The notes beneath the pieces were generated by a model. That model was not told the DNA's origin. It was given only the letters and a program-made list of their open reading frames with translations, and ran no database searches. Source: an uncultured bacterium (GTDB lineage: Bacteria > Cyanobacteriota > Vampirovibrionia > Gastranaerophilales > Gastranaerophilaceae). From it: DNA of 64,000 nucleotides. Where the stretch lies: positions 62,001 to 126,000 of the forward strand of contig CASDPF010000002.1 of assembly GCA_949282215.1 (NCBI GenBank), read 5' to 3'. Every line of letters begins with the position of its first letter. Position 1 is the first letter of the stretch. The translations under genes were made by a program, and so were the position numbers. Shown piece after piece: positions 1 through 64,000 of the stretch.

Positions 1-1132
1 TAGCCATAGATTTTGCATCTATGGGATTTTGAAGAACTTTTACAATAGCATCAGCAAAATCATTTGCATCATCAGCAATCAGAATATTTTCATTATTTTT
101 TACTGGAATACCTTCAGCACCTAATGTTGTAGAAACAATTGGGACAGAACAAGCACCAGCCTCTAAAATTTTGAAACGGGTACCGGATTCAAATTTAAGA
201 GCAACGATTGAAACACTTGCATTGCATAAATAAGGCAATACTGACTCCAAACGTCCGGTAATAGTAATATTTTCATCTTTTATATCTTTTAGCACATTAT
301 CAGAATTATTACCAATTAAATACAAATGAACATGTGGGATTTTTACCTTTACAAGAGGTAATACATCACTTATAACCCATCTTGCTGCTAACTCCATTGG
401 ACAACCCGGCCAATAAGAACCTGCAAAATATATACAAGGTTTTTTATACCCATCAGGCTCAGGAAAATTTTCTGAATAAGAATCGACATCTATTACATTT
501 GAAAATATTTTAATTCTATCTTTATCGTTACTAATTAAACTGCGGTAATAATCCGCATCAACTTCAGAAACTGCCGTCGTTACATCGCAGAAATTTGTCC
601 AAGCCTTTTCCTCTCGCTCTTTAACGTGTCCTTCTCGCTCAATTTGTTTATACTTTTTCCGATCTTTAGTAAAAGGTAATTCTCTCAATACAAAACGAGA
701 CCATACAGAATCCGTGTCACATACAAGTTTTAAATCTGGGGCTTTTTTATGAATTAATTTCATTAAATGATATGAAATATTTCCATAACCAAACCATATA
801 ATATTAATATTATTCTTGCGAGCATAATCAATTATAAAATTAGCATCATCAATAATTCCACGGTAAACTTTTGAGCCTCTGAATAAATTTATAAATTTTT
901 GCAGCAAATTTCTCTTTTTTTTACAAGTAGAAGGAGAATAAACTAAATCTTTACAAAATTCTCGATAATAAGTCTCAGCACTATCACCACCTAAATCTAC
1001 TTTCGCTCTACGCACTACTAAATATAATTCTGCAACACGACTAAGAGCTTTTATAGAATTTTCAACTCTTAAAAATGGCCCCGAAACAGCAGGGTGCATA
1101 ATTTCCGGAGTGGTATATAAAACTTTAACCAT
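1..1132 (-). CDS. Glycosyltransferase family 4-like, C-terminus beyond window
   Basis: My translation of the minus strand starts MVKVLYTTPEIMHPAVSGP at an ATG preceded by GGAGAG and stays open for 377 codons to the window edge. It has the GT-B arrangement: an N-terminal Rossmann half, a linker with a catalytic-half start (IYFAGSYWPGCPMELAARW), then a late FESGTRFKILEAGACSVPIV segment. That segment matches the donor-binding EX7E-type region of GT4 enzymes. It probably transfers a sugar from an activated donor onto a cell-surface glycan or lipid-linked intermediate in the cytoplasm. It is divergent from the FkbM-type gene at 1244 and belongs to the glycan gene block that runs to 9.2 kb. Donor and acceptor cannot be told, and the last part is missing. 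Confidence 0.8.
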   Translation of the reverse strand, partial: MVKVLYTTPEIMHPAVSGPFLRVENSIKALSRVAELYLVVRRAKVDLGGDSAETYYREFCKDLVYSPSTCKKKRNLLQKFINLFRGSKVYRGIIDDANFIIDYARKNNINIIWFGYGNISYHLMKLIHKKAPDLKLVCDTDSVWSRFVLRELPFTKDRKKYKQIEREGHVKEREEKAWTNFCDVTTAVSEVDADYYRSLISNDKDRIKIFSNVIDVDSYSENFPEPDGYKKPCIYFAGSYWPGCPMELAARWVISDVLPLVKVKIPHVHLYLIGNNSDNVLKDIKDENITITGRLESVLPYLCNASVSIVALKFESGTRFKILEAGACSVPIVSTTLGAEGIPVKNNENILIADDANDFADAIVKVLQNPIDAKSMA

Positions 1133-1243
1133 CAATCTCTCCTTTTTCGACAATGATAACACAAAAAAAAGAGCATCGCTAATATTTATATAAGTTTACA
1201 AATAAATATATTAAATAAATAAATTTTATGTTAGTATAAGGGC

Positions 1244-2086
1244 ATGTTAAAGTTTTTTCGTAAAAAAGAAGCACCGCATATTCGAAATATAATTCATAAT
1301 GCTTATAAGCAAGGTTATACAGTAGAGACAAACTACAAAAACATTATTGTTTTTAAAAATAAAAATAATAATTTAAAAGTTAAAGTATTTAAATCTGCAC
1401 CTTGGATTTTTAATGAAATATTCATTGAACATTCCTACAAACTTGATATAAGTCCAGAAAAATATAATAATAGCATAATTGTTTTTGATATTGGTGCAAA
1501 TAGAGGTTACGCAAGTTTGAATTTTGCAACGCAAACTTGGTGTAAAAAAGTATTTTCATTTGAACCGGATATTTCTAATTTCATTGATATCAATGAAAAT
1601 TTAAAATTAAACCCGGCTTTACAAAATAAAATACAATGTTTTAATATTGGACTATCAAATAACACCAAAATTGAAACATTTTACACTTTCGAAAATCGAG
1701 ATGATCTTTCTACAACTTCAAAAGAATTCATCGATTTTATAACCGCTGATCAAAAAGATAAAATAGTAACAACACAAATTGCACTATGCAACACTAGTGA
1801 AATATTAAAATCAATAGTCTCTGATAATATTTCATGTAAAATAATCCTAAAAGTTGACACCGAAGGCTCTGAATATGAAATATTTAAAAACTTGTTTAAC
1901 AATTATCCCGAAATATTTGAAAATATAATATATGTTTGTGGAGAAACACACAAAACAATAGAATACAATCACCTTGAAGGCTTTCAATACATACTGAAAA
2001 ATTTACCTCAATTTGAAATCGTAAAACAAGATATTAATAATGAAGAATGTGTAGATAATTTTATTTTAAGAAATAAAAACTTATAA
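1244..2086 (+). CDS. FkbM-family SAM-dependent methyltransferase
   Basis: The 280-residue protein has the two landmarks of the FkbM family. One is a SAM-binding loop VFDIGANRGYASLNFA around residues 80-95. The other is KVDTEGSEYEIFKN around residue 205, the family's signature strand-helix. FkbM proteins O-methylate sugars or polyketides, and in bacterial glycan clusters they usually methylate hydroxyls of surface sugars. That role fits here, between a GT4 enzyme and a nonulosonate operon. The start has only a weak ribosome site (GTATAAGGG). The 3' end overlaps the convergent gene at 2081 by 6 bp. Function is by family; the acceptor sugar is unknown. Confidence 0.8.
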   Translation: MLKFFRKKEAPHIRNIIHNAYKQGYTVETNYKNIIVFKNKNNNLKVKVFKSAPWIFNEIFIEHSYKLDISPEKYNNSIIVFDIGANRGYASLNFATQTWCKKVFSFEPDISNFIDINENLKLNPALQNKIQCFNIGLSNNTKIETFYTFENRDDLSTTSKEFIDFITADQKDKIVTTQIALCNTSEILKSIVSDNISCKIILKVDTEGSEYEIFKNLFNNYPEIFENIIYVCGETHKTIEYNHLEGFQYILKNLPQFEIVKQDINNEECVDNFILRNKNL

Positions 2087-3772
2087 AGTTATAGGCGGCC
2101 ATCTATTATCCCCGAAAATTTCTTTGCCATTGATGATTGAATCACAAATATAATCTAAAGCTTCGTTATTACCTGGCATAATTGCATCAATCGAATCAAA
2201 TAAAAGATGAGGCTGAATAAGAACTTCAGCTCCTTCAAAAAGCTTAAAATCAATTTGTGCAAATAATCTGAATAATAAATAGTATTTTCTTGCTTCCAAC
2301 ATAATTTCTTGTTTTTGCATCCCGATATTATCGTCTAACATTTTCATAACAAGGTCATAACACTCATTAACAGTTTTCGGTACATTTGAAAAACTTGTTA
2401 CTGTATATGCAGAAGCATCAGCAGAAACTGAAGGTAATCCATATAACCCTGCATCAACGCATGTAGATGAGGTATAAGCTATAATACCTTTTATATATGG
2501 GAACAATGAATAAACCGAAATATCCGCATCATTATCAATAAATATAACATTTTCCGGTAATTTAATATTATGATTATCCAAAAATGTCCTTAAAAATATA
2601 TTAGAAATATCAGTGCCACACTTTATATAAATTCTTTCAGCAGGATGGGCTTTTAAAACCAGATTATACTTTGGATGCTTCCCGAACCATTCAATAATAT
2701 CAATAATCATTTCTTCAATATTATCGTAAGCAGAAGTCTTTCTTAAAACCGCACCATCAACCAATATATTGGCAGGAAATAATAATGTTGGAGCTTTTGA
2801 TATTTTATTTATAACGGCATTAAGTTTATCATTTTTTACACCGGCATCTGGAATTAAATTATGTACAGAACATTTGCCGGAACTTCTTTCTTTAAGAATA
2901 TCTTCTAAAACATGCTTGTATTTATCATATTCAGAGGATTTCTTGAAGGAATTCCAAGCTTTTGAAAAATCATTTATAAAATATGTATTATCACTCCATA
3001 AAACTGAGTTTTTTCTTTCACACAAAAATGGAGAAAAATATCTTTTACCCATTCGCTTAATTAATAAACAAGGAATCTTCCATTGATAATACAAAGGGAA
3101 ACCAGAAACATAAGAATCTGCTTGTAAAGTTTCCAATAAACGTTTAGAAGCAATTGTAACTAAAATACAATTTTTTACATGAATTTTATATTGAGCTATA
3201 AGTTTTTCATCACTATTCATAGCAGGAATATTATTCATATTAACTGTAGCATAATAAGCATATTCACCTATTGGAAAATCCTCATAATAAATATTTTCCC
3301 AATTCTCAACAGAAACATTTTTTGCAAAAGTTTCAACAAAACTATAATCTTCTTGATTTAAAAAAGCCCCTAATTCAATGGTTTTTACTTGGAGTAGCTT
3401 ATTCAATAAGATACCTTCATCCGAGTACAAATTATACTGCAAATTATACCTATTCTCATTATATACACCACCAAAGATAACATCTTCTTTATCATAAAAA
3501 TAAGCTTGTCTAATAACATAAACTTCCGCACCTCTTAATTGCAATGACAAGATAGTAATTGCATCAACAAGTGCCATAAATTTTGAGTGATGATAGCTGA
3601 GAAAATAAAGTATTTTTTTTCTTTTAGAAGGAGGAACTGCTTCAAGATGTTCTCTTGCAAGCTTACCTAATTTAGACAAGATTTTATCGGTATTTTCGTC
3701 AAAAACCACATATGAAATTTTATCTTGTTTTTTATCTTTTTTTAAAGATTTAAAAATTTTTTTTAAATTCAT
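2081..3772 (-). CDS. Capsule/surface polysaccharide biosynthesis-type protein, function not identified
   Basis: This 563-residue protein is the last gene of the minus-strand operon that starts at 9201, with 14 nt between it and the NeuA-like gene. There is no signal peptide, and the N-terminus is very basic. The C-terminal half has a GT-B-like pattern: NLVLKAHPAER near residue 375, then VIFIDNDADISVYSLFPYIKGIIAYTSSTCVDAGLYGLP. This resembles the H-P...S/T-S...E/D-A pattern of capsule polysaccharide synthesis proteins (Kps/CDP-glycerol-transferase-like folds), where it binds a nucleotide-activated donor. Following a CMP-sugar synthetase, it may transfer the nonulosonic acid made by the operon. 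That is inference from position and fold; I do not recognise a named family member. Confidence 0.6.
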   Translation of the reverse strand: MNLKKIFKSLKKDKKQDKISYVVFDENTDKILSKLGKLAREHLEAVPPSKRKKILYFLSYHHSKFMALVDAITILSLQLRGAEVYVIRQAYFYDKEDVIFGGVYNENRYNLQYNLYSDEGILLNKLLQVKTIELGAFLNQEDYSFVETFAKNVSVENWENIYYEDFPIGEYAYYATVNMNNIPAMNSDEKLIAQYKIHVKNCILVTIASKRLLETLQADSYVSGFPLYYQWKIPCLLIKRMGKRYFSPFLCERKNSVLWSDNTYFINDFSKAWNSFKKSSEYDKYKHVLEDILKERSSGKCSVHNLIPDAGVKNDKLNAVINKISKAPTLLFPANILVDGAVLRKTSAYDNIEEMIIDIIEWFGKHPKYNLVLKAHPAERIYIKCGTDISNIFLRTFLDNHNIKLPENVIFIDNDADISVYSLFPYIKGIIAYTSSTCVDAGLYGLPSVSADASAYTVTSFSNVPKTVNECYDLVMKMLDDNIGMQKQEIMLEARKYYLLFRLFAQIDFKLFEGAEVLIQPHLLFDSIDAIMPGNNEALDYICDSIINGKEIFGDNRWPPITL

Positions 3773-3786
3773 TCCCTATCCTACTT

Positions 3787-4470
3787 CTAGCCAACTAAAG
3801 CTTCAGCCAGCTTAAAGTCGTACTCATCATCTATATCAATACTGTATTCTTTGTCCATTATATATGCAAAACTCTTATCGTCAAACATATTAAAATCTTT
3901 ATTAATCATAGAAGCTTTAAAGACATATACGGCACCATTAAGCATATACATCTGAGGTAAATCCTGACGTCGTTTATTCAAATACTCTTTTTTTATAAAA
4001 CCATTCATACTTAAAGACTCATCTAAAGAATTTACCCAAGCTATAGAATGCGGGAATTTTGAAACACTTACAACACTATCAGCATTTTTCTCCAAAAATA
4101 AATCGACAGCTTCTTTAATATGGAATGGTTGTCTTAATGGTGATGTTGGCTGTAGCATTACTACTATATCATAAGTCTCTTGCAAATTATTTAACACTTC
4201 TTCTAATACCGAAATAGAATTAGCACTATCAGAAGCAGTTTCCTGAGATCTGAAAAACGGAACAGAAGCTCCATACTGCATAGCAATATCAGCATACTTA
4301 GAACTATCGGTAGATACAACAATATCATCAAATATTCCTGTCGCCTTTGCACATTCAATCGTATATGATATTAACGGCTTTCCTGCAAGCGTTTTAATAT
4401 TCTTATCTTTAACTCCTTTACTTCCACTTCTCGCAGGTATAATGCCAATGATTTTTTTAGTTTTATACAA
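3787..4470 (-). CDS. neuA: CMP-nonulosonic acid (acylneuraminate) cytidylyltransferase
   Basis: The 227-residue protein opens with IIGIIPARSGSKGVKDKNIKTL, the CTP-binding signature of NeuA/LegF/PseF-type cytidylyltransferases. It also carries VVMLQPTSPLRQP (residues 105-117) typical of the family. It activates a nine-carbon sugar to its CMP form in the cytoplasm. The start codon is TTG one base after the stop of the upstream radical SAM gene, preceded by AAGGAAAAG. Downstream comes the capsule-type protein. The partner synthase (NeuB-like) lies in the same operon. Whether the sugar is neuraminic, legionaminic or another nonulosonate cannot be told from this protein. Confidence 0.8.
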   Translation of the reverse strand: MYKTKKIIGIIPARSGSKGVKDKNIKTLAGKPLISYTIECAKATGIFDDIVVSTDSSKYADIAMQYGASVPFFRSQETASDSANSISVLEEVLNNLQETYDIVVMLQPTSPLRQPFHIKEAVDLFLEKNADSVVSVSKFPHSIAWVNSLDESLSMNGFIKKEYLNKRRQDLPQMYMLNGAVYVFKASMINKDFNMFDDKSFAYIMDKEYSIDIDDEYDFKLAEALVG

Positions 4471-4471
4471 T

Positions 4472-5386
4472 TTACTTTTCCTTTACATTTAAATAATTTT
4501 TTCTTCCGGAAACAATATTTTTATTTGATGAATAAACTAAAGCATCAGTTCTATTAGTACACTGGTCACAATTAGCACATATCAAATCAGTATTTTTACC
4601 CGCGACAAAGGCTTTTAACTCATTCTGAATTGATTTTACTTTATCCGAACTGGATAATTTATCTAATTCTGCATCTAAGATATTACCAATAACCAAATCG
4701 TGATTAATATCCCAACAACAAATACTAATATCACCATTAACTTTAACTGTATATTCGTCAGAAAAAGGTCTAAAACACAAGATTTTGTTTTTTTCTGCCA
4801 AGTTAACACTTGTATCATATAAACCAGCCCAATTATGAGGCTTCCATATTTGGATTTCATCTGCTTTTGGTTCCCAGTATGCTTTCCAGTCTTCCATTTC
4901 CTCTTTATTTTCATTCAGAATAACATAATTCATACTAATATAAGGATGTTTATCCATATTCAAAATAGCATTTATATTTTTCATAACATTATCGTATGAA
5001 ACAAAACCCCTATGAATTTTTTCATAAGTATTTTTAGTTATTCCATACATTGATATTCTTAAAACATCTACATATTTAAGTAACTCTAAACGATTTGTTA
5101 AACAGTTACAGGTACTACTTGCTTGAATTTGAATAGACGGATAAGTATTTTTTATATAAGACAAACATTTTTCAATATACTTAGACATAAAAGGATCTCC
5201 ATAACCGCCTAATGATATAATCGAATATCCCGCATTATATGCTTTATCAACCGCAATCTTGAAGAGCTCAAAATCCATATTAGCAAACTTATACTTATAC
5301 TGTGCTCTTGGACAAATAACACAACTAGCATCACACAATGTTGACACTTCAATCGTTATGGACTTAATTTTTTGCATTATATACAC
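4472..5386 (-). CDS. Radical SAM/SPASM domain protein in nonulosonate operon
   Basis: Near the N-terminus STLCDASCVICPRA gives the CX3CX2C motif that binds the SAM-cleaving [4Fe-4S] cluster. ISLGGYGDPF is the usual glycine-rich strand. The C-terminal part has further cysteines (ICCWDIN, then CANCDQC) typical of a SPASM or twitch auxiliary-cluster domain. Related proteins in glycan clusters act on sugars or peptides, but the substrate is not predictable. It overlaps the aminotransferase gene by 10 bp; a second ATG at 5377 (MQKIKS) is an equally good start. Being embedded between an aminotransferase and a CMP-sugar synthetase suggests an oxygen-independent modification of the sugar. That is inference. 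Confidence 0.7.
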   Translation of the reverse strand: MYIMQKIKSITIEVSTLCDASCVICPRAQYKYKFANMDFELFKIAVDKAYNAGYSIISLGGYGDPFMSKYIEKCLSYIKNTYPSIQIQASSTCNCLTNRLELLKYVDVLRISMYGITKNTYEKIHRGFVSYDNVMKNINAILNMDKHPYISMNYVILNENKEEMEDWKAYWEPKADEIQIWKPHNWAGLYDTSVNLAEKNKILCFRPFSDEYTVKVNGDISICCWDINHDLVIGNILDAELDKLSSSDKVKSIQNELKAFVAGKNTDLICANCDQCTNRTDALVYSSNKNIVSGRKNYLNVKEK

Positions 5387-6789
5387 TCTCCGATTTTATT
5401 TATTAACTCTATATTAACTATTTTATTTGTAGGGAAATTCATACCTTTTTTAGAAATTTCTTTAGCAACTTTTGAACTAAAAACATAATCTTTATATATC
5501 GGCATATCACTTAAAGGATAGAAAAACGGTCTTACTTCTATTTTATTATCCGTGAAATTTTGCATCAATTTCTCTTTATCACCATCATATAAAATTGAAA
5601 TCATCCAGGTAATTTTCTTTCTACCAGGAATATCTGACAACTGAAAATGAATATTATCAAATTTTTCAAGCTGTTTTTTATACAAATTTTCTAAATTTTC
5701 TTTTTCTTTAAGAATCAAATCAATTCTTTCTAATTGTGCCAGTCCAATAGCAGCCTGAAGATTTGTCATTCTATAATTAAACCCTACACAATCATGCCAG
5801 TAACGTTTAGTCTTACTCATACCGTGATCACGCAAAGTTCTCATTTTATCCGCCAATTCTTGATTAGCGGTTATGCACATTCCGCCTTCACCTGTTGTGA
5901 TAACCTTATTGGCGAAAAATGAAAAACAACCGACATCTCCAAAAGTACCGACTTTTTGTCCTTCAAATTCCGCACCATGAGCCTCTGCACAATCCTCAAT
6001 TACTAAAAGATTATGTTTCTTGGCTATATCCATAATTGATTTCATATCGCAAGGCTGTCCGTATAAATGCACAGGAATAACCGCTTTTGTTTTCGGTGTA
6101 ATAGCTTTTTCAATTTCTTTAGGATCTATACACCAGCTGTCCTGTTCAATATCTACAATAACAGGAGTCGCTCCAGCATGTAACACTGCATTAACCGTAG
6201 CTGCAAAAGTTAAATCAGGAACTATAACCTCATCTCCTTCTCCAATCCCTAAAGCTACAAGTGCTAAATGTAACGCCACAGTACCATTAGATACGGCAAC
6301 ACCGAAGTTCTTTTTCATCCCAGCAAAACAATACTTGCTGAATTCTTCTTCAAAACGTAATATATAATCGCCTTTACTTGATATCCAAGTAGACAGAAAA
6401 GCATCCATTAAATAATTAAATTCATTACCGCCGAGATTAGGTATTGCAATCGGAATGTGGGTGTCCATTTTATATTCGAAATAATCCACAGGAATAAAGT
6501 CATCATTCACAATTGGGATAATCGTAATCATTCCTTTTATCTTTGCTAAGATATCAGCTTTTGACTCTTTATCAGTAGCATAGACAAAATTTCTATTCAT
6601 TACGTCTTTAATTTTAGTTTTGATATTTTCGGATTTTATAAGCTGAATTCTTATATCACCATCACTCAAGACGCCAGTCAAAACTCCTTGATCATTAACA
6701 CAAAAAACTATTTTTTTTGCATTTAAAGACATTTGTTTCCATGCATCTATAATATTTTTATTCTCATTAACCAATAATGACTCTAACAT
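5377..6789 (-). CDS. CBS-domain / DegT-DnrJ-EryC1 aminotransferase fusion
   Basis: Residues 1-105 form a CBS pair (VFCVNDQGVLTGVLSDGDIR, then DVMNRNFVYATDKES). Residues 111-470 form a complete DegT-family PLP enzyme: SNGTVALHLAL, VIEDCAEAHGA, and FFANKVITTGEGG with the PLP-binding lysine at K295. The aminotransferase would convert a keto-sugar nucleotide to an amino sugar, as LegC/PseC do. The CBS module resembles the one normally fused to PtmE-type sugar nucleotidyltransferases in legionaminate loci, so finding it on the aminotransferase is unusual. It overlaps both neighbours by a few bases, so translation is probably coupled. The CBS pair may sense a nucleotide; that is inference. Confidence 0.8.
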   Translation of the reverse strand: MLESLLVNENKNIIDAWKQMSLNAKKIVFCVNDQGVLTGVLSDGDIRIQLIKSENIKTKIKDVMNRNFVYATDKESKADILAKIKGMITIIPIVNDDFIPVDYFEYKMDTHIPIAIPNLGGNEFNYLMDAFLSTWISSKGDYILRFEEEFSKYCFAGMKKNFGVAVSNGTVALHLALVALGIGEGDEVIVPDLTFAATVNAVLHAGATPVIVDIEQDSWCIDPKEIEKAITPKTKAVIPVHLYGQPCDMKSIMDIAKKHNLLVIEDCAEAHGAEFEGQKVGTFGDVGCFSFFANKVITTGEGGMCITANQELADKMRTLRDHGMSKTKRYWHDCVGFNYRMTNLQAAIGLAQLERIDLILKEKENLENLYKKQLEKFDNIHFQLSDIPGRKKITWMISILYDGDKEKLMQNFTDNKIEVRPFFYPLSDMPIYKDYVFSSKVAKEISKKGMNFPTNKIVNIELINKIGECI

Positions 6790-7631
6790 GACTTATTTAA
6801 CTCTCTATAAAATTTACTTAAACTATCAATATCAGCATAGATCTCTAATGTAACCAGTTTATTACAGAGAAGTGCTTCTTTCAAGCATTTATAAATAAAT
6901 GTATCAAGCTTGGGCAGTAAATTCTGATCCACAAACCCATCGTTATCACTTATATGGATATAATCTGAGACTTCCATAAATTTAGCCGTTTCATTGACTA
7001 AATTTAAGTTAAGCGAATTAGCCGTAACTTTGAAATGAGCCAAATCAAATAGCAAATTAAAATCAAAAAAATCCCGCATCACTTTATATTCATCAAAAGT
7101 CGTCAACATAAACGGATTTGTACCATATTCTTTATAGTTTCTGTATGACAAAACATTATTTTCAACATACAACTTAAGACTGTTTTGACAATAATTTTCT
7201 ATAATTTTATACCCTTCAATAAACCTCTTAACAGCAAGTTTCTGATTAAACAAATCCCTCTTATTAAAAACCTTACCTATTTCATTCACCGATGGATTAA
7301 CAAAAAAACCGGCATGCAAGCCGTAAATAGGAGAACCTAATGCTACTGCCATGTTTATAGACTTTTTCATAAAATCAACACTTTTCATCCAAATTCTATC
7401 ATCCAAAGATGCAAGATTTAGAATAAAAGGTTCCTCAGGCGGCGGAAAATAATTATGCACAAGATAATTTAAATTATATTCCTTCTTTAGTAATAATAAA
7501 TCAGACAAAATATCAGAATAATAATCAGTTCCTCCCGAAAGCTCAATATTACAAATTCCAGAATCAGCAAGAGCTTTTACACAATCAGATATTTTAGAAT
7601 ACTTTAAACAGGAGCTTGAAACATAAATCAT
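6783..7631 (-). CDS. Xylose-isomerase-like TIM-barrel sugar isomerase/epimerase
   Basis: The 282-residue protein fits the AP-endonuclease-2/xylose isomerase fold. Markers are MIYVSSSCLK at the start, GLHAGFFVNP mid-protein, LYVENN, LLFDLAHFK and YIHISDNDG. These supply the Glu, Asp and His ligands of the divalent metal site. Members interconvert or epimerise sugars and sugar phosphates. It overlaps neuB by 4 bp and the aminotransferase by 7 bp, so it is part of the same pathway. No hydrolysing UDP-GlcNAc 2-epimerase (NeuC/LegG) is seen in the window, so this enzyme may supply the sugar precursor for the synthase. That role is inferred from position only. Confidence 0.7.
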   Translation of the reverse strand: MIYVSSSCLKYSKISDCVKALADSGICNIELSGGTDYYSDILSDLLLLKKEYNLNYLVHNYFPPPEEPFILNLASLDDRIWMKSVDFMKKSINMAVALGSPIYGLHAGFFVNPSVNEIGKVFNKRDLFNQKLAVKRFIEGYKIIENYCQNSLKLYVENNVLSYRNYKEYGTNPFMLTTFDEYKVMRDFFDFNLLFDLAHFKVTANSLNLNLVNETAKFMEVSDYIHISDNDGFVDQNLLPKLDTFIYKCLKEALLCNKLVTLEIYADIDSLSKFYRELNKSC

Positions 7632-8626
7632 AATTCTATAAAATCATCCTTTACATAGTCCTTTTTCGCAACTTGCCCTACAACACTCTCCCACAACATA
7701 GGAGATAATCCTGTAGATGGCCTTTTGGTGGTAAGGTTTAACTCAGAATATTTCTCGCCAGCTTTAATTGGACACTTAGCCACTATACTTTTTCTGGCAA
7801 CTTCTTTATTTTTAATTTCAGACTTTGATGAAACTTTTTCTGACGAACCTAATAAAAGTTCAGTATTTCTAATTAATTTAACAAGCTTAATCAACTCATC
7901 AGGTTCAAGACTTGCTTTATGATCCGGTCCAATCATCGACTTATCAAGAGTGAAATGTTTTTCATAAGCACAAGCACCTAAAGCGACAGATGCGACTGCA
8001 GTTTCAAAACCACATGTATGGTCAGAATATCCGACAGGTAATTTAAATTCATCTTTAAGAGTCTGCATTGCTCGCAAATTCACATCTTCCAAGGGCGTAG
8101 GATATTCACTGTTACAATGCATTAAAGTAATATCTTTGGTCCCAAACTTTCTCAAAACACTTATTGCAGCTGCAACTTCTTGAATATTGGAATTTCCTGT
8201 AGATAGAATAACAGGTTTACAAGTCTTTCCTATTGCTCGCAAAACAGGATAATTTGTAACCTCTCCTGATGGAATTTTAAACATATCCATGCCAAGTTTA
8301 TCTAAAAATTCGACACTTTCTACATCAAACGGTGTTGACAAAAATTTTATTCCTTTACTCTTGGAATAGTTAATCAATTCCTCATGGAATTCATAAGGCA
8401 GTTCTAATTTACGAAGCATATCAAGTTGAGATTCGGAGTTTCCTGTTGTGATTTCTTGATATGGTGCTTTTTTAGAAGTTGATACTGCGAGATTATCGGC
8501 TTTAAAAGTCTGAAATTTCACTATATCACAACCTGCAATAACCGCAGTATCAATAAGTTTTTTTGCAATATCAATTGAACCGTTATGATTTACACCGGCC
8601 TCAGCTATAACTAATAAATGCTTCAT
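7628..8626 (-). CDS. neuB: N-acetylneuraminate/legionaminate synthase family (NeuB-like)
   Basis: The 332-residue protein starts with VIAEAGVNHNGSIDIAKKL, the NeuB/LegI/PseI signature, followed by VKFQTF, KFLSTPFD, FKIPSGE and VGYSDHT. A C-terminal SAF-type antifreeze-like region follows from about residue 270 (ARKSIVAKCPIKAGEKYSE). It condenses phosphoenolpyruvate with a hexosamine to make a nine-carbon keto-acid sugar in the cytoplasm. The length is normal. ATGA overlaps join it to the NeuD-like gene upstream and the TIM-barrel gene downstream. The motif set does not separate sialic from legionaminic specificity with confidence. Confidence 0.85.
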   Translation of the reverse strand: MKHLLVIAEAGVNHNGSIDIAKKLIDTAVIAGCDIVKFQTFKADNLAVSTSKKAPYQEITTGNSESQLDMLRKLELPYEFHEELINYSKSKGIKFLSTPFDVESVEFLDKLGMDMFKIPSGEVTNYPVLRAIGKTCKPVILSTGNSNIQEVAAAISVLRKFGTKDITLMHCNSEYPTPLEDVNLRAMQTLKDEFKLPVGYSDHTCGFETAVASVALGACAYEKHFTLDKSMIGPDHKASLEPDELIKLVKLIRNTELLLGSSEKVSSKSEIKNKEVARKSIVAKCPIKAGEKYSELNLTTKRPSTGLSPMLWESVVGQVAKKDYVKDDFIEL

Positions 8627-9201
8627 TTAACTAAACTCCCTGCCTTTATAAAACTGCTTTCCTTAACAACAATACCATCAACAACAACAGCATTACTTCC
8701 TATAAAAGAACCTTCTTTTATTATCGAACTGCCATTTACAATTGCACCTGTTGACAAATGACAATGATTTTCAACTATAGCATTATGTTCAACTAAGGCT
8801 TTTGTATTTATAATACAATTCTCACCTACACTTGCTCCAGCATTTATTATTGCATTATGCATAATAATCGAGCCATGTCCAATAGTAGAATACTTGGAAA
8901 CGTAAGCTAATGGAGAAATAATTGTTGCAATATTAGCACCTGATTTTTTTAAATTACTATATATTAATTGTCTTTTTAAAGGGCTTTTTATCTGTCCTAT
9001 TGTAATTAAGAAATAAACCTCAGGAGAAATATACTTTTCTATATTTTTATCTTCATCAATAACCTCATACCCTAAAACTTTATGCCCTATATTTTGAGGT
9101 AAATCAATCAATCCAAATATCTGAAATTTATTTTCTTTTTCAATAACATCAATACAAGATTGCGAATGTCCTCCTGCACCAATTAAAATAAGCTTATTCA
9201 T
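8623..9201 (-). CDS. neuD: NeuD/PglD-like sugar O- or N-acyltransferase (hexapeptide repeats)
   Basis: The 192-residue protein begins LILIGAGGHSQSCIDVI, the Rossmann-like UDP-sugar-binding start of NeuD/PglD proteins. It continues with a left-handed beta-helix of hexapeptide repeats from about residue 95 (GHGSIIMHNAIINAGASVGENC and onward). The family transfers acetyl from acetyl-CoA to amino sugars or sialic acids. It is the first gene of the nonulosonate operon, 19 nt after tRNA-Phe with AGGAG in that gap. It overlaps neuB by 4 bp. Whether it O-acetylates the final sugar or N-acetylates a precursor is open. Confidence 0.8.
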   Translation of the reverse strand: MNKLILIGAGGHSQSCIDVIEKENKFQIFGLIDLPQNIGHKVLGYEVIDEDKNIEKYISPEVYFLITIGQIKSPLKRQLIYSNLKKSGANIATIISPLAYVSKYSTIGHGSIIMHNAIINAGASVGENCIINTKALVEHNAIVENHCHLSTGAIVNGSSIIKEGSFIGSNAVVVDGIVVKESSFIKAGSLVK

Positions 9202-9220
9202 ATATACTCCTACAAAAATA

Positions 9221-9293
9221 TGCCGCGTCTCGGAATCGAACCAAGGACACAGGGATTTTCAGTCCCTTGCTCTACCAACTGAGCTAACGCGGC
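9221..9293 (-). tRNA. tRNA-Phe (GAA)
   Basis: The minus strand folds into a full cloverleaf of 73 nt: acceptor GCCGCGT paired with ACGCGGC, discriminator A, D-arm GCTC...GAGC, anticodon stem AGGGA/TCCCT around CTGAAAA (anticodon GAA), and T-arm with GGTTCGATTCC. CCA is not encoded. It lies 19 nt before the neuD-like gene with no terminator between, so a read-through transcript is likely. Confidence 0.95.
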
Positions 9294-9342
9294 ATAATTA
9301 CTCTCTTTTTCATTTTCAATATGACTCAACAGCCACTTTTTA

Positions 9343-9370
9343 ATTATATTTGCTGATTTCTACAAGTCAA
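9343..9370 (-). promoter_or_regulatory. Predicted sigma-70 promoter for tRNA-Phe and glycan operon
   Basis: On the minus strand TTGACT is followed after 16 nt by TATAAT, about 45 nt upstream of the tRNA-Phe 5' end. It is the only strong promoter seen upstream of the operon running from 9201 to 2081. Confidence 0.6.
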
Positions 9371-9563
9371 GTATCAGTTTTTATCCTTATACCATAAATT
9401 TGCAAAAACTAAACTTCAGCACTAATATATAGCAAAAACACTTATTTACCGTGTTATATAGTAACAACTATGGAAATAGAACAATCAATAAAACTCAAAA
9501 CCAATAGTTTACAGGCTCTAACACAAGAGTCTAAAATCAGATAAATATAAAAAATAAAAATAA

Positions 9564-9599
9564 AAAAGGAGAAAACTAATAACGTCATCTTCTCCTTTT
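9564..9599 (-). terminator. Intrinsic terminator of infC
   Basis: A perfect 10-bp stem (AAAAGGAGAA with TTCTCCTTTT) is followed on the minus strand by a T-rich run, 26 nt after the infC stop. The rest of the 9294-9624 gap holds the tRNA promoter and nothing else I can support. Confidence 0.75.
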
Positions 9600-9624
9600 A
9601 TATTTTTATAAATTACATAATAAA

Positions 9625-10116
9625 CTACTGAGGACCCAGATACAAGGTTACATTTCTACCTTCTAACATAGGTTTCTTCTCAACAACTATAGGATCATTC
9701 TTCAGATCTTCTATAAATCTGTTTGCCAAGTCAAAAGCAAGATTTGAATGCTGCATTTCACGTCCACGCATCATTATAACAACTTTTACCTTATTACCTT
9801 GTGCTATGAATTTCTGTATATTCTTAATTCTTACCAAATAATCATGGGTATCAATTTTATAACGTATCTTGACTTCTTTTACATCCACAGTATGCTGTTT
9901 TTTCTTTGCTTCTTTTGCTTTCTTTTCCAGTTCGTATTTATATTTGCCGTAATTTAAGATTTTTGCGACAGGCGGTTCTTGATTTGCACTTATCACCACC
10001 AAATCTAAATCAGCATCATAAGCCATTTTTAAAGCTTTATTAGTTTCCACAATTCCGCGATTTTCGCCATTTTCATCTATTAATCGCACTTCTTTTGAAC
10101 GAATACGCTCGTTCAT
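9625..10116 (-). CDS. infC: Translation initiation factor IF-3
   Basis: From the ATG at 10116 the product is 163 residues with the IF3 N-domain (VRLIDENGENRGIV), the lysine-rich linker helix (LEKKAKEAKKKQ) and the C-domain (KEVKIRYKIDTHDYLVRIKNIQKFI). IF3 binds the 30S subunit and checks start-codon choice. The frame stays open upstream. A strong AAAGGAG at 10167-10173 sits 8 nt before an ATA codon at 10156-10158, giving a 177-residue protein of more usual family length. The ATG has only AAGG close by. Initiation at a rare codon is the known basis of infC autoregulation in E. coli (AUU). The gene is followed by a terminator, not by rpmI-rplT. Confidence 0.93.
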   Translation of the reverse strand: MNERIRSKEVRLIDENGENRGIVETNKALKMAYDADLDLVVISANQEPPVAKILNYGKYKYELEKKAKEAKKKQHTVDVKEVKIRYKIDTHDYLVRIKNIQKFIAQGNKVKVVIMMRGREMQHSNLAFDLANRFIEDLKNDPIVVEKKPMLEGRNVTLYLGPQ

Positions 10117-10390
10117 AATTACCTTGTCTTTGTCCTTTTGTCTAGTATCGTTAGCTATTTTCGTATCTCCTTTTGTTTAATGACAGGAATATATTACCAC
10201 AACCAAGCAAAATTAACCACTTCAAGATATATATTTTTTTGTAACAAAATATTAACTTAAGTAACAAATAGCTTTAAAGCAGACGGCTAAAGGGATTAAC
10301 ACCTTTTTTAAGAAAAGCATGATTAAAGTTTTAGGATATATTTCCGATATACATTTTGTAAGACGGAAAAAATAAACAGGAGTATGATTT

Positions 10391-10528
10391 ATGATTACAA
10401 AAACCCCAGAATGCGAAGTTGAGAGCAAAATTAGCATGCAAGAGTTATCTGCAATTTCAATGGAAATCCCAATCCAAAACATGTTTGATGAATTTATCGT
10501 CTTTATTTCAAAATCGGACTTTGAATAG
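10391..10528 (+). CDS. Small acidic protein, unknown
   Basis: A 45-codon ORF starts MITKTPECEVESK, 8 nt after AGGAG, and ends 20-odd bases before a clear terminator on the same strand. The product is acidic, has no membrane segment, and matches nothing I recognise. The expression signals (ribosome site plus terminator) support a real gene more than the coding content does. The other strand carries a longer open frame without a ribosome site. Confidence 0.4.
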   Translation: MITKTPECEVESKISMQELSAISMEIPIQNMFDEFIVFISKSDFE

Positions 10529-10548
10529 TTAAAGTTAGACAAATTAAA

Positions 10549-10578
10549 AAAAGAGCCTAAATTAAGGCTCTTTTTTTT
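10549..10578. terminator. Bidirectional terminator
   Basis: GAGCCT and AGGCTC form a stem extended by A/T runs on both sides, with TTTTTTTTT on the plus strand and an A-run that becomes T on the minus strand. It lies between the small plus-strand ORF and the minus-strand glycosyltransferase that ends here. Confidence 0.8.
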
Positions 10579-11552
10579 TAATTAACCATATTACGAACAC
10601 GCTGCCTTAGCTTTTTATCCGGAATCAGATTTGAAACAACCCTGAAAACTTTTCTTTTAGCAAGTTTAAAACAAGAATTAATGACTTCAGAACGATTATA
10701 AGAAGGGTATACACCAATAAAGTGCGGATGACGAATCGGAAACTCAATAGAATGAGCTTTGGTGGATTCTTTTATACAAGGAGAGTGGGCAGCTTCTTTG
10801 CTATACAAACCTATATTTTCAATCATCCCTACACTTGGAAATATACACAATGCATTCTGACAATATATATTATAAGCCCATATCCAGTCCCAAGTAGTTT
10901 GATCCTTAGATGCATGCAAAGCAAAGTTATGATTTAGATTAACTCTATCAAAAACATTTACAACATACCTTTCAATAGCTTTCTCTTCTTCAAATAACTC
11001 AAAATCAGACATATTAATATCAAAATACTTCCAAGCTCTTTGCCAAGAAGCCCATCCCCAGCATCCGAAAAGCTTTGTAAAATCATAACTGTACTTGGTT
11101 TTTGGATTATATCCGCCATATCCCGTTATAGACATAATACGTGTATCATCTTTGTACTTAGTCAATAATTCTTCACAATAAGGGAAAAACGATAAATCCG
11201 GATAGCAATCATCTTCCAAAATTATACCCATCTCCTCATTTTCAAAAAACCAGGTTACAGCCTCAGCTATAGCAACTTTACAGCCAAGATTTTTATCTCT
11301 TTTTAAATATTTTACTTCACAATTCCAATCTACATTTATAATATCAAGTGTCTTTTCAATAAGTTCTTTATCTTTATCATTTCGAGGACCGTCAATTGCT
11401 ACATACAACCGCTTTGGTCTGGCTTTACGAATTTGAGAAAACACCTTACCTGCTAAATCCGGTCTTATCCATACAAGAAATAATACAGGAATATTACCGG
11501 AATACAACGAAGAAATATCCTCTAAATTATGCGTAGAAGTTTTATCTTGCAT
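10578..11552 (-). CDS. Glycosyltransferase family 2-like protein
   Basis: The protein (about 324 residues from the ATG at 11552) has a GT-A start (IPVLFLVWIRPDLAGKVFSQI) and LYVAIDGPRNDKD. The metal-binding EDDCYPDLSFF (DxD-like) lies around residue 130. GYGGYNPKTKYSYDFTKLFGCWGWASWQRAWKYF-type aromatic stretches follow, typical of nucleotide-diphospho-sugar transferases annotated as HlpA/GT2-like. I chose 11552 because GGAG lies 8 nt upstream; an ATG six codons earlier lacks a ribosome site. It is monocistronic and outside the 1-9 kb glycan block. Sugar and acceptor are unknown. Confidence 0.7.
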   Translation of the reverse strand: MQDKTSTHNLEDISSLYSGNIPVLFLVWIRPDLAGKVFSQIRKARPKRLYVAIDGPRNDKDKELIEKTLDIINVDWNCEVKYLKRDKNLGCKVAIAEAVTWFFENEEMGIILEDDCYPDLSFFPYCEELLTKYKDDTRIMSITGYGGYNPKTKYSYDFTKLFGCWGWASWQRAWKYFDINMSDFELFEEEKAIERYVVNVFDRVNLNHNFALHASKDQTTWDWIWAYNIYCQNALCIFPSVGMIENIGLYSKEAAHSPCIKESTKAHSIEFPIRHPHFIGVYPSYNRSEVINSCFKLAKRKVFRVVSNLIPDKKLRQRVRNMVN

Positions 11553-11604
11553 TTTAGCAACTCCAAACATTTAATACTGTGATATTATAACATAAATAGA
11601 AGAC

Positions 11605-11632
11605 TTGAAATTTAAATTTTTCAGGTTATAAT
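11605..11632 (+). promoter_or_regulatory. Predicted rpsU promoter
   Basis: TTGAAA, 16-nt spacer, TATAAT, 45 nt upstream of the rpsU start codon. Confidence 0.65.
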
Positions 11633-11677
11633 TAAAATACAAATGCACACAAGACTGGGAAAGGTGGTGAAATATAA

Positions 11678-11851
11678 ATGGCAGAAGTTAAAGTTGGCGA
11701 AAACGAATCTATTGAAAGTGCTTTAAGACGCTTCAAAAAGAAAATTCAAAAAGCCGGTATCCTTTCCGAAGTTAAAAAACGTGAAAGATACGAAAAACCA
11801 AGCGTAAAAAGAAAACGTAAATCTGAAGCTGCTCGTAAAAGAAAAGTATAG
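11678..11851 (+). CDS. rpsU: 30S ribosomal protein S21
   Basis: A 57-residue, very basic protein starting [19 protein letters not shown], then [37 protein letters not shown]. This is the standard bS21 sequence and length. It binds the 30S platform near the 3' end of 16S rRNA. AGGTGG lies upstream, with its own promoter (11605) and terminator (11867), so it is monocistronic. Confidence 0.95.
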
Positions 11852-11866
11852 GATTTAATAAATTAA

Positions 11867-11898
11867 AAAAAAGACCGGATGTTTAATCCGGTCTTTTT
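11867..11898 (+). terminator. rpsU terminator
   Basis: AAGACCGGAT and ATCCGGTCTT form a 10-bp perfect stem with a 5-nt loop followed by TTTTT. It starts 16 nt after the rpsU stop and also faces the convergent gene at 11932. Confidence 0.9.
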
Positions 11899-11931
11899 AG
11901 TAGTATACGAACGAAGTTAAATCATTTAAAA

Positions 11932-12999
11932 CTATTTTGTTTCTATAAAATTAGTGTTCGGAATATATTCACTTCTGCCTTGAATATCAATTTTATTAAT
12001 AATTGTAGCACGTTTTTTACGGAAAAGCATATCAACAAAGGCTTCCAGTCTTGTAATAAATCCTGCTTCTCCTGTTTGTTCATCAATTGTTAAATGTAAA
12101 ACAGGCTTTGAGAACTGCTTTGCTCTGCGAGTAATTCGTTCAACCATAAGTGAATCTGGCCCACACCCAAAAGCATTTAGAGCAATTATTCCATCAATTT
12201 TATTATCTTTCAAATAATGTCCTGCAGTCCCTGTCATTTCAAATTCGTTTGCCCAGTACAACTTTTCTCCAAGGGCATTAATACCTTCAATCATTTGTTC
12301 AGTAGACAACTGAAGCGAGGTATGAACTTTAACATCCATGCTTTCCAGTTTATCAATAATTTTCATAGAAGCTCTGTCATCATAAATATTATATCCATGA
12401 GCAACAAGAGCGACAGAAATAGGATATTCTTTGGTATTATTTTCAATAAAGACTTTACCTTGAAGTGCATAGTTCATAGCTTTTTTATAACTCATACCGG
12501 ATTTAGACATGATATGGAAATTATTATAAGTCCTCCAGCCCGCTTTTGATGCCTCTTTTATAAGTTTTTCATCCGTAATACCAAAAGGTGCGACTGCTTC
12601 TTTTAAAAACTCATACAAACCTTGATTTTTTTCGGATTTATCAAGAGTAGCTTCAACAAGAGTAAAATCTCTTTTTACGACATTTCTTATCAAATCAGGC
12701 AGCCCTCTTATTTTTGAACAATTATAAATCTTATAATCCACAGATTGGATAGAAGGAACAAAAATTTTATCAATTCCTTTATCTAAAAGATTAAGAACAT
12801 GCCCGACATAGATTTTTATAGGCAGACAAGTCTCAGTAACAACAAGTGCAGAACCGTTAGATAAGGTCTGTTTAGTCGTCACATCAGACAAAACAATTTT
12901 AATACCGAGGGCAGTAAAAAAGCCGTAATAAAATGGATAATTATGGTAAAAAGACATTGCTCTCGGAATACCTATTACTTTGTCATTAGATTGTGTCAT
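11932..12999 (-). CDS. DUF2229 / acyl-CoA dehydratase activase-related protein
   Basis: From the ATG at 12999 (GGAG 10 nt upstream) the protein is 355 residues. It has VIGIPRAMSFYHNYPFYYGFF, then VVTETCLPIKIYVGHVLNLL and FVPSIQSVDYKIYNCSK. It ends with VLHLTIDEQTGEAGFITRLEAFVDML, the characteristic C-terminal block of the DUF2229 family. That family is related to activases and subunits of 2-hydroxyacyl-CoA dehydratases, with conserved cysteines that may hold an Fe-S cluster. A clear paralog lies at 44911. No dehydratase genes are nearby, so the role is unknown. A start 23 codons upstream is possible but has no ribosome site. Confidence 0.75.
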   Translation of the reverse strand: MTQSNDKVIGIPRAMSFYHNYPFYYGFFTALGIKIVLSDVTTKQTLSNGSALVVTETCLPIKIYVGHVLNLLDKGIDKIFVPSIQSVDYKIYNCSKIRGLPDLIRNVVKRDFTLVEATLDKSEKNQGLYEFLKEAVAPFGITDEKLIKEASKAGWRTYNNFHIMSKSGMSYKKAMNYALQGKVFIENNTKEYPISVALVAHGYNIYDDRASMKIIDKLESMDVKVHTSLQLSTEQMIEGINALGEKLYWANEFEMTGTAGHYLKDNKIDGIIALNAFGCGPDSLMVERITRRAKQFSKPVLHLTIDEQTGEAGFITRLEAFVDMLFRKKRATIINKIDIQGRSEYIPNTNFIETK

Positions 13000-13099
13000 T
13001 TTAGAGAATCTCCCCAATTTATTTTTACTACTATTATAATACTTCAAAGTTAAATTTTTTGGAAGCAAAAGAAATAAAACTTAATAAAAATAACCCAAT

Positions 13100-13127
13100 T
13101 TGCAAACACCGTGCCAAATGGTATAAT
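13100..13127 (+). promoter_or_regulatory. Promoter of the G12-tract pilin gene
   Basis: TTGCAA, 16-nt spacer, TATAAT. The spacer contains CCGTGCCAAATGG (13109-13121). This resembles the CCGTG...CACGG palindromes beside the other two poly-G pilin loci (48571, 59946). The predicted leader is about 26 nt with AAAGGAG before the ATG at 13160. Confidence 0.6.
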
Positions 13128-13159
13128 AGATACGTTATTAATATGAAAGGAGCAAAACA

Positions 13160-14084
13160 ATGAAAACACTTGGTATGACTAAATCTTACACTGGGGGGGG
13201 GGGGCAACTCAAAATATAAAAAGCCACTAGAGAACATTTTCACAAATAAATGCATTTTATTTAAAAAACTAATTAAATCTTTTTTCATTAATACTCATAC
13301 CTGCATCTTAAAATCATCAAATGCATTTACGCTTGCCGAAGTACTTATTACACTTGGTATAATAGGTGTTGTAGCTGCCATGACGCTACCTGCATTAGTT
13401 CAAAACTATCAAAAAATGGTATTAAAAAACCAGTTCAAAAAAGCGTACGCAACTTTTTACAACGGGATAAAAGCTGCACAAGGTAATCTTGGATATCCTG
13501 TAGGATGTTTTTATTGGTCTGGCGGGCAAATCTGTAAAGAAGTATGCATAAACAGAGATCCCACATATAACAGCTGCACTGCTTGGGAATGTGAAGACGG
13601 CTCCCCACTTCCTGCAAATCAAAACGGATTAAGAACTGATTGTGCTGCATTTGAAGAAGAATTATTTACAAAGGTACTAAAAGTAGTAAAATTCTGTGAA
13701 AAAAATGCATTAAGCAAGGGTTGTATAACTGAAAAATATAAAGGAACCGATAAAGTTCAAGAACAACAAAATCCTGATTCAGAATATCCGCCAAATCCTG
13801 CAAGCAACTTTAGTGATACTAATATTAAAAATAAGCAATCAAGCTGGGTCTTAGCAGATGGAACTGTTATTATTAAATATGGGACATACAAATCTCAATC
13901 TTTTCCGATATTTGCAGTAGATATTAACGGACATAAAGGGCCTAATAAATGGGGATATGATCTTTTTGGATTTCAAATTATGGGTGACAGCATAAACGGA
14001 GTCACAAAACTAAACGGATATAACACTGTTGTTGAAACAGGAGGAACATCATCTTCTAAAATGATTCAAGAAATGTTTAAATAA
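13160..14084 (+). CDS. Prepilin-like protein, phase-variable; out of frame (OFF) at G12
   Basis: The only start codon with a ribosome site (AAAGGAG, 7 nt) is the ATG at 13160, which reads MKTLGMTKSYT into the G-tract at 13193-13204. With G12 the frame hits TAG at 13229. With G11 it would continue without a stop through KKLIKSFFINTHTCILKSSNA into FTLAEVLITLGIIGVVAAM. That would give a prepilin with a 55-residue leader. In the pilin frame there is no ATG, GTG or TTG between the tract and the ATG at 13380, which lies inside the hydrophobic helix. The mature part has Glu5, cysteines, and a C-terminal ADGT...VDINGHKGPNKWGYDLF block shared with the paralogs. It is probably exported and assembled by type IV pilus or type II-like machinery. 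A sequencing error of one G cannot be excluded. Confidence 0.75.
13193..13204 (+). repeat. G12 homopolymer, candidate phase-variation tract
   Basis: Twelve consecutive G in an AT-rich region, 33 nt after the start codon of the pilin gene. G11 joins the start codon to the pilin frame; G12, as read here, does not. Runs of this length are classic slipped-strand mispairing sites. Confidence 0.85.
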
Positions 14085-14107
14085 AATTTTTATGATATTT
14101 TAAAAAT

Positions 14108-15157
14108 ATGGAATTGAAAAAGAAAAAAGCAATAGTAGCAATGAGCGGAGGCGTAGACAGTTCTGTCGCCGCTCTTTTGCTTCTTAAAAAAGGTTATGAA
14201 GTAGAAGGTATTACTGGCAGAATGATAAATTCCCCATCGGCTGATATCGTATGCGAAAATGCTCAAAAAGTTGCGAATAAACTCGGAATTAAGCTTCATA
14301 TTTTAGATTTAAGCTCAAAATTTAAAAAACTCGTTATAGATTATTTTGAAAACTCATACGCCAATGGTGAGACTCCAAATCCCTGCATTGTATGCAACGA
14401 AAATTTTAAATGGGGCGAAATTTTTAACTATGCCATCAATAATTGTCAAGCTGATATATTTGCAACAGGTCACTATGCAAATATAAGGAATATTAACGGG
14501 ATTTATAAACTTTATCCTGCAAAAGATGAGCATAAAGATCAATTATATTTTCTCTACAGATTAGGTCAAAATGAACTTTCCAAAACAGTTTTTCCTCTGC
14601 ACGAATATAATAAAGAACAAGTAAGACAAATGGCATATCAATATAACTTGCCTCCAAAATCATCTAAAGAAAGTCAGGACATCTGTTTTATTAACAAACC
14701 CGATACTACAAAAAAATATTTGATTAATAAATTCGGACTAAAAAAAGGGAACTTTATTGATATAAATACAGGGAAAAAACTCGGAGAACACGATGGAAGT
14801 TATCTTTACACAATTGGTCAAAGAAAAGGAATAGGCATAGCCGCACCATATCCGTTGTATGTAATTAAAATTGATGCAAAAAACAATATTGTATATCTCG
14901 GTAAAGCGGAAGATAATTTTAAAAATTCACTTATAGTTAAAGATATAAAAATTTCTTACCCCTTGAATAAAGATGAATTTGACGCTATGGTAAAAATCCG
15001 CTACAACATGAAAGCTGAAATTGCACACATAAAAATATTTGAAAATAAAGCCGAAATAAATTTTTATGAGTCTGTAAGTTCAATAACATCAGGACAAGTC
15101 GGAGTATTTTATGATATCAGCGACGGACATCTCATTGGCGGAGGAATAGTTGTATAG
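14108..15157 (+). CDS. mnmA: tRNA-specific 2-thiouridylase MnmA
   Basis: The 349-residue protein has the PP-loop AMSGGVDSSVAALLLLKKG at residues 12-30. The first catalytic cysteine is in NPCIVCNENFKWG (about residue 99), with ATGHYANI, then SQDICFI with the second catalytic cysteine (about residue 195), and GQRKGIGI. It adenylates and thiolates U34 of Lys, Glu and Gln tRNAs, taking sulfur from a desulfurase relay; the NifS-type gene at 55150 may be the source. The gene follows the phase-variable pilin by 23 nt on the same strand. All key residues are present. Confidence 0.95.
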   Translation: MELKKKKAIVAMSGGVDSSVAALLLLKKGYEVEGITGRMINSPSADIVCENAQKVANKLGIKLHILDLSSKFKKLVIDYFENSYANGETPNPCIVCNENFKWGEIFNYAINNCQADIFATGHYANIRNINGIYKLYPAKDEHKDQLYFLYRLGQNELSKTVFPLHEYNKEQVRQMAYQYNLPPKSSKESQDICFINKPDTTKKYLINKFGLKKGNFIDINTGKKLGEHDGSYLYTIGQRKGIGIAAPYPLYVIKIDAKNNIVYLGKAEDNFKNSLIVKDIKISYPLNKDEFDAMVKIRYNMKAEIAHIKIFENKAEINFYESVSSITSGQVGVFYDISDGHLIGGGIVV

Positions 15158-15192
15158 CAAAAATTTTTATTGAGGAATTTTAAATAAACATT

Positions 15193-16578
15193 ATGAAACT
15201 TACCCCGTTTTATCAGATAAGAGCAAATTTAAATAATCAGCCTACAGTTTCTAAAACACATAAAAACTGTTCAATTTCCTATTGCGGCTTGGATAGTTTT
15301 ACATTAAAAAACAATACAAATACTAATGCTCTTAATACCTTAGACAAATACTGTGCTGAATATTTTTCAGCACCAAAAAATAAACTACAAGACAAAAGAG
15401 ACTTTGAAAAATGGGCAAAAGAAAAATTTTATGAAATATCTGATTTGAACCTATACTATTCAAAATTTGAACCTGATAATATTGACAGAATATCAAGACT
15501 TGATGACTGGAAAGAATATTTAAAAAAAAGACATCTGGATAAAAATCCTTCAAGAGCATTATTAATTCTTAACAGCATAACCTCAAAGCTTTCAGCAAAT
15601 AACCATGAACAGCCTCCGATTTTCAACTCTGAAATTTTAAACAATGTAATTAGATACATGGAAGAAAATCAACAACCAGCTATAAATCCAAGCTTTCAAA
15701 AAAGCTTTTTGAAACTATATGAAAACACACTAAGACACCTTGCAATAAGCGGAGAAAGTACGGTAGGCAAAACAGATACTGCATGGGTTACAATCCCGTC
15801 AAAACAAAACGATAAAAGTCATTTCAGTCAAAACCTTATAAAATTAAAAATACTCTCAAATCATGGATGGTGTACAAAAGCTACACATACATCAACATAT
15901 CTGAATGATTATGATTGCAGTATATTCGTACAAAACGGGACTCCAAAGCTTATTATTCTTTCTCAAGATAAACAAATAAAAAAAATACAATGCGGAATTG
16001 ATAACAGCATTATTTCGTACAAATACGCAGACGAAATAAAAAATTTTATAGAAAATGAAAATTTAATCTTAAACAGATATGAAGAAAAAATGCTATCAGA
16101 TGCTATGAGCAGAAAACAAAATTTTATAAGACTGCAAAATTTATTAAAAGATGATATTCAAAATAACAATCAACTAAATATTTTTAATAAAACAGGAATC
16201 GAAACTAAAATTAATACAGACGGCACACTTACAATTTCTCATTATGCTCAACCTGACTCAGGTTTTACATTCAAAGACCTTGGAATTGACGAAAACAGGC
16301 TTTTGAAAAATGTTAGGGAAATTCAAGGTAATGCAGATTTTATACGTTCCGGAGCGACGATAGCAAATGAATTAAAAAGAATTGGAAAAGACGCAAATTT
16401 TATGTATTCAAAATTTAAATCACTAAATAATCTTGAATACATTGGCGGACTCGCAAACTTTTTAGAAGCAAACAACTTAAAAATACTGCCTAAACTCACT
16501 CATATCGGTGAAAAAATAGCTATTAACTCAAATATAGAAATACCTCTAATGAAAAATCTAAATAAACTTTACTTTTAA
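15193..16578 (+). CDS. Unknown protein with WCTK-type domain and leucine-rich-like C-terminus
   Basis: I do not recognise this 461-residue protein. It has no signal peptide or membrane segment. The N-terminus (MKLTPFYQIR, then ISYCGLDSF) has a short low-complexity lead-in like several other unknown proteins here. Around residues 195-275 a conserved-looking module reads TAWVTIPSKQ, ILSNHGWCTKATHTSTYL, SIFVQNGTPKLII, IKKIQCGIDNS, which recalls PcfJ-like or phage-associated domains only loosely. From about residue 385 to the end, leucine- and isoleucine-spaced repeats (IQGNADF, LKRIGKDANF, LEYIGGLANFLEAN) look like a short repeat solenoid. It lies 35 nt after mnmA and 43 nt before hydG, so it may be cotranscribed with them. 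Confidence 0.6.
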   Translation: MKLTPFYQIRANLNNQPTVSKTHKNCSISYCGLDSFTLKNNTNTNALNTLDKYCAEYFSAPKNKLQDKRDFEKWAKEKFYEISDLNLYYSKFEPDNIDRISRLDDWKEYLKKRHLDKNPSRALLILNSITSKLSANNHEQPPIFNSEILNNVIRYMEENQQPAINPSFQKSFLKLYENTLRHLAISGESTVGKTDTAWVTIPSKQNDKSHFSQNLIKLKILSNHGWCTKATHTSTYLNDYDCSIFVQNGTPKLIILSQDKQIKKIQCGIDNSIISYKYADEIKNFIENENLILNRYEEKMLSDAMSRKQNFIRLQNLLKDDIQNNNQLNIFNKTGIETKINTDGTLTISHYAQPDSGFTFKDLGIDENRLLKNVREIQGNADFIRSGATIANELKRIGKDANFMYSKFKSLNNLEYIGGLANFLEANNLKILPKLTHIGEKIAINSNIEIPLMKNLNKLYF

Positions 16579-16621
16579 TTTTTAGGGAATTAACATTATC
16601 ATAAGGGGGAGTTTAATTTAT

Positions 16622-18040
16622 ATGTATAATCCAAAATCCAAAAATGCTGAAGAATTTATTTCTCATGAAGAAATACTTGAAACTTTAAAATATGCAGATG
16701 ATAACAAAAATAATACTGATTTAATAGATAAAATTATAGAAAAAGCAAAAACTCACAACGGACTTTCGCATAGAGAAGCCTCAGTGCTTTTAGCCTGTTC
16801 TATTCCGAAAAAAAATGAAGAAATATTCAAACTTGCTAATGAAATAAAACAAGCCTACTATGGTAATAGAATAGTTCTATTTGCTCCGTTGTATCTTTCT
16901 AACTATTGTGTAAACGGATGTGTATATTGTCCTTACCATAAACAAAATACGAATATTCCACGCAGAAAACTTACACAGGAAGAAATAAGAAATGAAGTAA
17001 TAGCACTCCAAGATATGGGACATAAAAGATTAGCAATAGAAGCAGGAGAGGACCCTGTAAATAACCCTATTGAATATATTTTAGAGTCTATAAAGACAAT
17101 TTACAGTGTGAAACATAAAAACGGCTCAATACGCAGAGTTAATGTAAACATTGCTGCTACAAGCGTTGAAAATTACAGAAAACTGCACGAAGCCGGAATT
17201 GGTACCTACGTGCTGTTTCAAGAAACATATAATAAAGAATCCTATGAAAAATTACATCCGACAGGGCCTAAACACAATTACGCTTACCACACTGAAGCTA
17301 TGGACAGAGCAATGCAAGGCGGAATTGATGACGTTAGTTTAGGAGTTCTTTTTGGCTTAGAATCTTATAAATACGAGTTTGCCGCCCTTTTAATGCACGC
17401 AGAACACTTAGAAGCAACATACGGCGTAGGCCCGCATGCAATAAGTGTACCAAGAATTAAAAAAGCTGATGATATAGATCCTTCAGCATTTGATAACGGA
17501 ATAGATGACGATACCTTTGCCAAAATTGTAGCCTGCATTCGTATTGCAACACCATATACGGGCATGATTATATCAACAAGAGAATCTGAAGAATGCAGAG
17601 AAAGGCTTTTGCACCTTGGAATTTCTCAAATGAGCGGAGGTTCCAAAACTAGTGTCGGCGGATATTTTAATCCTATGCCAGAAGATGAGAATTCAGCACA
17701 ATTCGATATTTCCGACAGAAGACCACTTGATGAAGTAATTAAGTGGCTTATGAATTTAGGGTATTTACCTAGTTTTTGTACGGCCTGCTACAGAAAAGGC
17801 AGAACTGGAGACAGATTTATGGAGATTTGTAAACAACAACAGATTAAAAATTTCTGCCATCCAAACGCCATAATGACGCTAAAAGAGTATCTTCAGGATT
17901 ATGCATCTGAAGAAACGCAACAAATTGGTAATAAATTGATTGAAAAAGAAGTCAAAATGTTGGATAATGAAAATATAAAACAAACGGTTATGGAAGATTT
18001 GGAAAAGATTGAACATGGCGAAAGAGACTTCAGATTCTAG
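16622..18040 (+). CDS. hydG: [FeFe]-hydrogenase maturation radical SAM enzyme HydG
   Basis: The 472-residue protein has the ThiH/HydG-type CX3CX2C at C96, C100 and C103. It also has the C-terminal CX2CX22C (C386, C389, C412) that binds the auxiliary cluster where CO and cyanide from tyrosine are loaded onto iron. GTYVLFQETYNKESYEKLHPTGPKHNY-type sequence in the middle is characteristic. HydG makes the Fe(CO)2CN synthon of the H-cluster, so the organism should have an [FeFe] hydrogenase. hydE, hydF and hydA are not in this window. The ribosome site is AAGGGGGAG. The 3' end overlaps the start of a pilin gene by 26 bp. Confidence 0.95.
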   Translation: MYNPKSKNAEEFISHEEILETLKYADDNKNNTDLIDKIIEKAKTHNGLSHREASVLLACSIPKKNEEIFKLANEIKQAYYGNRIVLFAPLYLSNYCVNGCVYCPYHKQNTNIPRRKLTQEEIRNEVIALQDMGHKRLAIEAGEDPVNNPIEYILESIKTIYSVKHKNGSIRRVNVNIAATSVENYRKLHEAGIGTYVLFQETYNKESYEKLHPTGPKHNYAYHTEAMDRAMQGGIDDVSLGVLFGLESYKYEFAALLMHAEHLEATYGVGPHAISVPRIKKADDIDPSAFDNGIDDDTFAKIVACIRIATPYTGMIISTRESEECRERLLHLGISQMSGGSKTSVGGYFNPMPEDENSAQFDISDRRPLDEVIKWLMNLGYLPSFCTACYRKGRTGDRFMEICKQQQIKNFCHPNAIMTLKEYLQDYASEETQQIGNKLIEKEVKMLDNENIKQTVMEDLEKIEHGERDFRF

Positions 18041-18764
18041 CAAAAAAGGGTTTTCACTTGCAGAAGTACTTATCACCATAGGCATTATCGGAATGATTGC
18101 CTCTATGGTATATCAAGTACTGTCAGGCAATATAAAAGATAAAGTCACCACAGCAAGACTAAAAAAAACATATTCAACTCTACAGCAAGCTTTACTAAAA
18201 GCAGTAGAGGAGAACGGTCCTGTCGACAGTTGGGGAATTTCTATGGAACCTGGTTATGGTGGTGAAAAAATTTTATTAAAAAATATCGGCAAACACCTAA
18301 ATACAGTTAAAGTTTGCGAAAACGGCACCGGTTGCTATCCAAATCGCACCTATAAAAACATAGATGGCACAAATTATGTAAACTGGAATATACTCAGTGA
18401 CCGTTCTGCAGTAATACTTGCAGATGGAACAATGGTTATGTTTAACACATCATCAGCAAGCGGATACAGCGATTACGGGCAAATATATGTTGACATAAAC
18501 GGAGCACAACCTCCAAATCAAGTTGGGATAGACTTTTTTTATTTCTATATTTTCCAAAACACACTTATACCATCTGGTGCACCAGCGAGGTTTGGAACTC
18601 AGTTTTTTATAGAGCATTGTCTGAAAGACTCAGGTTTTGCCTGTGCAGCTTGGGTTGTATATAACGGAAATCTTGACTACTTATATTGCTCCGATTTGAC
18701 TTGGGAAAATAAACATCAATGCAAATATAGTGAAAAATTAGTTAAATATTTATTCGGTCTATAA
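18015..18764 (+). CDS. Prepilin-type protein overlapping hydG
   Basis: From the ATG at 18015 the protein is 249 residues: leader MAKETSDSSKKG, then FSLAEVLITIGIIGMIASMVY with Glu5. This is a class III (prepilin peptidase) signal. The C-terminal half has VILADGTMVMF and VDINGAQPPNQVGIDFFYFYI, the block shared by the family, plus cysteines. The start lies inside hydG in another frame, so translation may be coupled to hydG. This is odd for a surface or periplasmic filament protein. No G-tract or XRE gene accompanies it. The 3' end overlaps the convergent formyltransferase gene by 23 bp. Confidence 0.8.
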   Translation: MAKETSDSSKKGFSLAEVLITIGIIGMIASMVYQVLSGNIKDKVTTARLKKTYSTLQQALLKAVEENGPVDSWGISMEPGYGGEKILLKNIGKHLNTVKVCENGTGCYPNRTYKNIDGTNYVNWNILSDRSAVILADGTMVMFNTSSASGYSDYGQIYVDINGAQPPNQVGIDFFYFYIFQNTLIPSGAPARFGTQFFIEHCLKDSGFACAAWVVYNGNLDYLYCSDLTWENKHQCKYSEKLVKYLFGL

Positions 18765-19671
18765 CAAATTGACTAAATAACGGGAATTTATAAAGCTTTA
18801 AATTGTCAAATTTTAAAGCCTTACCGTCTATAGTAGAAATAGTAAGAGATTTATTTCCTTTATCCAAAATTTCACCGACAGATTTGCCCTTCCGCTCAAT
18901 AATTTCTACATTGTACGGATTAACTTTGAAAAAATAATTATGAAACTGAATATATACAGGAAGCCAGGGATGAAAAGCTCTGATATGTCTTAAAAGCTCT
19001 ATTGAAGTTTCTTTTTCAAAATTTAAAGTCATATCCTCAGGAGCAACATTTTTGAAATAAGAAGCATTATTTTCATCCTGTGGAACAGGAATTACAAATC
19101 CATCCTTAAGCTTTTCAATTAATTCTGCACACATAAGCCTTGCTTGAAAAACAGTTTTATTTTTTAGTTCTTTGCCTGTATCACCATCAAGAATTTCCAC
19201 TTCAGACTGAGCAAGGATAGCTCCGCAATCAAATTTTTCAGTCATAAGATGAAATGTAACACCTGATTTTTTTTCCCCACGCCAAATTGTCTGTAAATAA
19301 GGATTCGGGCCTCTATATTTTGGAAGCAATGACGGATGCACGTTCACAGAGCCAATTACAGGAACATCCAAAATATCTTTTCTTATTTTTTCACACCAAG
19401 TGCCGACAAGTATTAGGTCAACATTCTCTTTAATTAAAAAATGCTTGAACTCATCAGAATTAGCTGATTTAAAAGTTAAATCTTTAAATTTATATTTTTT
19501 AATAAGAGTAAGCTCTGGAGAACTTTTGAAAAAATCATAAAAAAACATTTGTAAGGGACTTTTTTTTAATCTTTCATAGCGAAACACACCAGCTACTTCA
19601 ACCCCAGATAAAATGACTCCGCGAAGAAGATTTGCGAGCATAGCCCCTTTACCGAGAATGACTACTTTCAT
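18742..19671 (-). CDS. Formyltransferase family protein (Fmt-like fold)
   Basis: The 309-residue protein has the formyl-THF-binding signature SVNVHPSLLPKYRGPNPYLQ near residue 110 with the catalytic His and SLLP loop. GVTFHLMTEKFDCGAILAQ follows, then a smaller C-terminal domain. It transfers a formyl group from 10-formyl-THF either to Met-tRNAi or to an amino sugar. VNVHPSLLPKYRGPNPYLQTIWRG is not a textbook Fmt sequence, so it may be a sugar or antibiotic-type formyltransferase. It overlaps the matrixin gene by 4 bp (ATGA). Confidence 0.75.
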   Translation of the reverse strand: MKVVILGKGAMLANLLRGVILSGVEVAGVFRYERLKKSPLQMFFYDFFKSSPELTLIKKYKFKDLTFKSANSDEFKHFLIKENVDLILVGTWCEKIRKDILDVPVIGSVNVHPSLLPKYRGPNPYLQTIWRGEKKSGVTFHLMTEKFDCGAILAQSEVEILDGDTGKELKNKTVFQARLMCAELIEKLKDGFVIPVPQDENNASYFKNVAPEDMTLNFEKETSIELLRHIRAFHPWLPVYIQFHNYFFKVNPYNVEIIERKGKSVGEILDKGNKSLTISTIDGKALKFDNLKLYKFPLFSQFVIDRINI

Positions 19672-20456
19672 TTGTTATTATCCCTTTTATTGTTGAGGAA
19701 AAATTTTCTCATATCTTCAGAAAGAGTAACGTTTTGCAAAGCCATATGATATTTTCTTAAAAGAGCGATATTTTCCTGCTCATCAAGAAGATCACGTTTC
19801 GGAATTTTGACATTGCTTTTAACTTTTTCAAACTCACTAGGCTCATTTCTGTGCATAACTCTATAAATAATCTCATCAATATCAGATCCGCCCATTGAAT
19901 ACTGAGAAGCGATTTCCGCCACAGTTGCCCCCTGAGGCAAACGATAGAGCCAATTCACGGTAAGAACATCCCCCTCTGAAACCTTATGAACACCTTTTTG
20001 ATGCGGAGTATACATAATATCTGTCTTATAAGGACTATGACCTAAACCTATAGCATGCCCGATTTCATGCAAAATTGTATGATATACTTCACTTTCATCG
20101 CCATAATCACCGTGGATATAACCGTCGGTTAACCCGATTGCAACTTCAGCACCATAAAGTCTGTTGGCACCATCAAAAGAGAAATAACAATGTCCAAGAG
20201 CTTTTCGCTCAACCCTTTTCCAATCGACATTAACGTTAGATTCAAGTAGAGTTTTTACAAAAGTAAAAGAAACTCTACCTTTTGTCGCAGTCTGCCATTC
20301 TTCACAGGCACGACGAACCATTTGACGATATTTATAATCCTCGCCCTGCTTTGAATAAAACTTCATAGGAGCAATGTAGACTTTGAGAGGCATATAAGTC
20401 CATCTCATTAACTTGCCGTTTTTTAAAGATTGTGAAACATAAGTTTTACTCTGCAT
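19668..20456 (-). CDS. Matrixin-type zinc metalloprotease
   Basis: The 262-residue protein has HTILHEIGHAIGLGHSPYKTDIMY around residues 130-150. This is the full HEXXHXXGXXH zinc site with a Met-turn, preceded by a calcium-site-like GDYGDESEVYH. This is the M10A/matrixin fold. No signal peptide is visible, so it may act in the cytoplasm or leave by an unusual route. It is the first gene of a two-gene unit with the formyltransferase and is divergent from ybaB. The C-terminal 100 residues are charged and of unknown function. Confidence 0.8.
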   Translation of the reverse strand: MQSKTYVSQSLKNGKLMRWTYMPLKVYIAPMKFYSKQGEDYKYRQMVRRACEEWQTATKGRVSFTFVKTLLESNVNVDWKRVERKALGHCYFSFDGANRLYGAEVAIGLTDGYIHGDYGDESEVYHTILHEIGHAIGLGHSPYKTDIMYTPHQKGVHKVSEGDVLTVNWLYRLPQGATVAEIASQYSMGGSDIDEIIYRVMHRNEPSEFEKVKSNVKIPKRDLLDEQENIALLRKYHMALQNVTLSEDMRKFFLNNKRDNNK

Positions 20457-20534
20457 ATTTTTATTGTATTATAAAAAAAGGGAAGCTGCAAAAGCTTAAC
20501 ATGCTGCATTATTACAGACTAAGGAGAATAAAAT

Positions 20535-20852
20535 ATGAACATTATGCAAATCATGAAACAGGCACAATCTATTCAAGCAAAGTTAAAATCTTCGCAAGAA
20601 GAACTTGCAAAGATGGAACTGACAGGAGAATCTGCAGGTGGTGCAGTAAAAGTTGTATGCGATGGACAAGGGAAATTTAAGTCAATAAAACTAAATGCCT
20701 CTGAACTTTCTCTAGACAACGATACAGCTGAAGAATTAGAAGATTTAATTACTGTTGCTATTAACCAAGCAAGCGAAAAAGCTTCAAAAGAAATGGAAGC
20801 TAAAATGAAAGCTGCAACAGGCGGTATGAATATTCCTGGATTAGGCTTCTAA
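20535..20852 (+). CDS. ybaB: YbaB/EbfC nucleoid-associated protein
   Basis: A 105-residue protein: MNIMQIMKQAQSIQAKLKSSQEELAKMELTGESAGGAVKV with C-terminal GGMNIPGLGF. It matches the YbaB/EbfC family in sequence and length. The protein forms tweezer-like dimers that bind DNA. AAGGAG lies 8 nt upstream. Its stop overlaps the recR start (TAATG), the usual ybaB-recR pairing. Confidence 0.93.
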   Translation: MNIMQIMKQAQSIQAKLKSSQEELAKMELTGESAGGAVKVVCDGQGKFKSIKLNASELSLDNDTAEELEDLITVAINQASEKASKEMEAKMKAATGGMNIPGLGF

Positions 20853-21448
20853 TGATATATCCAAAATCAATAGCTACACTAATAGAGCACTTTCAGAAAT
20901 TTCCGTCAGTAGGTCCGAAATCAGCTCAAAGAATGGCATTTTACTTACTAAGAATGCCAATGTCTGAGGTGCAAAAATTTGCACAGAGTATTGTTGAAGC
21001 AAAGGAAAACACACATACTTGTGAGATATGTTTTAACCTTTCTTCAACAAGCCCGTGTGAGATTTGTCAATCAGTAACCAGAGATCGTTCAACAATTTGC
21101 GTAGTTGCGGAAACTAAAGATTTAATCGCTATTGAAAAAACAAATGAATATAAAGGTCTCTATCACGTATTACAAGGGTTAATCTCCCCGATGGACGGAA
21201 TCGGTGCTGATGATATCAGAATAAAAGAACTTCTTAATCGTTTAACAGATGAAGCTGTTAAAGAAGTTATTATAGCATTAAGCCCTTCTGTAGAAGGAGA
21301 AGCTACAAGCCTATATTTAAGCAAACTGATAAAACCTTTCGGTATAAAGATTTCAAGAATAGCATTTGGACTGCCTGTCGGTGCTGATCTTGAATATGCC
21401 GATGAAATTACGATTGCCCGTGCAATCGAAGGCAGAAGAGAAATTTAA
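20852..21448 (+). CDS. recR: Recombination protein RecR
   Basis: The 198-residue protein has the helix-hairpin-helix FQKFPSVGPKSAQRMAFYLL. It has a C4 zinc finger (CEICFNLSSTSPCEICQ) and a Toprim domain (ICVVAETKDLIAIEKT, then SPSVEGEAT). It loads RecA on gaps with RecO/RecF and has a normal length. It is coupled to ybaB and ends one base before the convergent pilin gene at 21450. Confidence 0.95.
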   Translation: MIYPKSIATLIEHFQKFPSVGPKSAQRMAFYLLRMPMSEVQKFAQSIVEAKENTHTCEICFNLSSTSPCEICQSVTRDRSTICVVAETKDLIAIEKTNEYKGLYHVLQGLISPMDGIGADDIRIKELLNRLTDEAVKEVIIALSPSVEGEATSLYLSKLIKPFGIKISRIAFGLPVGADLEYADEITIARAIEGRREI

Positions 21449-21449
21449 C

Positions 21450-22109
21450 CTACTCTAAAAGCCAAGTTTTATACATACAATTTCCGCTTGGACACCAGCG
21501 TTGTTTTTCAATTTTATCATCCCAAGGTGCTATCATATCTGCATCTTCGACATAATTTGCTTTTTTATCTTTACTTGAAGCGAACTTCATAACAAATCGG
21601 TCTTTTCCGAGTTTATTCGGTTTCTTTTTACCATTTACATCAACTAAAACTGGATATTCCTTATTAGAATAGAGAAACCAGGACATACCTGAAGCATCGA
21701 CAAAGGAATAATTTTCATTATGTCCGCCACAACCTACCCAATTATTAGCAGCAGCAGTAATACATGCCTGCTCTCCATTATCAATCTCCCAACACTCAGA
21801 AGCATTTTTATCAAAACAAGTTTTAGTAGCCTTAAAATACTTTGCAATAGCCTTAAAATTCTCTCCGATAACAGGAGTTCCCATTGTACCTGTACCATCA
21901 TCAGACGTACTTGACATATCTTGATATTCACCTGCTGCCTGCATATACAAAAAAGCCTGACTTAATGCACTATACGCTTTTTTATAAGCTACTTTAAATT
22001 GTTTATTTTGAGTTTTATTGATGACAGTTGGCAAAGTCAATGCAGCTACAACACCTATTATACCAAGTGTTATCAAGACTTCACTCAACGTAAATGCCTG
22101 ATTTTTCAT
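21450..22109 (-). CDS. Prepilin-type protein, divergent from an XRE regulator
   Basis: The 219-residue protein has leader MKNQA, then FTLSEVLITLGIIGVVAALTLPTVI with Glu5. Its C-terminal block is VLVDVNGKKKPNKLGKDRFVMKF, and several cysteines occur late (CMY, CPSGNC). The ribosome site is AGGGGGA 5 nt before ATG. Upstream is a 7-bp-arm palindrome (22128-22144) and a small XRE gene reading away, so local repression is likely. It is probably inserted in the inner membrane and processed by a prepilin peptidase. Confidence 0.85.
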   Translation of the reverse strand: MKNQAFTLSEVLITLGIIGVVAALTLPTVINKTQNKQFKVAYKKAYSALSQAFLYMQAAGEYQDMSSTSDDGTGTMGTPVIGENFKAIAKYFKATKTCFDKNASECWEIDNGEQACITAAANNWVGCGGHNENYSFVDASGMSWFLYSNKEYPVLVDVNGKKKPNKLGKDRFVMKFASSKDKKANYVEDADMIAPWDDKIEKQRWCPSGNCMYKTWLLE

Positions 22110-22127
22110 ACTTCCCCCTACCTTTAT

Positions 22128-22144
22128 ATTGGCTCTTAGCCAAT
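22128..22144. promoter_or_regulatory. Palindromic operator candidate between pilin and XRE gene
   Basis: ATTGGCT-CTT-AGCCAAT, a perfect 7-bp inverted repeat. It sits immediately upstream of a TATAAA -10-like box for the pilin on the minus strand. This is the likely target of the XRE protein at 22178. Confidence 0.55.
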
Positions 22145-22177
22145 GTTATTAAAATCATAATATCATAATATGAAAAA

Positions 22178-22393
22178 ATGACAAGAACTTTTTACAAAAA
22201 ACTCGGTAGAAAAATTTATAACCTTAGACGAGAAAAAAAGTTATCACGCGAAAAATTTGCCGAACTTGCAGGAATAAATGATTATTACCTTGGTGAAATA
22301 GAACGCGGTGAAAAAAAGGCGTCATTAGATACTCTGTTTAAAATCGCAAACATTTTCGGACTGAAAATTCACGAAATGCTTAATATTAAATAG
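22178..22393 (+). CDS. Small XRE-family HTH regulator
   Basis: The 71-residue protein is essentially one Cro/CI-type HTH domain: LGRKIYNLRREKKLSREKFAELAGINDYYLGEIERGEKKASLDTLFKIANIFGL. It should bind a palindrome as a dimer. It is divergent from the pilin gene at 21450 with 68 nt between the starts, enclosing the palindrome at 22128. Two other pilin genes here have the same arrangement with different XRE proteins. Confidence 0.85.
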   Translation: MTRTFYKKLGRKIYNLRREKKLSREKFAELAGINDYYLGEIERGEKKASLDTLFKIANIFGLKIHEMLNIK

Positions 22394-22441
22394 CCGGTTT
22401 ATATAATTGATTTTAAAAAGAAAATAATATAAACTCATTTT

Positions 22442-23404
22442 ATGAGTGAAAATCTGATTGAAATAAAAGACTTATTTGTTGAATACAAGTCGATTAAAGG
22501 AATTATTGGCGGAACAGAAATTATTCATGCCGTCAATGGAGTTAATCTTGAAATAAAGCAAGGAGAAATTTTAGCTCTTGCCGGTGAATCAGGATGCGGT
22601 AAATCCACACTTGCAAAAGCAATTATCAAACTTAAAAATTCAAAGTCTGGCGAGATTAATTTTAAAAACAGAAATATCCTCAAAATGAACAAAAAAGAAC
22701 TTAAAAATTTTAGAAAAAGTGCTCAAATGGTTTTTCAAAATCCATATTCAAGCCTTGATCCTAAAATGAAGATTTTAAATACCCTAAAAGAACCATTACA
22801 GATTAACACAGAACATTCCGAAAAAGAAATTCTTGAGATAATAAAAGATAAGATTAGAAAAGTCGGCTTAAGTGAAGACTGTCTTTGTTTATATCCGCAT
22901 GAATTTTCAGGAGGCCAACGACAAAGAATAGCTATAGCAAGAGCATTAGTTCTAAATCCTGAATTCATTCTAGCAGATGAGCCTGTAAGTGCTTTAGACG
23001 TAAGTATTCAAGCTCAAATCATTAATCTTTTAAAAGAATTAAAAGAAGATTATAATTTGACATTTTTACTTATTACCCATGATATGAGCGTAATTAAGTA
23101 CCTAGCTGACAGAATAGCGATTATGTATCTTGGAGAAATTGTCGAAATCGGAACAACCGAAGAAATTTTTAACTCTCTCAAACACCCATATACGCAAGCT
23201 CTATTAAGTGCTGTCCCGCAAATTAGCGGAGAAAAATCGGATAGAATAATCTTAAGCGGAGATTTACCATCTCCGGCAAACCTTCCTAAAGGGTGCAAAT
23301 TCCATACAAGATGCTCAAAATGTTTTGAAAAATGCCCCGAAATAAATCCACCTACAATAAACATATCCGACACGCACAAAGTAAAATGTCATTTATATAC
23401 ATAG
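22442..23404 (+). CDS. Oligopeptide/dipeptide-type ABC transporter ATP-binding protein
   Basis: The 320-residue ATPase has Walker A GESGCGKST, signature FSGGQRQRIAIARAL and Walker B ILADEPVSALD. It ends with the OppF/DppF C-terminal region (LPSPANLPKGCKFHTRCSKCFEKCPE) with its cysteines. It energises uptake of peptides or nickel-type substrates. Partner permeases, binding protein and the second ATPase are not adjacent, so this is either an orphan or a split system. Confidence 0.9.
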   Translation: MSENLIEIKDLFVEYKSIKGIIGGTEIIHAVNGVNLEIKQGEILALAGESGCGKSTLAKAIIKLKNSKSGEINFKNRNILKMNKKELKNFRKSAQMVFQNPYSSLDPKMKILNTLKEPLQINTEHSEKEILEIIKDKIRKVGLSEDCLCLYPHEFSGGQRQRIAIARALVLNPEFILADEPVSALDVSIQAQIINLLKELKEDYNLTFLLITHDMSVIKYLADRIAIMYLGEIVEIGTTEEIFNSLKHPYTQALLSAVPQISGEKSDRIILSGDLPSPANLPKGCKFHTRCSKCFEKCPEINPPTINISDTHKVKCHLYT

Positions 23405-23436
23405 CAATTTTTTACATTCATTTGTTTTAAGAAAGT

Positions 23437-24228
23437 ATGTTCAAAGTTCTTAAGACAGCAAAATTCCCTGTAAGGCAATTTAAAGGACTAGGTTCTCCTA
23501 ATGCCAGATATCAGTATGCACAAAAATTAACTGCTGACTTTTATAATTCAGTAAAAGACGAATTCGGAACTTATGACGTAAAACTTTCAAAAATAAAAAA
23601 ACTATACCTAAAACTCCTATCCTCATATAAAAGAATTGAAGTAAGCGGTCTGGAAAATAATACAAATACAACAGGCAGAGTAATGATAGGTTCAAACAAA
23701 AAAGGAAACGTAGAAGGATATTTTGTACAAATTAAACCTAATGCCATAACAAAAGGTCTTAGTCTGCAGGAATTTGGAACCCTAATGCACGAAACCGACC
23801 ATCTTTTCAGCTATTTTACCAATCCTAAATATATTCAAAGAGTAATTGAGATGACAATTAAGGGCTATAGGAATAAAAAATATCATCAATTTTTTGATAA
23901 AGAACTACAATCAACCAAGAAACAAAATCGCAAAGACTTAATCCCAGTTCTAATAAAAAAACTTGAGAAATATTTTAAAAATAAAACTAATGATGAAAAA
24001 ATTAATACATTACAAGATTTCAGGTATAGATTAATAAATGAACGAAATGCATACAATACCGGCAACTTCTATCAAAATGCCATAGAAGAATACCATCCGA
24101 ATGTCCTGAGTCAAAAAACAGAACCGATTAACATAAAAAATTTCTATTTCGATGAAAAAATAGAAGTAATATCAAAAATGCTTAAAAACACAATTCAAGA
24201 AGAAAGAGCAAAACTGTCAAAAAGATAA
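23437..24228 (+). CDS. Unknown protein with HExxH motif
   Basis: I do not recognise this 263-residue protein as a family. It contains HETDH at residues 118-122 within EFGTLMHETDHLFSYF, a zincin-type HExxH. No clear third ligand motif follows. The N-terminus MFKVLKTAKFPVRQFKGLG ends in an F-x-G element also seen in other unknown proteins of this window. It is very basic and has no signal peptide. It lies between an orphan OppF-type ATPase and smpB on the same strand. A peptidase activity is possible but not shown. Confidence 0.6.
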   Translation: MFKVLKTAKFPVRQFKGLGSPNARYQYAQKLTADFYNSVKDEFGTYDVKLSKIKKLYLKLLSSYKRIEVSGLENNTNTTGRVMIGSNKKGNVEGYFVQIKPNAITKGLSLQEFGTLMHETDHLFSYFTNPKYIQRVIEMTIKGYRNKKYHQFFDKELQSTKKQNRKDLIPVLIKKLEKYFKNKTNDEKINTLQDFRYRLINERNAYNTGNFYQNAIEEYHPNVLSQKTEPINIKNFYFDEKIEVISKMLKNTIQEERAKLSKR

Positions 24229-24250
24229 ATTTCTGTGTTATAATCAGCTT

Positions 24251-24703
24251 ATGGAACGAAAAATAATTACAACAAACAGAAAAGCATTTCATGACTTTAC
24301 TATTTTTGATAAATACGAAGCTGGGATTGTACTGACAGGAACAGAAATTAAATCCATACGAAAAAATGCAATCAATTTAAAAGACAGTTTTTGTAAAATA
24401 GAAGATAATGAAGTTTTCTTATATAACTGCCATATATCCCCTTATGAGCAGGGAAATCGTTTTAACCATGAAGCAGAACGCACCAGAAAACTTTTACTCA
24501 CTAAAAAAGAAATCTTAAAAATGCATTCTAAAGTAAAAAAAGACGGTTATACAATCATCCCGCTTGAAGTGTATATTCAAAAAGGATTTGCCAAAATCCA
24601 AATAGGCTTAGGGAAAGGTAAAAAACTCCACGACAAACGTGATGATATTGCTAAAAAAGATCAAAAAAGAGAAATGGATAGAGCCTCTAAAATTCGCTAT
24701 TAA
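24251..24703 (+). CDS. smpB: SsrA-binding protein SmpB
   Basis: The 150-residue protein has ITTNRKAFHDFTIFDKYEAGIVLTGTE-type start, SFCKIEDNEVFLYNCHISPYEQGN, and the basic C-terminal tail KGKKLHDKRDDIAKKDQKRE that mimics an anticodon arm. It brings tmRNA to stalled ribosomes. The length and all blocks are standard. The tmRNA gene itself is not in the window. Confidence 0.96.
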   Translation: MERKIITTNRKAFHDFTIFDKYEAGIVLTGTEIKSIRKNAINLKDSFCKIEDNEVFLYNCHISPYEQGNRFNHEAERTRKLLLTKKEILKMHSKVKKDGYTIIPLEVYIQKGFAKIQIGLGKGKKLHDKRDDIAKKDQKREMDRASKIRY

Positions 24704-24782
24704 TTTAATAAATTTGCAATACCTTTTTGTTTGGTGTAGAATATAGAGAGTAAATATAAATTTTTAGTTAGGGATTATAAAT

Positions 24783-25649
24783 ATGACAATTCAAGATTGG
24801 TTTGAAAAAAGAAAAGAAGCTCAAATAAAAAGACGTGAGCTGGAAGCTCGTGCTGAAGTTGAGCAAAATCCTGATTTATGGGTTAAATGCGTACATTGCG
24901 ACGCTCAACTTTTGAAAGAAGATTTAGCTAATAATGATATGGTATGTCCTGTATGTGATTACCACTTCAGAATAAATGCAAGAAAAAGAATTAAACAACT
25001 TTTTGATGAAAATTCATTTCAAGAATTATTTTCAGAAATCAGTCCGACTGATCCTTTAGAATTTGTCGATACAGAATCATATAAAGACAGAATAGAAAAA
25101 GCCCAAAAGAAAACCAACCTTAAAGATGCTGTAATTGCTGGGATTGGAGAAATTGAAGGGCATAAAGTAGCTGCTGCAATAATGGATTTTGACTTTATGG
25201 GCGGTTCTATGGGCAGTGTTGTAGGAGAAAAGGTTACAAGAATTATTGAAAAAGCTATAGAAGAAAGACTTCCGGTTCTAGCTATCACATCTTCAGGCGG
25301 TGCAAGAATGCAGGAAAGTGCATTAAGCTTGATGCAAATGGCAAAAACTTCTTGTGCCTGCTCAAGACTTGATGATGAAGGTTTATTATACGTAAACTTA
25401 ATCACAGAACCGACATTTGGCGGTGTAACGGCAAGCTTTGGTATGCTTGGAGATATTATCGTTGCAGAACAAGGTGCCAGAGTCGGGTTTGCCGGCAGAC
25501 GTGTTATTGAACAAACTATCAGACAAAAATTACCGTCTGACTTCCAAACTGCAGAATATCTGCTCAAATATGGTCAGGTTGATGTGGTATCAAGACGTAA
25601 AGATTTAAGAAAAACTCTTGCTAATATTTTTTCAATGCACGGAGTTTAA
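24783..25649 (+). CDS. accD: Acetyl-CoA carboxylase carboxyltransferase subunit beta
   Basis: The 288-residue protein has the N-terminal zinc ribbon with C36, C39, C55 and C58 (CVHC, CPVC) and the crotonase-type core (AAAIMDFDFMGGSMGSVVGEK, SSGGARMQES, EPTFGGVTASFGMLGD). With AccA it moves CO2 from carboxybiotin to acetyl-CoA, the first step of fatty-acid synthesis. It is followed 30 nt later by accA, so the two subunits are made from one transcript. Confidence 0.96.
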   Translation: MTIQDWFEKRKEAQIKRRELEARAEVEQNPDLWVKCVHCDAQLLKEDLANNDMVCPVCDYHFRINARKRIKQLFDENSFQELFSEISPTDPLEFVDTESYKDRIEKAQKKTNLKDAVIAGIGEIEGHKVAAAIMDFDFMGGSMGSVVGEKVTRIIEKAIEERLPVLAITSSGGARMQESALSLMQMAKTSCACSRLDDEGLLYVNLITEPTFGGVTASFGMLGDIIVAEQGARVGFAGRRVIEQTIRQKLPSDFQTAEYLLKYGQVDVVSRRKDLRKTLANIFSMHGV

Positions 25650-25679
25650 ATAGATTGCTATATTATAAAGGGATACAAT

Positions 25680-26633
25680 ATGAGTACAATATTGGATTTT
25701 GAAAAACCGATTATGGAAATACAAGAAAAAATAGAAGAACTAAAAAAAATAAGTGCGGAGTCCGGTATGGATTTAAATAAAGAAATTGAAACTTTTGAAC
25801 AACAGGCTGATGACTACAAAAAAGAATTGTATTCAAACTTAAAACCTGCTCAAAAACTGCAAATCGCGAGACATCCCGAAAGACCGAACTTTTTGGATTA
25901 TGTAGAACATATTTGCACGGATTTCATTGAATTGCACGGTGACAGAACAGGCATGGATGATAGAGCAATCATTGGCGGATTAGCTAAAATTGACGGAAAA
26001 CCTGTTATGATTATCGGAACAATGAAAGGTAAATCAACAAAAGAAAATCTTGAGTATAACTTCGGTATGCCTCAACCGCAAGGGTATAGAAAAGCTTTGA
26101 GATTATTTAAACATGCCAGCAAGTTTAATATTCCAATCGTAACATTAATTGACACTCCGGGGGCATATCCTGGAATCAGTGCAGAAGAAACAGGTCAAGG
26201 CGGAGCTATCGCTGTAAACTTAAGAGATATGGCAAAATTAAATGTCCCTGTAATTGCAATTATTACAGGCGAGGGCTGTTCCGGCGGGGCATTAGGTCTT
26301 GCTGTTGCAGATAAAGTATTTTTACTTGAACATGCATATTATACAGTTATTTCACCTGAAGGATGTGCCTCAATTCTATGGAGAGATGCGTCCAGAGCAA
26401 GTGATGCTGCTGAAGCATTAAAAATTACGGCACCTGATTTGATGAAGTTTGGAATTATTGATGGAGCGATAAAAGAGCCTGTAGGTGGAGCTCATAAAGA
26501 TTATGACTTTATCTGCGGTGAAATGAAAAAAACTATCTTAGAAAGCCTTGATGAACTTTCAAAACTTTCAGTAGAAGAGTTAAAAAATAATCGCTACAAC
26601 AAGTTCCGCAAAATGGGTGCATTCTTGGAGTAG
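25680..26633 (+). CDS. accA: Acetyl-CoA carboxylase carboxyltransferase subunit alpha
   Basis: The 317-residue protein has DFEKPIMEIQEKIEELK, RPNFLDYVEHI, GDRTGMDDRAIIGGLA, the oxyanion-hole TLIDTPGAYPGISAEETGQG and SGGALGLAVADKV, all AccA landmarks. It pairs with AccD just upstream. prmA starts 3 nt after its stop. The length is standard. Confidence 0.96.
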   Translation: MSTILDFEKPIMEIQEKIEELKKISAESGMDLNKEIETFEQQADDYKKELYSNLKPAQKLQIARHPERPNFLDYVEHICTDFIELHGDRTGMDDRAIIGGLAKIDGKPVMIIGTMKGKSTKENLEYNFGMPQPQGYRKALRLFKHASKFNIPIVTLIDTPGAYPGISAEETGQGGAIAVNLRDMAKLNVPVIAIITGEGCSGGALGLAVADKVFLLEHAYYTVISPEGCASILWRDASRASDAAEALKITAPDLMKFGIIDGAIKEPVGGAHKDYDFICGEMKKTILESLDELSKLSVEELKNNRYNKFRKMGAFLE

Positions 26634-26636
26634 AAA

Positions 26637-27530
26637 ATGAATTCTTATTATGAACTTCAAATAAAAATAAATCCTGATATGGAAGATATCATATCAGCGA
26701 TTTGTTTTGAGAATTTGCCTTGTGAAGGAGTTGTTCTGGCTGAAGAAACATATAAAGATTTAGAAATGATTTCTACAACTGAAGGTACTTTAAGGGTATT
26801 TTTGACAGAAAAAGCTGACGTAGAAACAATTCTAACTGAACAAAGAGCAATTCTGAAATCCAGAGGGTTTTCTGACGAAGAACTTGGCAGTTGGGAATTT
26901 TCTTATGTTGAAAAAGAAAATGAAGACTGGTCTAAAAAGTGGAAAGAAAAATGGGACGTGACGCACGTTACTGACAGAATAACTGTTGTTCCGGACTGGA
27001 TTGAATATACTCCAAAATATGATAATGAAGTTATCATAAAACTTGAACCGGGCTGTGCTTTCGGAACAGGAACACATTCTACGACGCAGCTTTGTATGAT
27101 GGCTATCGAAAAATATATGCCTAAAAATGCAGAAATTGCCGATATTGGAATGGGTTCAGGGATTTTAGCAATTTGTGCTAAAAAATTCGGTGCAAAATCA
27201 GCTTACGGATGTGATAACGACGAAACCGTAATTGATGTTGCAATAGAAAACGCACAAAAAAATAATGTTGAATGCGAGTTTGAACTAAATACCGCTGATA
27301 AATTATCCAAACAATTTGATTTTGTATTGGCCAATATTTTGCACAATGTACTTGCTGAAATTATGGGAGACTTGAAAGCCATAATGAAAGATAGAGCTTA
27401 CATGGTTCTATCCGGTATTTTAGATGAAAAGAAACCCGTTGTCCTTGAAGCAATAAAAAAACATAATTTGGAATTGGTAGAAGAAATGCACCAAAATCAA
27501 TGGGTTGCACTTGTTATTAAAAAATCTTAA
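26637..27530 (+). CDS. prmA: Ribosomal protein L11 methyltransferase
   Basis: The 297-residue protein has the N-terminal L11-recognition domain (ending WSKKWKEKWDVTHVTDRI). The PrmA core follows: LEPGCAFGTGTHSTTQLC, IADIGMGSGILAICAKKFG, YGCDNDETVIDVAIENA, DFVLANILHNVL. It trimethylates lysines and the N-terminus of L11 using SAM. It lies in the accD-accA-prmA-orf-kdsB series. Confidence 0.94.
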   Translation: MNSYYELQIKINPDMEDIISAICFENLPCEGVVLAEETYKDLEMISTTEGTLRVFLTEKADVETILTEQRAILKSRGFSDEELGSWEFSYVEKENEDWSKKWKEKWDVTHVTDRITVVPDWIEYTPKYDNEVIIKLEPGCAFGTGTHSTTQLCMMAIEKYMPKNAEIADIGMGSGILAICAKKFGAKSAYGCDNDETVIDVAIENAQKNNVECEFELNTADKLSKQFDFVLANILHNVLAEIMGDLKAIMKDRAYMVLSGILDEKKPVVLEAIKKHNLELVEEMHQNQWVALVIKKS

Positions 27531-27541
27531 GGAGAATAACA

Positions 27542-27955
27542 TTGTCTAATTTTGAGATTTTTATATTTATTATTTTTTTAATTTGCTTCATCTTAATATT
27601 TATAATACTGTTTAGCATATTTAGAAATATTATCAACGGAATATTTAACTATAACTATAAGGAACTCAAAACTAACATTTCTTCAAAACCTATAAACGTT
27701 TTTACCGTCAGACTTTCTTCTATTGACTATCTTGTATTTAATGGTTTTTGGGTAACTGTTGAAATATATTCGGATTTTATTATTTTTAAAATGTTTAATA
27801 AAGCTTTACTTATTAACGATTTATCTCAATTAAGTTTAACAGGCAAATTTACTTCAAAATTAGTTATCAAGTCTGATAATAATAAAATAGAGTTAGTTTT
27901 GGGTAAAAAAGAATATGCAATAATAAAAGATATTTTGGAGGGTAAAAATGTCTAA
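27542..27955 (+). CDS. Small membrane protein, unknown
   Basis: The 137-residue protein starts at TTG, 7 nt after AAGGAG. Residues 5-35 form one strongly hydrophobic segment (FEIFIFIIFLICFILIFIIL). The rest is a soluble domain of alternating beta-like hydrophobics (VFTVRLSSIDYLVF, FWVTVEIYSDFIIF). It overlaps kdsB by 8 bp, so it is translated with it. No family recognised; it may be a small anchored regulator. Confidence 0.6.
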   Translation: MSNFEIFIFIIFLICFILIFIILFSIFRNIINGIFNYNYKELKTNISSKPINVFTVRLSSIDYLVFNGFWVTVEIYSDFIIFKMFNKALLINDLSQLSLTGKFTSKLVIKSDNNKIELVLGKKEYAIIKDILEGKNV

Positions 27956-28682
27956 AACTGCAATAATCATACCTGCACGTTACGGATCTTCAAGATTAGA
28001 AGGTAAACCGCTGATTGAAGTCAATGGCAAACCTATAATTCAATGGGTATATGAAAAAGCACAACAAGCAAAACTTGCAGATATTATAATAGTAGCAACT
28101 GATGATGAGAGAATTTTTAAGACTGTAAAAGCTTTTGGCGGAAATGTAGAAATGACATCAGCAGACCATAAATGCGGCAGTGACAGAATTCGGGAAGTTG
28201 CAGAACGCCACCCTGAAATTTCTTACATTGTAAATCTACAAGGTGATGAACCTCTTATTAAACCTGAAAGCATTGATGCAGTAGCCAGAAATGTTCAAGA
28301 AGACGACAAAGCCGATATTTCTACACTTATAAGAATTTTAAAAGATGAAAAAGAAATTAACAATCCGAATTTGGTAAAATGTGTAATTGACAATAACGGC
28401 TATGCCCTCTATTTTTCACGCTCAAAAATACCTTATGAAAGAAATACCGAAATCGCTACATTCTATGGACACTTAGGAATATATGGGTATAAACGAGAAG
28501 CATTGATAAAAATGACCTCACTACCTCAAACACCTTTAGAAAAAACAGAAAGCTTAGAGCAATTAAGAGCATTAGAAAACGGAATGAAAATTAAAACATC
28601 TATCGTAGATTTTGTTCCTGTGGGCATTGACACAAAAGAAGATTTAGAAAAATTCAAACAAATAATAGCAAATAAGCTCTAA
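27948..28682 (+). CDS. kdsB: 3-deoxy-manno-octulosonate cytidylyltransferase
   Basis: The 244-residue protein has AIIIPARYGSSRLEGKPL, MTSADHKCGSDRI, VNLQGDEPLI and YFSRSKIPYERN, the KdsB signature set. It activates KDO to CMP-KDO for lipid A-core assembly, which argues for an LPS-bearing outer membrane. It is the last gene of the acc series and ends overlapping by 4 bp with the convergent XRE gene. Confidence 0.94.
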   Translation: MSKTAIIIPARYGSSRLEGKPLIEVNGKPIIQWVYEKAQQAKLADIIIVATDDERIFKTVKAFGGNVEMTSADHKCGSDRIREVAERHPEISYIVNLQGDEPLIKPESIDAVARNVQEDDKADISTLIRILKDEKEINNPNLVKCVIDNNGYALYFSRSKIPYERNTEIATFYGHLGIYGYKREALIKMTSLPQTPLEKTESLEQLRALENGMKIKTSIVDFVPVGIDTKEDLEKFKQIIANKL

Positions 28683-28903
28683 TCTTCTTCAAAGAAATAT
28701 TTTGGACTAACCTTAAAGATTTCAGAAAGTTTAAGAATCATCTTTAAACTGACTTTTTCTTTAAGGTTTTCTACTCTGCTTATAAATTCTCGTGAGCAGT
28801 TAATTTTTTCCGCAAATTCTTCCTGCGAAAGTTTTGATGATTTTCGAAGTTTCTTTATATTAGCAGAAATTATCATGTGATACATTACTTCATATTTTTG
28901 CAT
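28679..28903 (-). CDS. Small XRE-family HTH regulator, divergent from pilin
   Basis: The 74-residue protein is one Cro/CI HTH domain: NIKKLRKSSKLSQEEFAEKINCSREFISRVENLKEKVSLKMILKLSEIF. Several ATGs lie close together at the start (28903, 28885, 28876) and none has a clear ribosome site. The inverted repeat arm 28875-28894 lies over this start region, so the protein may also repress itself. It is divergent from the pilin gene at 28970. Confidence 0.82.
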   Translation of the reverse strand: MQKYEVMYHMIISANIKKLRKSSKLSQEEFAEKINCSREFISRVENLKEKVSLKMILKLSEIFKVSPKYFFEED

Positions 28904-28955
28904 ATTTATATTTTCTTTTGTTATGATGGATTTACTATGAAGTAATACATCACAT
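28875..28955. promoter_or_regulatory. Long inverted repeat flanking the XRE/pilin divergent promoter region
   Basis: Arms 28875-28894 and 28936-28955 are 20 nt each and match at 18 of 20 positions in inverted orientation (TATGAAGTAAT..ATCACAT), centred at 28915 between the two start codons. Two dimers bound here could cover both promoters. Confidence 0.6.
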
Positions 28956-28969
28956 CAAGGGGAAAAGAT

Positions 28970-29662
28970 ATGACTAACAAGGCATTCACATTGGCTGAGA
29001 CTTTAATAACCTTAAGTATTATTGGAATAGTTGCAGCAATGACACTTCCTACAGTAATTAATAAAATAAATATGCGACACTACATTACAATATTAAAAGA
29101 AGATTACTCAATCTTATCTCAAGCACATAATGCAATTACTGCTGAAAATGGTAGCTTTCAGACGGGACTCCAACCCTGTGGAAATAAAACAACAGGCAAA
29201 GATAAAAATAAATGTCTTATGGAACTTTTCCAAAAAAAAATAAAAAGCATAAGGACTTGCGAAACTCCATATAATATTGGGGATGAGAAAAATAGCTGCT
29301 TTACAGAATTCAGCAAAATAAAGCATTTAAACGGAACAAGTGCAAACTCAAACTACTTAAATAATGATTCAGCAACAATGATTCTAGCAAATGGAAGTGT
29401 TGTATTATTTTTTCTTGACAGTGCGACTTGCGAATATACATACGAAGGGTATTTTAATTATAAACGCTGCGGGTGGATAACAATAGATGTAAACGGATTA
29501 CAAAAGCCTAATACCTTTGGAAAAGATATTTATATCTTATATATTATGGACAAAGCTATTAAACCACTTGCTTATGAATATCTATATGAAAACAATAAAA
29601 ATGGAGATTGCACACCGGAAAGTAACGGTTTTAGCTGTTCCAGTCATTATTTACTGAAATAA
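28970..29662 (+). CDS. Prepilin-type protein, divergent from an XRE regulator
   Basis: The 230-residue protein has leader MTNKA, then FTLAETLITLSIIGIVAAMTLPTVI with Glu5. MILANGSVVLFF and ITIDVNGLQKPNTFGKDIYILYI follow, as in the paralogs. Six or more cysteines suggest disulfides after export. The ribosome site is AGGGG, 8 nt upstream. The operator-like inverted repeat at 28875-28955 separates it from its XRE partner. Confidence 0.85.
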   Translation: MTNKAFTLAETLITLSIIGIVAAMTLPTVINKINMRHYITILKEDYSILSQAHNAITAENGSFQTGLQPCGNKTTGKDKNKCLMELFQKKIKSIRTCETPYNIGDEKNSCFTEFSKIKHLNGTSANSNYLNNDSATMILANGSVVLFFLDSATCEYTYEGYFNYKRCGWITIDVNGLQKPNTFGKDIYILYIMDKAIKPLAYEYLYENNKNGDCTPESNGFSCSSHYLLK

Positions 29663-29695
29663 ATACAAAAAATTTGAAAAAATTATAAAAAGTGC

Positions 29696-29724
29696 TTGCA
29701 ATTTTTGTAAAATTAGGTTAATAT
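29696..29724 (+). promoter_or_regulatory. Predicted rpaB promoter
   Basis: TTGCAA, 17-nt spacer, TAATAT, with a leader of about 85 nt before the response-regulator start. Confidence 0.6.
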
Positions 29725-29816
29725 AACGTTATAAATATTAACAGAAATCAATATTTTTTAATATTTAAAATATTGGCAAAAAGGTGTAAGATTATTATTT
29801 AAGTAAGGAAAAGACT

Positions 29817-30566
29817 ATGACAGAAAACGTTGAAATGCCTAATGATTCTGAAGATCGTCAAAGAATACTTTTAGCTGATGATGAAGCAAGTATCAGACGA
29901 ATATTAGAAACACGCTTAAAAATGGCAGGTTATGATGTTGTAACAGCAGCAGACGGTGAAGAAGCAGTCAATGCTTTTAATAAATATAATCCTGATTTGG
30001 TTGTGTTAGACGTAATGATGCCAAAATTGGACGGTTATGGTGTAACAAGAGAAATTAGAAGAACAGCAGACGTTCCTATTATTATATTGACAGCTCTTGG
30101 AGATGTTTCAGAAAGAATTACAGGTTTGGAACTAGGTGCAGATGATTATGTAATAAAACCATTTTCACCAAAAGAACTTGAAGCACGTGTAAAAGCTGTT
30201 TTAAGAAGAACAAATAACAGAGAAACAGTTACTCCGACCGGAAAAGTAACTAAAAATGTAATTACAACAGGAAATATTAAAATTGATACAGCACGTCGAC
30301 AAGTATTCAGAAAGAATGAAAGAATACGTTTGACAGGTATGGAATTCAGCTTGTTAGAATTACTAGTTAATAATTCAGGACAAGCATTTTCAAGAAACGA
30401 AATATTGCAACATGTTTGGGCATATCCACCGGATCATCGTATTGATACAAGAGTTGTTGACGTACACATTTCAAGATTACGTTCAAAATTAGAAGCAGAT
30501 CCAGCAAATCCTGAATTAATCTTAACAGCTCGTGGCATTGGATATATGTTCCAAAGAATTAGCTAA
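29817..30566 (+). CDS. rpaB: OmpR-family response regulator, RpaB-like
   Basis: The 249-residue protein has a receiver domain (ILLADDEASIRRILETRLKMAGY, phosphoacceptor Asp in VVLDVMMPKLDGYG, TALGDVSERITGLELGADDYVIKPFSPKELEARV). It also has a winged-helix DNA-binding domain ending with RVVDVHISRLRSKLE and TARGIGYMF. The receiver is strikingly like cyanobacterial RpaB, the essential regulator of high-light and redox response. That is the strongest lineage marker in the window. No histidine kinase is adjacent. It has its own promoter and terminator. Confidence 0.85.
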   Translation: MTENVEMPNDSEDRQRILLADDEASIRRILETRLKMAGYDVVTAADGEEAVNAFNKYNPDLVVLDVMMPKLDGYGVTREIRRTADVPIIILTALGDVSERITGLELGADDYVIKPFSPKELEARVKAVLRRTNNRETVTPTGKVTKNVITTGNIKIDTARRQVFRKNERIRLTGMEFSLLELLVNNSGQAFSRNEILQHVWAYPPDHRIDTRVVDVHISRLRSKLEADPANPELILTARGIGYMFQRIS

Positions 30567-30584
30567 TATTTAAAATAAATAAAC

Positions 30585-30616
30585 AAAAAAGTCCGCTAAG
30601 TATAGTGGACTTTTTT
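30585..30616 (+). terminator. rpaB terminator
   Basis: GTCCGCTA and TAGTGGAC pair (one G-U) around an AGTA loop, extended by A/T runs and ending in TTTTTT. Confidence 0.85.
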
Positions 30617-30670
30617 ATTATAAAGACTTGATTTCGATAATGTTTATGATAATATAAAAAAGTAGCTTAT

Positions 30671-30747
30671 GGCGGATATCGTCAAGTGGTTAAGACCTCG
30701 GATTGTGGTTCCGATATACGTGGGTTCGAATCCCACTATCCGCCCCA
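30671..30747 (+). tRNA. tRNA-His (GTG)
   Basis: A 77-nt cloverleaf with the extra G-1:C73 pair typical of tRNA-His, acceptor GCGGATA/TATCCGC, anticodon stem TCGGA/TCCGA around TTGTGGT (anticodon GTG), and T-arm GTGGGTTCGAATCCCAC. CCA is encoded, unlike tRNA-Phe at 9221. Confidence 0.95.
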
Positions 30748-30759
30748 TTTATTAAAATT

Positions 30760-30779
30760 GACCCTTCGGGGTCTTTTTT
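30760..30779 (+). terminator. tRNA-His terminator
   Basis: GACCC-TTCG-GGGTC followed by TTTTTT, 12 nt after the tRNA. Confidence 0.85.
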
Positions 30780-31169
30780 ATTAGGTATAATGCTCGTTTC
30801 GAGGGTTCTAACCCTAGAATTTACCCCAAGATTTATTTGAGTGATTAAATATTCTGCAAGTCTTAAAAATTAAAAAATTATTAAAATCCTATAAATTCTC
30901 CTGAAATTAGTGAATAATATAAATGGTAATGTACCTCTTGTTAAGCAAAATCCTAGATGATTGATGTGTTTGCAAGGAGTAACTGAAAGTTTTTAGCACA
31001 GTGAAGCAGATGCTTTGCTGTGCTTTTGCGTCAAAAAAATTTCCGTAATGACAAAACCTTAAGCGAAATTTTTGAGAGGCATATTAGATAGCGTAACAAC
31101 GCTCTGCACACGTAGGCGGGCGAAAGAAGCAAAAGTTTACTTTTGATATAAGTACTATAAGGAGAACAA
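30780..31169 (+). other. 390-nt intergenic region with a long hairpin; no gene supported
   Basis: No frame longer than about 30 codons with a ribosome site is seen. At 30995-31024 AGCACAG, TG, AAGCA and their complements form a 12-bp interrupted stem followed by CTTTT; it may be a weak terminator or part of a structured RNA. The stretch 31030-31150 has less AT-rich pieces (GTAGGCGGGCG) unlike the flanks and could be a degraded repeat or an untranslated leader of the PP-loop gene. AAGGAG at 31158 belongs to the gene at 31170. Confidence 0.5.
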
Positions 31170-31952
31170 ATGGAAAAAGAATATCATATTTTATCACTAT
31201 CAGGAGGGAAAGATTCAACCGCACTTGCATTTTTTATGAAAGAGAATATGCCTGAGATTTTTGAAAAATTAGAGCTTGTCTTTTATGATACAGGATGTGA
31301 TTTACCTGAAACTTATGATTATCTAAATAAAATTGAAATATTTTTGAATAAAAAAATTACTAAAGTAAAACCTGAAAAAAGCTTTGAACATATTTTTCAT
31401 ACAAATTTTTTAATACCTGCTCCGCACAGAAGATATTGCACTGTTGAACTAAAAGTCAAGCCATCTTGGAAACATATATATAAAAAAATAGAAAAAGAAG
31501 GGCTGGGAATTTTTAATTTGTATATTGGTATTAGAGCTGATGAAGCTTGGCGTAAAGGAATTTCTCCCAAAACGGAACAAGAAAAAAAACTGGTTAATCC
31601 TAAATATCCATTTATTGATTATCTTATTACCAAAAGTGATGTAGAAAATATTCTTGTAAGTAAAGGAATTTTATATCCTGACTATTACAAGTGGAGAGCT
31701 AGGAATGGTTGTTATTTTTGTTTTTACCAAAAACCGATTGATTGGATTAATCTTTATGAAAAACATCCCGAATTATATAAAAAAGCAATGTACTATGAAG
31801 AAACAGGGTTAAAATCTCACGGAGAAATTTTTAGATGGTGTTCTTATGGCTCGTTAAGAGATATGATAAAAAAAGAAAATTTAGAAAAGATTAAGAAAAA
31901 TCAAACAATAATAAAACAAAAGCCTGAATTAAAATTGATAAAAATTTTATAA
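31170..31952 (+). CDS. PAPS-reductase-like PP-loop protein with cysteine cluster
   Basis: The 260-residue protein has LSLSGGKDSTALAFFM, the PP-loop of adenylating and sulfur-transfer enzymes. VFYDTGCDLPETYDYL and HRRYCTVELKVKP are as in the PAPS reductase/DndC/ThiI-like superfamily. Cysteines C90, C181, C184 (GCYFCF) and C224 could bind Zn or an Fe-S cluster. Such stand-alone proteins occur in phages and accessory regions and probably adenylate a substrate for sulfur insertion. They differ from the longer DndC. It has AAGGAG upstream and is convergent with a PLD gene (6-bp overlap). The substrate is unknown. Confidence 0.75.
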   Translation: MEKEYHILSLSGGKDSTALAFFMKENMPEIFEKLELVFYDTGCDLPETYDYLNKIEIFLNKKITKVKPEKSFEHIFHTNFLIPAPHRRYCTVELKVKPSWKHIYKKIEKEGLGIFNLYIGIRADEAWRKGISPKTEQEKKLVNPKYPFIDYLITKSDVENILVSKGILYPDYYKWRARNGCYFCFYQKPIDWINLYEKHPELYKKAMYYEETGLKSHGEIFRWCSYGSLRDMIKKENLEKIKKNQTIIKQKPELKLIKIL

Positions 31953-33152
31953 ATGACATTTAGGATCATTTTTATCAGTTAATCCATTATGATCATTATC
32001 AATTCCATCATAACAAGAGTATTTTGAATCTATTCCTTCTGCGTCAAGAGTACTATATAACCATTTGTTCGGTATTGATTTCCAAAGTTTATAAAAGTAC
32101 TTTGTTGTTTTATTTGCAATCCTTGAATTTTGTATTTTTAAAAAATTTTCATCATTAAAGTTTATTGCTGAATTTGTCCAATTTAAAGACCCAGTTAGCG
32201 TTATATAATTATCTATCACGGCTAATTTACAGTGCATTTTTCCTGCCCAATTTTCAACTTTAACAGGTATTTTGTTTTCTCTCATCAATTCTATATATCT
32301 GCTAAAGTCTTTTGCAAAAGAAGCATCGACAATTATTTTTACATCAACTCCTCTTTGTTGGGCTTTTATTAATTCTTCTAAAATTTTTTTGTTAGTAAAA
32401 TAAAACATTGCAATATATATTGATTCTTTTGCATTTTGAAGACTTGGAATTATTGCCTCATTTAAGATATTTTCATTTGGTGCAAAATAAATATCAAGTA
32501 TCGTTTTGTCATCTAAAATTAAATTTTTGGCAAATAATTTTCGTTTATCCAAGTGAAATTTTTCATCATTATACATTTGGGATACTTCTTGTCTATAAAG
32601 GTCAGCAACTTGCTTATCTTTTATTAAATATGCTACATTGGCATTAAAACCTCCTGAACAAGTTGAACTTATATTAGTAGAACCTGTCCATACATGGTTA
32701 TTTGAAAATATAAAGACCTTATTATGCATTAGATAACCAAGTTTTTTCTGTTTATCATAATATTCTTGCATTTCATCTCTAGTAGCAAAATCTGTTTTAA
32801 TATTTTTGCACATGTTTTTTAATTTATGAGTATCAGGATAATCATTTTGTCCTTTAGTATTGACATCAACAATCCCTCTTACTTTTATTTCAGGCTTATT
32901 ACATAAATTGATTATTTGATTAAAAATATCAGGTTGTTTGTATATTCCATACATCATAAAATCAAGAGATTTATTTTCATTTTTTAATTCTTGATAAAGC
33001 ACTTTAGCTGATTGAGTTCTAATTTGCGAAGAGGGTTCTTTATAAAAAGGATAATTAAACATCAAATCAATACTGTTATTTGCTACAGATACAGAAATTG
33101 GAATAATAGTATAGAGTAGTAAAATTATCAAAGATAAAAAAATTTTTTTCAT
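31947..33152 (-). CDS. Secreted phospholipase D-family protein
   Basis: The 401-residue protein starts with a signal peptide (MKKIFLSLIILLLYTIIPISVSVA). It has two PLD repeats. The first is MHNKVFIFSNNHVWTGSTNIS, where the Asp of HxKx4D is replaced by Ser. The second is MHCKLAVIDNYITLTGSLNW, a perfect HKD. The C-terminus SKYSCYDGIDNDHNGLTDKNDPKC resembles a calcium-binding thrombospondin-3-like repeat with paired cysteines. It is likely a periplasmic or secreted nuclease or phospholipase; the degenerate first motif may reduce or specialise activity. Confidence 0.8.
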   Translation of the reverse strand: MKKIFLSLIILLLYTIIPISVSVANNSIDLMFNYPFYKEPSSQIRTQSAKVLYQELKNENKSLDFMMYGIYKQPDIFNQIINLCNKPEIKVRGIVDVNTKGQNDYPDTHKLKNMCKNIKTDFATRDEMQEYYDKQKKLGYLMHNKVFIFSNNHVWTGSTNISSTCSGGFNANVAYLIKDKQVADLYRQEVSQMYNDEKFHLDKRKLFAKNLILDDKTILDIYFAPNENILNEAIIPSLQNAKESIYIAMFYFTNKKILEELIKAQQRGVDVKIIVDASFAKDFSRYIELMRENKIPVKVENWAGKMHCKLAVIDNYITLTGSLNWTNSAINFNDENFLKIQNSRIANKTTKYFYKLWKSIPNKWLYSTLDAEGIDSKYSCYDGIDNDHNGLTDKNDPKCHL

Positions 33153-33240
33153 TACGCTTATTATAGAACAAAAACATTAATAAAACTCCATATTTCTTTT
33201 TGGAAGTTATAAAATATTGTTAGATAAAAACGTGTAAATA

Positions 33241-33669
33241 TTATTTTAAAAACACTGTTTTTTTATTCAACTTATATAAATTCATATCCTCTGGATACAT
33301 CAGCCAAAGAGATATAGTATTTTTATTTGCTACAGCTCTTACTCGTTCGACATATCGCATATCTTTATTAACATCTTCAACTATTAAGACTATACCAGGA
33401 AATTTCCCCAAAACTGTACCATAGTATTGAGCTTGTCCAATAGATTCTGCCCACTTTACAGCAAAATCAAACTCTATTGCATGAGTACTGGTTACACAGT
33501 CTACTCTGGCTTTATCAGGTAAAACGACTTCCGTCGAACCACTATGAGCATCACACCAAGCTTTCTGATAATCTTTTTCATAATATACATGATGTTTCGG
33601 CGACTGAGCATAACTGGCAAGCCCTGTCATAATAATCATTATAAAGAAATATATAAATTTATTTAGCAT
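33241..33669 (-). CDS. Secreted small protein, possibly PD-(D/E)XK-like fold
   Basis: The 142-residue protein has a signal peptide ending near ASYAQ (residue 22). The core reads VVLPDKARVDCVTSTHAIEFDFAVKWAESIGQAQYYG. Here the spacing of Asp (RVDCVT), Glu (AIEFDFA) and Lys (KWAE), followed by a helix with Q..YYG, resembles restriction-like nuclease cores. I do not recognise a named family. It is next to a PLD gene and an exonuclease gene, so nucleic-acid processing outside the cytoplasm is a reasonable guess, no more. Confidence 0.55.
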   Translation of the reverse strand: MLNKFIYFFIMIIMTGLASYAQSPKHHVYYEKDYQKAWCDAHSGSTEVVLPDKARVDCVTSTHAIEFDFAVKWAESIGQAQYYGTVLGKFPGIVLIVEDVNKDMRYVERVRAVANKNTISLWLMYPEDMNLYKLNKKTVFLK

Positions 33670-33688
33670 AAATATACCCGACTAATTA

Positions 33689-34249
33689 TTAATTTATACA
33701 AGAACAAACCTCTTTCTTGATGTTTTTATATACATTAAAAGTAATCTCACAATCAACAAGAGCTCTATGATGCCCTTCTAATGATATATTATAATATTTT
33801 GCGATAGATTTTAAATTATGCTTCTTTATAGCACAATATTTTCTTGATAGTCGCATTGTATCTATAAAATCATTAGAAAACTCTTTCTTACAAAACCTTT
33901 TTAAATTGTCATAAATAAAGTTAATATCAAAATTCACATTATGCCCTAAAACATAATCATTTCCAACAAAATTTATAAAATGAGGTAAAACCTCTTTGAT
34001 TTTTGGTGCTGAAGCAACCATTTCATTTGTAATACCCGTCAAATTCATAATAAACGAATTAATTTTCTTAGACGGCTTCACTAACATAGAAAAAGTATCG
34101 ACAATTTCATCATTTTTAACTTTTATTGCAGATATCTCAATAATTTCACACTTTTCAGGAGAAAGTCCAGTAGTTTCAATATCTACAACCGTGTAATCTG
34201 ACGGAAAGCCCTCTACTAAATTACCCTTATTTCTTTTAATCAAAGTCAT
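33689..34249 (-). CDS. DnaQ-family 3'-5' exonuclease
   Basis: The 186-residue protein has the DEDDh exonuclease motifs: VVDIETTGLSPEKCEIIEIS (Exo I, D and E), VLGHNVNFDINFIYDNL (Exo II, D) and GHHRALVDCEITFNVY (Exo III, H and D). It resembles the epsilon subunit of DNA polymerase III or the exonuclease part of PolC/DinG, but is stand-alone. It acts in the cytoplasm in proofreading or repair. It sits 19 nt before the secreted protein gene at 33669 on the same strand. Confidence 0.85.
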   Translation of the reverse strand: MTLIKRNKGNLVEGFPSDYTVVDIETTGLSPEKCEIIEISAIKVKNDEIVDTFSMLVKPSKKINSFIMNLTGITNEMVASAPKIKEVLPHFINFVGNDYVLGHNVNFDINFIYDNLKRFCKKEFSNDFIDTMRLSRKYCAIKKHNLKSIAKYYNISLEGHHRALVDCEITFNVYKNIKKEVCSCIN

Positions 34250-34345
34250 GACTGTATTATATTCTAATTTTAACTAAGTTTCAAATAAATGAAGACAATT
34301 TAAAAAAAATTTGCTATAATCAAGATGAAAAACGGAGGGCTTTAA

Positions 34346-35503
34346 ATGAATAACTTTGAATATTGTTGTCCAACACACGTTGTATTCGGGAAAGGCAGTA
34401 TTGCAAGACTGTCTGACTTAATTGACAGAAATAAAAAAATTATGATGATTTATGGCGGCGGTTCCATTCTGAAAAACGGTGTCTATAATCAAGTAAAACA
34501 AGCACTTGAAGGTTTTAATGTTATAGAATTTGGAGGTATAGAACCAAATCCTAAATATGAAACCTGCATGAAAGCGGCTGAAATTATAAAAAGAGAAGGT
34601 GTGGAATTTCTTCTTTCTGTCGGAGGCGGCTCTACTCTTGATGCAACAAAATTTATATCTATAGCATCAAAATATAATGGAGACGATGCTTATGATGCAA
34701 TTATGATAAGAGAAGAACTTATTAACGAAGCTATACCGTTAGGGGATGTAATTACGTTACCTGCAACAGGATCTGAAATGAACAATGGGGGTGTTATCTC
34801 AAGACTTTCTACAGACGAAAAACTTCCGTTCCATAACAATTTAGTATATCCTAAGTTTTCTATTATAGATCCTGAAGTAACATTCAGCTTACCGACTAAA
34901 CAAACAATTAATGGAATAGTTGATACATTTGTACACGTTATGGAACAATATTGCACCTATGATGTAAATACCCCATTACAGGACGGATGGGCTTTAACAA
35001 TTTTCAAAACCCTTATAGAGGAAGCACCTAAGGTTCTTGCAAACCCGACTGATTATGATGCCAGAGCAAATATTTTCTGGTGTGCAACCTGCGGACTAAA
35101 TTACTGGATAAGCCTAGGTGCAGTCCAGGACTGGGCAACACACATGATAGGACATGAATTGACTGCCTTTTACGGTATCGACCACGGTCAAAGTCTTGCT
35201 ATCGTACTTCCTAGACTATTAAAAAACCAAAAAGTCTCTAAATCTAAAAAACTTGCAAAACTTGCTAGAGAAGTATTTGGAGCTACCGAACCTGTAGATT
35301 TAAAAGCTGCAGATATTGCAATTGAAAATATCGAGAAATTCTTTAACTCTATCGGAATGAAGACTAAACTGTCTGATTATGAAATTGACGCTCAAGATGC
35401 AGCTGAAAAAGTTCGCGAAAGATTTGCAAAACGTCATACTGCACTTGGCGAAAAACTTGCCATTACAGCAGATACAGCATACGACATTCTTATTGAATGC
35501 TAA
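34346..35503 (+). CDS. Iron-containing (group III) alcohol dehydrogenase, YqhD/BdhA-like
   Basis: The 385-residue protein has THVVFGKGSIARL, the NAD(P)-binding MMIYGGGSILKNGVYNQV and SVGGGSTLDATKFI. The Fe ligands are in VDTFVHVMEQY and ATHMIGHELTAFYGIDHGQSLAIV. It reduces aldehydes to alcohols in fermentation, consistent with an anaerobe that also makes hydrogen (HydG). GGAGG lies upstream. The coenzyme loop GGGS looks NADPH-type by comparison with YqhD, but that is uncertain. Confidence 0.9.
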   Translation: MNNFEYCCPTHVVFGKGSIARLSDLIDRNKKIMMIYGGGSILKNGVYNQVKQALEGFNVIEFGGIEPNPKYETCMKAAEIIKREGVEFLLSVGGGSTLDATKFISIASKYNGDDAYDAIMIREELINEAIPLGDVITLPATGSEMNNGGVISRLSTDEKLPFHNNLVYPKFSIIDPEVTFSLPTKQTINGIVDTFVHVMEQYCTYDVNTPLQDGWALTIFKTLIEEAPKVLANPTDYDARANIFWCATCGLNYWISLGAVQDWATHMIGHELTAFYGIDHGQSLAIVLPRLLKNQKVSKSKKLAKLAREVFGATEPVDLKAADIAIENIEKFFNSIGMKTKLSDYEIDAQDAAEKVRERFAKRHTALGEKLAITADTAYDILIEC

Positions 35504-35504
35504 A

Positions 35505-36194
35505 TTAAACAGAGACAGTTTGATACTCTAAAATTCTTGAAAAATCGGAAAAATCTGTAATAACTTCAGATACATCAGGTATAGACTCATATAAGTCAAC
35601 AGGTTCCATTGAAGCAATTGCAACAATTTTTCCGATTTTTGCATTCTTTGCAGCCTCAATCCCTGAAAGAGCATCTTCTATAACAATACATTCACTAGGA
35701 TTTAGCCCCAATTTATCAGCAGCAATCAAATATATATCCGGAGCCGGTTTTCCTTTTATTTTACCGTTATCATACACTATTTTATCTATATCAAACCACT
35801 TTTCCAAATTAAATTCTTTAATATAAAACTCAACATTATCCTTATTAGACATAGTTGCAATCGTTCTTGGAATATTATTTTCTTTCAAGTAATCCAAAAA
35901 TTCTATAGCATAAGGAGCCAACTTAGTATTTTCAGAATCCTCATGACACATTTGACGATAAACAGCTTCTTTTTCTTTACCAAGTTTTTCGACTAATTCA
36001 GGTTCTGGACGACGACCAAGTAAATAAGCTAAAATATCATCATTTGTACGCCCAAACATATACTTACGCATCTCGTCATCCGTAAATGGATATTCACGAA
36101 CCCTCTTTGAAAATTCTCTCCAAGCCTCCAAATGTTTTTCAGAATCCCAAAACAAAGTTCCGTTAAAATCAAATATGATACCTTTATACTGCAT
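35505..36194 (-). CDS. HAD-family hydrolase (beta-phosphoglucomutase/phosphatase-like)
   Basis: The 229-residue protein has motif I FDFNGTLFWDSE (nucleophile Asp), motif II TIATMSNKDN, the Lys in GKPAPDIYLIAADKLG, and motif IV CIVIEDALSGIEAAKNA. An alpha-helical cap follows motif I (residues 17-85). It is of the subclass that includes beta-phosphoglucomutase and sugar phosphatases. The Asn in place of the usual second Asp (DFNGT instead of DxDGT) favours a non-standard phosphatase rather than the mutase. It converges with the alcohol dehydrogenase gene. Confidence 0.8.
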   Translation of the reverse strand: MQYKGIIFDFNGTLFWDSEKHLEAWREFSKRVREYPFTDDEMRKYMFGRTNDDILAYLLGRRPEPELVEKLGKEKEAVYRQMCHEDSENTKLAPYAIEFLDYLKENNIPRTIATMSNKDNVEFYIKEFNLEKWFDIDKIVYDNGKIKGKPAPDIYLIAADKLGLNPSECIVIEDALSGIEAAKNAKIGKIVAIASMEPVDLYESIPDVSEVITDFSDFSRILEYQTVSV

Positions 36195-36205
36195 GATGTC
36201 CTCTA

Positions 36206-36781
36206 CTAATTACCGTTTTCAATAATTTTATTGTAATAATCCAAATAAAGTTGAGCATCTTTAGGCTTATTCAATTTTTTATACGTATAAGCTAAATTAT
36301 AATGAAAATCAGCTACTGTCGGATTATAATCAATCGCATATAAGAAATTTCTGCGTGCATCTTTTAATTTACCTAATTTTAAATACGCACACCCCATATT
36401 ATAATATGCATAAGAAAAATCAGGTTTTATCTTTAGAACTTTTTTATACTGCTCTATTGCCATATTAGGTTTATCTTGTTCCAAATAAAGATTTCCAAGG
36501 TTATACATAGCCTTATAAAATTTCGGATCATTAACAGCTGCTTGAGAAAACATAAAATCAGCATCCTCATCTCTGTTTTTGTCTTGAAGAATATTCCCCA
36601 AAAGAAGCCAATTCATCGGAGTTCGAACCTCTGACGGTATAGTTAAGAGAAGATTAAAAGCTTCTTCTATACGATTTTCCGCATATAAAAGGTTTGCCTG
36701 ATCATTTATTAATGACTCCTCAGCTCTTGCAACATTTCCGGCAAAAACAGCCAATGCTAATAAATACACAAATCTCTTCAT
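36206..36781 (-). CDS. Secreted/periplasmic TPR protein
   Basis: The 191-residue protein has a signal peptide (MKRFVYLLALAVFAGNVARA). About four tetratricopeptide repeats follow (NWLLLGNILQDKNRDEDAD, KAMYNLGNLYLEQDKPNMAIE, SYAYYNMGCAYLKLGKLKDAR, ADFHYNLAYTYKKLNKPKDAQ). TPR arrays mediate protein contacts. In this window a second, membrane-anchored TPR protein is at 38029. The gene is 11 nt after the HAD gene's start on the same strand. No specific partner can be named. Confidence 0.8.
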   Translation of the reverse strand: MKRFVYLLALAVFAGNVARAEESLINDQANLLYAENRIEEAFNLLLTIPSEVRTPMNWLLLGNILQDKNRDEDADFMFSQAAVNDPKFYKAMYNLGNLYLEQDKPNMAIEQYKKVLKIKPDFSYAYYNMGCAYLKLGKLKDARRNFLYAIDYNPTVADFHYNLAYTYKKLNKPKDAQLYLDYYNKIIENGN

Positions 36782-36832
36782 AAGAGCATTCTACACTAAA
36801 AAGAAAAATTTTTCAAAATTAATAAAATTTAT

Positions 36833-36860
36833 TTGACTTCTAAAAAAAAGAAAGCATAAT
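36833..36860 (+). promoter_or_regulatory. Promoter of candidate small RNA
   Basis: TTGACT, 16-nt spacer, CATAAT, reading into the hairpin at 36888-36925 with no ORF in between. Confidence 0.5.
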
Positions 36861-36866
36861 GTTGGT

Positions 36867-36925
36867 GATGTCTCTTTTACTGGTTAGTACCTGCTTCTAC
36901 TCCTTGGAGCAGGTATTCTTTTTTT
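36867..36925 (+). ncRNA. Candidate small regulatory RNA with anti-Shine-Dalgarno loop
   Basis: A promoter-to-terminator unit of about 60 nt lies between two divergent-to-parallel genes. The 3' hairpin has an 8-bp perfect stem (TACCTGCT with AGCAGGTA, 36888-36915) followed by TTCTTTTTTT. Its 12-nt loop TCTACTCCTTGG exposes CTCCTT, the exact complement of AAGGAG. Loops of that kind are used by sRNAs that block ribosome sites. It recalls the ACUCCU core of cyanobacterial Yfr1, but the structure differs. Confidence 0.45.
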
Positions 36926-36926
36926 C

Positions 36927-36958
36927 AAAAAAAAAGAGGTTGAAACTTTTTCAACCTC
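36927..36958 (-). terminator. Terminator of the gene at 36995
   Basis: GAGGTTGAAA and TTTCAACCTC form a 10-bp stem. On the minus strand a run of nine T follows, 37 nt after the stop codon at 36995. Confidence 0.8.
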
Positions 36959-36994
36959 CTACACACTAATTACACACTATTTAAGAAATTTATT

Positions 36995-37849
36995 TTAAGA
37001 ATTTGTTTCGGTACCGACAGAAGGAGATTTACCGAAAGCACTCATTGCCAGACCTGAAAGAGCACCGACTACAGCACCTACAGCACCTAAGAATCCAGGT
37101 TTAGTTTTCAAGACTTTTGCTATTGCCGGAATTGAAGCTAGTCCAAACATTGAAGCTGAACCCAGTATTGCACCACCCATAGTATTACCGGTAACTTTTT
37201 TAGCTGATTCCCATCTGCTGACAGGCTGCCCGTTTATCTTTGAAATATTTTCTTCTGCTGTCACTCTATCTGCAAAACCTAATGATAATGTTTGATACAA
37301 ACCTTGCAAGAATGAACTGTTACCGTACTTTCTAATATCTTCAGTTAATGAAGTATTATAAATTTGTTTATAAAAAGTATCAGCCCTTGCAATAAGTTGT
37401 TCTGTAGTTACATTTGCATCATTTGCAGAAGCAGCCTTTATGCTTGCAAGAAATTTATTCAATGCGGGAATAATCTGTTGTTGCTCATTTTGCATAATTT
37501 TTTCGTGTAAGATTTCTGCATTACGTTGAATACCTTCCATTGGAGAATTAGATAAGAAATCTACCTGACGAGCTTTCTGATTACGTCTCAATTGGCTGTC
37601 ATACATAAAATTCTGACACTGCTCCATATTTTTATAATACTGCTCATAGTTCATTCCACCCCAATAAGGCATATATGAACCGGTATAATTGCCAGAAAAC
37701 AGACTTCCATCCATAGATAACATTCCAGGGAAAGATGTACCTGAATAACCTATTAAAGAATCTAATGTCGCAGCGTTAGCATAATTATTATAAAACGGCA
37801 TCATTCCAAAGTTATACGGTGTAATTCCGCTGACATATTCGCCTGCCAT
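36995..37849 (-). CDS. Unknown protein with glycine-rich hydrophobic C-terminal segments
   Basis: I do not recognise this 284-residue protein. Residues 1-75 are rich in Tyr, Gly, Met and Asn (MAGEYVSGITPYNFGMMPFYNN). Residues 75-190 are helical and charged. Residues 205-275 hold two hydrophobic glycine/alanine segments (GGAILGSASMFGLASIPAIA, FLGAVGAVVGALSGLAMSAF) that look like glycine-zipper membrane helices. There is no signal peptide. It ends with a strong terminator and starts divergent from the TPR gene at 38029 across a region with TGTTACA repeats. A membrane-perturbing or surface role is possible; nothing specific is shown. Confidence 0.6.
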   Translation of the reverse strand: MAGEYVSGITPYNFGMMPFYNNYANAATLDSLIGYSGTSFPGMLSMDGSLFSGNYTGSYMPYWGGMNYEQYYKNMEQCQNFMYDSQLRRNQKARQVDFLSNSPMEGIQRNAEILHEKIMQNEQQQIIPALNKFLASIKAASANDANVTTEQLIARADTFYKQIYNTSLTEDIRKYGNSSFLQGLYQTLSLGFADRVTAEENISKINGQPVSRWESAKKVTGNTMGGAILGSASMFGLASIPAIAKVLKTKPGFLGAVGAVVGALSGLAMSAFGKSPSVGTETNS

Positions 37850-37933
37850 ATTCTAACCTCCAAATTGAGTTTAACCTACCTTACTTATATAAAAACTTTT
37901 GCTATTCCAAAATTGCATAATTCATGTAATAAT

Positions 37934-37960
37934 TGTTACAACTGTTACATATTTGTTACA
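37934..37960 (+). repeat. Three TGTTACA direct repeats in a divergent promoter region
   Basis: TGTTACA occurs at 37934, 37943 and 37954. The first copy is also the right arm of TGTAA-n6-TTACA starting at 37925. The repeats lie between the divergent genes starting at 37849 and 38029, so they may be a regulator binding array. Confidence 0.45.
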
Positions 37961-38028
37961 ATTAATATTTTTAAACAAACTTGCCAGTAGGAAAGAATAG
38001 TTATAAAATATAAGCGTGGAGAGTATTT

Positions 38029-39096
38029 GTGCTTAAAATCAGATTAAGAAAATTCATATCATTTATAATGGTTGTTGCATTTATTGCATCAATATTTATA
38101 TATCCTCACTGGTATAAAAAGCAAATAAATAAAGTCAGGGGAATGTATTATGTATCTAAAGGCGACAAAGCTCTAAAAAAAGTAAAATTTCAAAAAGCAA
38201 TAGATTATTACTTATATGGCTTGAAATTATACCCTGAGCATTACGGGGCCTGGCTAAACCTTGGCAATATTTATGTAGCGTTTGAAGATTACTACTCAGC
38301 AGTCGATGCATATCAGAACTCAATTAAATATAATCCTCATTATGTTATGGCTAGAATGAATTATGGTATCATTTCCGCTGAAAAACTGGGAGATTTTGAC
38401 GGAGCAATTCAGCAATACAAAGAAATTCTTAATATAAGAAGAAAACTTGTATATATACCATTCGTATTCAGTAACCTACGTAGTTATAAAACTAATATGG
38501 GACTCGCTTATTATAATATGGGTGTAGCATACAGACAAAAATCCATTTATTCGGAAAATGACTACAATTTCCAACAATATTACCTTAGAGAAGCAATTAA
38601 AGCGTATGAAGAAGCTGTAAAAATACTAAAAAAAGATTATGATGCGAGATACAATTTAGCACTTGCATACCAATTAAACAATGATTATAACAGAGCAGGT
38701 CTGACATACTGTGAAGCAATTGAATTAGCACCAATGAACTACGAAGCACACTATAATCTTGCAATTCTACTAAGACACTTAAAAAAATATAAAGAAGCAT
38801 ATAATGAAATGGAAAAAGCAAATACTCTTATCGCCTCAAAAGATGGAACTTCAAATCGTCAAAGGTATATATTTGATGTTATGAACGATGTAACAAAATT
38901 AGTTCTAATGGAAGAAGACGGTTCTCAATGGCTTATGGAAAAATTTAACGCTGAAATGGATGCAAGAAATGAAGGTATGACCTACGTAAACGGAAAACTT
39001 GTAGCATCTGAAGATCTTGATAAAGCTATGTTAAAAAATTTCCAAACCTGCACTGCAAAAGCAGTTTTTCTGACTGACGAAGACGATGAAGAGTAA
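38029..39096 (+). CDS. Membrane-anchored TPR protein
   Basis: The 355-residue protein starts at GTG with GGAGAG upstream. Residues 8-28 are one membrane helix (FISFIMVVAFIASIFIYPHW). Five or six TPR units follow (ISKGDKALKKVKFQKAIDYYL-type, GAWLNLGNIYVAFEDYYSAVDAY, ARYNLALAYQLNNDYNRAGLTY, EAHYNLAILLRHLKKYKEAYNEM). The C-terminal 90 residues are acidic and not TPR. It is likely an inner-membrane scaffold facing the periplasm or cytoplasm. Similar proteins are common in this lineage and mostly uncharacterised. Confidence 0.8.
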   Translation: MLKIRLRKFISFIMVVAFIASIFIYPHWYKKQINKVRGMYYVSKGDKALKKVKFQKAIDYYLYGLKLYPEHYGAWLNLGNIYVAFEDYYSAVDAYQNSIKYNPHYVMARMNYGIISAEKLGDFDGAIQQYKEILNIRRKLVYIPFVFSNLRSYKTNMGLAYYNMGVAYRQKSIYSENDYNFQQYYLREAIKAYEEAVKILKKDYDARYNLALAYQLNNDYNRAGLTYCEAIELAPMNYEAHYNLAILLRHLKKYKEAYNEMEKANTLIASKDGTSNRQRYIFDVMNDVTKLVLMEEDGSQWLMEKFNAEMDARNEGMTYVNGKLVASEDLDKAMLKNFQTCTAKAVFLTDEDDEE

Positions 39097-39098
39097 AA

Positions 39099-39941
39099 TT
39101 ACCCTTTGACCGCCCCTTCATTTTCACCGGAAATAAAATACCTTTGCATTGCAAGGAAGAATATTAAAATAGGAATTGTAGAAAGAATAGAACCTGCAGC
39201 AATAAATCTCCAATTTGAACTAAACATTCCCTGTAAATTATTTACACCGACTGGCAATGTATACATCGCTTCCTTTGTCAAAACGATACTAGGCCATAAA
39301 AATTCACCCCACGAGCCAATAAAAGTGAAGACTGCAAGTACCGCTAAAGACGGTTTCACCATTGGAATAAGCACCTTTGTAAATAATTGCCATACAGAAC
39401 AACCATCAACTATAGCAGCCTCTTCCATTTCACGGGGAATACCAAGAAACGCCTGACGCATAAGAAAAATTCCAAAAGCACTAACGGCAAATGGCATAAT
39501 TAATCCGATATATCCCGCCAAATTATTCACACTATCAACAAGATGCAATTTTAAAGTTATCAAATACACAGGAAGCATAATCACTTGGAAAGGAATCATA
39601 ATAGTTGCAAGAATGGAAAAGAAAGCTATTTTTTTACCCTTAAACTCCATTCTGGCAAGCGGATACCCTGCCATAGCAGAAAGTATAAGGTTTAATATGA
39701 CTGTCCCACCAGCGACAATCATACTGTTTATAAAATATCCGATAAAATCAACCTTATCCCAGACTCCAGAGTAATTTGCCCAAGTAAAATCAGTCGGAAT
39801 AATCGTTGGAGGATACGCAAAAATATTTTCATCAGGTCCTTTTAAAGAAGTTGAAATGAGCCATATAAAAGGAAATATTGACAACAAGGATACAGCAATC
39901 AATATAAAATGTATAGAAAATTTCTCAAAAAACTTCTTCAT
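39099..39941 (-). CDS. Carbohydrate ABC transporter permease (MalG/UgpE-like)
   Basis: The 280-residue protein has six hydrophobic segments. The EAA loop EEAAIVDGCSVWQLFTKVLIPMVKPSL contacts the ATPase. The start GPDENIFAYPPTIIPTDFTWANY is typical of MalG-type permeases. It overlaps the MalF-like gene by 4 bp. Neither an ATPase nor a solute-binding protein is adjacent, so these must be encoded elsewhere. The sugar substrate cannot be predicted. Confidence 0.92.
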   Translation of the reverse strand: MKKFFEKFSIHFILIAVSLLSIFPFIWLISTSLKGPDENIFAYPPTIIPTDFTWANYSGVWDKVDFIGYFINSMIVAGGTVILNLILSAMAGYPLARMEFKGKKIAFFSILATIMIPFQVIMLPVYLITLKLHLVDSVNNLAGYIGLIMPFAVSAFGIFLMRQAFLGIPREMEEAAIVDGCSVWQLFTKVLIPMVKPSLAVLAVFTFIGSWGEFLWPSIVLTKEAMYTLPVGVNNLQGMFSSNWRFIAAGSILSTIPILIFFLAMQRYFISGENEGAVKG

Positions 39942-40810
39942 AACTGATACTTATTCCTTTCAAAACAGAAAATATTAATAAGCGAAAAAGCCATAACAAT
40001 AATTAAAAGCACAACAGCCATCGCTGAAGCATAGCCCAAATCAAGATTTTCAAAAGCTCTTTCATAAATATAATAAACAATTGTCTTGCTTGAATTTAAC
40101 GGTCCGCCTTTTGTCATTACATAAATTTCTGCAAAAACTTTCATTGCAGAAATTGCACTGATTGTCGTAACTAAAGCAATTGTCGGCATAATATGAGGAA
40201 TCGTCACGGTCATATGTTTTCTAAAAAAGCTCGCACCATCAATATCACAAGCTTCATAAAGCTCTTTGGGAACACTCATCAAGGCAGCAAGGTAGATTAT
40301 CATATAATACCCGATACCTTTCCAAATAGTTACCAAAATGACAGAATACAAAGCCCACTTTGGATCAGTAAGCCAGCCAATCGACTCTAATCCCATATAT
40401 GTCACAATATAATTTAAAATTCCCTGATCCGCGTACAACCACTTAAAAGCAATAGCTGCGACAACTATTGATACAATAACCGGCAAATAAATCAATATTT
40501 TATAAAGTGTAACTCCTCGAATTTTCTGATTTATAAGAATAGCAATAAATAGCGGGGAAATTGCTAGAATAGGCACCGCCACAAAAAGATAAATAAAAGT
40601 ATTCCACAAAACCTTATAAAAAATAGGATTATGAAATAACTCAATGTAATTTTTTAAACCAATCCAAGCAGGATGATAAATATCATAAGAATAATCCTGA
40701 AAACTCAATACAAAGGTTTGAAAAAACGGGATAAAAAAGAATATTAATAACACAATTCCCGCAGGCAGTAAAAATAAATAAGGTGCATATTTACCATAAT
40801 ATTTAAACAT
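39938..40810 (-). CDS. Carbohydrate ABC transporter permease (MalF/UgpA-like)
   Basis: The 290-residue protein has an N-terminal helix (YLFLLPAGIVLLIFFFIPFF), five further membrane segments and the EAA loop YEACDIDGASFFRKHMTVTIPHIMPT. TKGGPLNSSKTIVYYIYERAF is typical of UgpA/LacF-type permeases. It is the first gene of the two-gene permease operon. The gene starts 48 nt before the end of the XRE gene on the same strand, so read-through from that gene is possible. Confidence 0.92.
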   Translation of the reverse strand: MFKYYGKYAPYLFLLPAGIVLLIFFFIPFFQTFVLSFQDYSYDIYHPAWIGLKNYIELFHNPIFYKVLWNTFIYLFVAVPILAISPLFIAILINQKIRGVTLYKILIYLPVIVSIVVAAIAFKWLYADQGILNYIVTYMGLESIGWLTDPKWALYSVILVTIWKGIGYYMIIYLAALMSVPKELYEACDIDGASFFRKHMTVTIPHIMPTIALVTTISAISAMKVFAEIYVMTKGGPLNSSKTIVYYIYERAFENLDLGYASAMAVVLLIIVMAFSLINIFCFERNKYQL

Positions 40811-40857
40811 AAGATAATTATATAAAAACTAATAAAAATTTTCAATATTGTAAAGCT

Positions 40858-41133
40858 CTAAGAATCCATAAGTGTAAAATCCTTTGGCAATTTATCCTCA
40901 ATACGCTTCATCAATTCAGATGGTTTAATTCCCAAAGCCTCACACACCGTCCATATCGAAATTAACTTTGGCTCATTTACTCCATTTTCTAACCTGCTTA
41001 AAAGCGACATCTGAAAATCAAATTCATACGCAAGCAAACGAATAGACTTATTTTGACTTTCACGTTCTTTTTTTAATTCTTCTGCCAACAGCTTAAAAAT
41101 AATAGCAGATTTTTTAGTATTTGAGTGTTGCAT
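40858..41133 (-). CDS. Small XRE-family HTH regulator, divergent from pilin
   Basis: From the ATG at 41133 the protein is 91 residues with an HTH: LAEELKKERESQNKSIRLLAYEFDFQMSLLSRLENGVNEPKLISIWTVCEALGI. The open frame extends further upstream to 41427, but that part overlaps the pilin gene on the other strand and is not real. The start at 41133 lies inside the -35 box of the pilin promoter, so the two promoters are tightly interlocked. It is likely a repressor of itself and of the pilin at 41195. Confidence 0.82.
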   Translation of the reverse strand: MQHSNTKKSAIIFKLLAEELKKERESQNKSIRLLAYEFDFQMSLLSRLENGVNEPKLISIWTVCEALGIKPSELMKRIEDKLPKDFTLMDS

Positions 41134-41182
41134 ATATAGAATTCTAATGTTATAATATAAAAAGGTATTTCTATACATAGAA
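41128..41182 (+). promoter_or_regulatory. Pilin promoter with two palindromic operator candidates
   Basis: TTGCAT, 17-nt spacer, TATAAT (41128-41156). The palindrome TAGAATTCTA lies in the spacer (41137-41146). TTCTAT-AC-ATAGAA lies just after the expected start point (41169-41182). Both use the half-site TTCTA/TAGAA, as expected for one dimeric XRE repressor bound twice. Confidence 0.6.
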
Positions 41183-41194
41183 CATGGAGGTAAT

Positions 41195-41869
41195 ATGAGA
41201 TTATCAAAAGGATTTACTCTAGCAGAGGTATTAATAACATTAGGGATAATAGGAATAATTGCAGCAATGACTTTGCCAACAGTTGTAAAAAAATACAAAG
41301 AAAAACAGACTATTGCCCAAATAAAATATTCATTAAATATATTAAATAATGCATTTAGACTAGCAATTGCAGACCATGGTGATATGAGGGATTGGAAATA
41401 TATAGATAATTTAGAAGAACCAACCAATCGAAAAATTTTTATAGATAAATACTTAATACCATACGTAAAAGGTGCAAAAGTTTCGTCACAAGAGAGCTAT
41501 GACTGCAATGGATTAGGATATCCGACAACATCCCCTCCAAGACAACCGAACGGAAACATTACGGGTATGACAAGCAAAACTTTTTACCCAATTACATTAT
41601 TAAACGGAATATTTTTCTACGCAGCAAGTACGGATAATAACGGAAATATGACAATAGATGTAGACTTAAACGGAACTAATCCGCCAAATATATTTGGTTA
41701 TGACCTTTTTGTATTTATACTTGAACGTGAAAAAAACAGTGTGTATGCAGTAGGACATAATTATGAAAACCCAATGACCTCATGCACCAAAGGTAACGCT
41801 TGGAGTTGTGCAGCTGCGATTATAAAAAACGAATATACAATACCGAAAAATTATCCTGTTAAATTTTAA
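41195..41869 (+). CDS. Prepilin-type protein, divergent from an XRE regulator
   Basis: The 224-residue protein has leader MRLSKG, then FTLAEVLITLGIIGIIAAMTLPTVV with Glu5. The block DVDLNGTNPPNIFGYDLFVFIL is the family's shared C-terminal element, and there are cysteines in MTSCTKGNAWSCAAA. The ribosome site GGAGG is 4 nt from ATG. It has a good promoter with embedded palindromes (41128-41182) and an XRE gene reading away. It converges with the UspA gene 17 nt downstream. Confidence 0.87.
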   Translation: MRLSKGFTLAEVLITLGIIGIIAAMTLPTVVKKYKEKQTIAQIKYSLNILNNAFRLAIADHGDMRDWKYIDNLEEPTNRKIFIDKYLIPYVKGAKVSSQESYDCNGLGYPTTSPPRQPNGNITGMTSKTFYPITLLNGIFFYAASTDNNGNMTIDVDLNGTNPPNIFGYDLFVFILEREKNSVYAVGHNYENPMTSCTKGNAWSCAAAIIKNEYTIPKNYPVKF

Positions 41870-41885
41870 GATAAATTCAAGTTTA

Positions 41886-42728
41886 TTATTTTACAATAAA
41901 CACATCAGCACTGGTAATTTCAAGTACTCTTTTACTAACGGAACTTCTTATTTTAGATTTTTTACGGGTACCCATAACAACAAGATCAATTTGTTCTTCC
42001 CTTGCAAAATCTATTATTTTTTCAGCAGGAATTCCCATCATAATAGCATCTTTTTGTATAGGCAAACTGTATTCCTCAAGTTTACTTTTAACATCTTTTA
42101 TTATTCTATCAGCATTTTTTAACTGCAGCCCTTCAATTTCCAATAACCAGTGAGAATCCAAGCTGCCTTCCAAAAACAACAGACTCGGATTTTCATTTAC
42201 AACACAAATATAAATTTCTTTTTCGTTTAAATTCAAATACTTAATAGCATTTGTTACAGCGAAATTTGAATTATCAGTACCATCTGTTGCAAAAAGAATT
42301 TTCTTAGCCTTGTTATCATACTTTGAAACATAAGCTGATGTATCAATATTATTTACAATATCTCTTGACACAGACCCAAGCCAACGTTGAATACCTTTTT
42401 TACCGTGAGAACCCATAAGTATAATATCATATTTTTCTCTGTCAATTTGCTCTAAAATACTATCAACTGACTCACCACAACGTTTTATACCTTGTCCATA
42501 GATTAGATTTGTTTTGGAAATTTCCTTTTCTGCAAACTCAAGAATAGAATCAGCAACATTTGCGCAAGATGATGCAAATCCGTCATTATTAACAGAGACC
42601 TCATCAGGCAAAAAAGACCAATCAATTACACATATAACATCAACAACAGCCCCCTTAGTCCACTTCGCAAAGTTATGTAAAGCATTAAAACTTATCTTAG
42701 ATCCGTCAGTACAAAATAAAACATGCAT
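41886..42728 (-). CDS. Tandem universal stress protein (UspA) domains
   Basis: The 280-residue protein holds two Usp folds. Domain 1 (residues 1-140) has VLFCTDGSKISFNALHNF and ILMGSHGKKGIQRWLGSVSRDIVNN. Domain 2 (residues 141-280) has ILFATDGTDNSNFAVTNA and VVMGTRKKSKIRSSVSKRVLEI. The G-2x-G-9x-G(S/T) ATP-binding pattern is present in domain 1 (GSHGKKGIQRWLGS) and weaker in domain 2. Usp proteins help survival under starvation and other stress; the exact role is unknown. Confidence 0.88.
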   Translation of the reverse strand: MHVLFCTDGSKISFNALHNFAKWTKGAVVDVICVIDWSFLPDEVSVNNDGFASSCANVADSILEFAEKEISKTNLIYGQGIKRCGESVDSILEQIDREKYDIILMGSHGKKGIQRWLGSVSRDIVNNIDTSAYVSKYDNKAKKILFATDGTDNSNFAVTNAIKYLNLNEKEIYICVVNENPSLLFLEGSLDSHWLLEIEGLQLKNADRIIKDVKSKLEEYSLPIQKDAIMMGIPAEKIIDFAREEQIDLVVMGTRKKSKIRSSVSKRVLEITSADVFIVK

Positions 42729-42853
42729 AAAATTTACCTCTCAATAAAACACATACATAAATAAGATAACTTATGTTAAGAGAATGTAAATTGTCTGGTA
42801 TTCTATATTTTTTTCTGTTAATATACTATTGTGGATAAACGCTATTAATAGGA

Positions 42854-43480
42854 TTGAATGTTATAGTCATGCCGGCAGATGAAAAAGTTAACCTAAGGGA
42901 TTATAAAAATTTAGTTGAAACTATAGCAAAAGTAGAGTACCAGAAGTTTTCTGTATCGCATTTGGTTGAGTTGGCTGAGCTTATTAATATCGGAAACCAC
43001 ACTTTATATATTTTATTTAAAAGTAATTCCCCTGAGCATTATAATAGTACATATTTATCCACAGCAATAAAATGGGCGATTAGAAATGAAGTTCGCCGAA
43101 GGTATAAATGGTATTCGCTAAAAAACAGAAAAACCATAGAAGCTTCAGATAATGATGAACAAGAGGTTCGCTGCGAGGTATATAAGACTATACTTTCTAT
43201 AGATGAAATGCAGGATGCAGAGGTTCCGACTCAAATAAAAGCTGATGAAAGAACCCCTGAAGAAGCAATTGAATTTGTAGAATTAAAAGCTCAAATAATT
43301 GAATCAATGAAAAAACTTCCAAAACGTGAGCGGGAATTAATTGAATATAAGTTCTTTAAAGAGAAAAAACTAAGAGAAATTGCAGAAGAATTTGACATAT
43401 CGCAATCAAGAATTTCAAGAATAATTCAATCAGGACTCGATAAAATAAAAAAAGATTTAAAAAGACAGGGGATAATATAG
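42854..43480 (+). CDS. Sigma-70 family RNA polymerase sigma factor
   Basis: The protein is 208 residues from TTG at 42854, or 203 from the ATG at 42869. The central part STAIKWAIRNEVRRRYKWYSLK fits region 2. The C-terminal MKKLPKRERELIEYKFFKEKKLREIAEEFDISQSRISRIIQSGLDKIKK is a clear region 4 helix-turn-helix. It lacks region 1 and most of region 3, so it is an alternative sigma factor of compact type. It ends 3 nt before gcvPB. No anti-sigma gene is adjacent, and the regulon is unknown. Confidence 0.8.
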   Translation: MNVIVMPADEKVNLRDYKNLVETIAKVEYQKFSVSHLVELAELINIGNHTLYILFKSNSPEHYNSTYLSTAIKWAIRNEVRRRYKWYSLKNRKTIEASDNDEQEVRCEVYKTILSIDEMQDAEVPTQIKADERTPEEAIEFVELKAQIIESMKKLPKRERELIEYKFFKEKKLREIAEEFDISQSRISRIIQSGLDKIKKDLKRQGII

Positions 43481-43483
43481 AAA

Positions 43484-44908
43484 ATGGAGACAATTTTTGA
43501 AAAAAACAACAACTCGGGTATATGCTTAACTGATGAAAAAGAAGACTTGAGTTTTTTGAATTCTGCATTTGTAAGACAGGAAGCCTGTGGACTGCCTCAA
43601 GTAGGAGAATTAGAAGTTCTAAGACATTATAAAGAACTTTCTGACAGGAATTTCTGTATAGAAAAAGGTTTTTATCCTCTGGGTTCTTGTACTATGAAAT
43701 ATAATCCTAAAGTTAACGAACTTTTAGCTTCATTAGAAGGATATACTAATCTTCATCCGTTAATGAGTGATGAAGATTCTCAAGGTGCATTGCAATTAAT
43801 GTATAACCTGCAAGAAGCTTTAAAAGAAATTACAGGAATGGATGCTATAACCCTTCAACCTGCAGCAGGTGCACATGGCGAACTCACAGGAATGATGGTT
43901 ATAAAAAAATATTTTGAAGTAAAAGGAGAAAACAGGAAAAAAGTTATTATTCCTGACTCTGCTCACGGTACAAATCCTGCGAGTGCTCATATGTGCGGAT
44001 TTGAAATCGTATCTGTAAAATCTAATGAAAAAGGTCAAGTTGATATAGATGCATTAAAAGAAGTTCTTGATAAAGATGTTGCAGCTATTATGATGACTAA
44101 CCCTAATACATTAGGGATATTTGAAGAAAATGTACTTGAGATTTCAAAATTAATGCATGATAACGGTTCTTTGCTATATTATGACGGGGCAAATTATAAT
44201 GCTATTATGGGCTATACTAACCCTAAACTTATGGGATTTGACGTAGTGCATTTAAACCTGCATAAAACATTTGCGACTCCTCATGGCGGCGGCGGCCCAG
44301 GAGCCGGCCCTGTTGGAGTAGTAGAAGCATTAAAAGAATATTTACCTACACCCGTAATAGCTTTTGATGGAGAAAAATATTACAGAAATTATAATCTTAA
44401 ACATTCAATAGGCTCTGTAAAATCGTTTTATGGTAACTTCGGAGTATTGGTAAAAGCTTATGCTTACATCTTAATGATGGGTCAAAACTTAAAAAATGCT
44501 TCAGAAGATGCTGTATTGAACGCTAATTATCTAAAAGAGAAATTAAAAGCACACTATGATTTGCCTTATGATGAGCCTTGTATGCATGAATTTGTGCTTT
44601 CAGGAGAAAGACAAAAACATGAATACGGCGTATCCACACTAAATATTGCCAAAAGGCTTATGGATGAAAATACACATCCGCCAACAGTTTACTTCCCGTT
44701 AATAGTCCATGAAGCAATAATGATTGAGCCGACTGAATCTGAAACTAAGGCTAAGCTTGATGAATTTGTTAATGTAATGATAAAAATAGCTAAAGAAGCA
44801 CAGCAAGAGCCTGAAAAAGTTCTTTCAGCACCTCATACAACTCCTGTAAAAAGAGTTGATGAAACACTTGCAGCAAGACACCCTGATTTAAAATATATGG
44901 AAAAATAG
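43484..44908 (+). CDS. gcvPB: Glycine dehydrogenase (decarboxylating) subunit 2
   Basis: The 474-residue protein has [35 protein letters not shown] and the PLP-lysine block [25 protein letters not shown], as in the beta subunit of the split P-protein. With subunit 1 and lipoyl GcvH it decarboxylates glycine. gcvPA, gcvH and gcvT are not nearby, which is unusual as they normally form an operon. The gene is next to a sigma factor and a DUF2229 gene. Confidence 0.94.
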
Positions 44909-44910
44909 CA

Positions 44911-46053
44911 ATGACAAAAGAAAACAAAAAAATTAAAGTAGCATTCCCGCATATGGGAACAATATATATAGCTTGGGCAGCAGCTCTTAGAAAAGTTGGA
45001 GTAGAGCCTTTTATTCCGCCTTATACAAGTAAAAAGACACTATCGCTTGGGACTAAAAATGCACCTGAAGCAATTTGTCTTCCTTATAAACTTATCTTAG
45101 GTAATTTTATTGAAGCAATAGAAGGCGGAGCTGATTATGTTGCAATGATTTCATCTCCCGGAATATGCAGACTTGGAGAATACGGATCCTGCATTAATAA
45201 TGCACTTTCTGATATGGGGTATAAAGCTAACTACATAGAATTACAGCTATATGACGGAATTGACGGGATGTATAGATTTTTAAAAGAAATATCCGGAAAA
45301 AACAATCCTGTTCTATTTATTAGAGCCATTATTCTTGCAATGAGAAAAGTCTTTTTACTTGATGATTTGGAAACTAAACTTTCATATTATCGAGCAAGAG
45401 AAATTAATTACGGGGAAGCTGAAAAACATTTTATAAAAGCTTTAAAAATTGTTGATGAAGCAATGAATACAAAACAAATGAACAGAGCTAAAAAGCTTGC
45501 ATTTGCCGAAATGGATAAAACTCAAATAGATCCTAAACGAGAAGTTTTGCATGTCGACATAACAGGGGAAATTTATCTTGTATGTGATAAATTTTCAAAT
45601 CAAGATATTGTAAAAGAACTTGGGAAAATGGGAGTTCAGACAAGAAAGAGTCTTACTGTAAGCAGTTTCTTAAAAGATGCAATCATTCCAAAAATGTTCA
45701 GAAAAGGGGAGACCCACTTGCAAAGAGCAAACAGACTCGCAAAACCGTATCTTATGCGAGATATCGGCGGTGATGCTCTTGAATGCGTATCAGATGTAAA
45801 ATATGCAGATGAAAGAGGTATCGACGGAATTATACACATAAGTCCGTTCACATGCATGCCAGAAATTATGTCACAGAACATTTTCCCTAAAATGAGAGAA
45901 GACTGTGATGTTCCTATTTTGCCACTAATTATGGATGAGCAAACGGGAAAAGCTGGATATATAACAAGGTTGGAAGCTTTCGTTGACTTAATGAGAAGAA
46001 GAAAAAGAAAGCTTGCGTTAGAGTCAAAAAAACAAGCTGAATTAGCTAAATAA
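44911..46053 (+). CDS. DUF2229 / acyl-CoA dehydratase activase-related protein (paralog)
   Basis: The 380-residue protein has VAFPHMGTIYIAWAAALRKVG, APEAICLPYKLILGNFIEAIEGGADYV, SSPGICRLGEYG, HISPFTCMPEIM and LPLIMDEQTGKAGYITRLEAFVDLM. The last block is nearly the same as in the gene at 11932 (ending GEAGFITRLEAFVDML). Conserved cysteines could hold an Fe-S cluster, as in dehydratase activase-linked proteins. It starts 2 nt after gcvPB, so it is cotranscribed with it. The biochemical role is unknown. Confidence 0.78.
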   Translation: MTKENKKIKVAFPHMGTIYIAWAAALRKVGVEPFIPPYTSKKTLSLGTKNAPEAICLPYKLILGNFIEAIEGGADYVAMISSPGICRLGEYGSCINNALSDMGYKANYIELQLYDGIDGMYRFLKEISGKNNPVLFIRAIILAMRKVFLLDDLETKLSYYRAREINYGEAEKHFIKALKIVDEAMNTKQMNRAKKLAFAEMDKTQIDPKREVLHVDITGEIYLVCDKFSNQDIVKELGKMGVQTRKSLTVSSFLKDAIIPKMFRKGETHLQRANRLAKPYLMRDIGGDALECVSDVKYADERGIDGIIHISPFTCMPEIMSQNIFPKMREDCDVPILPLIMDEQTGKAGYITRLEAFVDLMRRRKRKLALESKKQAELAK

Positions 46054-46094
46054 TTCGCAGAATAAAAATTTTCATAAAAGAGGTATAATAAATT

Positions 46095-46964
46095 ATGCTC
46101 AAATTATTTAAAAATGCTTTTAAATTAACAAATGAAGGGATAATCTTAGCAACTCCGTTAATATTATTCGTTTGGTTGATTACAATATATTTGACTTTTG
46201 CCAAAAGTGTTGTAGATACATTGCCTGAAGCTATTTCTGCAATAATAACGCTGTTATGTATGATAGGGGCATTCTGTGCAGGCTGGTTCTATATGGTAAA
46301 AGAATCCTTAGAGCTTTCTAAAAAAGAATTTATTCTTGATGAAGACAGGTCTAAGGAAATCGTAAATCTTCTCAAAAAAATTCCAGCAGGGATAGGACAG
46401 TACTTTTTATCATTTATAGGAATGTCTTTAATAACACTTATAATATTTGCAATATTTGCCATTTGTACTTACAAAATCGGTATGCACTTTATCGGCGGTA
46501 TTGATTTTACTGCAGAGCAAATTAAAAATGCCATGGCATCACCTCAGGATATGAAGGCTTTTTTGGATTCTTTGACATTAGAACAGTTATATAAACTCGG
46601 AAACTGGAATTTACTATTTATGGGAGCAAGTGCATTAATGTCATACCTGCTTATGTTATGGATGCCTGAGATAATCTATCAAACTCATAATCCGTTCATT
46701 GCACTTTTTAAATCAATAAAAAAACTATTTATAAAATTTTGGAAATCAATTTCACTATTTTTATATTTAACAGTATTAAATTTCATAATATCATTTGCAA
46801 ACACATTTGCACTATTACATCCAATAATTTATATGTTAATGATGATTGCATATTTTTATTTCCTTGTATACGTAATTGTGCTAATATTTTCATATTATGA
46901 CAGCGAATTCAATCAAACATCAGAAGAAAAAGAAAGTAATAGCGATAGTCGGAGCGACAGCTAG
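46095..46964 (+). CDS. Multi-pass membrane protein, unknown
   Basis: The 289-residue protein has about six hydrophobic segments (IILATPLILFVWLITIYLTF, AIITLLCMIGAFCAGWFYMV, LSFIGMSLITLIIFAIFAIC, ALMSYLLMLWM, LFLYLTVLNFIISFANTFAL, IIYMLMMIAYFYFLVYVIVL). The C-terminus is acidic and serine-rich. No family is recognised. It overlaps miaA by 68 bp, an unusually long overlap, so the miaA start lies within its C-terminal coding region. Confidence 0.65.
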   Translation: MLKLFKNAFKLTNEGIILATPLILFVWLITIYLTFAKSVVDTLPEAISAIITLLCMIGAFCAGWFYMVKESLELSKKEFILDEDRSKEIVNLLKKIPAGIGQYFLSFIGMSLITLIIFAIFAICTYKIGMHFIGGIDFTAEQIKNAMASPQDMKAFLDSLTLEQLYKLGNWNLLFMGASALMSYLLMLWMPEIIYQTHNPFIALFKSIKKLFIKFWKSISLFLYLTVLNFIISFANTFALLHPIIYMLMMIAYFYFLVYVIVLIFSYYDSEFNQTSEEKESNSDSRSDS

Positions 46965-47790
46965 CGGAAAAACTGCTTATTCAATAAAACTAGCTAAAGA
47001 ACTGGATGGGGAGATAGTTTCTGCCGATTCAAGACTTATATATAAAGGATTTGATATTGCTTGTGCCAAGCCGACAATGACTGAGCGTGAAGGAATTCCA
47101 CATTATATGATGGATATAGTGGAACCTGAATTTGACTATTCAGCAGGGCTTTATGAAAAAGATGCAAAAAAATGTATTGAGGATATACTATCAAGAGGGA
47201 AAACACCTATTATCGCAGGCGGTACAGGGCTTTATTTTAGGGTATTGTTAGAAAATTACGACTTACCTAAGGTTGAACCTGATTTTGAATATCGTGAAAA
47301 ATTAAAAAAAGAAGATACACTAGAGCTTTATGAAAGGTTAAAAGAATTAGATTATAATTGTACAAATAAAATTGACAAAAATGACAAGAAAAAAATCATA
47401 CGAGCACTCGAAGTAATCCACTTAACAGGAAAACCTATGAGTGAACTTCAAGGACAAAAAGAACCGGAATATGATGTAGAATGGATTGGATGTAATTATC
47501 CTAGGGATATTTTGTATGAAAGAATAAATACCCGTGTTGATATTATGTTTGAAAACGGGATTATTGACGAAACAAAAGGACTTCTTAAAAAACACGGCAG
47601 AATTCCAAATATAATATATTCGATTGGTTATCAAGAAGTAATAGCATATCTTGACGGCACAATTTCATTAGATGAAGCAAAAGATAAACTAAAACAAAAT
47701 ACAAGAAATTATGCCAAAAGACAGCTCACCTGGTTTCGGAAAAACGAAAATATCAAATGGAATTGTTATCCTGAAAAACTAAAAAAATAG
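46897..47790 (+). CDS. miaA: tRNA dimethylallyltransferase
   Basis: The 297-residue protein has the P-loop VIAIVGATASGKTAYSIKLA, VSADSRLIYKGFDIACAKPT, HYMMDIVEPEFDYSAG and GGTGLYFRVLLENY. It adds dimethylallyl to A37 of tRNAs reading codons that start with U. It overlaps the membrane protein gene by 68 bp; no later methionine would keep the P-loop, so the ATG at 46897 is needed. Confidence 0.93.
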   Translation: MTANSIKHQKKKKVIAIVGATASGKTAYSIKLAKELDGEIVSADSRLIYKGFDIACAKPTMTEREGIPHYMMDIVEPEFDYSAGLYEKDAKKCIEDILSRGKTPIIAGGTGLYFRVLLENYDLPKVEPDFEYREKLKKEDTLELYERLKELDYNCTNKIDKNDKKKIIRALEVIHLTGKPMSELQGQKEPEYDVEWIGCNYPRDILYERINTRVDIMFENGIIDETKGLLKKHGRIPNIIYSIGYQEVIAYLDGTISLDEAKDKLKQNTRNYAKRQLTWFRKNENIKWNCYPEKLKK

Positions 47791-47798
47791 TTTATTTA

Positions 47799-48515
47799 TT
47801 AATAACTTACCTTATACGGATAATCGTCAGGAATTTTCCAATTGTTGATTTGTATAAGCGTAGTACAATAATTTAATCCACCAACAGAACCATTCATTTT
47901 TTTGTTATAACATAAATCTTTTAACTGTTCTTCAGTACCATCCCATCTAAATTTCCAAGGCTCAAATCCTTTATCTTTTGTATATACCCATTTCCAAGCA
48001 TTTTCATCATCCCCTACTGACGCTGATGGATAAAAATTAAAAGAAAATACACAAACACCGTATTTATTACCACTATCCATACATTTTTGAGCATTCCCCG
48101 GATAAAAAACCCAATCCCTTGTTGTATGAGGACCATCCTGCTTTAATGCACTACCGTCAGGAAAATAGACAATAAAAGTTCCACCTGATAAAGTCTCGGT
48201 TTTAATAATTTTCAGATAAGGAGCAAAATACTTATTAAACCATTTTTCAGCATCAGAACTTCCAGGAACAGGGTTTCCGTCTTTATCTATATCTGCACCT
48301 GTTAAATCTTCAAACCAAATCTTTTTATCACCGTAATCAACTTCTGCCATTTTTACTGCTTGATTTATTGCAGAGTAAAACTTCATCAAACGAGTCTCTA
48401 CCACTCGATTATTATTTTTTTGTATCAATGTCGGCATTGTCATTGCTGCAACTATACCTATTATTCCTAAGGTTATTAGCACTTCTGCTAAGGTGAAAGC
48501 GTTACTATTTTTCAT
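47799..48515 (-). CDS. Prepilin-type protein with poly-G leader region
   Basis: From the ATG at 48515 (GGAGG 6 nt upstream) the protein is 238 residues: leader MKNSNA, then FTLAEVLITLGIIGIVAAMTMPTLI with Glu5. YFPDGSALKQ replaces the ADGT block. The usual DVNG element is not obvious, while cysteines occur at CMDSG, GVCVF, LKDLCYN and YCTTL. About 215 nt separate its promoter (48734-48762) from this start, holding an upstream ORF with G11. In one alternative tract length (G12 or G9) that ORF would be fused in frame to the pilin. A GTG at 48587 extends the frame but has no ribosome site. Confidence 0.82.
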   Translation of the reverse strand: MKNSNAFTLAEVLITLGIIGIVAAMTMPTLIQKNNNRVVETRLMKFYSAINQAVKMAEVDYGDKKIWFEDLTGADIDKDGNPVPGSSDAEKWFNKYFAPYLKIIKTETLSGGTFIVYFPDGSALKQDGPHTTRDWVFYPGNAQKCMDSGNKYGVCVFSFNFYPSASVGDDENAWKWVYTKDKGFEPWKFRWDGTEEQLKDLCYNKKMNGSVGGLNYCTTLIQINNWKIPDDYPYKVSY

Positions 48516-48520
48516 TTTAC

Positions 48521-48621
48521 CCTCCGTTTTTATACTATTTTTCATTTTAACATTTTTCGCACCAAAAATCACCGTGTCGATTGGCACGGTTTTTAATAAA
48601 ATTAATTCTTTCAGTCGGAGG
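48521..48621 (-). promoter_or_regulatory. Anti-Shine-Dalgarno/Shine-Dalgarno pair in pilin leader (48.6 kb)
   Basis: CCTCCG at 48616-48621 (minus strand) is the exact complement of the pilin ribosome site CGGAGG at 48521-48526. The first lies 40 nt after the G-tract, in a block also conserved at 59987. Pairing would hide the ribosome site; translation through the element could free it. Confidence 0.4.
48571..48590. repeat. CCGTG...CACGG hairpin near poly-G pilin
   Basis: ACCGTG and CACGGT form a 6-bp stem with an 8-nt loop in the pilin leader. The 59946 locus has the same palindrome, and 13109 has a one-armed version. Confidence 0.6.
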
Positions 48622-48649
48622 ACTAAGCCTGAAATGCTGCTATATCCTT

Positions 48650-48727
48650 TTAGGAAGCAGCCCCCCCCCCCGAAGTGGTTGTTAATAGTGAATTATAAGG
48701 TTTAACAAACAAAATATCAGTATTCAT
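48650..48727 (-). CDS. Upstream leader ORF containing G11
   Basis: ATG at 48727 reads MNTDILFVKPYNSLLTTTS into the G11 run and stops at TAA, giving 25 residues. With G12 or G9 the frame would stay open through SSISGLVLRLKE and into the pilin. The predicted transcription start falls at about this ATG, so initiation would be leaderless or nearly so; this is the weak point of the call. The equivalent ORF at 60025 has a good ribosome site. Confidence 0.4.
   Translation of the reverse strand: MNTDILFVKPYNSLLTTTSGGGAAS
48661..48671 (-). repeat. G11 homopolymer (C11 on plus strand) in pilin leader
   Basis: Eleven G on the pilin sense strand, in the context TTCG(11)CT that is shared with the tract at 60036. 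It is a candidate slipped-strand site that decides the frame of the upstream ORF. Confidence 0.8.
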
Positions 48728-48733
48728 ATTCTA

Positions 48734-48762
48734 ATTATAATCTATATGACTACTTTTTTCAA
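48734..48762 (-). promoter_or_regulatory. Promoter of the poly-G leader/pilin transcript
   Basis: TTGAAA, 17-nt spacer, TATAAT on the minus strand; the same boxes and spacing as at 60112-60140 in front of the paralog. Confidence 0.7.
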
Positions 48763-48810
48763 CTTGAATTTTTGTGTTAAAATAATAATACAAATTTAAA
48801 TGAGGGTTAT

Positions 48811-51800
48811 GTGTTTATGAATAAGGAAATTTTAAAAAAAGCAGGGATTATTACAGGTTCTTTAATTATTGGGATTTATTTACTATTTTTAATTGTACCG
48901 TTCTTCTTAAACGGGATTGCAACCTCCTGCGGACATTATATTACGCAGGTGATTAAAGATTCAACAGGTTTTAGCATAAAGTTTGAAAACGTACGCTTTA
49001 TCACCACACCAAAACTAACAGCCGGAGTAAAAATAGGACACTTAAGTGCTTTAACTCCTGATAATGAAGAATTTTTGTTTCTTGATAATGCTTATGGAAA
49101 AATTTCCTTATTGCCTCTTTTGATTAAGAAAATTGAAATAGATACAATCGGTGCTGATAAAATTTCAACTGATTTAAAAGTCAAAAAAGACGGTAAATTT
49201 CTGTTAGAAGATTATTTTACACAAGAAAAGACAAAAAACATACAAGAAGCAGAAACAGCACCAATGACAGGACTTCCTGCAGGATTTAAGCTTTCAAATC
49301 ACCTGCCTGATATTCACGTAAAATCATACAAACTGGCATTTACAGATATTCCAACAAATAAACAATACTATGTAGATGGAAACAACTTAAACCTGAGAGA
49401 TTTTATTATCAACAAAAAGTTTAAGCTATCAACTAACGGAAAAATAGTCTTAGACGACAAAACACCTTTTAATTATGATATTGATATTTTTAACAAAATT
49501 ATGCCTGACACAAGCTTAGATGAACTTGTATTTGCACCGCAATCAGAAAAAGAAGAAAATCAAAACTCCCAACTAAATATAAACATAATAGATATTTTCA
49601 AAACTATATACAAAAATCAACTCACGGCAAACATAAAAACCGAAATTACAACAGAAGGGACACCAGATGACATAGCACTTCACGGATTAATTGATATAGA
49701 TAAAATCAGTATAGCCGTGAATGGAGAGCCTCTGCCTGACGGACATGTTATGATTAACCTAAAAGGTAAAAATGTTGACATAGATTCGTCTGTTTATACA
49801 GCTAAAAATGAAGATACTATAGTAAAAGGCAAAATTAAAACAGGCAAAAACCCTAATATCAACCTTACATGTAAATCTAATGCCCAAATCAATAATATCT
49901 TTAATTTACTGGACAGTATAGCTCAATCAGTCGAATACAAAGATTTAGAAACACTCAGTGCTACAGGGGCGATTGATGCTGACTTCACAATTAATGCAGA
50001 TATGAAAAAAGTTGAATCTTCAGGATATTTTAAAATTTCTCAAGCAAGCATTAAATATGCACTTTATAATGTCCTTATTGATAAAATTTCTGCAGACATA
50101 GATTTTTCAAATAATATGATTAATGTTAAAAAGCTCGGATTTTCAATACTTAACCATCCGTTGAATGCTTATGGAACACTAAAACAAGATACCACAGCAG
50201 ACTTACATCTTACAGCAGACAAACTTCCTATAAAAGGACTAATTACAGCTGCAGGACAAGTCGGATTGCTGAAAGAAAACGATATATATTCAGGACTTCT
50301 TTCTATGAATGCGTCAATAGAAGGGAAATTAAAAACCGCACAACCTATAATAAATATTTCTGCGGATAATATTAATATTCATAACAAACCATCCGATACA
50401 ACATTAAAAGTATCCGATGCAAATATGAATATCTCTGCAAATCAAAATAATAAATACAAAGGCACAATTGACGTAAATACTATAAACATCATCAACCCAT
50501 CAGTAAAATTTGCACTACCAAAAGCAAAAGTAACCCTTGATGAAAAAGATATAAACATTGACAATACATATTTGACTTTTAATAATTCAAGAATTGATAT
50601 AGCGGGAAAAATTGCTGACTATACAGGCAAAAAACTTTCAATTGACATAAATGCAAAAGGTAACATACTTTCTTCTGACATTAAAAATCTGATACCGGCA
50701 GATCTAAGAAAAGATATTACCGCAAAAGGAGCCTTGCCGATTTACGTCAAAATTACAGGCAATGACAAAACTCAAAATATCACAGCTCAAATCCTTGCTA
50801 CAACAGAAAATTATCTAAAAATAATTGACGTAGATAAATTAAACGGCAAAAGTACTTTAATAAACTCAAATATAAAAATATCAAATGATACCCTAAAACT
50901 ATATGATACAGGTGTATTTGCAATAAGCGGACTAAAAACACTTCCAGCAAGTGCATTTTCCGGTAATGTACTTTCATTGACAGGTTCAGTTGATAAGCTA
51001 TCTACTAAACAAACCTTAAACGGAATAACTATAAAAACTCCATCAACATTGACACTATCAATTCCCGGTTTTGCTAACTCAAAAGCAACAGGATCAGCTA
51101 ATATAACCCTGAATGGCAGTGCTATAAATCCGAAATTCAGCGGTAATATTAATATTCCGACAATTTCATTGCCTACGATTAAAACAACTGTTCAAAATAC
51201 AACAGTGGATTTAGGAACTCACAGCATTATCATAAATACGCCATCAATAAATATTGATAACTCGGTAATGAATGCAAAAACTACTATAAGTCCTAACTTT
51301 AATAATGGAATTATAGTAAATAATATTGAATATCACGCAGTATTACTGGATACCGATACTCTGATAAAAGCAATGGAAGGACTCCCTGCTCAAACTTCTT
51401 CGACTTCAACAACAAAAAATAACACCAAATCTTCTGCACAACAGCAAAACCTTGGGGTTATTATCCAAAACGGAAAAGGAACTATAAATAAATTTAAATC
51501 AGGCGGAATTGTAGCAAACGATCTAAGCAGCAATTTTAATTTAGCAAATAATACCCTGTATTTAAAAGACCTTCAAGGCAGTGCTTTTGATGGAAAATTT
51601 AACGGAGATATCGCATTTAATATTATAAACGGGGGTGCAAATATTAATTTCCAAGGCACGGATATGAATGCAGAAAAAGCAATAGCAGGAGCAGCAGGAT
51701 TAAAGAATGCACTATCAGGAACTCTGGGCTTTAATGCAAAACTTACACTGAATGGTTATGCCCCGTCAGAATCTGCAATGATGCAATCTATAAAAGGTGA

Positions 51801-52596
51801 TATAACTTTTGACATTAAAAAAGGTACACTAGGCAATATCGGACGTCTTGAAAATATGCTTCTTGCCGAAAACCTCATGTCAAACGGAATTATAGCAGCA
51901 GCAATAACCCCGATTACCAATATGCCTGTAATTAAAAATACGGCAATCTATGAATCAATAACAGGCGATATGAATTTAAACAACGGATGGGCAGAAATTA
52001 ATTCAATCAAAACAAGCGGACCGTCTATGGCAAGCTTTGTATACGGAAAATATAATCTTATTAATGCGACAGCTAATCTTACTATTCTAGGAAGACTGGG
52101 TGCGGATGTAGTTGCAGCTATGGGACCTGTAGGAGAACTATCGGTATCAAAACTTACATCATATATTCCAAAATTCGGAACCCTAACAGGTAATATGATT
52201 AATGCTCTTACAACAAATCCTAACGAAGAAAGAACTTCCGAAATTCCTCCGCTATCAAACGGAAGTACAAATTATAAAGATTTCAAAGCAGTCTTTAACG
52301 GAGGAATTGAAAGCAAAAATTCAGTAAAATCATTTAAATGGCTCTCAGTTTGTGACACATCTCAAATTGAAGGCGGAAGCCTAAAAGAACAACTGCAACA
52401 AAGTACAGATGCTCTAAATCAACTCAGAACTGAGAAAAAAGAGACTGTTCAAAAAAATATAGAAGAAGTAAAAAATACAGCCAAACAAACAGCAGAAGAA
52501 ATTAAAAATCAAGTTCAAAACACAAAAGACAGTCTAAATGAACTGAAAAACCTGTTTAAAAAACCACAGGTACAAGAGCCTGCAACTTCAAACTAA
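48811..52596 (+). CDS. AsmA-like/TamB-like large membrane-anchored protein
   Basis: The 1261-residue protein has one N-terminal membrane helix (AGIITGSLIIGIYLLFLIVPFF) and then a long region of beta-strand repeats with alternating Asn, Ile and Lys. It ends with an AsmA-type C-terminal block (IKGDITFDIKKGTLGNIGRLENML, NNGWAEINSIKTSGPSMASFVYGKYNL, GRLGADVVAAMGP). The family forms periplasm-spanning bridges that move phospholipids to the outer membrane. A coiled-coil-like charged tail (residues 1195-1250) is an added feature. Start is GTG at 48811 or ATG at 48817. It is one of the longest genes here and supports a diderm envelope. Confidence 0.8.
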   Translation: MFMNKEILKKAGIITGSLIIGIYLLFLIVPFFLNGIATSCGHYITQVIKDSTGFSIKFENVRFITTPKLTAGVKIGHLSALTPDNEEFLFLDNAYGKISLLPLLIKKIEIDTIGADKISTDLKVKKDGKFLLEDYFTQEKTKNIQEAETAPMTGLPAGFKLSNHLPDIHVKSYKLAFTDIPTNKQYYVDGNNLNLRDFIINKKFKLSTNGKIVLDDKTPFNYDIDIFNKIMPDTSLDELVFAPQSEKEENQNSQLNINIIDIFKTIYKNQLTANIKTEITTEGTPDDIALHGLIDIDKISIAVNGEPLPDGHVMINLKGKNVDIDSSVYTAKNEDTIVKGKIKTGKNPNINLTCKSNAQINNIFNLLDSIAQSVEYKDLETLSATGAIDADFTINADMKKVESSGYFKISQASIKYALYNVLIDKISADIDFSNNMINVKKLGFSILNHPLNAYGTLKQDTTADLHLTADKLPIKGLITAAGQVGLLKENDIYSGLLSMNASIEGKLKTAQPIINISADNINIHNKPSDTTLKVSDANMNISANQNNKYKGTIDVNTINIINPSVKFALPKAKVTLDEKDINIDNTYLTFNNSRIDIAGKIADYTGKKLSIDINAKGNILSSDIKNLIPADLRKDITAKGALPIYVKITGNDKTQNITAQILATTENYLKIIDVDKLNGKSTLINSNIKISNDTLKLYDTGVFAISGLKTLPASAFSGNVLSLTGSVDKLSTKQTLNGITIKTPSTLTLSIPGFANSKATGSANITLNGSAINPKFSGNINIPTISLPTIKTTVQNTTVDLGTHSIIINTPSINIDNSVMNAKTTISPNFNNGIIVNNIEYHAVLLDTDTLIKAMEGLPAQTSSTSTTKNNTKSSAQQQNLGVIIQNGKGTINKFKSGGIVANDLSSNFNLANNTLYLKDLQGSAFDGKFNGDIAFNIINGGANINFQGTDMNAEKAIAGAAGLKNALSGTLGFNAKLTLNGYAPSESAMMQSIKGDITFDIKKGTLGNIGRLENMLLAENLMSNGIIAAAITPITNMPVIKNTAIYESITGDMNLNNGWAEINSIKTSGPSMASFVYGKYNLINATANLTILGRLGADVVAAMGPVGELSVSKLTSYIPKFGTLTGNMINALTTNPNEERTSEIPPLSNGSTNYKDFKAVFNGGIESKNSVKSFKWLSVCDTSQIEGGSLKEQLQQSTDALNQLRTEKKETVQKNIEEVKNTAKQTAEEIKNQVQNTKDSLNELKNLFKKPQVQEPATSN

Positions 52597-53573
52597 AGTA
52601 TGCAGGCCAGTACCATTAAGATCAACATCCCGATTTGAACTCCTGCCGTCATATTTCTGGCAAAAGAGTTTGTATCATATTTACCGGAGGATTTCTGGGC
52701 ATTATAGGCACTGGAGATACGATCCAATCGGGTCTGCTGATCATCCTTATCAAAAACAGTACCAAACATATACTGCTCAACACGAGCAAGACGATTTTCC
52801 ATGGAATCATCACTGAAATTTTGTTTCATAAGTTTCTTCTCTACCGTAGATAAAGATGCTTTTTTAGGCTCTCGATTAAAAAATGATCCGCCCATATCAT
52901 CATAGTCATCACCAAACATAGCATTTTGTCGGGCATTAAAAGCACTGTAATCATAAGGATCATGCTGCATATACTTATTCATATGATAGTCTCCGCCTAG
53001 AGGTACGACATCATCCTGATCATAAAAACTATTTGAAGATTGGGCAATCTGATTATCCATAAAAGATTGCGGTTTAATTTCAGCCTTTAATCTTTCTGTG
53101 CGAGAACTTAAATCATCGTTATAAGTTTTATTAAAAGTTTTCTTTTCAAGATTTGATAATCTGACACCAATATCTTCCTTAGGAAAAGTTTTATTAAACA
53201 CAATTTTTTCCATTTCATCAACAGCCGGATAACTGACATTTGAAGCTGCTTTTGGAGGCTCTTCAATCCAAGAGTCAGAAGCATCGGCAAAAGTATCTTC
53301 AACAGGTTCAATTTCCTGCCCCATCAAATCAGCAGATAAATCCTTACGTAATTTTGCAAGACGCTGAGATTGTGACGCCTTAGAAGGAGCTCCGTAAACA
53401 GAAGTCTCAATTCTATCCAATCTTGATAAATCGCTTTCTTCATTATATTGAAATCCAAAAAGAGAATCTTCTATTTTACCAAGTGTCGCCTGAGTCGTAG
53501 TCTGGGCTAAGATAATATTTCCACCGAGATTACAACATAATATCAATACTGCAATTAAAATTATTTTCTTCAT
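52593..53573 (-). CDS. Secreted repeat protein with C-terminal membrane anchor, unknown
   Basis: The 326-residue protein has a signal peptide (IILIAVLILCCNLGGNIILA) and a final hydrophobic helix (MLILMVLACIL). Between them are three copies of a unit with the pattern E-x2-x-F...D...RL-x2-LE...F: residues 31-75, 118-165 and 241-290 (for example VEKKLMKQNFSDDSMENRLARVEQYMFG). Acidic, Asp- and Tyr-rich linkers separate them. I have no family name. It is convergent with the AsmA-like gene. It may lie in the periplasm with its C-terminus in the membrane. Confidence 0.65.
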   Translation of the reverse strand: MKKIILIAVLILCCNLGGNIILAQTTTQATLGKIEDSLFGFQYNEESDLSRLDRIETSVYGAPSKASQSQRLAKLRKDLSADLMGQEIEPVEDTFADASDSWIEEPPKAASNVSYPAVDEMEKIVFNKTFPKEDIGVRLSNLEKKTFNKTYNDDLSSRTERLKAEIKPQSFMDNQIAQSSNSFYDQDDVVPLGGDYHMNKYMQHDPYDYSAFNARQNAMFGDDYDDMGGSFFNREPKKASLSTVEKKLMKQNFSDDSMENRLARVEQYMFGTVFDKDDQQTRLDRISSAYNAQKSSGKYDTNSFARNMTAGVQIGMLILMVLACIL

Positions 53574-53670
53574 ATCCGAACTCCTTAAAGATAGGATAAA
53601 GCTCGATATGATGAAAAGCTATTGAACTTACTCTTAATTTCCTAAACTCTGAATTTAAGACTAAAATAGC

Positions 53671-53714
53671 AGGACTAAAGTATTAAATTTATAAAACTAT
53701 ACTACTTTAGTCCT
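53671..53714 (-). terminator. 12-bp inverted repeat after the AAA ATPase gene
   Basis: AGGACTAAAGTA and TACTTTAGTCCT pair perfectly around a 20-nt loop, 18 nt after the AAA ATPase stop. There is no good T-run, so it may be a weak terminator or an RNA-stabilising hairpin. Confidence 0.4.
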
Positions 53715-53731
53715 AAATATTGTGATAAAAA

Positions 53732-55087
53732 TTATTTTCTAAACCCGATTGCAGGTACAGAAGTTTTAGATTGGTAATTACTTTCCTTAACTTTTAGATT
53801 TTGATTATCTGCAACAACATTTATGTAATCTTCTACACGAATTTCTCTACGCCCGTCACTTCTTGCAAGCAACGCAGCCTTATCAGTTAAAATGCATAAC
53901 GCTCTATTCGGAAAGCCTTTAGTTATAGAGGCAATTGATTGAAGTTTTTCAGGGGATTCCGCCAGTGGAATACCTTTTGTTCTTGACTTCAAGCTAACCT
54001 TTAAAATCTCGGCTCGGCTCTTTTCATCAGGAAGCCCAACATAAATTTGAGAATCGAATCTTGCTTTTATTGCTTCATCTACAATATCATATTTATTAGT
54101 TGCACCAATAACGATAATCCCTCTATCCCGTGCAGTTTCAATCAAATTCAACAGCGTACCGATTTGTTTCAAATCTTCAGAAGTAGCTTCTTTATTTCTA
54201 TTTTGAGTTAACCCATCCATCTCATCAATAAAGAATAATACAGGAGCATTATTTTCTTTAGCCATATTTGCAGCATAATCAAAAGCGTTTTCATAATTAA
54301 TTGAAGTTTGATTAATAAAGGCTGAACCTGCTTTACCAACTTTAAGTTTAATAAGCGGAAGTTTTAATTCCTGAGAAAGAGCTTCTACAGTATAAGTCTT
54401 ACCGCATCCAGGAGGGCCATAGAACAAAAGTCCTCTCGGATATCTTTTCCCATATTCAACTTCATCAATTTTAGCAATTTCAGGATTTCTTATAGGGAAA
54501 ATAATCTTATCAATTACTTCTTTTTTTAATTCGTCCATCCCGCCAAGACTTTCAAGTCCGATAGGAGACCAACGATTAGGGGAATATAATTCAACCAGTT
54601 TTGAAACATCGGGAGCTTTTGATTTTGGAGATGCCGGAGGGGTATTATTATCAGCAGGTTTGGAAGATATCTCAAAATCTTCCTCATCATCTTCATCAAA
54701 AGGTTCAAGCGCATCACTTAAATATACGACCCAATTATCAATATCGTCAGGCGATTTTTTCAAACGCTCATCAGCTTCAATTTTATAAGAATTATACTCC
54801 TTCATACCATAATTCAACTTAGGAAAAGTATTATCAACAGCATCAGCTAAAGCTGTTTTCATTGATACAAAAAAATCAGTCAACGCATTAACGGTTTTAG
54901 TATCGCCTTTACGTTCACATTCTCGCAAATAATCTTCGGTTTTCATACAAAATTTATTTGCTTCTAAATAAACACTTGCAATTTTTTTATTATTACGAGT
55001 CGTTTCAAGCTTGGAGTTAAGCTGTTCATTAGCTTCTTTATTGTAACCGAATGTAGTTGCATAAGGCCTTATTGGTAATATTTGCAA
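53732..55087 (-). CDS. AAA+ ATPase with long N-terminal region
   Basis: Residues 1-130 are helical and unrelated to known domains; the start MQILPIRPYATTFGYN has the F-x-G-like lead-in seen in other unknown proteins here. Residues 130-165 are an acidic, proline-rich linker. The C-terminal half is a classical AAA module: Walker A GPPGCGKT (224-231), Walker B VLFFIDEMDGL, sensor IIVIGATNKYDIVDEAIKARFD with arginine fingers, and a lid helix region. It resembles the FtsH/Cdc48/katanin clade in the module but has no protease domain. It is a likely protein remodeller of unknown substrate. Confidence 0.8.
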   Translation of the reverse strand: MQILPIRPYATTFGYNKEANEQLNSKLETTRNNKKIASVYLEANKFCMKTEDYLRECERKGDTKTVNALTDFFVSMKTALADAVDNTFPKLNYGMKEYNSYKIEADERLKKSPDDIDNWVVYLSDALEPFDEDDEEDFEISSKPADNNTPPASPKSKAPDVSKLVELYSPNRWSPIGLESLGGMDELKKEVIDKIIFPIRNPEIAKIDEVEYGKRYPRGLLFYGPPGCGKTYTVEALSQELKLPLIKLKVGKAGSAFINQTSINYENAFDYAANMAKENNAPVLFFIDEMDGLTQNRNKEATSEDLKQIGTLLNLIETARDRGIIVIGATNKYDIVDEAIKARFDSQIYVGLPDEKSRAEILKVSLKSRTKGIPLAESPEKLQSIASITKGFPNRALCILTDKAALLARSDGRREIRVEDYINVVADNQNLKVKESNYQSKTSVPAIGFRK

Positions 55088-55149
55088 AATAAAATCTCCT
55101 TTTTTAACTGCTGATATACTAAAAACTGTGAAAAGTATTTTTGCTAGAG

Positions 55150-56355
55150 CTACAGATTATTTTTAAGTTTTTTTAATTCAGCAAGCTCATCCTGATATGG
55201 GGAAATATTTCTTATTTTCTCAATTATCCCAGGCAAAACAGAGTTTACATAATCAATTTCCTGTTCTGTTGTATATTTGCTTAGAGAAAAACGGATACTT
55301 CCATGAATAGCAGTAAAAGGCACATTCATAGCTCTTAGAACATGGCTTGGTTCAAGTGAACCTGATGTACAAGCACTGCCAGAACTTGCACAAATACCTA
55401 AATCACTCAAGTGCAACAGAATTAGTTCCCCTTCAATATATTCAAACCCTATATTTGTAGTATTAGGGACTCTTTGGGCAGCACCTGTATTAAGTCTTGC
55501 ATTATAAATATTTTTTAAAATACCTGATTCCAGCTTATCTCTAAGACGTCGAACCTCAGTTGCCTCATATTTTAAGAAATCAGAAGCAATCTCAGCAGCT
55601 TTTCCCATACCGACAATATATGGAACATTTTCTGTACCTGCTCTTTTACCTCTTTCCTGATGTCCGCCTATGATAAGAGGAGTAATAACCGTCTTGGAAT
55701 TACAATACAAAGCACCTACACCTTTTGGTGCATGAAATTTATGCCCTGAAACCCCAAGTAAATCAACACCCAATTCTTGAACATCAATAGGTATTTTTCC
55801 TGCGACTTGTACAGCATCCACAAATAATTTTGTCTGAGGATTTTTACGTTTAATAATCTCAGCAATCTTTCGTATAGGGAAAATTACACCGGTCTCGTTA
55901 TTGGCGTACATAACTGATACAAGAGCAGTATCAAAATGGATAGCTTCTTCCAGTTGAGCTAAATCAAGCTCGCCATTTGAATTTACGCCGATATAATCTA
56001 CGGAATAGCCTTGTTTTTCGAGAGTTTGATACAAATTCAAAACGCAAGGATGCTCGACTTTTGTGGTAATAATATGTTTTTTGTTCTTATTCATATTAAG
56101 CACACCGCGAATAGCCATATTAGCACTTTCTGAACCGCAAGATGTAAAAATTATTTCTTTTTCATTAGCTGCATTAAAGAAATCTTTCATTTGCCCTCTT
56201 GCTTCTTTTAGAGCGTGCCCTGAAGCTTTTGCAAAATCATACATACTTGAAGGATTAGCATATTGTTCCTTTAAGTATGGCAGCATAGCTTCAAGAACCT
56301 TATCATCTACACGAGTTGTTGCATTATTATCAAGGTATATTAATTTTTTATCCAT
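55150..56355 (-). CDS. nifS: Cysteine desulfurase, NifS/IscS type
   Basis: The 401-residue protein has YLDNNATTRVDDKVLEAMLPYL, the PLP lysine in GVSGHKFHAPKGVGALY, and the persulfide cysteine in CASSGSACTSGSLEPSHVL. It provides sulfur from cysteine for Fe-S clusters and tRNA thiolation. It overlaps nifU by 1 bp (TAATG-type), the classical NifU-NifS pair, and starts next after it on the same strand. No nitrogenase gene is present; such pairs are general Fe-S systems in many anaerobes. Confidence 0.92.
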   Translation of the reverse strand: MDKKLIYLDNNATTRVDDKVLEAMLPYLKEQYANPSSMYDFAKASGHALKEARGQMKDFFNAANEKEIIFTSCGSESANMAIRGVLNMNKNKKHIITTKVEHPCVLNLYQTLEKQGYSVDYIGVNSNGELDLAQLEEAIHFDTALVSVMYANNETGVIFPIRKIAEIIKRKNPQTKLFVDAVQVAGKIPIDVQELGVDLLGVSGHKFHAPKGVGALYCNSKTVITPLIIGGHQERGKRAGTENVPYIVGMGKAAEIASDFLKYEATEVRRLRDKLESGILKNIYNARLNTGAAQRVPNTTNIGFEYIEGELILLHLSDLGICASSGSACTSGSLEPSHVLRAMNVPFTAIHGSIRFSLSKYTTEQEIDYVNSVLPGIIEKIRNISPYQDELAELKKLKNNL

Positions 56356-57197
56356 TACGCACCTACTTCTATAACTTCAATATCTTTACTGATAGCATCT
56401 TTTAAAGTCATTTCTACAAAAGCTTTCAGTGTAAGCATTGAATTTTTACATCCTGAACATTTTCCTCGCAGTTTTACATAAACTTTATTGCCGTCAATAT
56501 CTACAAGAGTAATATCTCCACCATCCTTTTGCAGTTCAGGAGATATTTGGTTTTCAATGATACTATTAATTTTTAAAATTCTTTGAGCAGGAGAAAGTCC
56601 TTCTGTTTTCTTACTTTCTTCTTTTTTATAGTAAGTATCTATAATATCTTGAATGAGTCCTTTACACTTACCGCAAGCACCACCGGCTTTTGTGTAATTT
56701 GTAATTTCTTCAACAGTTGTAAGACCGTTTTGTTTAATGGCGTCCCAAATAACATTTTCGGTAATACCAAAACAAGTGCAGACAATTTTTTGTTTTTTAT
56801 CTTCATCAGCTCGGATATCTTCCAAATCCTGATAATCTTCATAACCTTGAAGTGCATCTTCAAGAGCTTCATAACCCATTACAGAACAATGCATTTTTTC
56901 AGGAGGAAGCCCTTCCAATTGGTCTGCAATATCTTTATTTGTAATTTTTCTTACCTCAGAAATAGGTTTGCCAATAATCATTTCAGTCAATATACTGGAA
57001 CTTGCAACAGCTGAACCGCAGCCAAAAGTTTGGAATTTAGCATCTGTTACAATTCCGTTTTTAATTTTTAAATATATTTTTAATTGGTCACCACAAGCTA
57101 AAGACCCTGCTGAACCTACAGCATCAGCATCATCAATTTTTCCGACATTTCTCGGATTTCTGTAGTGATCCATAACTTTTTCAGAATAATCCCACAT
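56355..57197 (-). CDS. nifU: Fe-S cluster scaffold NifU (three-domain)
   Basis: The 280-residue protein has an IscU-like domain with C35, C60 and C107 (SLACGD, FGCGS, MHCSVMGYEAL). A central [2Fe-2S] domain follows (VCTCFGITE...GGACGKCKGLI), then a C-terminal NifU/Nfu domain with CSGC (LRGKCSGCKNSML). It builds [4Fe-4S] clusters with sulfur from NifS. It is upstream of nifS in the same operon. The three-domain form is typical of cyanobacteria-related and nitrogen-fixing lineages but also of epsilonproteobacteria and others. Confidence 0.94.
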   Translation of the reverse strand: MWDYSEKVMDHYRNPRNVGKIDDADAVGSAGSLACGDQLKIYLKIKNGIVTDAKFQTFGCGSAVASSSILTEMIIGKPISEVRKITNKDIADQLEGLPPEKMHCSVMGYEALEDALQGYEDYQDLEDIRADEDKKQKIVCTCFGITENVIWDAIKQNGLTTVEEITNYTKAGGACGKCKGLIQDIIDTYYKKEESKKTEGLSPAQRILKINSIIENQISPELQKDGGDITLVDIDGNKVYVKLRGKCSGCKNSMLTLKAFVEMTLKDAISKDIEVIEVGA

Positions 57198-57328
57198 ATC
57201 TATATTTCCTTTATTTTTCTCTAACCATAATTACATTGTAACCCAAAAATTTTTCTCTTTATACATACTTAATCTTTAATTAATGATTATCTTTATGCTA
57301 AAATCTAATAGTAATAAGGAGAGTAATT

Positions 57329-58603
57329 ATGGATATAAAATCAGTAATACTGGCAGCAGGCAAAGGTACTAGAATGAAATCAGAAACACCAAAAGTTCTG
57401 CATGAAATATTTGGAAAAACCCTTGTCGGATATGTATTAGACAACGTAAAAAACATTACAAGCGAAAACTTTGTAATTGTAGGGCACCATGCAGAAGAAG
57501 TTGAAAAATACATAGAAAATAATTACGAAAATGCAAAAACAGTATTACAAACACCGCAATTAGGAACCGGTCATGCTGTATCTATGGTATGTCCAATGCT
57601 AAAAGACTATAACGGACTTATATTAATTTTATGCGGAGATACTCCATTAATTACAGAAGAAACTTTGAAAAAATTTATAGAATTCCATAAAACTCAAAAC
57701 TCAGATCTTACAGTTATGAGTACGATATTCGAAAATCCGACAAACTATGGAAGAATTATAAGAGAAAACGACAATACTCTTAAATGTATTGTTGAAGAAA
57801 AAGATGCTACACCTGAACAAAAAGCCGTAAAAGAAGTAAACGCAGGAATTTATTGTATTGATTGGAAAAAAGTTCAACCTGCGTTCTCACAACTTACAAG
57901 CAATAATGCACAGGGTGAATATTATCTCACAGATATTATTGAATGGGGTAAGAAAAACGGTCTAAGCGTAAACGCTTATATTATGGAAAATAATGAAGAA
58001 ATTTTCGGCATAAATTCAAGACTTCACCTTGCAGAAGCAACAAAAATTATGCAAAAAAGAATAAATGAAAAACACATGATAAATGGTGTCACCATTGTTG
58101 ATCCTGCAACAACATACATAAGTGCGGACACTGAAATCGGGCAGGATACAATTATTTTCCCTGCAACATATATTGAAGGGAAAAACAAAATCGGCAAAAA
58201 CTGTAAAATCGGGCCTTGCGCGCACCTGAGAGGCGGAGTAGAAATTGCTGATAACGTTAAAATCGGTAACTTTGTCGAAGTAAAAAAATCAAAAATAAAT
58301 TCAAACACTAATGCAGGACATCTTTCATATATAGGTGACAGTGAAGTTGGTTCACACGTAAATATAGGTGCTGGAACAATTACCGCTAATTACAACCCGC
58401 TTACTAAAGAAAAGAGTAAAACAATTCTTGAAGATAATGTCAAAATCGGTTCAAACACTGTACTTGTAGCACCTGTTACAATTGAAGAAGGTGCAAATAT
58501 CGGTGCATTAAGTGTAATCACTAAAAATGTTCCTCAATGGGCATTAGCACTCACTCGTTCACCGATGAGAGTAATTGCAGACTGGGTAAAAAAACAAATC
58601 TAA
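57329..58603 (+). CDS. glmU: Bifunctional GlmU (GlcNAc-1-P uridylyltransferase/GlcN-1-P acetyltransferase)
   Basis: The 424-residue protein has VILAAGKGTRMKSETPKVLHEI, TPQLGTGHAV, LCGDTPLI and a long left-handed beta-helix (IGQDTIIFPATYIEG, HLRGGVEIADNVKIGNFVEVKKS, GAGTITANYNP). It makes UDP-GlcNAc, the precursor of peptidoglycan and LPS and probably of the nonulosonate pathway. It is somewhat shorter than E. coli GlmU (456). It converges with the gene at 58600 by a 4-bp overlap. Confidence 0.93.
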   Translation: MDIKSVILAAGKGTRMKSETPKVLHEIFGKTLVGYVLDNVKNITSENFVIVGHHAEEVEKYIENNYENAKTVLQTPQLGTGHAVSMVCPMLKDYNGLILILCGDTPLITEETLKKFIEFHKTQNSDLTVMSTIFENPTNYGRIIRENDNTLKCIVEEKDATPEQKAVKEVNAGIYCIDWKKVQPAFSQLTSNNAQGEYYLTDIIEWGKKNGLSVNAYIMENNEEIFGINSRLHLAEATKIMQKRINEKHMINGVTIVDPATTYISADTEIGQDTIIFPATYIEGKNKIGKNCKIGPCAHLRGGVEIADNVKIGNFVEVKKSKINSNTNAGHLSYIGDSEVGSHVNIGAGTITANYNPLTKEKSKTILEDNVKIGSNTVLVAPVTIEEGANIGALSVITKNVPQWALALTRSPMRVIADWVKKQI

Positions 58604-59157
58604 AACATTCTTTCTAAACGTCGCGGATGTTCATAATTAACATGGCCTATATATTTTTGAAGATTTCCACGTTCAGAAATTATATAGACAGTATATGTCC
58701 CAGAAGGTCTTAAAAATCTGTCATAGAATGTAGCAGTTGTCGTCATATCAATATAAGAAATACTTTCAAGCGGAAAATCTTTGGTAGAATCCTCTATCTC
58801 AAGTTTTCCGTTTAATTTTTCTCTTACAAAACGAATTCCTGCTAAAGAAAGCTCTTGAGATGTGAGTTTTTCATCTCCGTTATTTAATTCTGATAAAGCT
58901 TCAAATAATTGTTTTTTAGGCTTATCACAACCGACAAGACTTTTATATGAATAATTTCCGTCAGAACTGGTGCGGAGCATATAATACTTTTCACTCCCTA
59001 TTTTTATCCAAAACGGAGTACTTGCGGCATATTTAGAAGAAAGAATTGTATACTGAACAGGCAATACAGTAACAACGTTATCCGCAAATACCATACCACC
59101 AGTTGCAAAAAGCAAAGCAATAGATATGAAAATTAAACTTTTAAAAATATTTTTCAT
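58600..59157 (-). CDS. Secreted protein, unknown
   Basis: The 185-residue protein has a signal peptide (SLIFISIALLFATGGMVFA). The rest is beta-rich (VVTVLPVQYTILSSKYAAST, YYMLRTSSDGNYSYKS) with ATFYDRFLRPSGTYTVYIISE near the end. I do not recognise the family. It lies between glmU (convergent) and a poly-G pilin on the same strand. Likely periplasmic. Confidence 0.6.
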   Translation of the reverse strand: MKNIFKSLIFISIALLFATGGMVFADNVVTVLPVQYTILSSKYAASTPFWIKIGSEKYYMLRTSSDGNYSYKSLVGCDKPKKQLFEALSELNNGDEKLTSQELSLAGIRFVREKLNGKLEIEDSTKDFPLESISYIDMTTTATFYDRFLRPSGTYTVYIISERGNLQKYIGHVNYEHPRRLERMF

Positions 59158-59227
59158 ACAATTCCTCTATAATTATTATAACGAAAATTTTCTAAAAATG
59201 TTCGTTTTTATAAGATAGAAAATATTT

Positions 59228-59890
59228 TTACCACCAAGGATAATCTTTTTTGAACTCAAAATTATCATACAAAATCAATAATGAACCACAGTTAAGAGTA
59301 TTTGCTTTACACAATTGCAGGGCTTTATCTCTATTAACTGCATCAATCATACCAGCGGGGCCAAAATATTTTCTGTTTCCCAAATATAAATTACGCTCTT
59401 TGATTTCTTCACAAACATGAAAATAAAAAATATCACGACCTCTTTCATTTGGTTTTTTATCTCCATTAGCATCATATAGAAAGCTCATGCACCCGCCATT
59501 CCAAATACTCATTGAAGAACCATCCGATAAATAGACTTTTAATCGCCCTTCACCATCTTCAGTTGATTTTTCAGTCCTTACTGTTTTGATAAAAGGGGCA
59601 TAATACTTATCCCAATAACGCTTCATTTCTTCATAATTTTTAGTACTTTGCATATCAGGATCATCATCTTTTAAATTATCAGACCTTGACCAATTTTCAA
59701 TATCGCCATTGACAGTTTGAGACATAAGAATAGCCTGAGACATCGCACTATAAAACTTTTTTAAACTAACTGAAATTTCTTTTTTTTGCTGCTTTTGAAT
59801 AAGAGCAGGTAAAGTCATAGCAGCGACTATTCCGATAACTCCTAATGTGATCAATACCTCAGCTAAGGTAAAAGCATTTTTCTTTTTCAT
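59228..59890 (-). CDS. Prepilin-type protein with poly-G leader region
   Basis: From the ATG at 59890 (GGAGG 4-5 nt upstream) the protein is 220 residues: MKKKNA, then FTLAEVLITLGVIGIVAAMTLPALI with Glu5. VYLSDGSSMSIW and FLYDANGDKKPNERGRDIFYFHV are the shared C-terminal blocks, with cysteines at CMSF, HVCEE, LCKANTLNC. The 5' region has the promoter at 60112-60140, a short ORF with a G11 tract and a CCTCCGATTA element fully complementary to its ribosome-site region. An ATG at 59944 extends the frame but lacks a ribosome site. Confidence 0.84.
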   Translation of the reverse strand: MKKKNAFTLAEVLITLGVIGIVAAMTLPALIQKQQKKEISVSLKKFYSAMSQAILMSQTVNGDIENWSRSDNLKDDDPDMQSTKNYEEMKRYWDKYYAPFIKTVRTEKSTEDGEGRLKVYLSDGSSMSIWNGGCMSFLYDANGDKKPNERGRDIFYFHVCEEIKERNLYLGNRKYFGPAGMIDAVNRDKALQLCKANTLNCGSLLILYDNFEFKKDYPWW

Positions 59891-59894
59891 AAGT

Positions 59895-59996
59895 CCTCCG
59901 ATTATATTTTTACTGTACTTTTCAAAAAATCTGCATAACAACATTCCGTGACAAATGGCACGGAAATATTCTCAGCTTGTTTCGGTTAATCGGAGG
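59895..59996 (-). promoter_or_regulatory. Anti-Shine-Dalgarno/Shine-Dalgarno pair in pilin leader (60.0 kb)
   Basis: CCTCCGATTA at 59987-59996 (minus strand) is a perfect 10-nt complement of TAATCGGAGG at 59895-59904, which contains the pilin ribosome site. The loop between is 82 nt. The upstream element lies 40 nt after the G-tract, the same distance as in the 48.6-kb paralog. Confidence 0.5.
59946..59963. repeat. CCGTG...CACGG hairpin near poly-G pilin
   Basis: CCGTG and CACGG form a stem with loop ACAAATGG on the plus strand. It corresponds to 48571-48590 and, in part, to 13109-13121 (CCGTGCCAAATGG). Confidence 0.6.
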
Positions 59997-60024
59997 TCTA
60001 AGGCGGAAATGCTTATCTTAACTG

Positions 60025-60075
60025 CTAGTTGGTAGCCCCCCCCCCCGAAATCATCACTAGTAAAGCATTTTGCAT
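60025..60075 (-). CDS. Upstream leader ORF containing G11
   Basis: ATG at 60075 has AGGAG 9 nt upstream and reads MQNALLVMIS into the G11 run, then GGGATN and TAG: 16 residues. With G12 or G9 it would continue through ISISALDLRLTE to TGA at 59972, crossing the element complementary to the pilin ribosome site. The G10 frame also stops early. The open frame matches the 48.6-kb ORF (SIS-x-L-x-LRL-x-E) with synonymous differences, which suggests that it is translated. Confidence 0.5.
   Translation of the reverse strand: MQNALLVMISGGGATN
60036..60046 (-). repeat. G11 homopolymer (C11 on plus strand) in pilin leader
   Basis: Eleven G on the sense strand inside the upstream ORF, context TTCG(11)CT as at 48661. 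Confidence 0.8.
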
Positions 60076-60111
60076 AATATCAAGCTCCTTAAAATTTTAA
60101 ATACATTAATA

Positions 60112-60140
60112 ATTATAAGTTATTTTCTTGTAATTTTCAA
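60112..60140 (-). promoter_or_regulatory. Promoter of the poly-G leader/pilin transcript
   Basis: TTGAAA, 17-nt spacer, TATAAT on the minus strand, about 37 nt upstream of the leader ORF start. Confidence 0.7.
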
Positions 60141-60173
60141 GCCTGAATAAATCATTTATGCTAATATCTAATT

Positions 60174-61568
60174 ATGGCTAACCGAAAAATAAAATGGGCA
60201 ATGTTTGTAATCACCGCAATTGGCAACTTTATTGCGATGCTTGACTCTACAACAGTTAACCTTGCATTATACCCGATGTCGGTAGATTTGCATGTTACAA
60301 TGAGCCAAATCCAATGGGTAATGGTTGCTTATATGCTTGTACTCACAGTGTTTTTACCATTTTTCGGTAAATTAGGCGACATATTTCCTAAGAATAAGCT
60401 GTATTCAACCGGCTTTTTAATCTTTGCAACAGGTGCATTTTTAAGCATGGTATCCCAAACCTTTTATTTACTAATTGCCTCAAGATGTCTTGAAGCACTT
60501 GGAGCTTCAATCATGCTTTCCAATGCACAGGCAATTATTGCAAGCATATTTAAAAAAGAACGCAGAGGGAAAGCCCTCGGACTAAACGGCTGTATAGTGG
60601 CTCTTGGGGGAATGAGCGGTCCTGCAATTGGAGGGTTGCTTATCAACAGTTTTGGCTGGCATTCGGTATTTTTCCCATGTATTCCGGTTGCTTTAATCGG
60701 GGCTTTCTATGCTTGGAAAATGCTTCCGAATTATGTAAAAAAACGTAAAAAATTCAAGTTCGACTATAAGGGATTTTTATATTTCACAATATGCCTATTT
60801 GCTCTTCTTTTAGCAATTTCAGAAGGATATCAGTGGGGATGGACATCTTTAAAAATAATTACACTTGGAATAATAACATTTATCTTTGGAGCATTATTTT
60901 ATGTTCGAGATCATAAAATTAATTACCCGCTGATTAATTTCAATTTGTTCCATATTAAACAATTCACCTTCGGAAATCTTGCGGTCATGATGTCATATAT
61001 GGCAATGTTTACAAACAGCATATTGCTTCCGTTTTATTTGCAAGAGCTATTGAAATTTAATGCACTTATTTCAGGTTTATTAATTTTACCATATTCTGTC
61101 ACTTTATCTTTTATCGCACCGATAAGCGGAAGATTGTCAGGCAAATACGGGAGCAGATATCTTACACTTGCAGGTCCAACAGTATATGTAATTGCTCTTT
61201 TAATATTCACAACATTCGATAAAACAACTCCGATATGGGAAATTGTTTTAGCCTCAGGAATAATGGGCATAGGAAACGGACTTTTTCAATCACCATCAAA
61301 TAATGCAATTATGACAAGTGTAAGTAAAGAAGAATTAGGAATTGCTTCAGGAATTTTGGCATTATCACGAAATATGGGAAACATTCTTGGGGTAGCCGTT
61401 ACAATAACCTTGTTTGAAACCTTCAGAGAATTATTTTTACATCACGGACAAGCTTATGAAATAGCATTTTTACATTCATATCATGCAACAATGTGGTTTG
61501 GAATATTCTTCGGGATAGCCTGTTTCGTCTTTGCATATATTGCTTATAAACCGAATACACAATCTTAA
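60174..61568 (+). CDS. MFS drug transporter, DHA2 (EmrB/QacA) family
   Basis: The 464-residue protein has an N-terminal FIAMLDSTTVNLALYPMSVDL (motif D1-like), QWVMVAYMLVLTVFLPFFGKLGDIFPKNKLY (motif A) and SNAQAIIASIFKKERRGKALGLNG. About 14 membrane segments fit the DHA2 proton-drug antiporters. It would export drugs, bile acids or metabolites across the inner membrane. No adaptor (EmrA) or outer-membrane gene is adjacent. It starts about 35 nt after the poly-G pilin promoter, in divergent direction. Confidence 0.9.
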   Translation: MANRKIKWAMFVITAIGNFIAMLDSTTVNLALYPMSVDLHVTMSQIQWVMVAYMLVLTVFLPFFGKLGDIFPKNKLYSTGFLIFATGAFLSMVSQTFYLLIASRCLEALGASIMLSNAQAIIASIFKKERRGKALGLNGCIVALGGMSGPAIGGLLINSFGWHSVFFPCIPVALIGAFYAWKMLPNYVKKRKKFKFDYKGFLYFTICLFALLLAISEGYQWGWTSLKIITLGIITFIFGALFYVRDHKINYPLINFNLFHIKQFTFGNLAVMMSYMAMFTNSILLPFYLQELLKFNALISGLLILPYSVTLSFIAPISGRLSGKYGSRYLTLAGPTVYVIALLIFTTFDKTTPIWEIVLASGIMGIGNGLFQSPSNNAIMTSVSKEELGIASGILALSRNMGNILGVAVTITLFETFRELFLHHGQAYEIAFLHSYHATMWFGIFFGIACFVFAYIAYKPNTQS

Positions 61569-61662
61569 ACAATCGTCTTGAAAAATTATTATGAGCAGAC
61601 TAAAATAAATTTGGAAATTTACCCTAAAATAGGAACTGAAAAAAAAAGAAAGACTGGGATTT

Positions 61663-63462
61663 ATGACAAACACTAACGAAAATATAAGAAATATAGCAAT
61701 AATTGCTCACGTTGACCACGGTAAAACGACTCTTGTAGACTGCCTTTTAAAACAAGCAGGTGCATTCCGTGAAAACCAACAAGTACAAGAACGTGTTCTT
61801 GACAGCAACGATTTGGAAAGAGAACGCGGAATTACAATTCTGTCAAAAAACATTTCAATTAATTATAAAAACACAAAAATCAATGTAGTAGATACCCCGG
61901 GACACGCCGACTTCGGAGGTGAAGTTGAACGAGTTTTGGGTATGGTAGACGGAGCACTTTTAATTGTTGATGCAGCTGAAGGCCCAATGCCTCAGACAAG
62001 ATTTGTATTATCAAAAGCATTAGAATTAGGCTTAAAAATCATTGTTGTAATTAACAAAATTGATAAACCCGCAGGTGAACCGCTTACAGCACTGGATAAA
62101 GTATTTGATTTGTTTACAGAACTCACAGACAGAGAAGATTTGATTGACTTTCCTTTCATTTTCGCAAGCAGCTTAAACGGCTTTGCAATAAAAGATTTGG
62201 ATGATGAAAGAAAAGATATGATTCCTCTATTGGATTGCATTTTAGAAAACATCCAACCTCCAAAAGGAGATGCTGAAAAACCGTTCCAATTCAGAGCAAC
62301 AACTCTTGATTATAACGAATATGTCGGAAGAATTGTTATCGGCAGAATTGAAAACGGAAAAGTTAAATCTCAAGAACAAGTTTGTGTAATCCACGCAGAC
62401 GGTACCCAAGAGAAAGGTAAAATTACAAAACTATTCGGATTCCACGACCTTGGAAGAGTAGAAATTCAAGAAGCATCAGCAGGCGATATTGTCGGTATTG
62501 CAGGTTTTTCCGATGTACAAATCGGAGAAAGCATTTGTGACCTAAACAATCCTCAACCGCTACCGCTAATTAAAGTTGATGAACCAACCCTGCAAATGAA
62601 TTTTTCAGTAAATGACAGTCCTTTTGCCGGTCAAGAAGGTAAGTTTGTTACATCAAGACAATTAAGAAAACGTCTATATGATGAACTTGAAAAAAATGTA
62701 AGTCTTCGTGTAGAAGATACTGATAGCACGGATGTATTTAGAGTATCAGGCAGAGGGGAATTACACCTTGGAATTTTAATTGAGACAATGCGTCGTGAAG
62801 GATATGAATTCCAAGTTTCAAAACCAGAGGTTATATATAAAACTATTGACGGAAAACAATGTGAACCTTTTGAAAACTTAATAGTTGATGTACCAGAAGA
62901 ATATGCCGGCAGTTGTATCGATAGACTTTCTGGCAGAAAAGCCGAAATGAAAGAAATGCAAAACTCTAAAGGCAGAACAAATATGACATTCCATATTCCT
63001 GCAAGAGGATTGATAGGTTTCAGAAGTGAATTCATCAGAATGACAAGAGGTGAAGGTATTATGTACCACACATTCCTTCATTACAGACCTTATGCAGGCG
63101 ATATCCCTCGTCAAAGAAGCGGTTCTATCATCGCTCACGAGCAAGGGGAAGCAATCCCTTACGCATTAGCTCAATATGAAGATAGAGGAGTATTCTTTGT
63201 AACACCTAAGACAAAAGTTTACAGAGGAATGATTATAGGTGAATGCAACAAACCTCAAGATATCGTTGTTAATATCTGTAAGACCAAAAAACTTACCAAC
63301 ATGAGAAGTGCAACAGCTGATGTTATGGTAACTCTCCAAGCTCCAAAAATTCTTTCACTCGAAGAGAGTCTTGAATACATCGGCGATGATGAGCTTGTTG
63401 AAATCACCCCTGAAAATATCAGGATTAGAAAAGCTGATTTAACAAGAAAAATTTATAATTAG
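61663..63462 (+). CDS. typA: Translational GTPase TypA/BipA
   Basis: The 599-residue protein has G1 [16 protein letters not shown]2 [12 protein letters not shown]3 [16 protein letters not shown] and G4 VINKIDKP, followed by EF-G-like domains and the TypA-specific C-terminal [24 protein letters not shown]. It binds 70S ribosomes and helps growth under stress and at low temperature. It has a standard length and its own terminator. Confidence 0.97.
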
Positions 63463-63471
63463 TTAAACATT

Positions 63472-63499
63472 AAAAAAGTCTCCTTTAGGAGACTTTTTT
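63472..63499. terminator. Bidirectional terminator between typA and pilin
   Basis: AAAAAAGTCTCC-TTTA-GGAGACTTTTTT, a 12-bp perfect stem with T-run on both strands, 10 nt after typA and overlapping the stop of the convergent pilin. Confidence 0.92.
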
Positions 63500-64000
63500 A
63501 ATTGTATAAAGAAGCAAACATATCCTTTGAAGATTGTCCTCCCTTTTCAGGAGCCATACATCCTCCTGGTATAATTTTTACTTTCTTTAGAGCAACATCA
63601 GATTGTATATAAAAAGTAAAAATATCATGTCCCCACTTATTAGGTTTTTTATGTCCATTTATATCTACCCAGAAAAGCTTTCCGGGTAAACCTGAATAAA
63701 AACCAACGACAGTTCCATCAGCTAAAACCCAAGCTGAATTGTTATTTTTAATATTTGCTTCTCTAAACCCACCACATTCAGAAGTTGAGCCAATAATATC
63801 GGGATCAGAAGCAGAACTGTCACCACCTTTATTATCAGCTAAAGCTGAATCAAAACCATTCATATCCGGAATACAACCATTTTTATAGGCTTGAGTATCG
63901 CACACTTTTACGACCTTTAAAATCGTTTTAAGCTCACTAAAAAGAGCATCACATTGAGAATTTTGATCATATCCATAAGTAGAACTGAAACTTGTGCAAG
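63498..64000 (-). CDS. Prepilin-type protein, C-terminal part (N-terminus beyond window)
   Basis: The frame is open to the window end; I read it upstream of the GTG at 63905 as CTSFSSTYGYDQNSQCDALFSELKTILKVVKV, here mentioned only in part: SELKTILKVVKV resembles FTKVLKVVKF in the 13.2-kb pilin. SAWVLADGTVVGFY and WVDINGHKKPNKWGHDIFTFYI are nearly identical to the same blocks there. So it is a close paralog of the phase-variable pilin; the start, and any G-tract, lie outside the window. Confidence 0.8.
   Translation of the reverse strand, partial: CTSFSSTYGYDQNSQCDALFSELKTILKVVKVCDTQAYKNGCIPDMNGFDSALADNKGGDSSASDPDIIGSTSECGGFREANIKNNNSAWVLADGTVVGFYSGLPGKLFWVDINGHKKPNKWGHDIFTFYIQSDVALKKVKIIPGGCMAPEKGGQSSKDMFASLYN

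Follow-up and report, generated by a model that had tools for sequence, protein, structure and literature searches.

The window analysed here is a stretch of 64,000 nucleotides from the genome of an uncultured member of the Gastranaerophilaceae. Between two genes of its minus strand, it carries a compact element on the plus strand. A –35 element, TTGACT (36833-36838), and a –10 element, CATAAT (36855-36860), are separated by a spacer of 16 nt. TTGAC is found upstream in 109 of 139 distinct rows of relatives, and columns –12 to –7 are also conserved. The promoter is followed by GATGTCTCTTTTACTG from G36867, a short link, a 12-pair hairpin, a C and seven T. An sRNA of 59 nt is predicted at 36867-36925, starting 7 nt past the –10 element, at the edge of a conserved block, and ending with the T run (36919-36925). 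The unpaired 5′ block, GATGTCTCTTTTACT (36867-36881), is the likely seed. The terminator stem-loop (36886-36917) was assigned from the fold and from covariation, with arms at 36886-36897 and 36906-36917. Its loop, UACUCCUU (36898-36905), contains the anti-Shine-Dalgarno-like motif CUCCUU (CTCCTT at 36900-36905).

The flanking genes point away from or towards the element. On one side, a gene for a TPR-repeat protein (36206-36781, minus strand) is divergent and is followed, as second gene of the divergent operon, by a HAD-family phosphatase gene (35505-36194, minus strand), the product of which is beta-phosphoglucomutase-like with a score under the curated cut-off for that name. On the other side, a convergent gene for a 284-aa protein, without Pfam or NCBIfam match (36995-37849, minus strand), has its own terminator (36934-36960, minus strand). 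Because of this arrangement, no plus-strand neighbour gene reads into the element. The 284-aa gene adjoins the sRNA in many genera and is fast-evolving, often with 30-50% identity.

A sequence-only reading had proposed at this place a promoter, a non-coding transcript of 60 nt and a terminator with a CUCCUU loop. The sequence bears out this layout: the fold of the 59-nt RNA has an energy of –17.9 kcal/mol (z = –4.05; none of 200 shuffles was as good). Simple motif scans of this region gave 23 promoters against 18.0 expected and 2 terminators against 1.6 expected. Since these counts are close to chance, the motif argument alone is insufficient and the evidence lies in conservation.

A DNA search was performed with a 106-base query in 99 genomes, the genome of the window and 98 relatives. 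By our tally, every one of the 13 genomes of the genus gave a match with E 3.6e-6 or better, as did 20 further genomes, none from outside the family. Across 30 loci fetched from this search, the 5′ 15-mer was identical in 30, and the 16-mer that includes the next G was found in 29, while the letters of the promoter spacer, the link and the stem varied. A covariance model was then built from 8 ungapped rows. Of 146 genomes searched, 46 gave one match each and no more. Every one of these belongs to the family of the window, as do 88 of the 146 by our own tally. In the genome of the window, the single copy (36867-36922) scored 87.5 bits, the next best match reaching 17.4. The hairpin, the conservation of which had been left to a covariance search by the sequence-only reading, is therefore kept, with the compensatory changes described below.

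Exact searches in 382 genomes of the class gave the same distribution. The 15-mer was present in 144 of them (reversed pattern, 5), namely in 143 of about 276 genomes of the family (own tally) against 1 of 106 others; about half of the family genomes are thus without the exact 15-mer. With CTCCTT required 8-38 nt downstream, 102 genomes were retained, all in the family, whereas the reversed control gave none. CTCCTT is therefore kept at this distance in 102 of the 143 family genomes having the block. The 15-mer match outside the family (G209) and a second match in G099 had neither promoter nor hairpin and were attributed to chance. Likewise, no promoter was seen by eye at sub-threshold model matches in other families (L210, L212, L217, L219). 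A scan of a named genome collection for the 16-mer plus CTCCTT yielded 111 stretches, filed under Gastranaerophilales, Melainabacteria, cyanobacteria or simply bacteria. Four that carried names of other groups (L076, L092, L117, L119) are probably mislabelled; the genes around L117 and L119 match those at the family loci. A phage origin was rejected, with no match in viral contigs, and no Rfam family matched the element at its cut-off.

The stem was then considered pair by pair. In the 8 ungapped rows, 96 of 96 cells are paired and 7 of the 12 pairs are changed on both sides. In an alignment of 85 loci (77 distinct rows), 94.4% of 904 cells are paired and double changes occur in 11 of the 12 pairs. 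Double-change cells numbered 213, as compared to 66.9 in shuffled and 7-43 in slid alignments, and the covariation score was 0.695, as compared to 0.239 and 0.05-0.09, respectively. The 85-locus alignment was fitted to the covariance model, and the 8 ungapped rows agree with it. Most of the 85 loci were picked for the 16-mer and CTCCTT, so that invariance at both is there by construction; less biased figures of conservation are those of the 99-genome DNA search, of the 30 fetched loci and of the 382-genome counts of the 15-mer with or without CTCCTT. Stem substitutions are compensatory while the loop usually keeps CUCCUU.

Conservation in the RNA is highest at its unpaired 5′ end, GAUGUCUCUUUUACU, with which the predicted transcript starts. 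The block lies 7 nt past the –10 element, at the position expected for a transcription start; in the comparison showing this, complete conservation inside the block is by construction. This 15-mer, overlooked in the sequence-only reading, is more conserved than the loop. In genus g41, the block is kept with a hairpin, CTTCCTTAA...TTAAGGAAG, that is without CTCCTT, and the loop motif is also absent from the copies read from g9, g12, g16, g25, g30 and g32. In g29 and g40, the loop motif is present with a promoter of a different type (TTGGAAA). The 5′ block is the core of the RNA; the loop motif is common but absent in some genera.

Some further variants were observed. In several genera (L175-L196, L201-L204, L264-L273), the promoter has shifted from the TTGAC type to the TTGGAAA type, and the CUCCUU loop is often absent there. 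In genus g10 (L025, L259, L275, L276), an additional hairpin separates the 5′ block from the terminator, and both the block and the loop motif persist. We also examined 40 genomes without an earlier match, 32 of the family and 8 others. Diverged copies were found by eye in 7 of the family genomes (L205, L206, L207, L208, L209, L211, L213), which show A instead of G as the first letter, a block of reduced length or additional sequence ahead of the terminator. The sRNA was not detected in some genera of the family, such as g6, g21, g24, g26, g33 and g36. In L216, of genus g6, a palindrome at around 1480-1512, AAAAGAGACATC...GATGTCTCTTTT, contains the seed sequence and is possibly a chance terminator.

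The majority of loci have the gene order of the window, with the HAD and TPR genes divergent, then the RNA, then the convergent 284-aa gene. At four loci (L027, L098, L106, L107), the RNA is inverted between the same genes, and the HAD, TPR and 284-aa genes are all missing from the 3 kb read at loci of g41 and g29. Since it is inverted at some loci and lies elsewhere at others, the unit of promoter, RNA and terminator moves as a whole. This also answers, in favour of an sRNA gene, the earlier concern that the hairpin might only end a read-through transcript. Protein coding from the ATG of the block (ATG TCT CTT TTA CTG ...) was rejected: frames and stops after this ATG differ among relatives, stops lie directly past the block in many of them, and third codon positions within the block are invariant in the 30 loci. 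As judged from sequence, the element thus has the features generally asked of an sRNA gene, a promoter and a Rho-independent terminator of its own around a non-coding RNA, together with a conserved single-stranded seed and a covarying structure. Overall, we have very little doubt that this is a real, lineage-specific sRNA family of one family of Gastranaerophilales. It would almost certainly represent the gene of a short regulatory RNA, kept over long evolutionary time in a family of non-photosynthetic gut relatives of the cyanobacteria.

The possible pairing of the RNA with ribosome sites was investigated on 417 ORF starts from the window and 400 kb of the same genome. The sequence-only reading had supposed that the loop could control many mRNAs through AAGGAG as the commonest ribosome site. 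AAGGAG is indeed the commonest hexamer at –17 to –4, yet it occurs in only 53 of the 417 starts, the choice of which favoured such motifs, and in 6 of 71 ORFs of the window alone. The loop, UCUACUCCUUGG, paired better with starts than with gene interiors by –1.86 kcal/mol, as compared to –0.50 (sd 0.48) for shuffled loops, none of 60 being as good. Pairing of the loop with ribosome sites is thus plausible, whereas the breadth of control once supposed is at odds with the small share of AAGGAG starts and with the absence of the motif in several genera. For the 5′ block, the difference between starts and interiors was not significant (–1.01, shuffled –0.31, sd 0.52; 6 of 60 shuffles reached it). 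Single starts stood out for this block, those of the HAD gene (–14.3 kcal/mol), of a thioredoxin gene (–14.2) and of a UPF0047 gene (–15.5).

The candidate site in the HAD mRNA covers its ribosome site (36195-36209, minus strand). Among 86 distinct HAD starts of relatives, the mean pairing energy was –10.35, and 31 starts were at –12 or below, as compared to 9 of the 417 starts of the own genome. Decoys keeping the UCUCUUUU core with shuffled flanks had a mean of –7.86, and none of 60 reached the true block. Typically, nt 1 to about 13 of the sRNA would pair with –15 to –1 of the mRNA, across the Shine-Dalgarno sequence; at three loci (L073, L087, L121), the pairing overlaps the start codon. 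No comparable excess was observed for six neighbouring genes with 4-66 starts each (TPR, 284-aa, a second TPR gene, two ABC genes and an exonuclease); a further gene with only 2 starts was left unscored. By subgroup, the HAD signal was weaker, being reached by 1, 2, 0 and 6 of 60 decoys, and loci of the g2 type (L016, L017, L101, L111) pair poorly with HAD (–2.6 to –9.8). Ungapped pair counts do not single out HAD, with at least 10 of 12 pairs in 42 of 84 starts as compared to 18 of 24 for an ABC gene. At five loci with a diverged 5′ block, HAD starts pair poorly (–2.9 to –10.0), which would fit co-evolution, though with too few loci. Taken together, these predictions leave the chances that the neighbouring HAD phosphatase mRNA is a conserved target evenly balanced.

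For thioredoxin, 11 of 13 starts within the genus were at –14 or below (best –21.1) and none of 60 decoys was as good, in a count that omits 4 of the 30 fetched loci. Elsewhere in the family, in 10 genomes that have the RNA, 9 of 60 decoys did as well. Because decoys match it outside the genus, thioredoxin is not a family-wide target and is a candidate within the genus only. UPF0047 was rejected as a target: of 9 starts within the genus, 4 reached –12 or below (G000, G002, G003, G005), and none of the 18 remaining starts did. Besides the gene itself, perfect complements of 9 nt to the block occur at 14 places in the own genome, none of which is a convincing mRNA start. Overall, the target predictions drawn from these sequences are of moderate strength. 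As a separate observation, the 9-mer AAAGAGACA, complementary to the seed core, occurs 15 times in the own genome (G000), including the gene itself, as compared to 48 times for the reversed pattern; avoidance of off-target pairing, or codon usage, is a possible cause of this scarcity.

We conclude that the element probably encodes a trans-acting base-pairing sRNA of about 59 nt, specific to the family, with a 5′ seed and an anti-Shine-Dalgarno loop that block ribosome sites. Antisense pairing at such sites is the likely mode of action of the RNA. In the proposed mechanism, RNA polymerase would start at G36867 and stop at the hairpin, so that two pairing parts would be exposed, the unpaired 5′ end and the hairpin loop ACUCCUU. 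The loop would mimic the 3′ end of the 16S rRNA with its anti-Shine-Dalgarno sequence. In selected mRNAs, the 5′ end would cover the ribosome site and continue as far as the start codon; the HAD phosphatase mRNA is the likeliest conserved target, and the loop would add contacts to Shine-Dalgarno sequences. The expected outcome is reduced translation of the targets.

Other readings of the element deserve consideration. Fifteen nearly invariant letters are long for a seed tracking changing targets, and the 5′ block has no clear genome-wide target set. Both facts would suit an RNA that binds a protein, the ribosome or RNA polymerase by this block, antisense pairing being incidental. However, the block is single-stranded and is linked to a loop that is complementary to ribosome sites, and HAD starts pair better with it than with decoys; we regard protein binding as improbable. 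Somewhat more improbable still is that the loop is the main effector, in a general anti-Shine-Dalgarno RNA competing with 16S rRNA for many mRNAs. Its pairing with translation starts argues for this, as does the retention of CTCCTT in 102 of 143 block-bearing genomes although the surrounding stem changes, but several genera keep the 5′ block without the loop motif and AAGGAG precedes only 53 of the 417 starts. Finally, there might be no functional RNA, all that is conserved being a promoter with a terminator, an operator in the DNA for the divergent TPR gene, or the place where read-through transcription stops. A hairpin that by itself is within chance for terminators and the adjacent TPR promoter would favour such an explanation, which we consider very improbable; compensatory stem changes, conservation extending beyond the start site and inversion or movement of the unit independently of the TPR gene all stand against it.

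Within the preferred reading of a base-pairing sRNA, a more specific proposal may be formulated. The RNA could be a two-headed riboregulator working without recognisable Hfq, in which an anti-Shine-Dalgarno mimic and a fixed 15-nt seed both compete with the ribosome on a small regulon (HAD, and thioredoxin in Candidatus Scatousia), as an independent, non-photosynthetic counterpart of Yfr1. In this full form, the proposal is speculative and rather unlikely.

The sRNA family is new, of an established type. To go by titles and abstract openings, none of the open-access papers retrieved dealt with sRNA genes from Gastranaerophilales, Melainabacteria or Vampirovibrionia. Gastranaerophilales are gut bacteria known mainly from metagenomes, for which this conserved RNA, with its fixed seed and neighbouring candidate target, offers an entry to post-transcriptional control.

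Several known RNAs are comparable in part. RepG of Helicobacter pylori pairs via a C/U-rich terminator loop (PMC8295292), and the class of OmrA/OmrB and RybB uses a conserved 5′ end as a seed near the Shine-Dalgarno sequence or the start codon, OmrA being dependent on Hfq (PMC12692685). The new RNA would resemble RepG in pairing by a terminator loop, and OmrA/OmrB in having a 5′ seed near Shine-Dalgarno sequences. RepG pairs with a G repeat, whereas the loop of the new RNA fits AAGGAG and is accompanied by a conserved 5′ seed; homology is not claimed. In Rfam, the element has no match to the OmrA/OmrB/RybB class, and as far as tested, the new RNA is kin to neither RepG nor OmrA/OmrB. Hfq, on which RybB also depends, was searched with Pfam PF17209 and found in none of 30 genomes of the order and in 5 of 14 control genomes, a model that a divergent cyanobacterial-type Hfq could escape. 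In view of this result, pairing of the sRNA may need no Hfq, or another chaperone. The best sub-threshold Rfam match was anti-hemB, or Burkholderia RNA 7 (RF02837), with 28 bits as compared to a cut-off of 49.5. The likeness concerns only the hairpin, with CUUCUCCUCCCUG in the loop region, and is probably convergent.

The sequence-only reading had also suggested a function related to that of cyanobacterial Yfr1. Yfr1 is described as an RNA of 54-69 nt with two stem-loops and an unpaired ACUCCUCACAC, mostly near guaB and trxA (PMC2190773), and Yfr1/Yfr10 as pairing with mRNA 5′ regions, with UCCU essential and usually one copy per genome (PMC2190773, PMC6778093). Membership of this family was rejected: the score is below the cut-off, and an unpaired ACUCCUCACAC between two stem-loops is absent, only ACUCCU being common. 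The Yfr1 model, RF01116, was matched by 61 of the 146 genomes searched in the phylum; each of these is listed outside the class of the window, and none belongs to the family of the window (f1). In the window, RF01116 gave no match at the gathering cut-off, nor at 36800-36980 up to E 10. Kinship with Yfr1 is thus not upheld, and the layouts differ. Yfr1 has a 5′ stem-loop and presents ACUCCUCACAC between its two hairpins, whereas the new RNA is without a 5′ hairpin and presents ACUCCUU in its terminator loop. Its invariant part is a different 15-mer at the 5′ end, and its neighbours are the TPR, HAD and 284-aa genes rather than guaB or trxA. The two RNAs have in common their size, a 3′ terminator, a short unpaired motif that is ultraconserved and contains ACUCCU, and usually one copy per genome. 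The new family can be set against the oxygenic cyanobacteria, in which a distinct RNA carries a similar ACUCCU core.

Follow-up and report, generated by a model that had tools for sequence, protein, structure and literature searches.

The leader located at 60.0 kb of the window (the whole stretch of 64,000 nucleotides analysed here) reads, from its sequence and that of its homologs, as an attenuator that would control the translation of a type IV pilin gene by phase variation. About 60 such leaders are present in this genome, and we assign this reading a probability of roughly 0.6. A promoter-like site and a strong ribosome site would drive a short leader ORF, presumably translated by ribosomes, through a tract of eleven G residues (G11). 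In the G11 register these ribosomes would stop within 8-20 nt, the downstream RNA would stay free, and a CCTCC element would pair with the ribosome site of the pilin, keeping pilin translation OFF. Slippage to G12 or G9 (G10 in some copies) would yield a longer leader ORF, whose ribosomes would cover CCTCC and reach or cross a conserved hairpin, freeing the pilin site and turning translation ON. Under such control, the cell would keep a large and mostly silent pilin repertoire, rare members of which would be switched on at random.

The anatomy of the locus (Table 1) agrees largely with the original prediction, according to which a short ORF with a good ribosome site enters the G11 tract and stops upstream of an element showing perfect 10-nt complementarity to the pilin ribosome-site region; all of these features are present. 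By translation, the leader of this locus stops at +11 from the tract with G11, early again (+18) with G10, and at +64 with G12 and G9. The last two registers read across the element as proposed, but their stop does not lie directly behind it, the TGA being 12 nt downstream. Among mononucleotide shuffles, 0.17% contain a 10-nt match between leader and ribosome-site region, and dinucleotide shuffles fold less well than the region by 2.7 SD (z = -2.74). In the modelled fold, the additional pairing of AAGCATTT with AAATGCTT may carry the masking helix over the pilin start codon. No register at this locus joins the leader frame to the pilin stop-free, the long register running into the TGA at 59974-59972. 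Because 62 copies in the genome are laid out alike, the layout at 60.0 kb is not the product of chance at a single locus. A search of the region against Rfam 15 gave no match at gathering score and only weak chance matches at a relaxed threshold, and an Rfam riboswitch or other known RNA was rejected on this ground.

Table 1. Features of the 60.0-kb locus and of two further poly-G loci in the window.
Feature	Position	Strand	Basis and remarks
-35-like TTGAAA and -10-like TATAAT	60140-60135, 60117-60112	(-)	promoter-like; 17-nt spacer; sequence
Leader ORF ribosome site AAGGAG	60085..60090	(-)	sequence; AAGGAGG-type site in nearly all copies
Leader ORF in G11 register, MQNALLVMISGGGATN	60025..60075	(-)	ATG 60075-60073, TAG 60027-60025; translation
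G11 tract of the leader	60036..60046	(-)	sequence
AAGCATTT	60007..60014	(-)	complementary to pilin codons AAATGCTT; MFE of the 60.0-kb locus
Anti-ribosome-site element CCTCCGATTA	59987..59996	(-)	+40 from the tract; predicted pairing with the pilin ribosome site
TGA closing the leader ORF in G12/G9 register	59972..59974	(-)	+64 from the tract
Conserved hairpin CCGTGCCATTTGTCACGG	59946..59963	(-)	between the element and the pilin ribosome site
Pilin ribosome site TAATCGGAGG	59895..59904	(-)	complementary to CCTCCGATTA over all 10 nt
Type IV pilin-like protein, 220 aa	59228..59890	(-)	PF07963 N_methyl and TIGR02532, both above cut-off
Second class B copy	48572..48671	(-)	G11 48661-48671, CCTCC 48617-48621, hairpin 48572-48589
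Pilin of the second class B copy	ATG 48515, ORF end 47799	(-)	sequence
Class A G12 tract	13193..13204	(+)	stop-to-stop frame 13179-14084; pilin without own start; assembled length out of frame, only G11 in frame

The source genome (G000; 2.19 Mb in 45 contigs), that of a gut bacterium, belongs to the Gastranaerophilales, cyanobacteria that do not photosynthesise, near Scatousia, and the MFS gene neighbouring the locus has its best relatives in MAGs of Candidatus Gastranaerophilales and Candidatus Scatousia. The genome holds 92 poly-G tracts of at least eight residues; among the 89 unique ones, 68 are G11, and 81 are followed by a pilin motif within 200 nt. Its type IV pilin repertoire is extreme, with at least 159 pilin-like matches. 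Two classes of tract were distinguished. The class A tracts (19 in this genome) lie within the pilin's own N-terminal coding sequence, whereas class B, counted as 62 copies whose pilin start is complete, places the tract in a distinct leader ORF upstream of a pilin equipped with its own ribosome site and ATG. The class B consensus runs from a promoter (-10-like hexamer in 59 of the 62 copies, -35/-10 pair in 45) through AAGGAGG, ATGCAAAAA...ATAGATAGAATTTC, G11, about 39 nt, CCTCCG, roughly 20-30 nt, the hairpin CCGTGCCAnnnGACACGG, about 55 nt and CGGAGG to the pilin ATG, with an MQK..IDRIS-like start of the leader ORF in most copies. At the second class B copy of the window (48.6 kb), the G12 register runs on into the pilin frame with no stop. 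As a general mechanism, a long leader-pilin fusion was rejected, since in 59 of the 62 copies the stretch from the tract to the pilin is not open in the pilin frame.

The class A genes bear on which state is the silent one. At their assembled length, 18 of the 19 in the source genome are out of frame (P=0.005 under random registers), and the same holds for 18 of 20 class A-type genes in two genomes of another genus. This suggests that the usual tract length corresponds to OFF in this class. By analogy, the usual length of class B, at which the leader stops early, is probably the OFF state as well. The ATG...ATTTC-G11 start of class B leaders is common to three class A genes (L057, L125 and L131), suggesting that one class derived from the other. 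Across the family, poly-G tracts of at least nine residues occur in 99 of 117 genomes, and the family-wide search with the class B leader model was strong only in the source genus, while all poly-G pilins sampled in G048 and G083, both from another genus, belong to class A, the in-frame type. Class B may thus be a recent elaboration of class A, a direction that we infer from these distributions. A genome from another genus of the family (G116, L228-L231) carries poly-G in repeat-rich sequence with no nearby pilin motif, and phase variation there may extend beyond pilins.

The dependence of the leader stop on tract length recurs throughout class B. With G11, the stop lies at +11 in nearly all copies and at +14 to +20 in some divergent ones; in the leaders checked by hand it falls at +8 to +20, with the exceptions of a degenerate copy without the CCTCC element (L073) and a copy with a deletion after the tract (L139). 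Nearly all class B copies stop at +18 or further with G10, and at +64, +94 or beyond with G12/G9. At least one neighbouring tract length gives a long ORF in the leaders checked by hand, usually G12/G9, the long phase being G10/G13 in seven divergent copies (L065, L086, L128, L249, L288, L300 and L321). A G12 copy (L120) lacks one T ahead of its tract and thereby stays in the G11 register; L193 has an interrupted tract, GGGGGAGGGGG, by which it is frozen in the G11 register. An early G11 stop together with a long neighbouring phase arises in random sequence of the same composition at a rate of 23% per lineage; the recurrence of the combination over divergent lineages is therefore notable, with the caveat that these lineages are related and not fully independent.

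The conservation of the CCTCC element was examined in 95 leaders pooled from the source genome, a congeneric genome with at least 35 class B leaders (G003 = G140, CALVBU01, BRZ_P bin23), Scatousia excrementigallinarum, whose copies are very divergent (G002 = G141, DVIU01), and G007. The region from +1 to +39 falls into 8 clusters at 70% identity across these leaders, and CCTCC stands at +40 (39-nt offset) in 90 of the 95, in four genomes. Among the most divergent copies of the source genome, CCTCC is the best-conserved block. Tract-free pilins with a ribosome site lack both CCTCC (0/9) and the hairpin (0/9), these nine control genes being obtained by a wider start-codon rule (six by a narrower one), whereas CCTCC and the hairpin accompany 33/33 and 31/33 of the pilins with a tract. 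Folded from the tract end, 55 of 58 leaders show a predicted pairing of the pilin ribosome site with the element at P>0.5 (mean 0.94); with a free G tract in the fold this number drops to 47 of 58, as poly-G competes for CCTCC (10 of 58 folds).

Opening of the element raises the predicted access to the ribosome site. In thermodynamic models without kinetics or proteins, the mean unpaired probability of this site is 0.04 with ribosomes covering the short ORF and 0.56 with the long ORF covered as far as +64; the corresponding values at the 60.0-kb locus are 0.00 and 0.63. A single ribosome waiting at the +94 stop gives a predicted accessibility of just 0.14, so that ribosomes would have to cross the element repeatedly for the model to work. 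As for covariation, cognate pairs of ribosome site and anti-ribosome-site element are no better than shuffled ones (permutation, P=0.67; P=0.22 for nine divergent copies), a comparison with little power because the CCTCC/GGAGG core is nearly invariant. Beside this core, G-C is replaced by A-U in two copies (L249 and L300), and the pairing of leader positions +9 to +38 with pilin codons 2-16 gives a weak signal for cognate over shuffled pairs (P=0.045; combined P=0.195). The cognate comparison, put forward originally as a refuting condition, thus speaks neither for nor against the pairing. The switch logic of the original prediction is strongly supported by its anatomy, which is found in the 62 paralogs, the congeneric leaders and the very divergent Scatousia excrementigallinarum copies, while the covariation expected of it is weak.

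The hairpin downstream of CCTCC lies at +73. Its motif occurs 63 times in the forward and 58 times in the reverse orientation in the genome (mostly the same near-palindromic sites) and not once for the reversed control, and the sites checked among the matches listed are all in pilin leaders. This confinement among the listed sites checked, together with a poor T run, led us to reject a generic terminator hairpin. A conserved hairpin directly after the tract was also discarded, since single copies fold in differing registers and RNAalifold lent no support. The +73 hairpin probably contributes to the masking fold; where a T run follows it, premature transcription termination may come in addition. 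Two Scatousia excrementigallinarum leaders (L298 and L302) have the hairpin and a T run without CCTCC, which makes mixed control plausible. The G10 register of both is open into the pilin, and they are possible intermediates between class A and class B. In the source genus, the hairpin (59946-59963 and its homologs) carries an unpaired C-A or C-U step near the loop, replaced by A-U in some Scatousia copies; this unpaired step could be a protein site.

The hairpin also raises the alternative of transcription attenuation. In S. gallolyticus pil1, a leader ORF contains GCAGA repeats, whose number determines where the leader stops with respect to a terminator and thereby the level of pilus expression (Danne et al., 2014; PMC3894217). 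Transposed to the class B leaders, the CCGTG...CACGG hairpin would be a premature terminator, ribosomes on the long leader ORF would permit read-through and CCTCC would be secondary. The geometry is suggestive, as the long-phase stops lie 9 nt before the hairpin (+64 vs +73) or just after it (+94), and the long leaders of pil1 stop inside the terminator or 4 bp ahead of it (PMC3894217). Moreover, the stem is kept through paired changes in the Scatousia excrementigallinarum copies (TCGTG/CACGA in L296), and the hairpin persists in the two leaders devoid of CCTCC. However, the stem is short, its T run begins 3 nt past it, and 23 of 59 copies, the 60.0-kb one included, have no run of at least four T within the next 10 nt, whereas T5 directly abuts the stem in the terminator-like hairpins found elsewhere in the window. 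As the fixed CCTCC at +40 would also be left unexplained, we consider termination unlikely as the principal mechanism. A Rho-type polarity, in which the early stop leaves untranslated RNA and transcription ends before the pilin, the pairing being incidental, would be compatible with the roughly 135 nt separating the G11 stop from the pilin ATG; it needs no CCTCC, yet both the position and the sequence of CCTCC are kept, and we regard this explanation as very improbable.

Two further readings dispense with a genetic switch or with regulation altogether. RNA polymerase or ribosome slippage on G11 could give each cell some long leader, G11 being a fixed setting. G11 is indeed more frequent in class B (56/62) than in class A (10/19; Fisher P=8e-4), and among reciprocal-best orthologs between two genomes it is kept in 21 of 23 pairs despite 6-18% flank divergence, the two others differing as G11 vs G12. 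Such constancy exceeds what a fast switch would lead one to expect and makes slippage at expression conceivable, although these are assembly consensuses, several of them MAGs, which may hide mixtures of minority lengths. Nevertheless, G10, G12 and G13 are present in assemblies, and a poly-G of this length is a classic hypermutable repeat, so that a fixed G11 seems improbable to us. The leader might instead be a passenger, inherited through recent duplication of a pilin cassette and without regulatory role. A close relative, whose neighbouring protein is 98% identical, cleanly lacks the promoter-leader-pilin unit of the 60.0-kb locus (59204-60145, 942 bp): at its syntenic site (L141), bases 3969 and 3970 abut. 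Leader and pilin thus come and go as one unit, and most copies are similar. Against this, copies less than 70% alike in +1 to +39 retain the spacing, CCTCC, an early stop with G11 and an alternative register with a long ORF, leaving the passenger explanation a very small likelihood.

We therefore retain the translational attenuator as the preferred reading. In its widest form, it would be a dedicated poly-G-gated device, evolved by a genus of gut Gastranaerophilales and copied before dozens of pilins, in which slippage by a single base unmasks one pilin at a time, and the first phase-variable system at genome scale to act by leader-ORF unmasking of ribosome sites; we put this forward tentatively, at somewhat less than even odds.

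Several known systems share parts of this logic. In Campylobacter and Neisseria, poly-G/poly-C phase variation takes place inside coding regions. The G tracts described here are likewise homopolymeric, expected to slip and associated with a surface protein repertoire, and the 19 class A pilins are of this same type, but the class B tract lies in a separate leader ORF, followed by a pilin with its own start and ribosome site. In ermC-type attenuators, the position of the ribosome on a leader ORF decides the masking of a downstream ribosome site. Class B masking would depend on the leader ribosome in the same manner, although the input would be the length of a DNA tract instead of a stalling drug or amino acid. 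A close parallel is found in the Pil1/Pil3 pili of S. gallolyticus, where the length of a leader repeat moves a stop codon upstream of a pilus gene; a short leader gives low pilus expression, a long leader reaching an RNA structure gives high expression, and most cells are low (PMC3894217). The 60.0-kb leader matches the pil1 layout, with its G11 stop ahead of the element and hairpin and the G12/G9 stops at +64 or +94. In contrast to the GCAGA pentamers and the demonstrated intrinsic terminator of Pil1/Pil3, the leaders described here have poly-G and probable ribosome-site masking, and the 60.0-kb hairpin has no T run. Furthermore, Pil1/Pil3 comprise two operons of sortase pili in a Firmicute, as opposed to about 60 leaders of type IV pilins in a cyanobacterial lineage. 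The original prediction, which knew of no leader-ORF attenuator controlled in this way by poly-G length, must therefore be qualified, since pil1 gates its pilus operon by the length of a leader repeat (PMC3894217); it stands insofar as this repeat is not poly-G. Phase-variable pilin leaders in Gastranaerophilales were not found in the open literature, an absence that is no proof. The pil1 system shares the switch logic, and the new features are the poly-G tract, the probable ribosome-site masking, the copy number and the lineage.

If true, this reading would mean that phase variation of leader ORFs is not confined to two streptococcal pilus operons but also governs, genome-wide, the pilins of an uncultured gut lineage, where its readout, ribosome-site masking, would differ from the streptococcal case. 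With about 100 natural variants, the compact RNA switch would also lend itself to studies of how ribosome position brings about attenuation, and surface variation of these gut bacteria would become testable.
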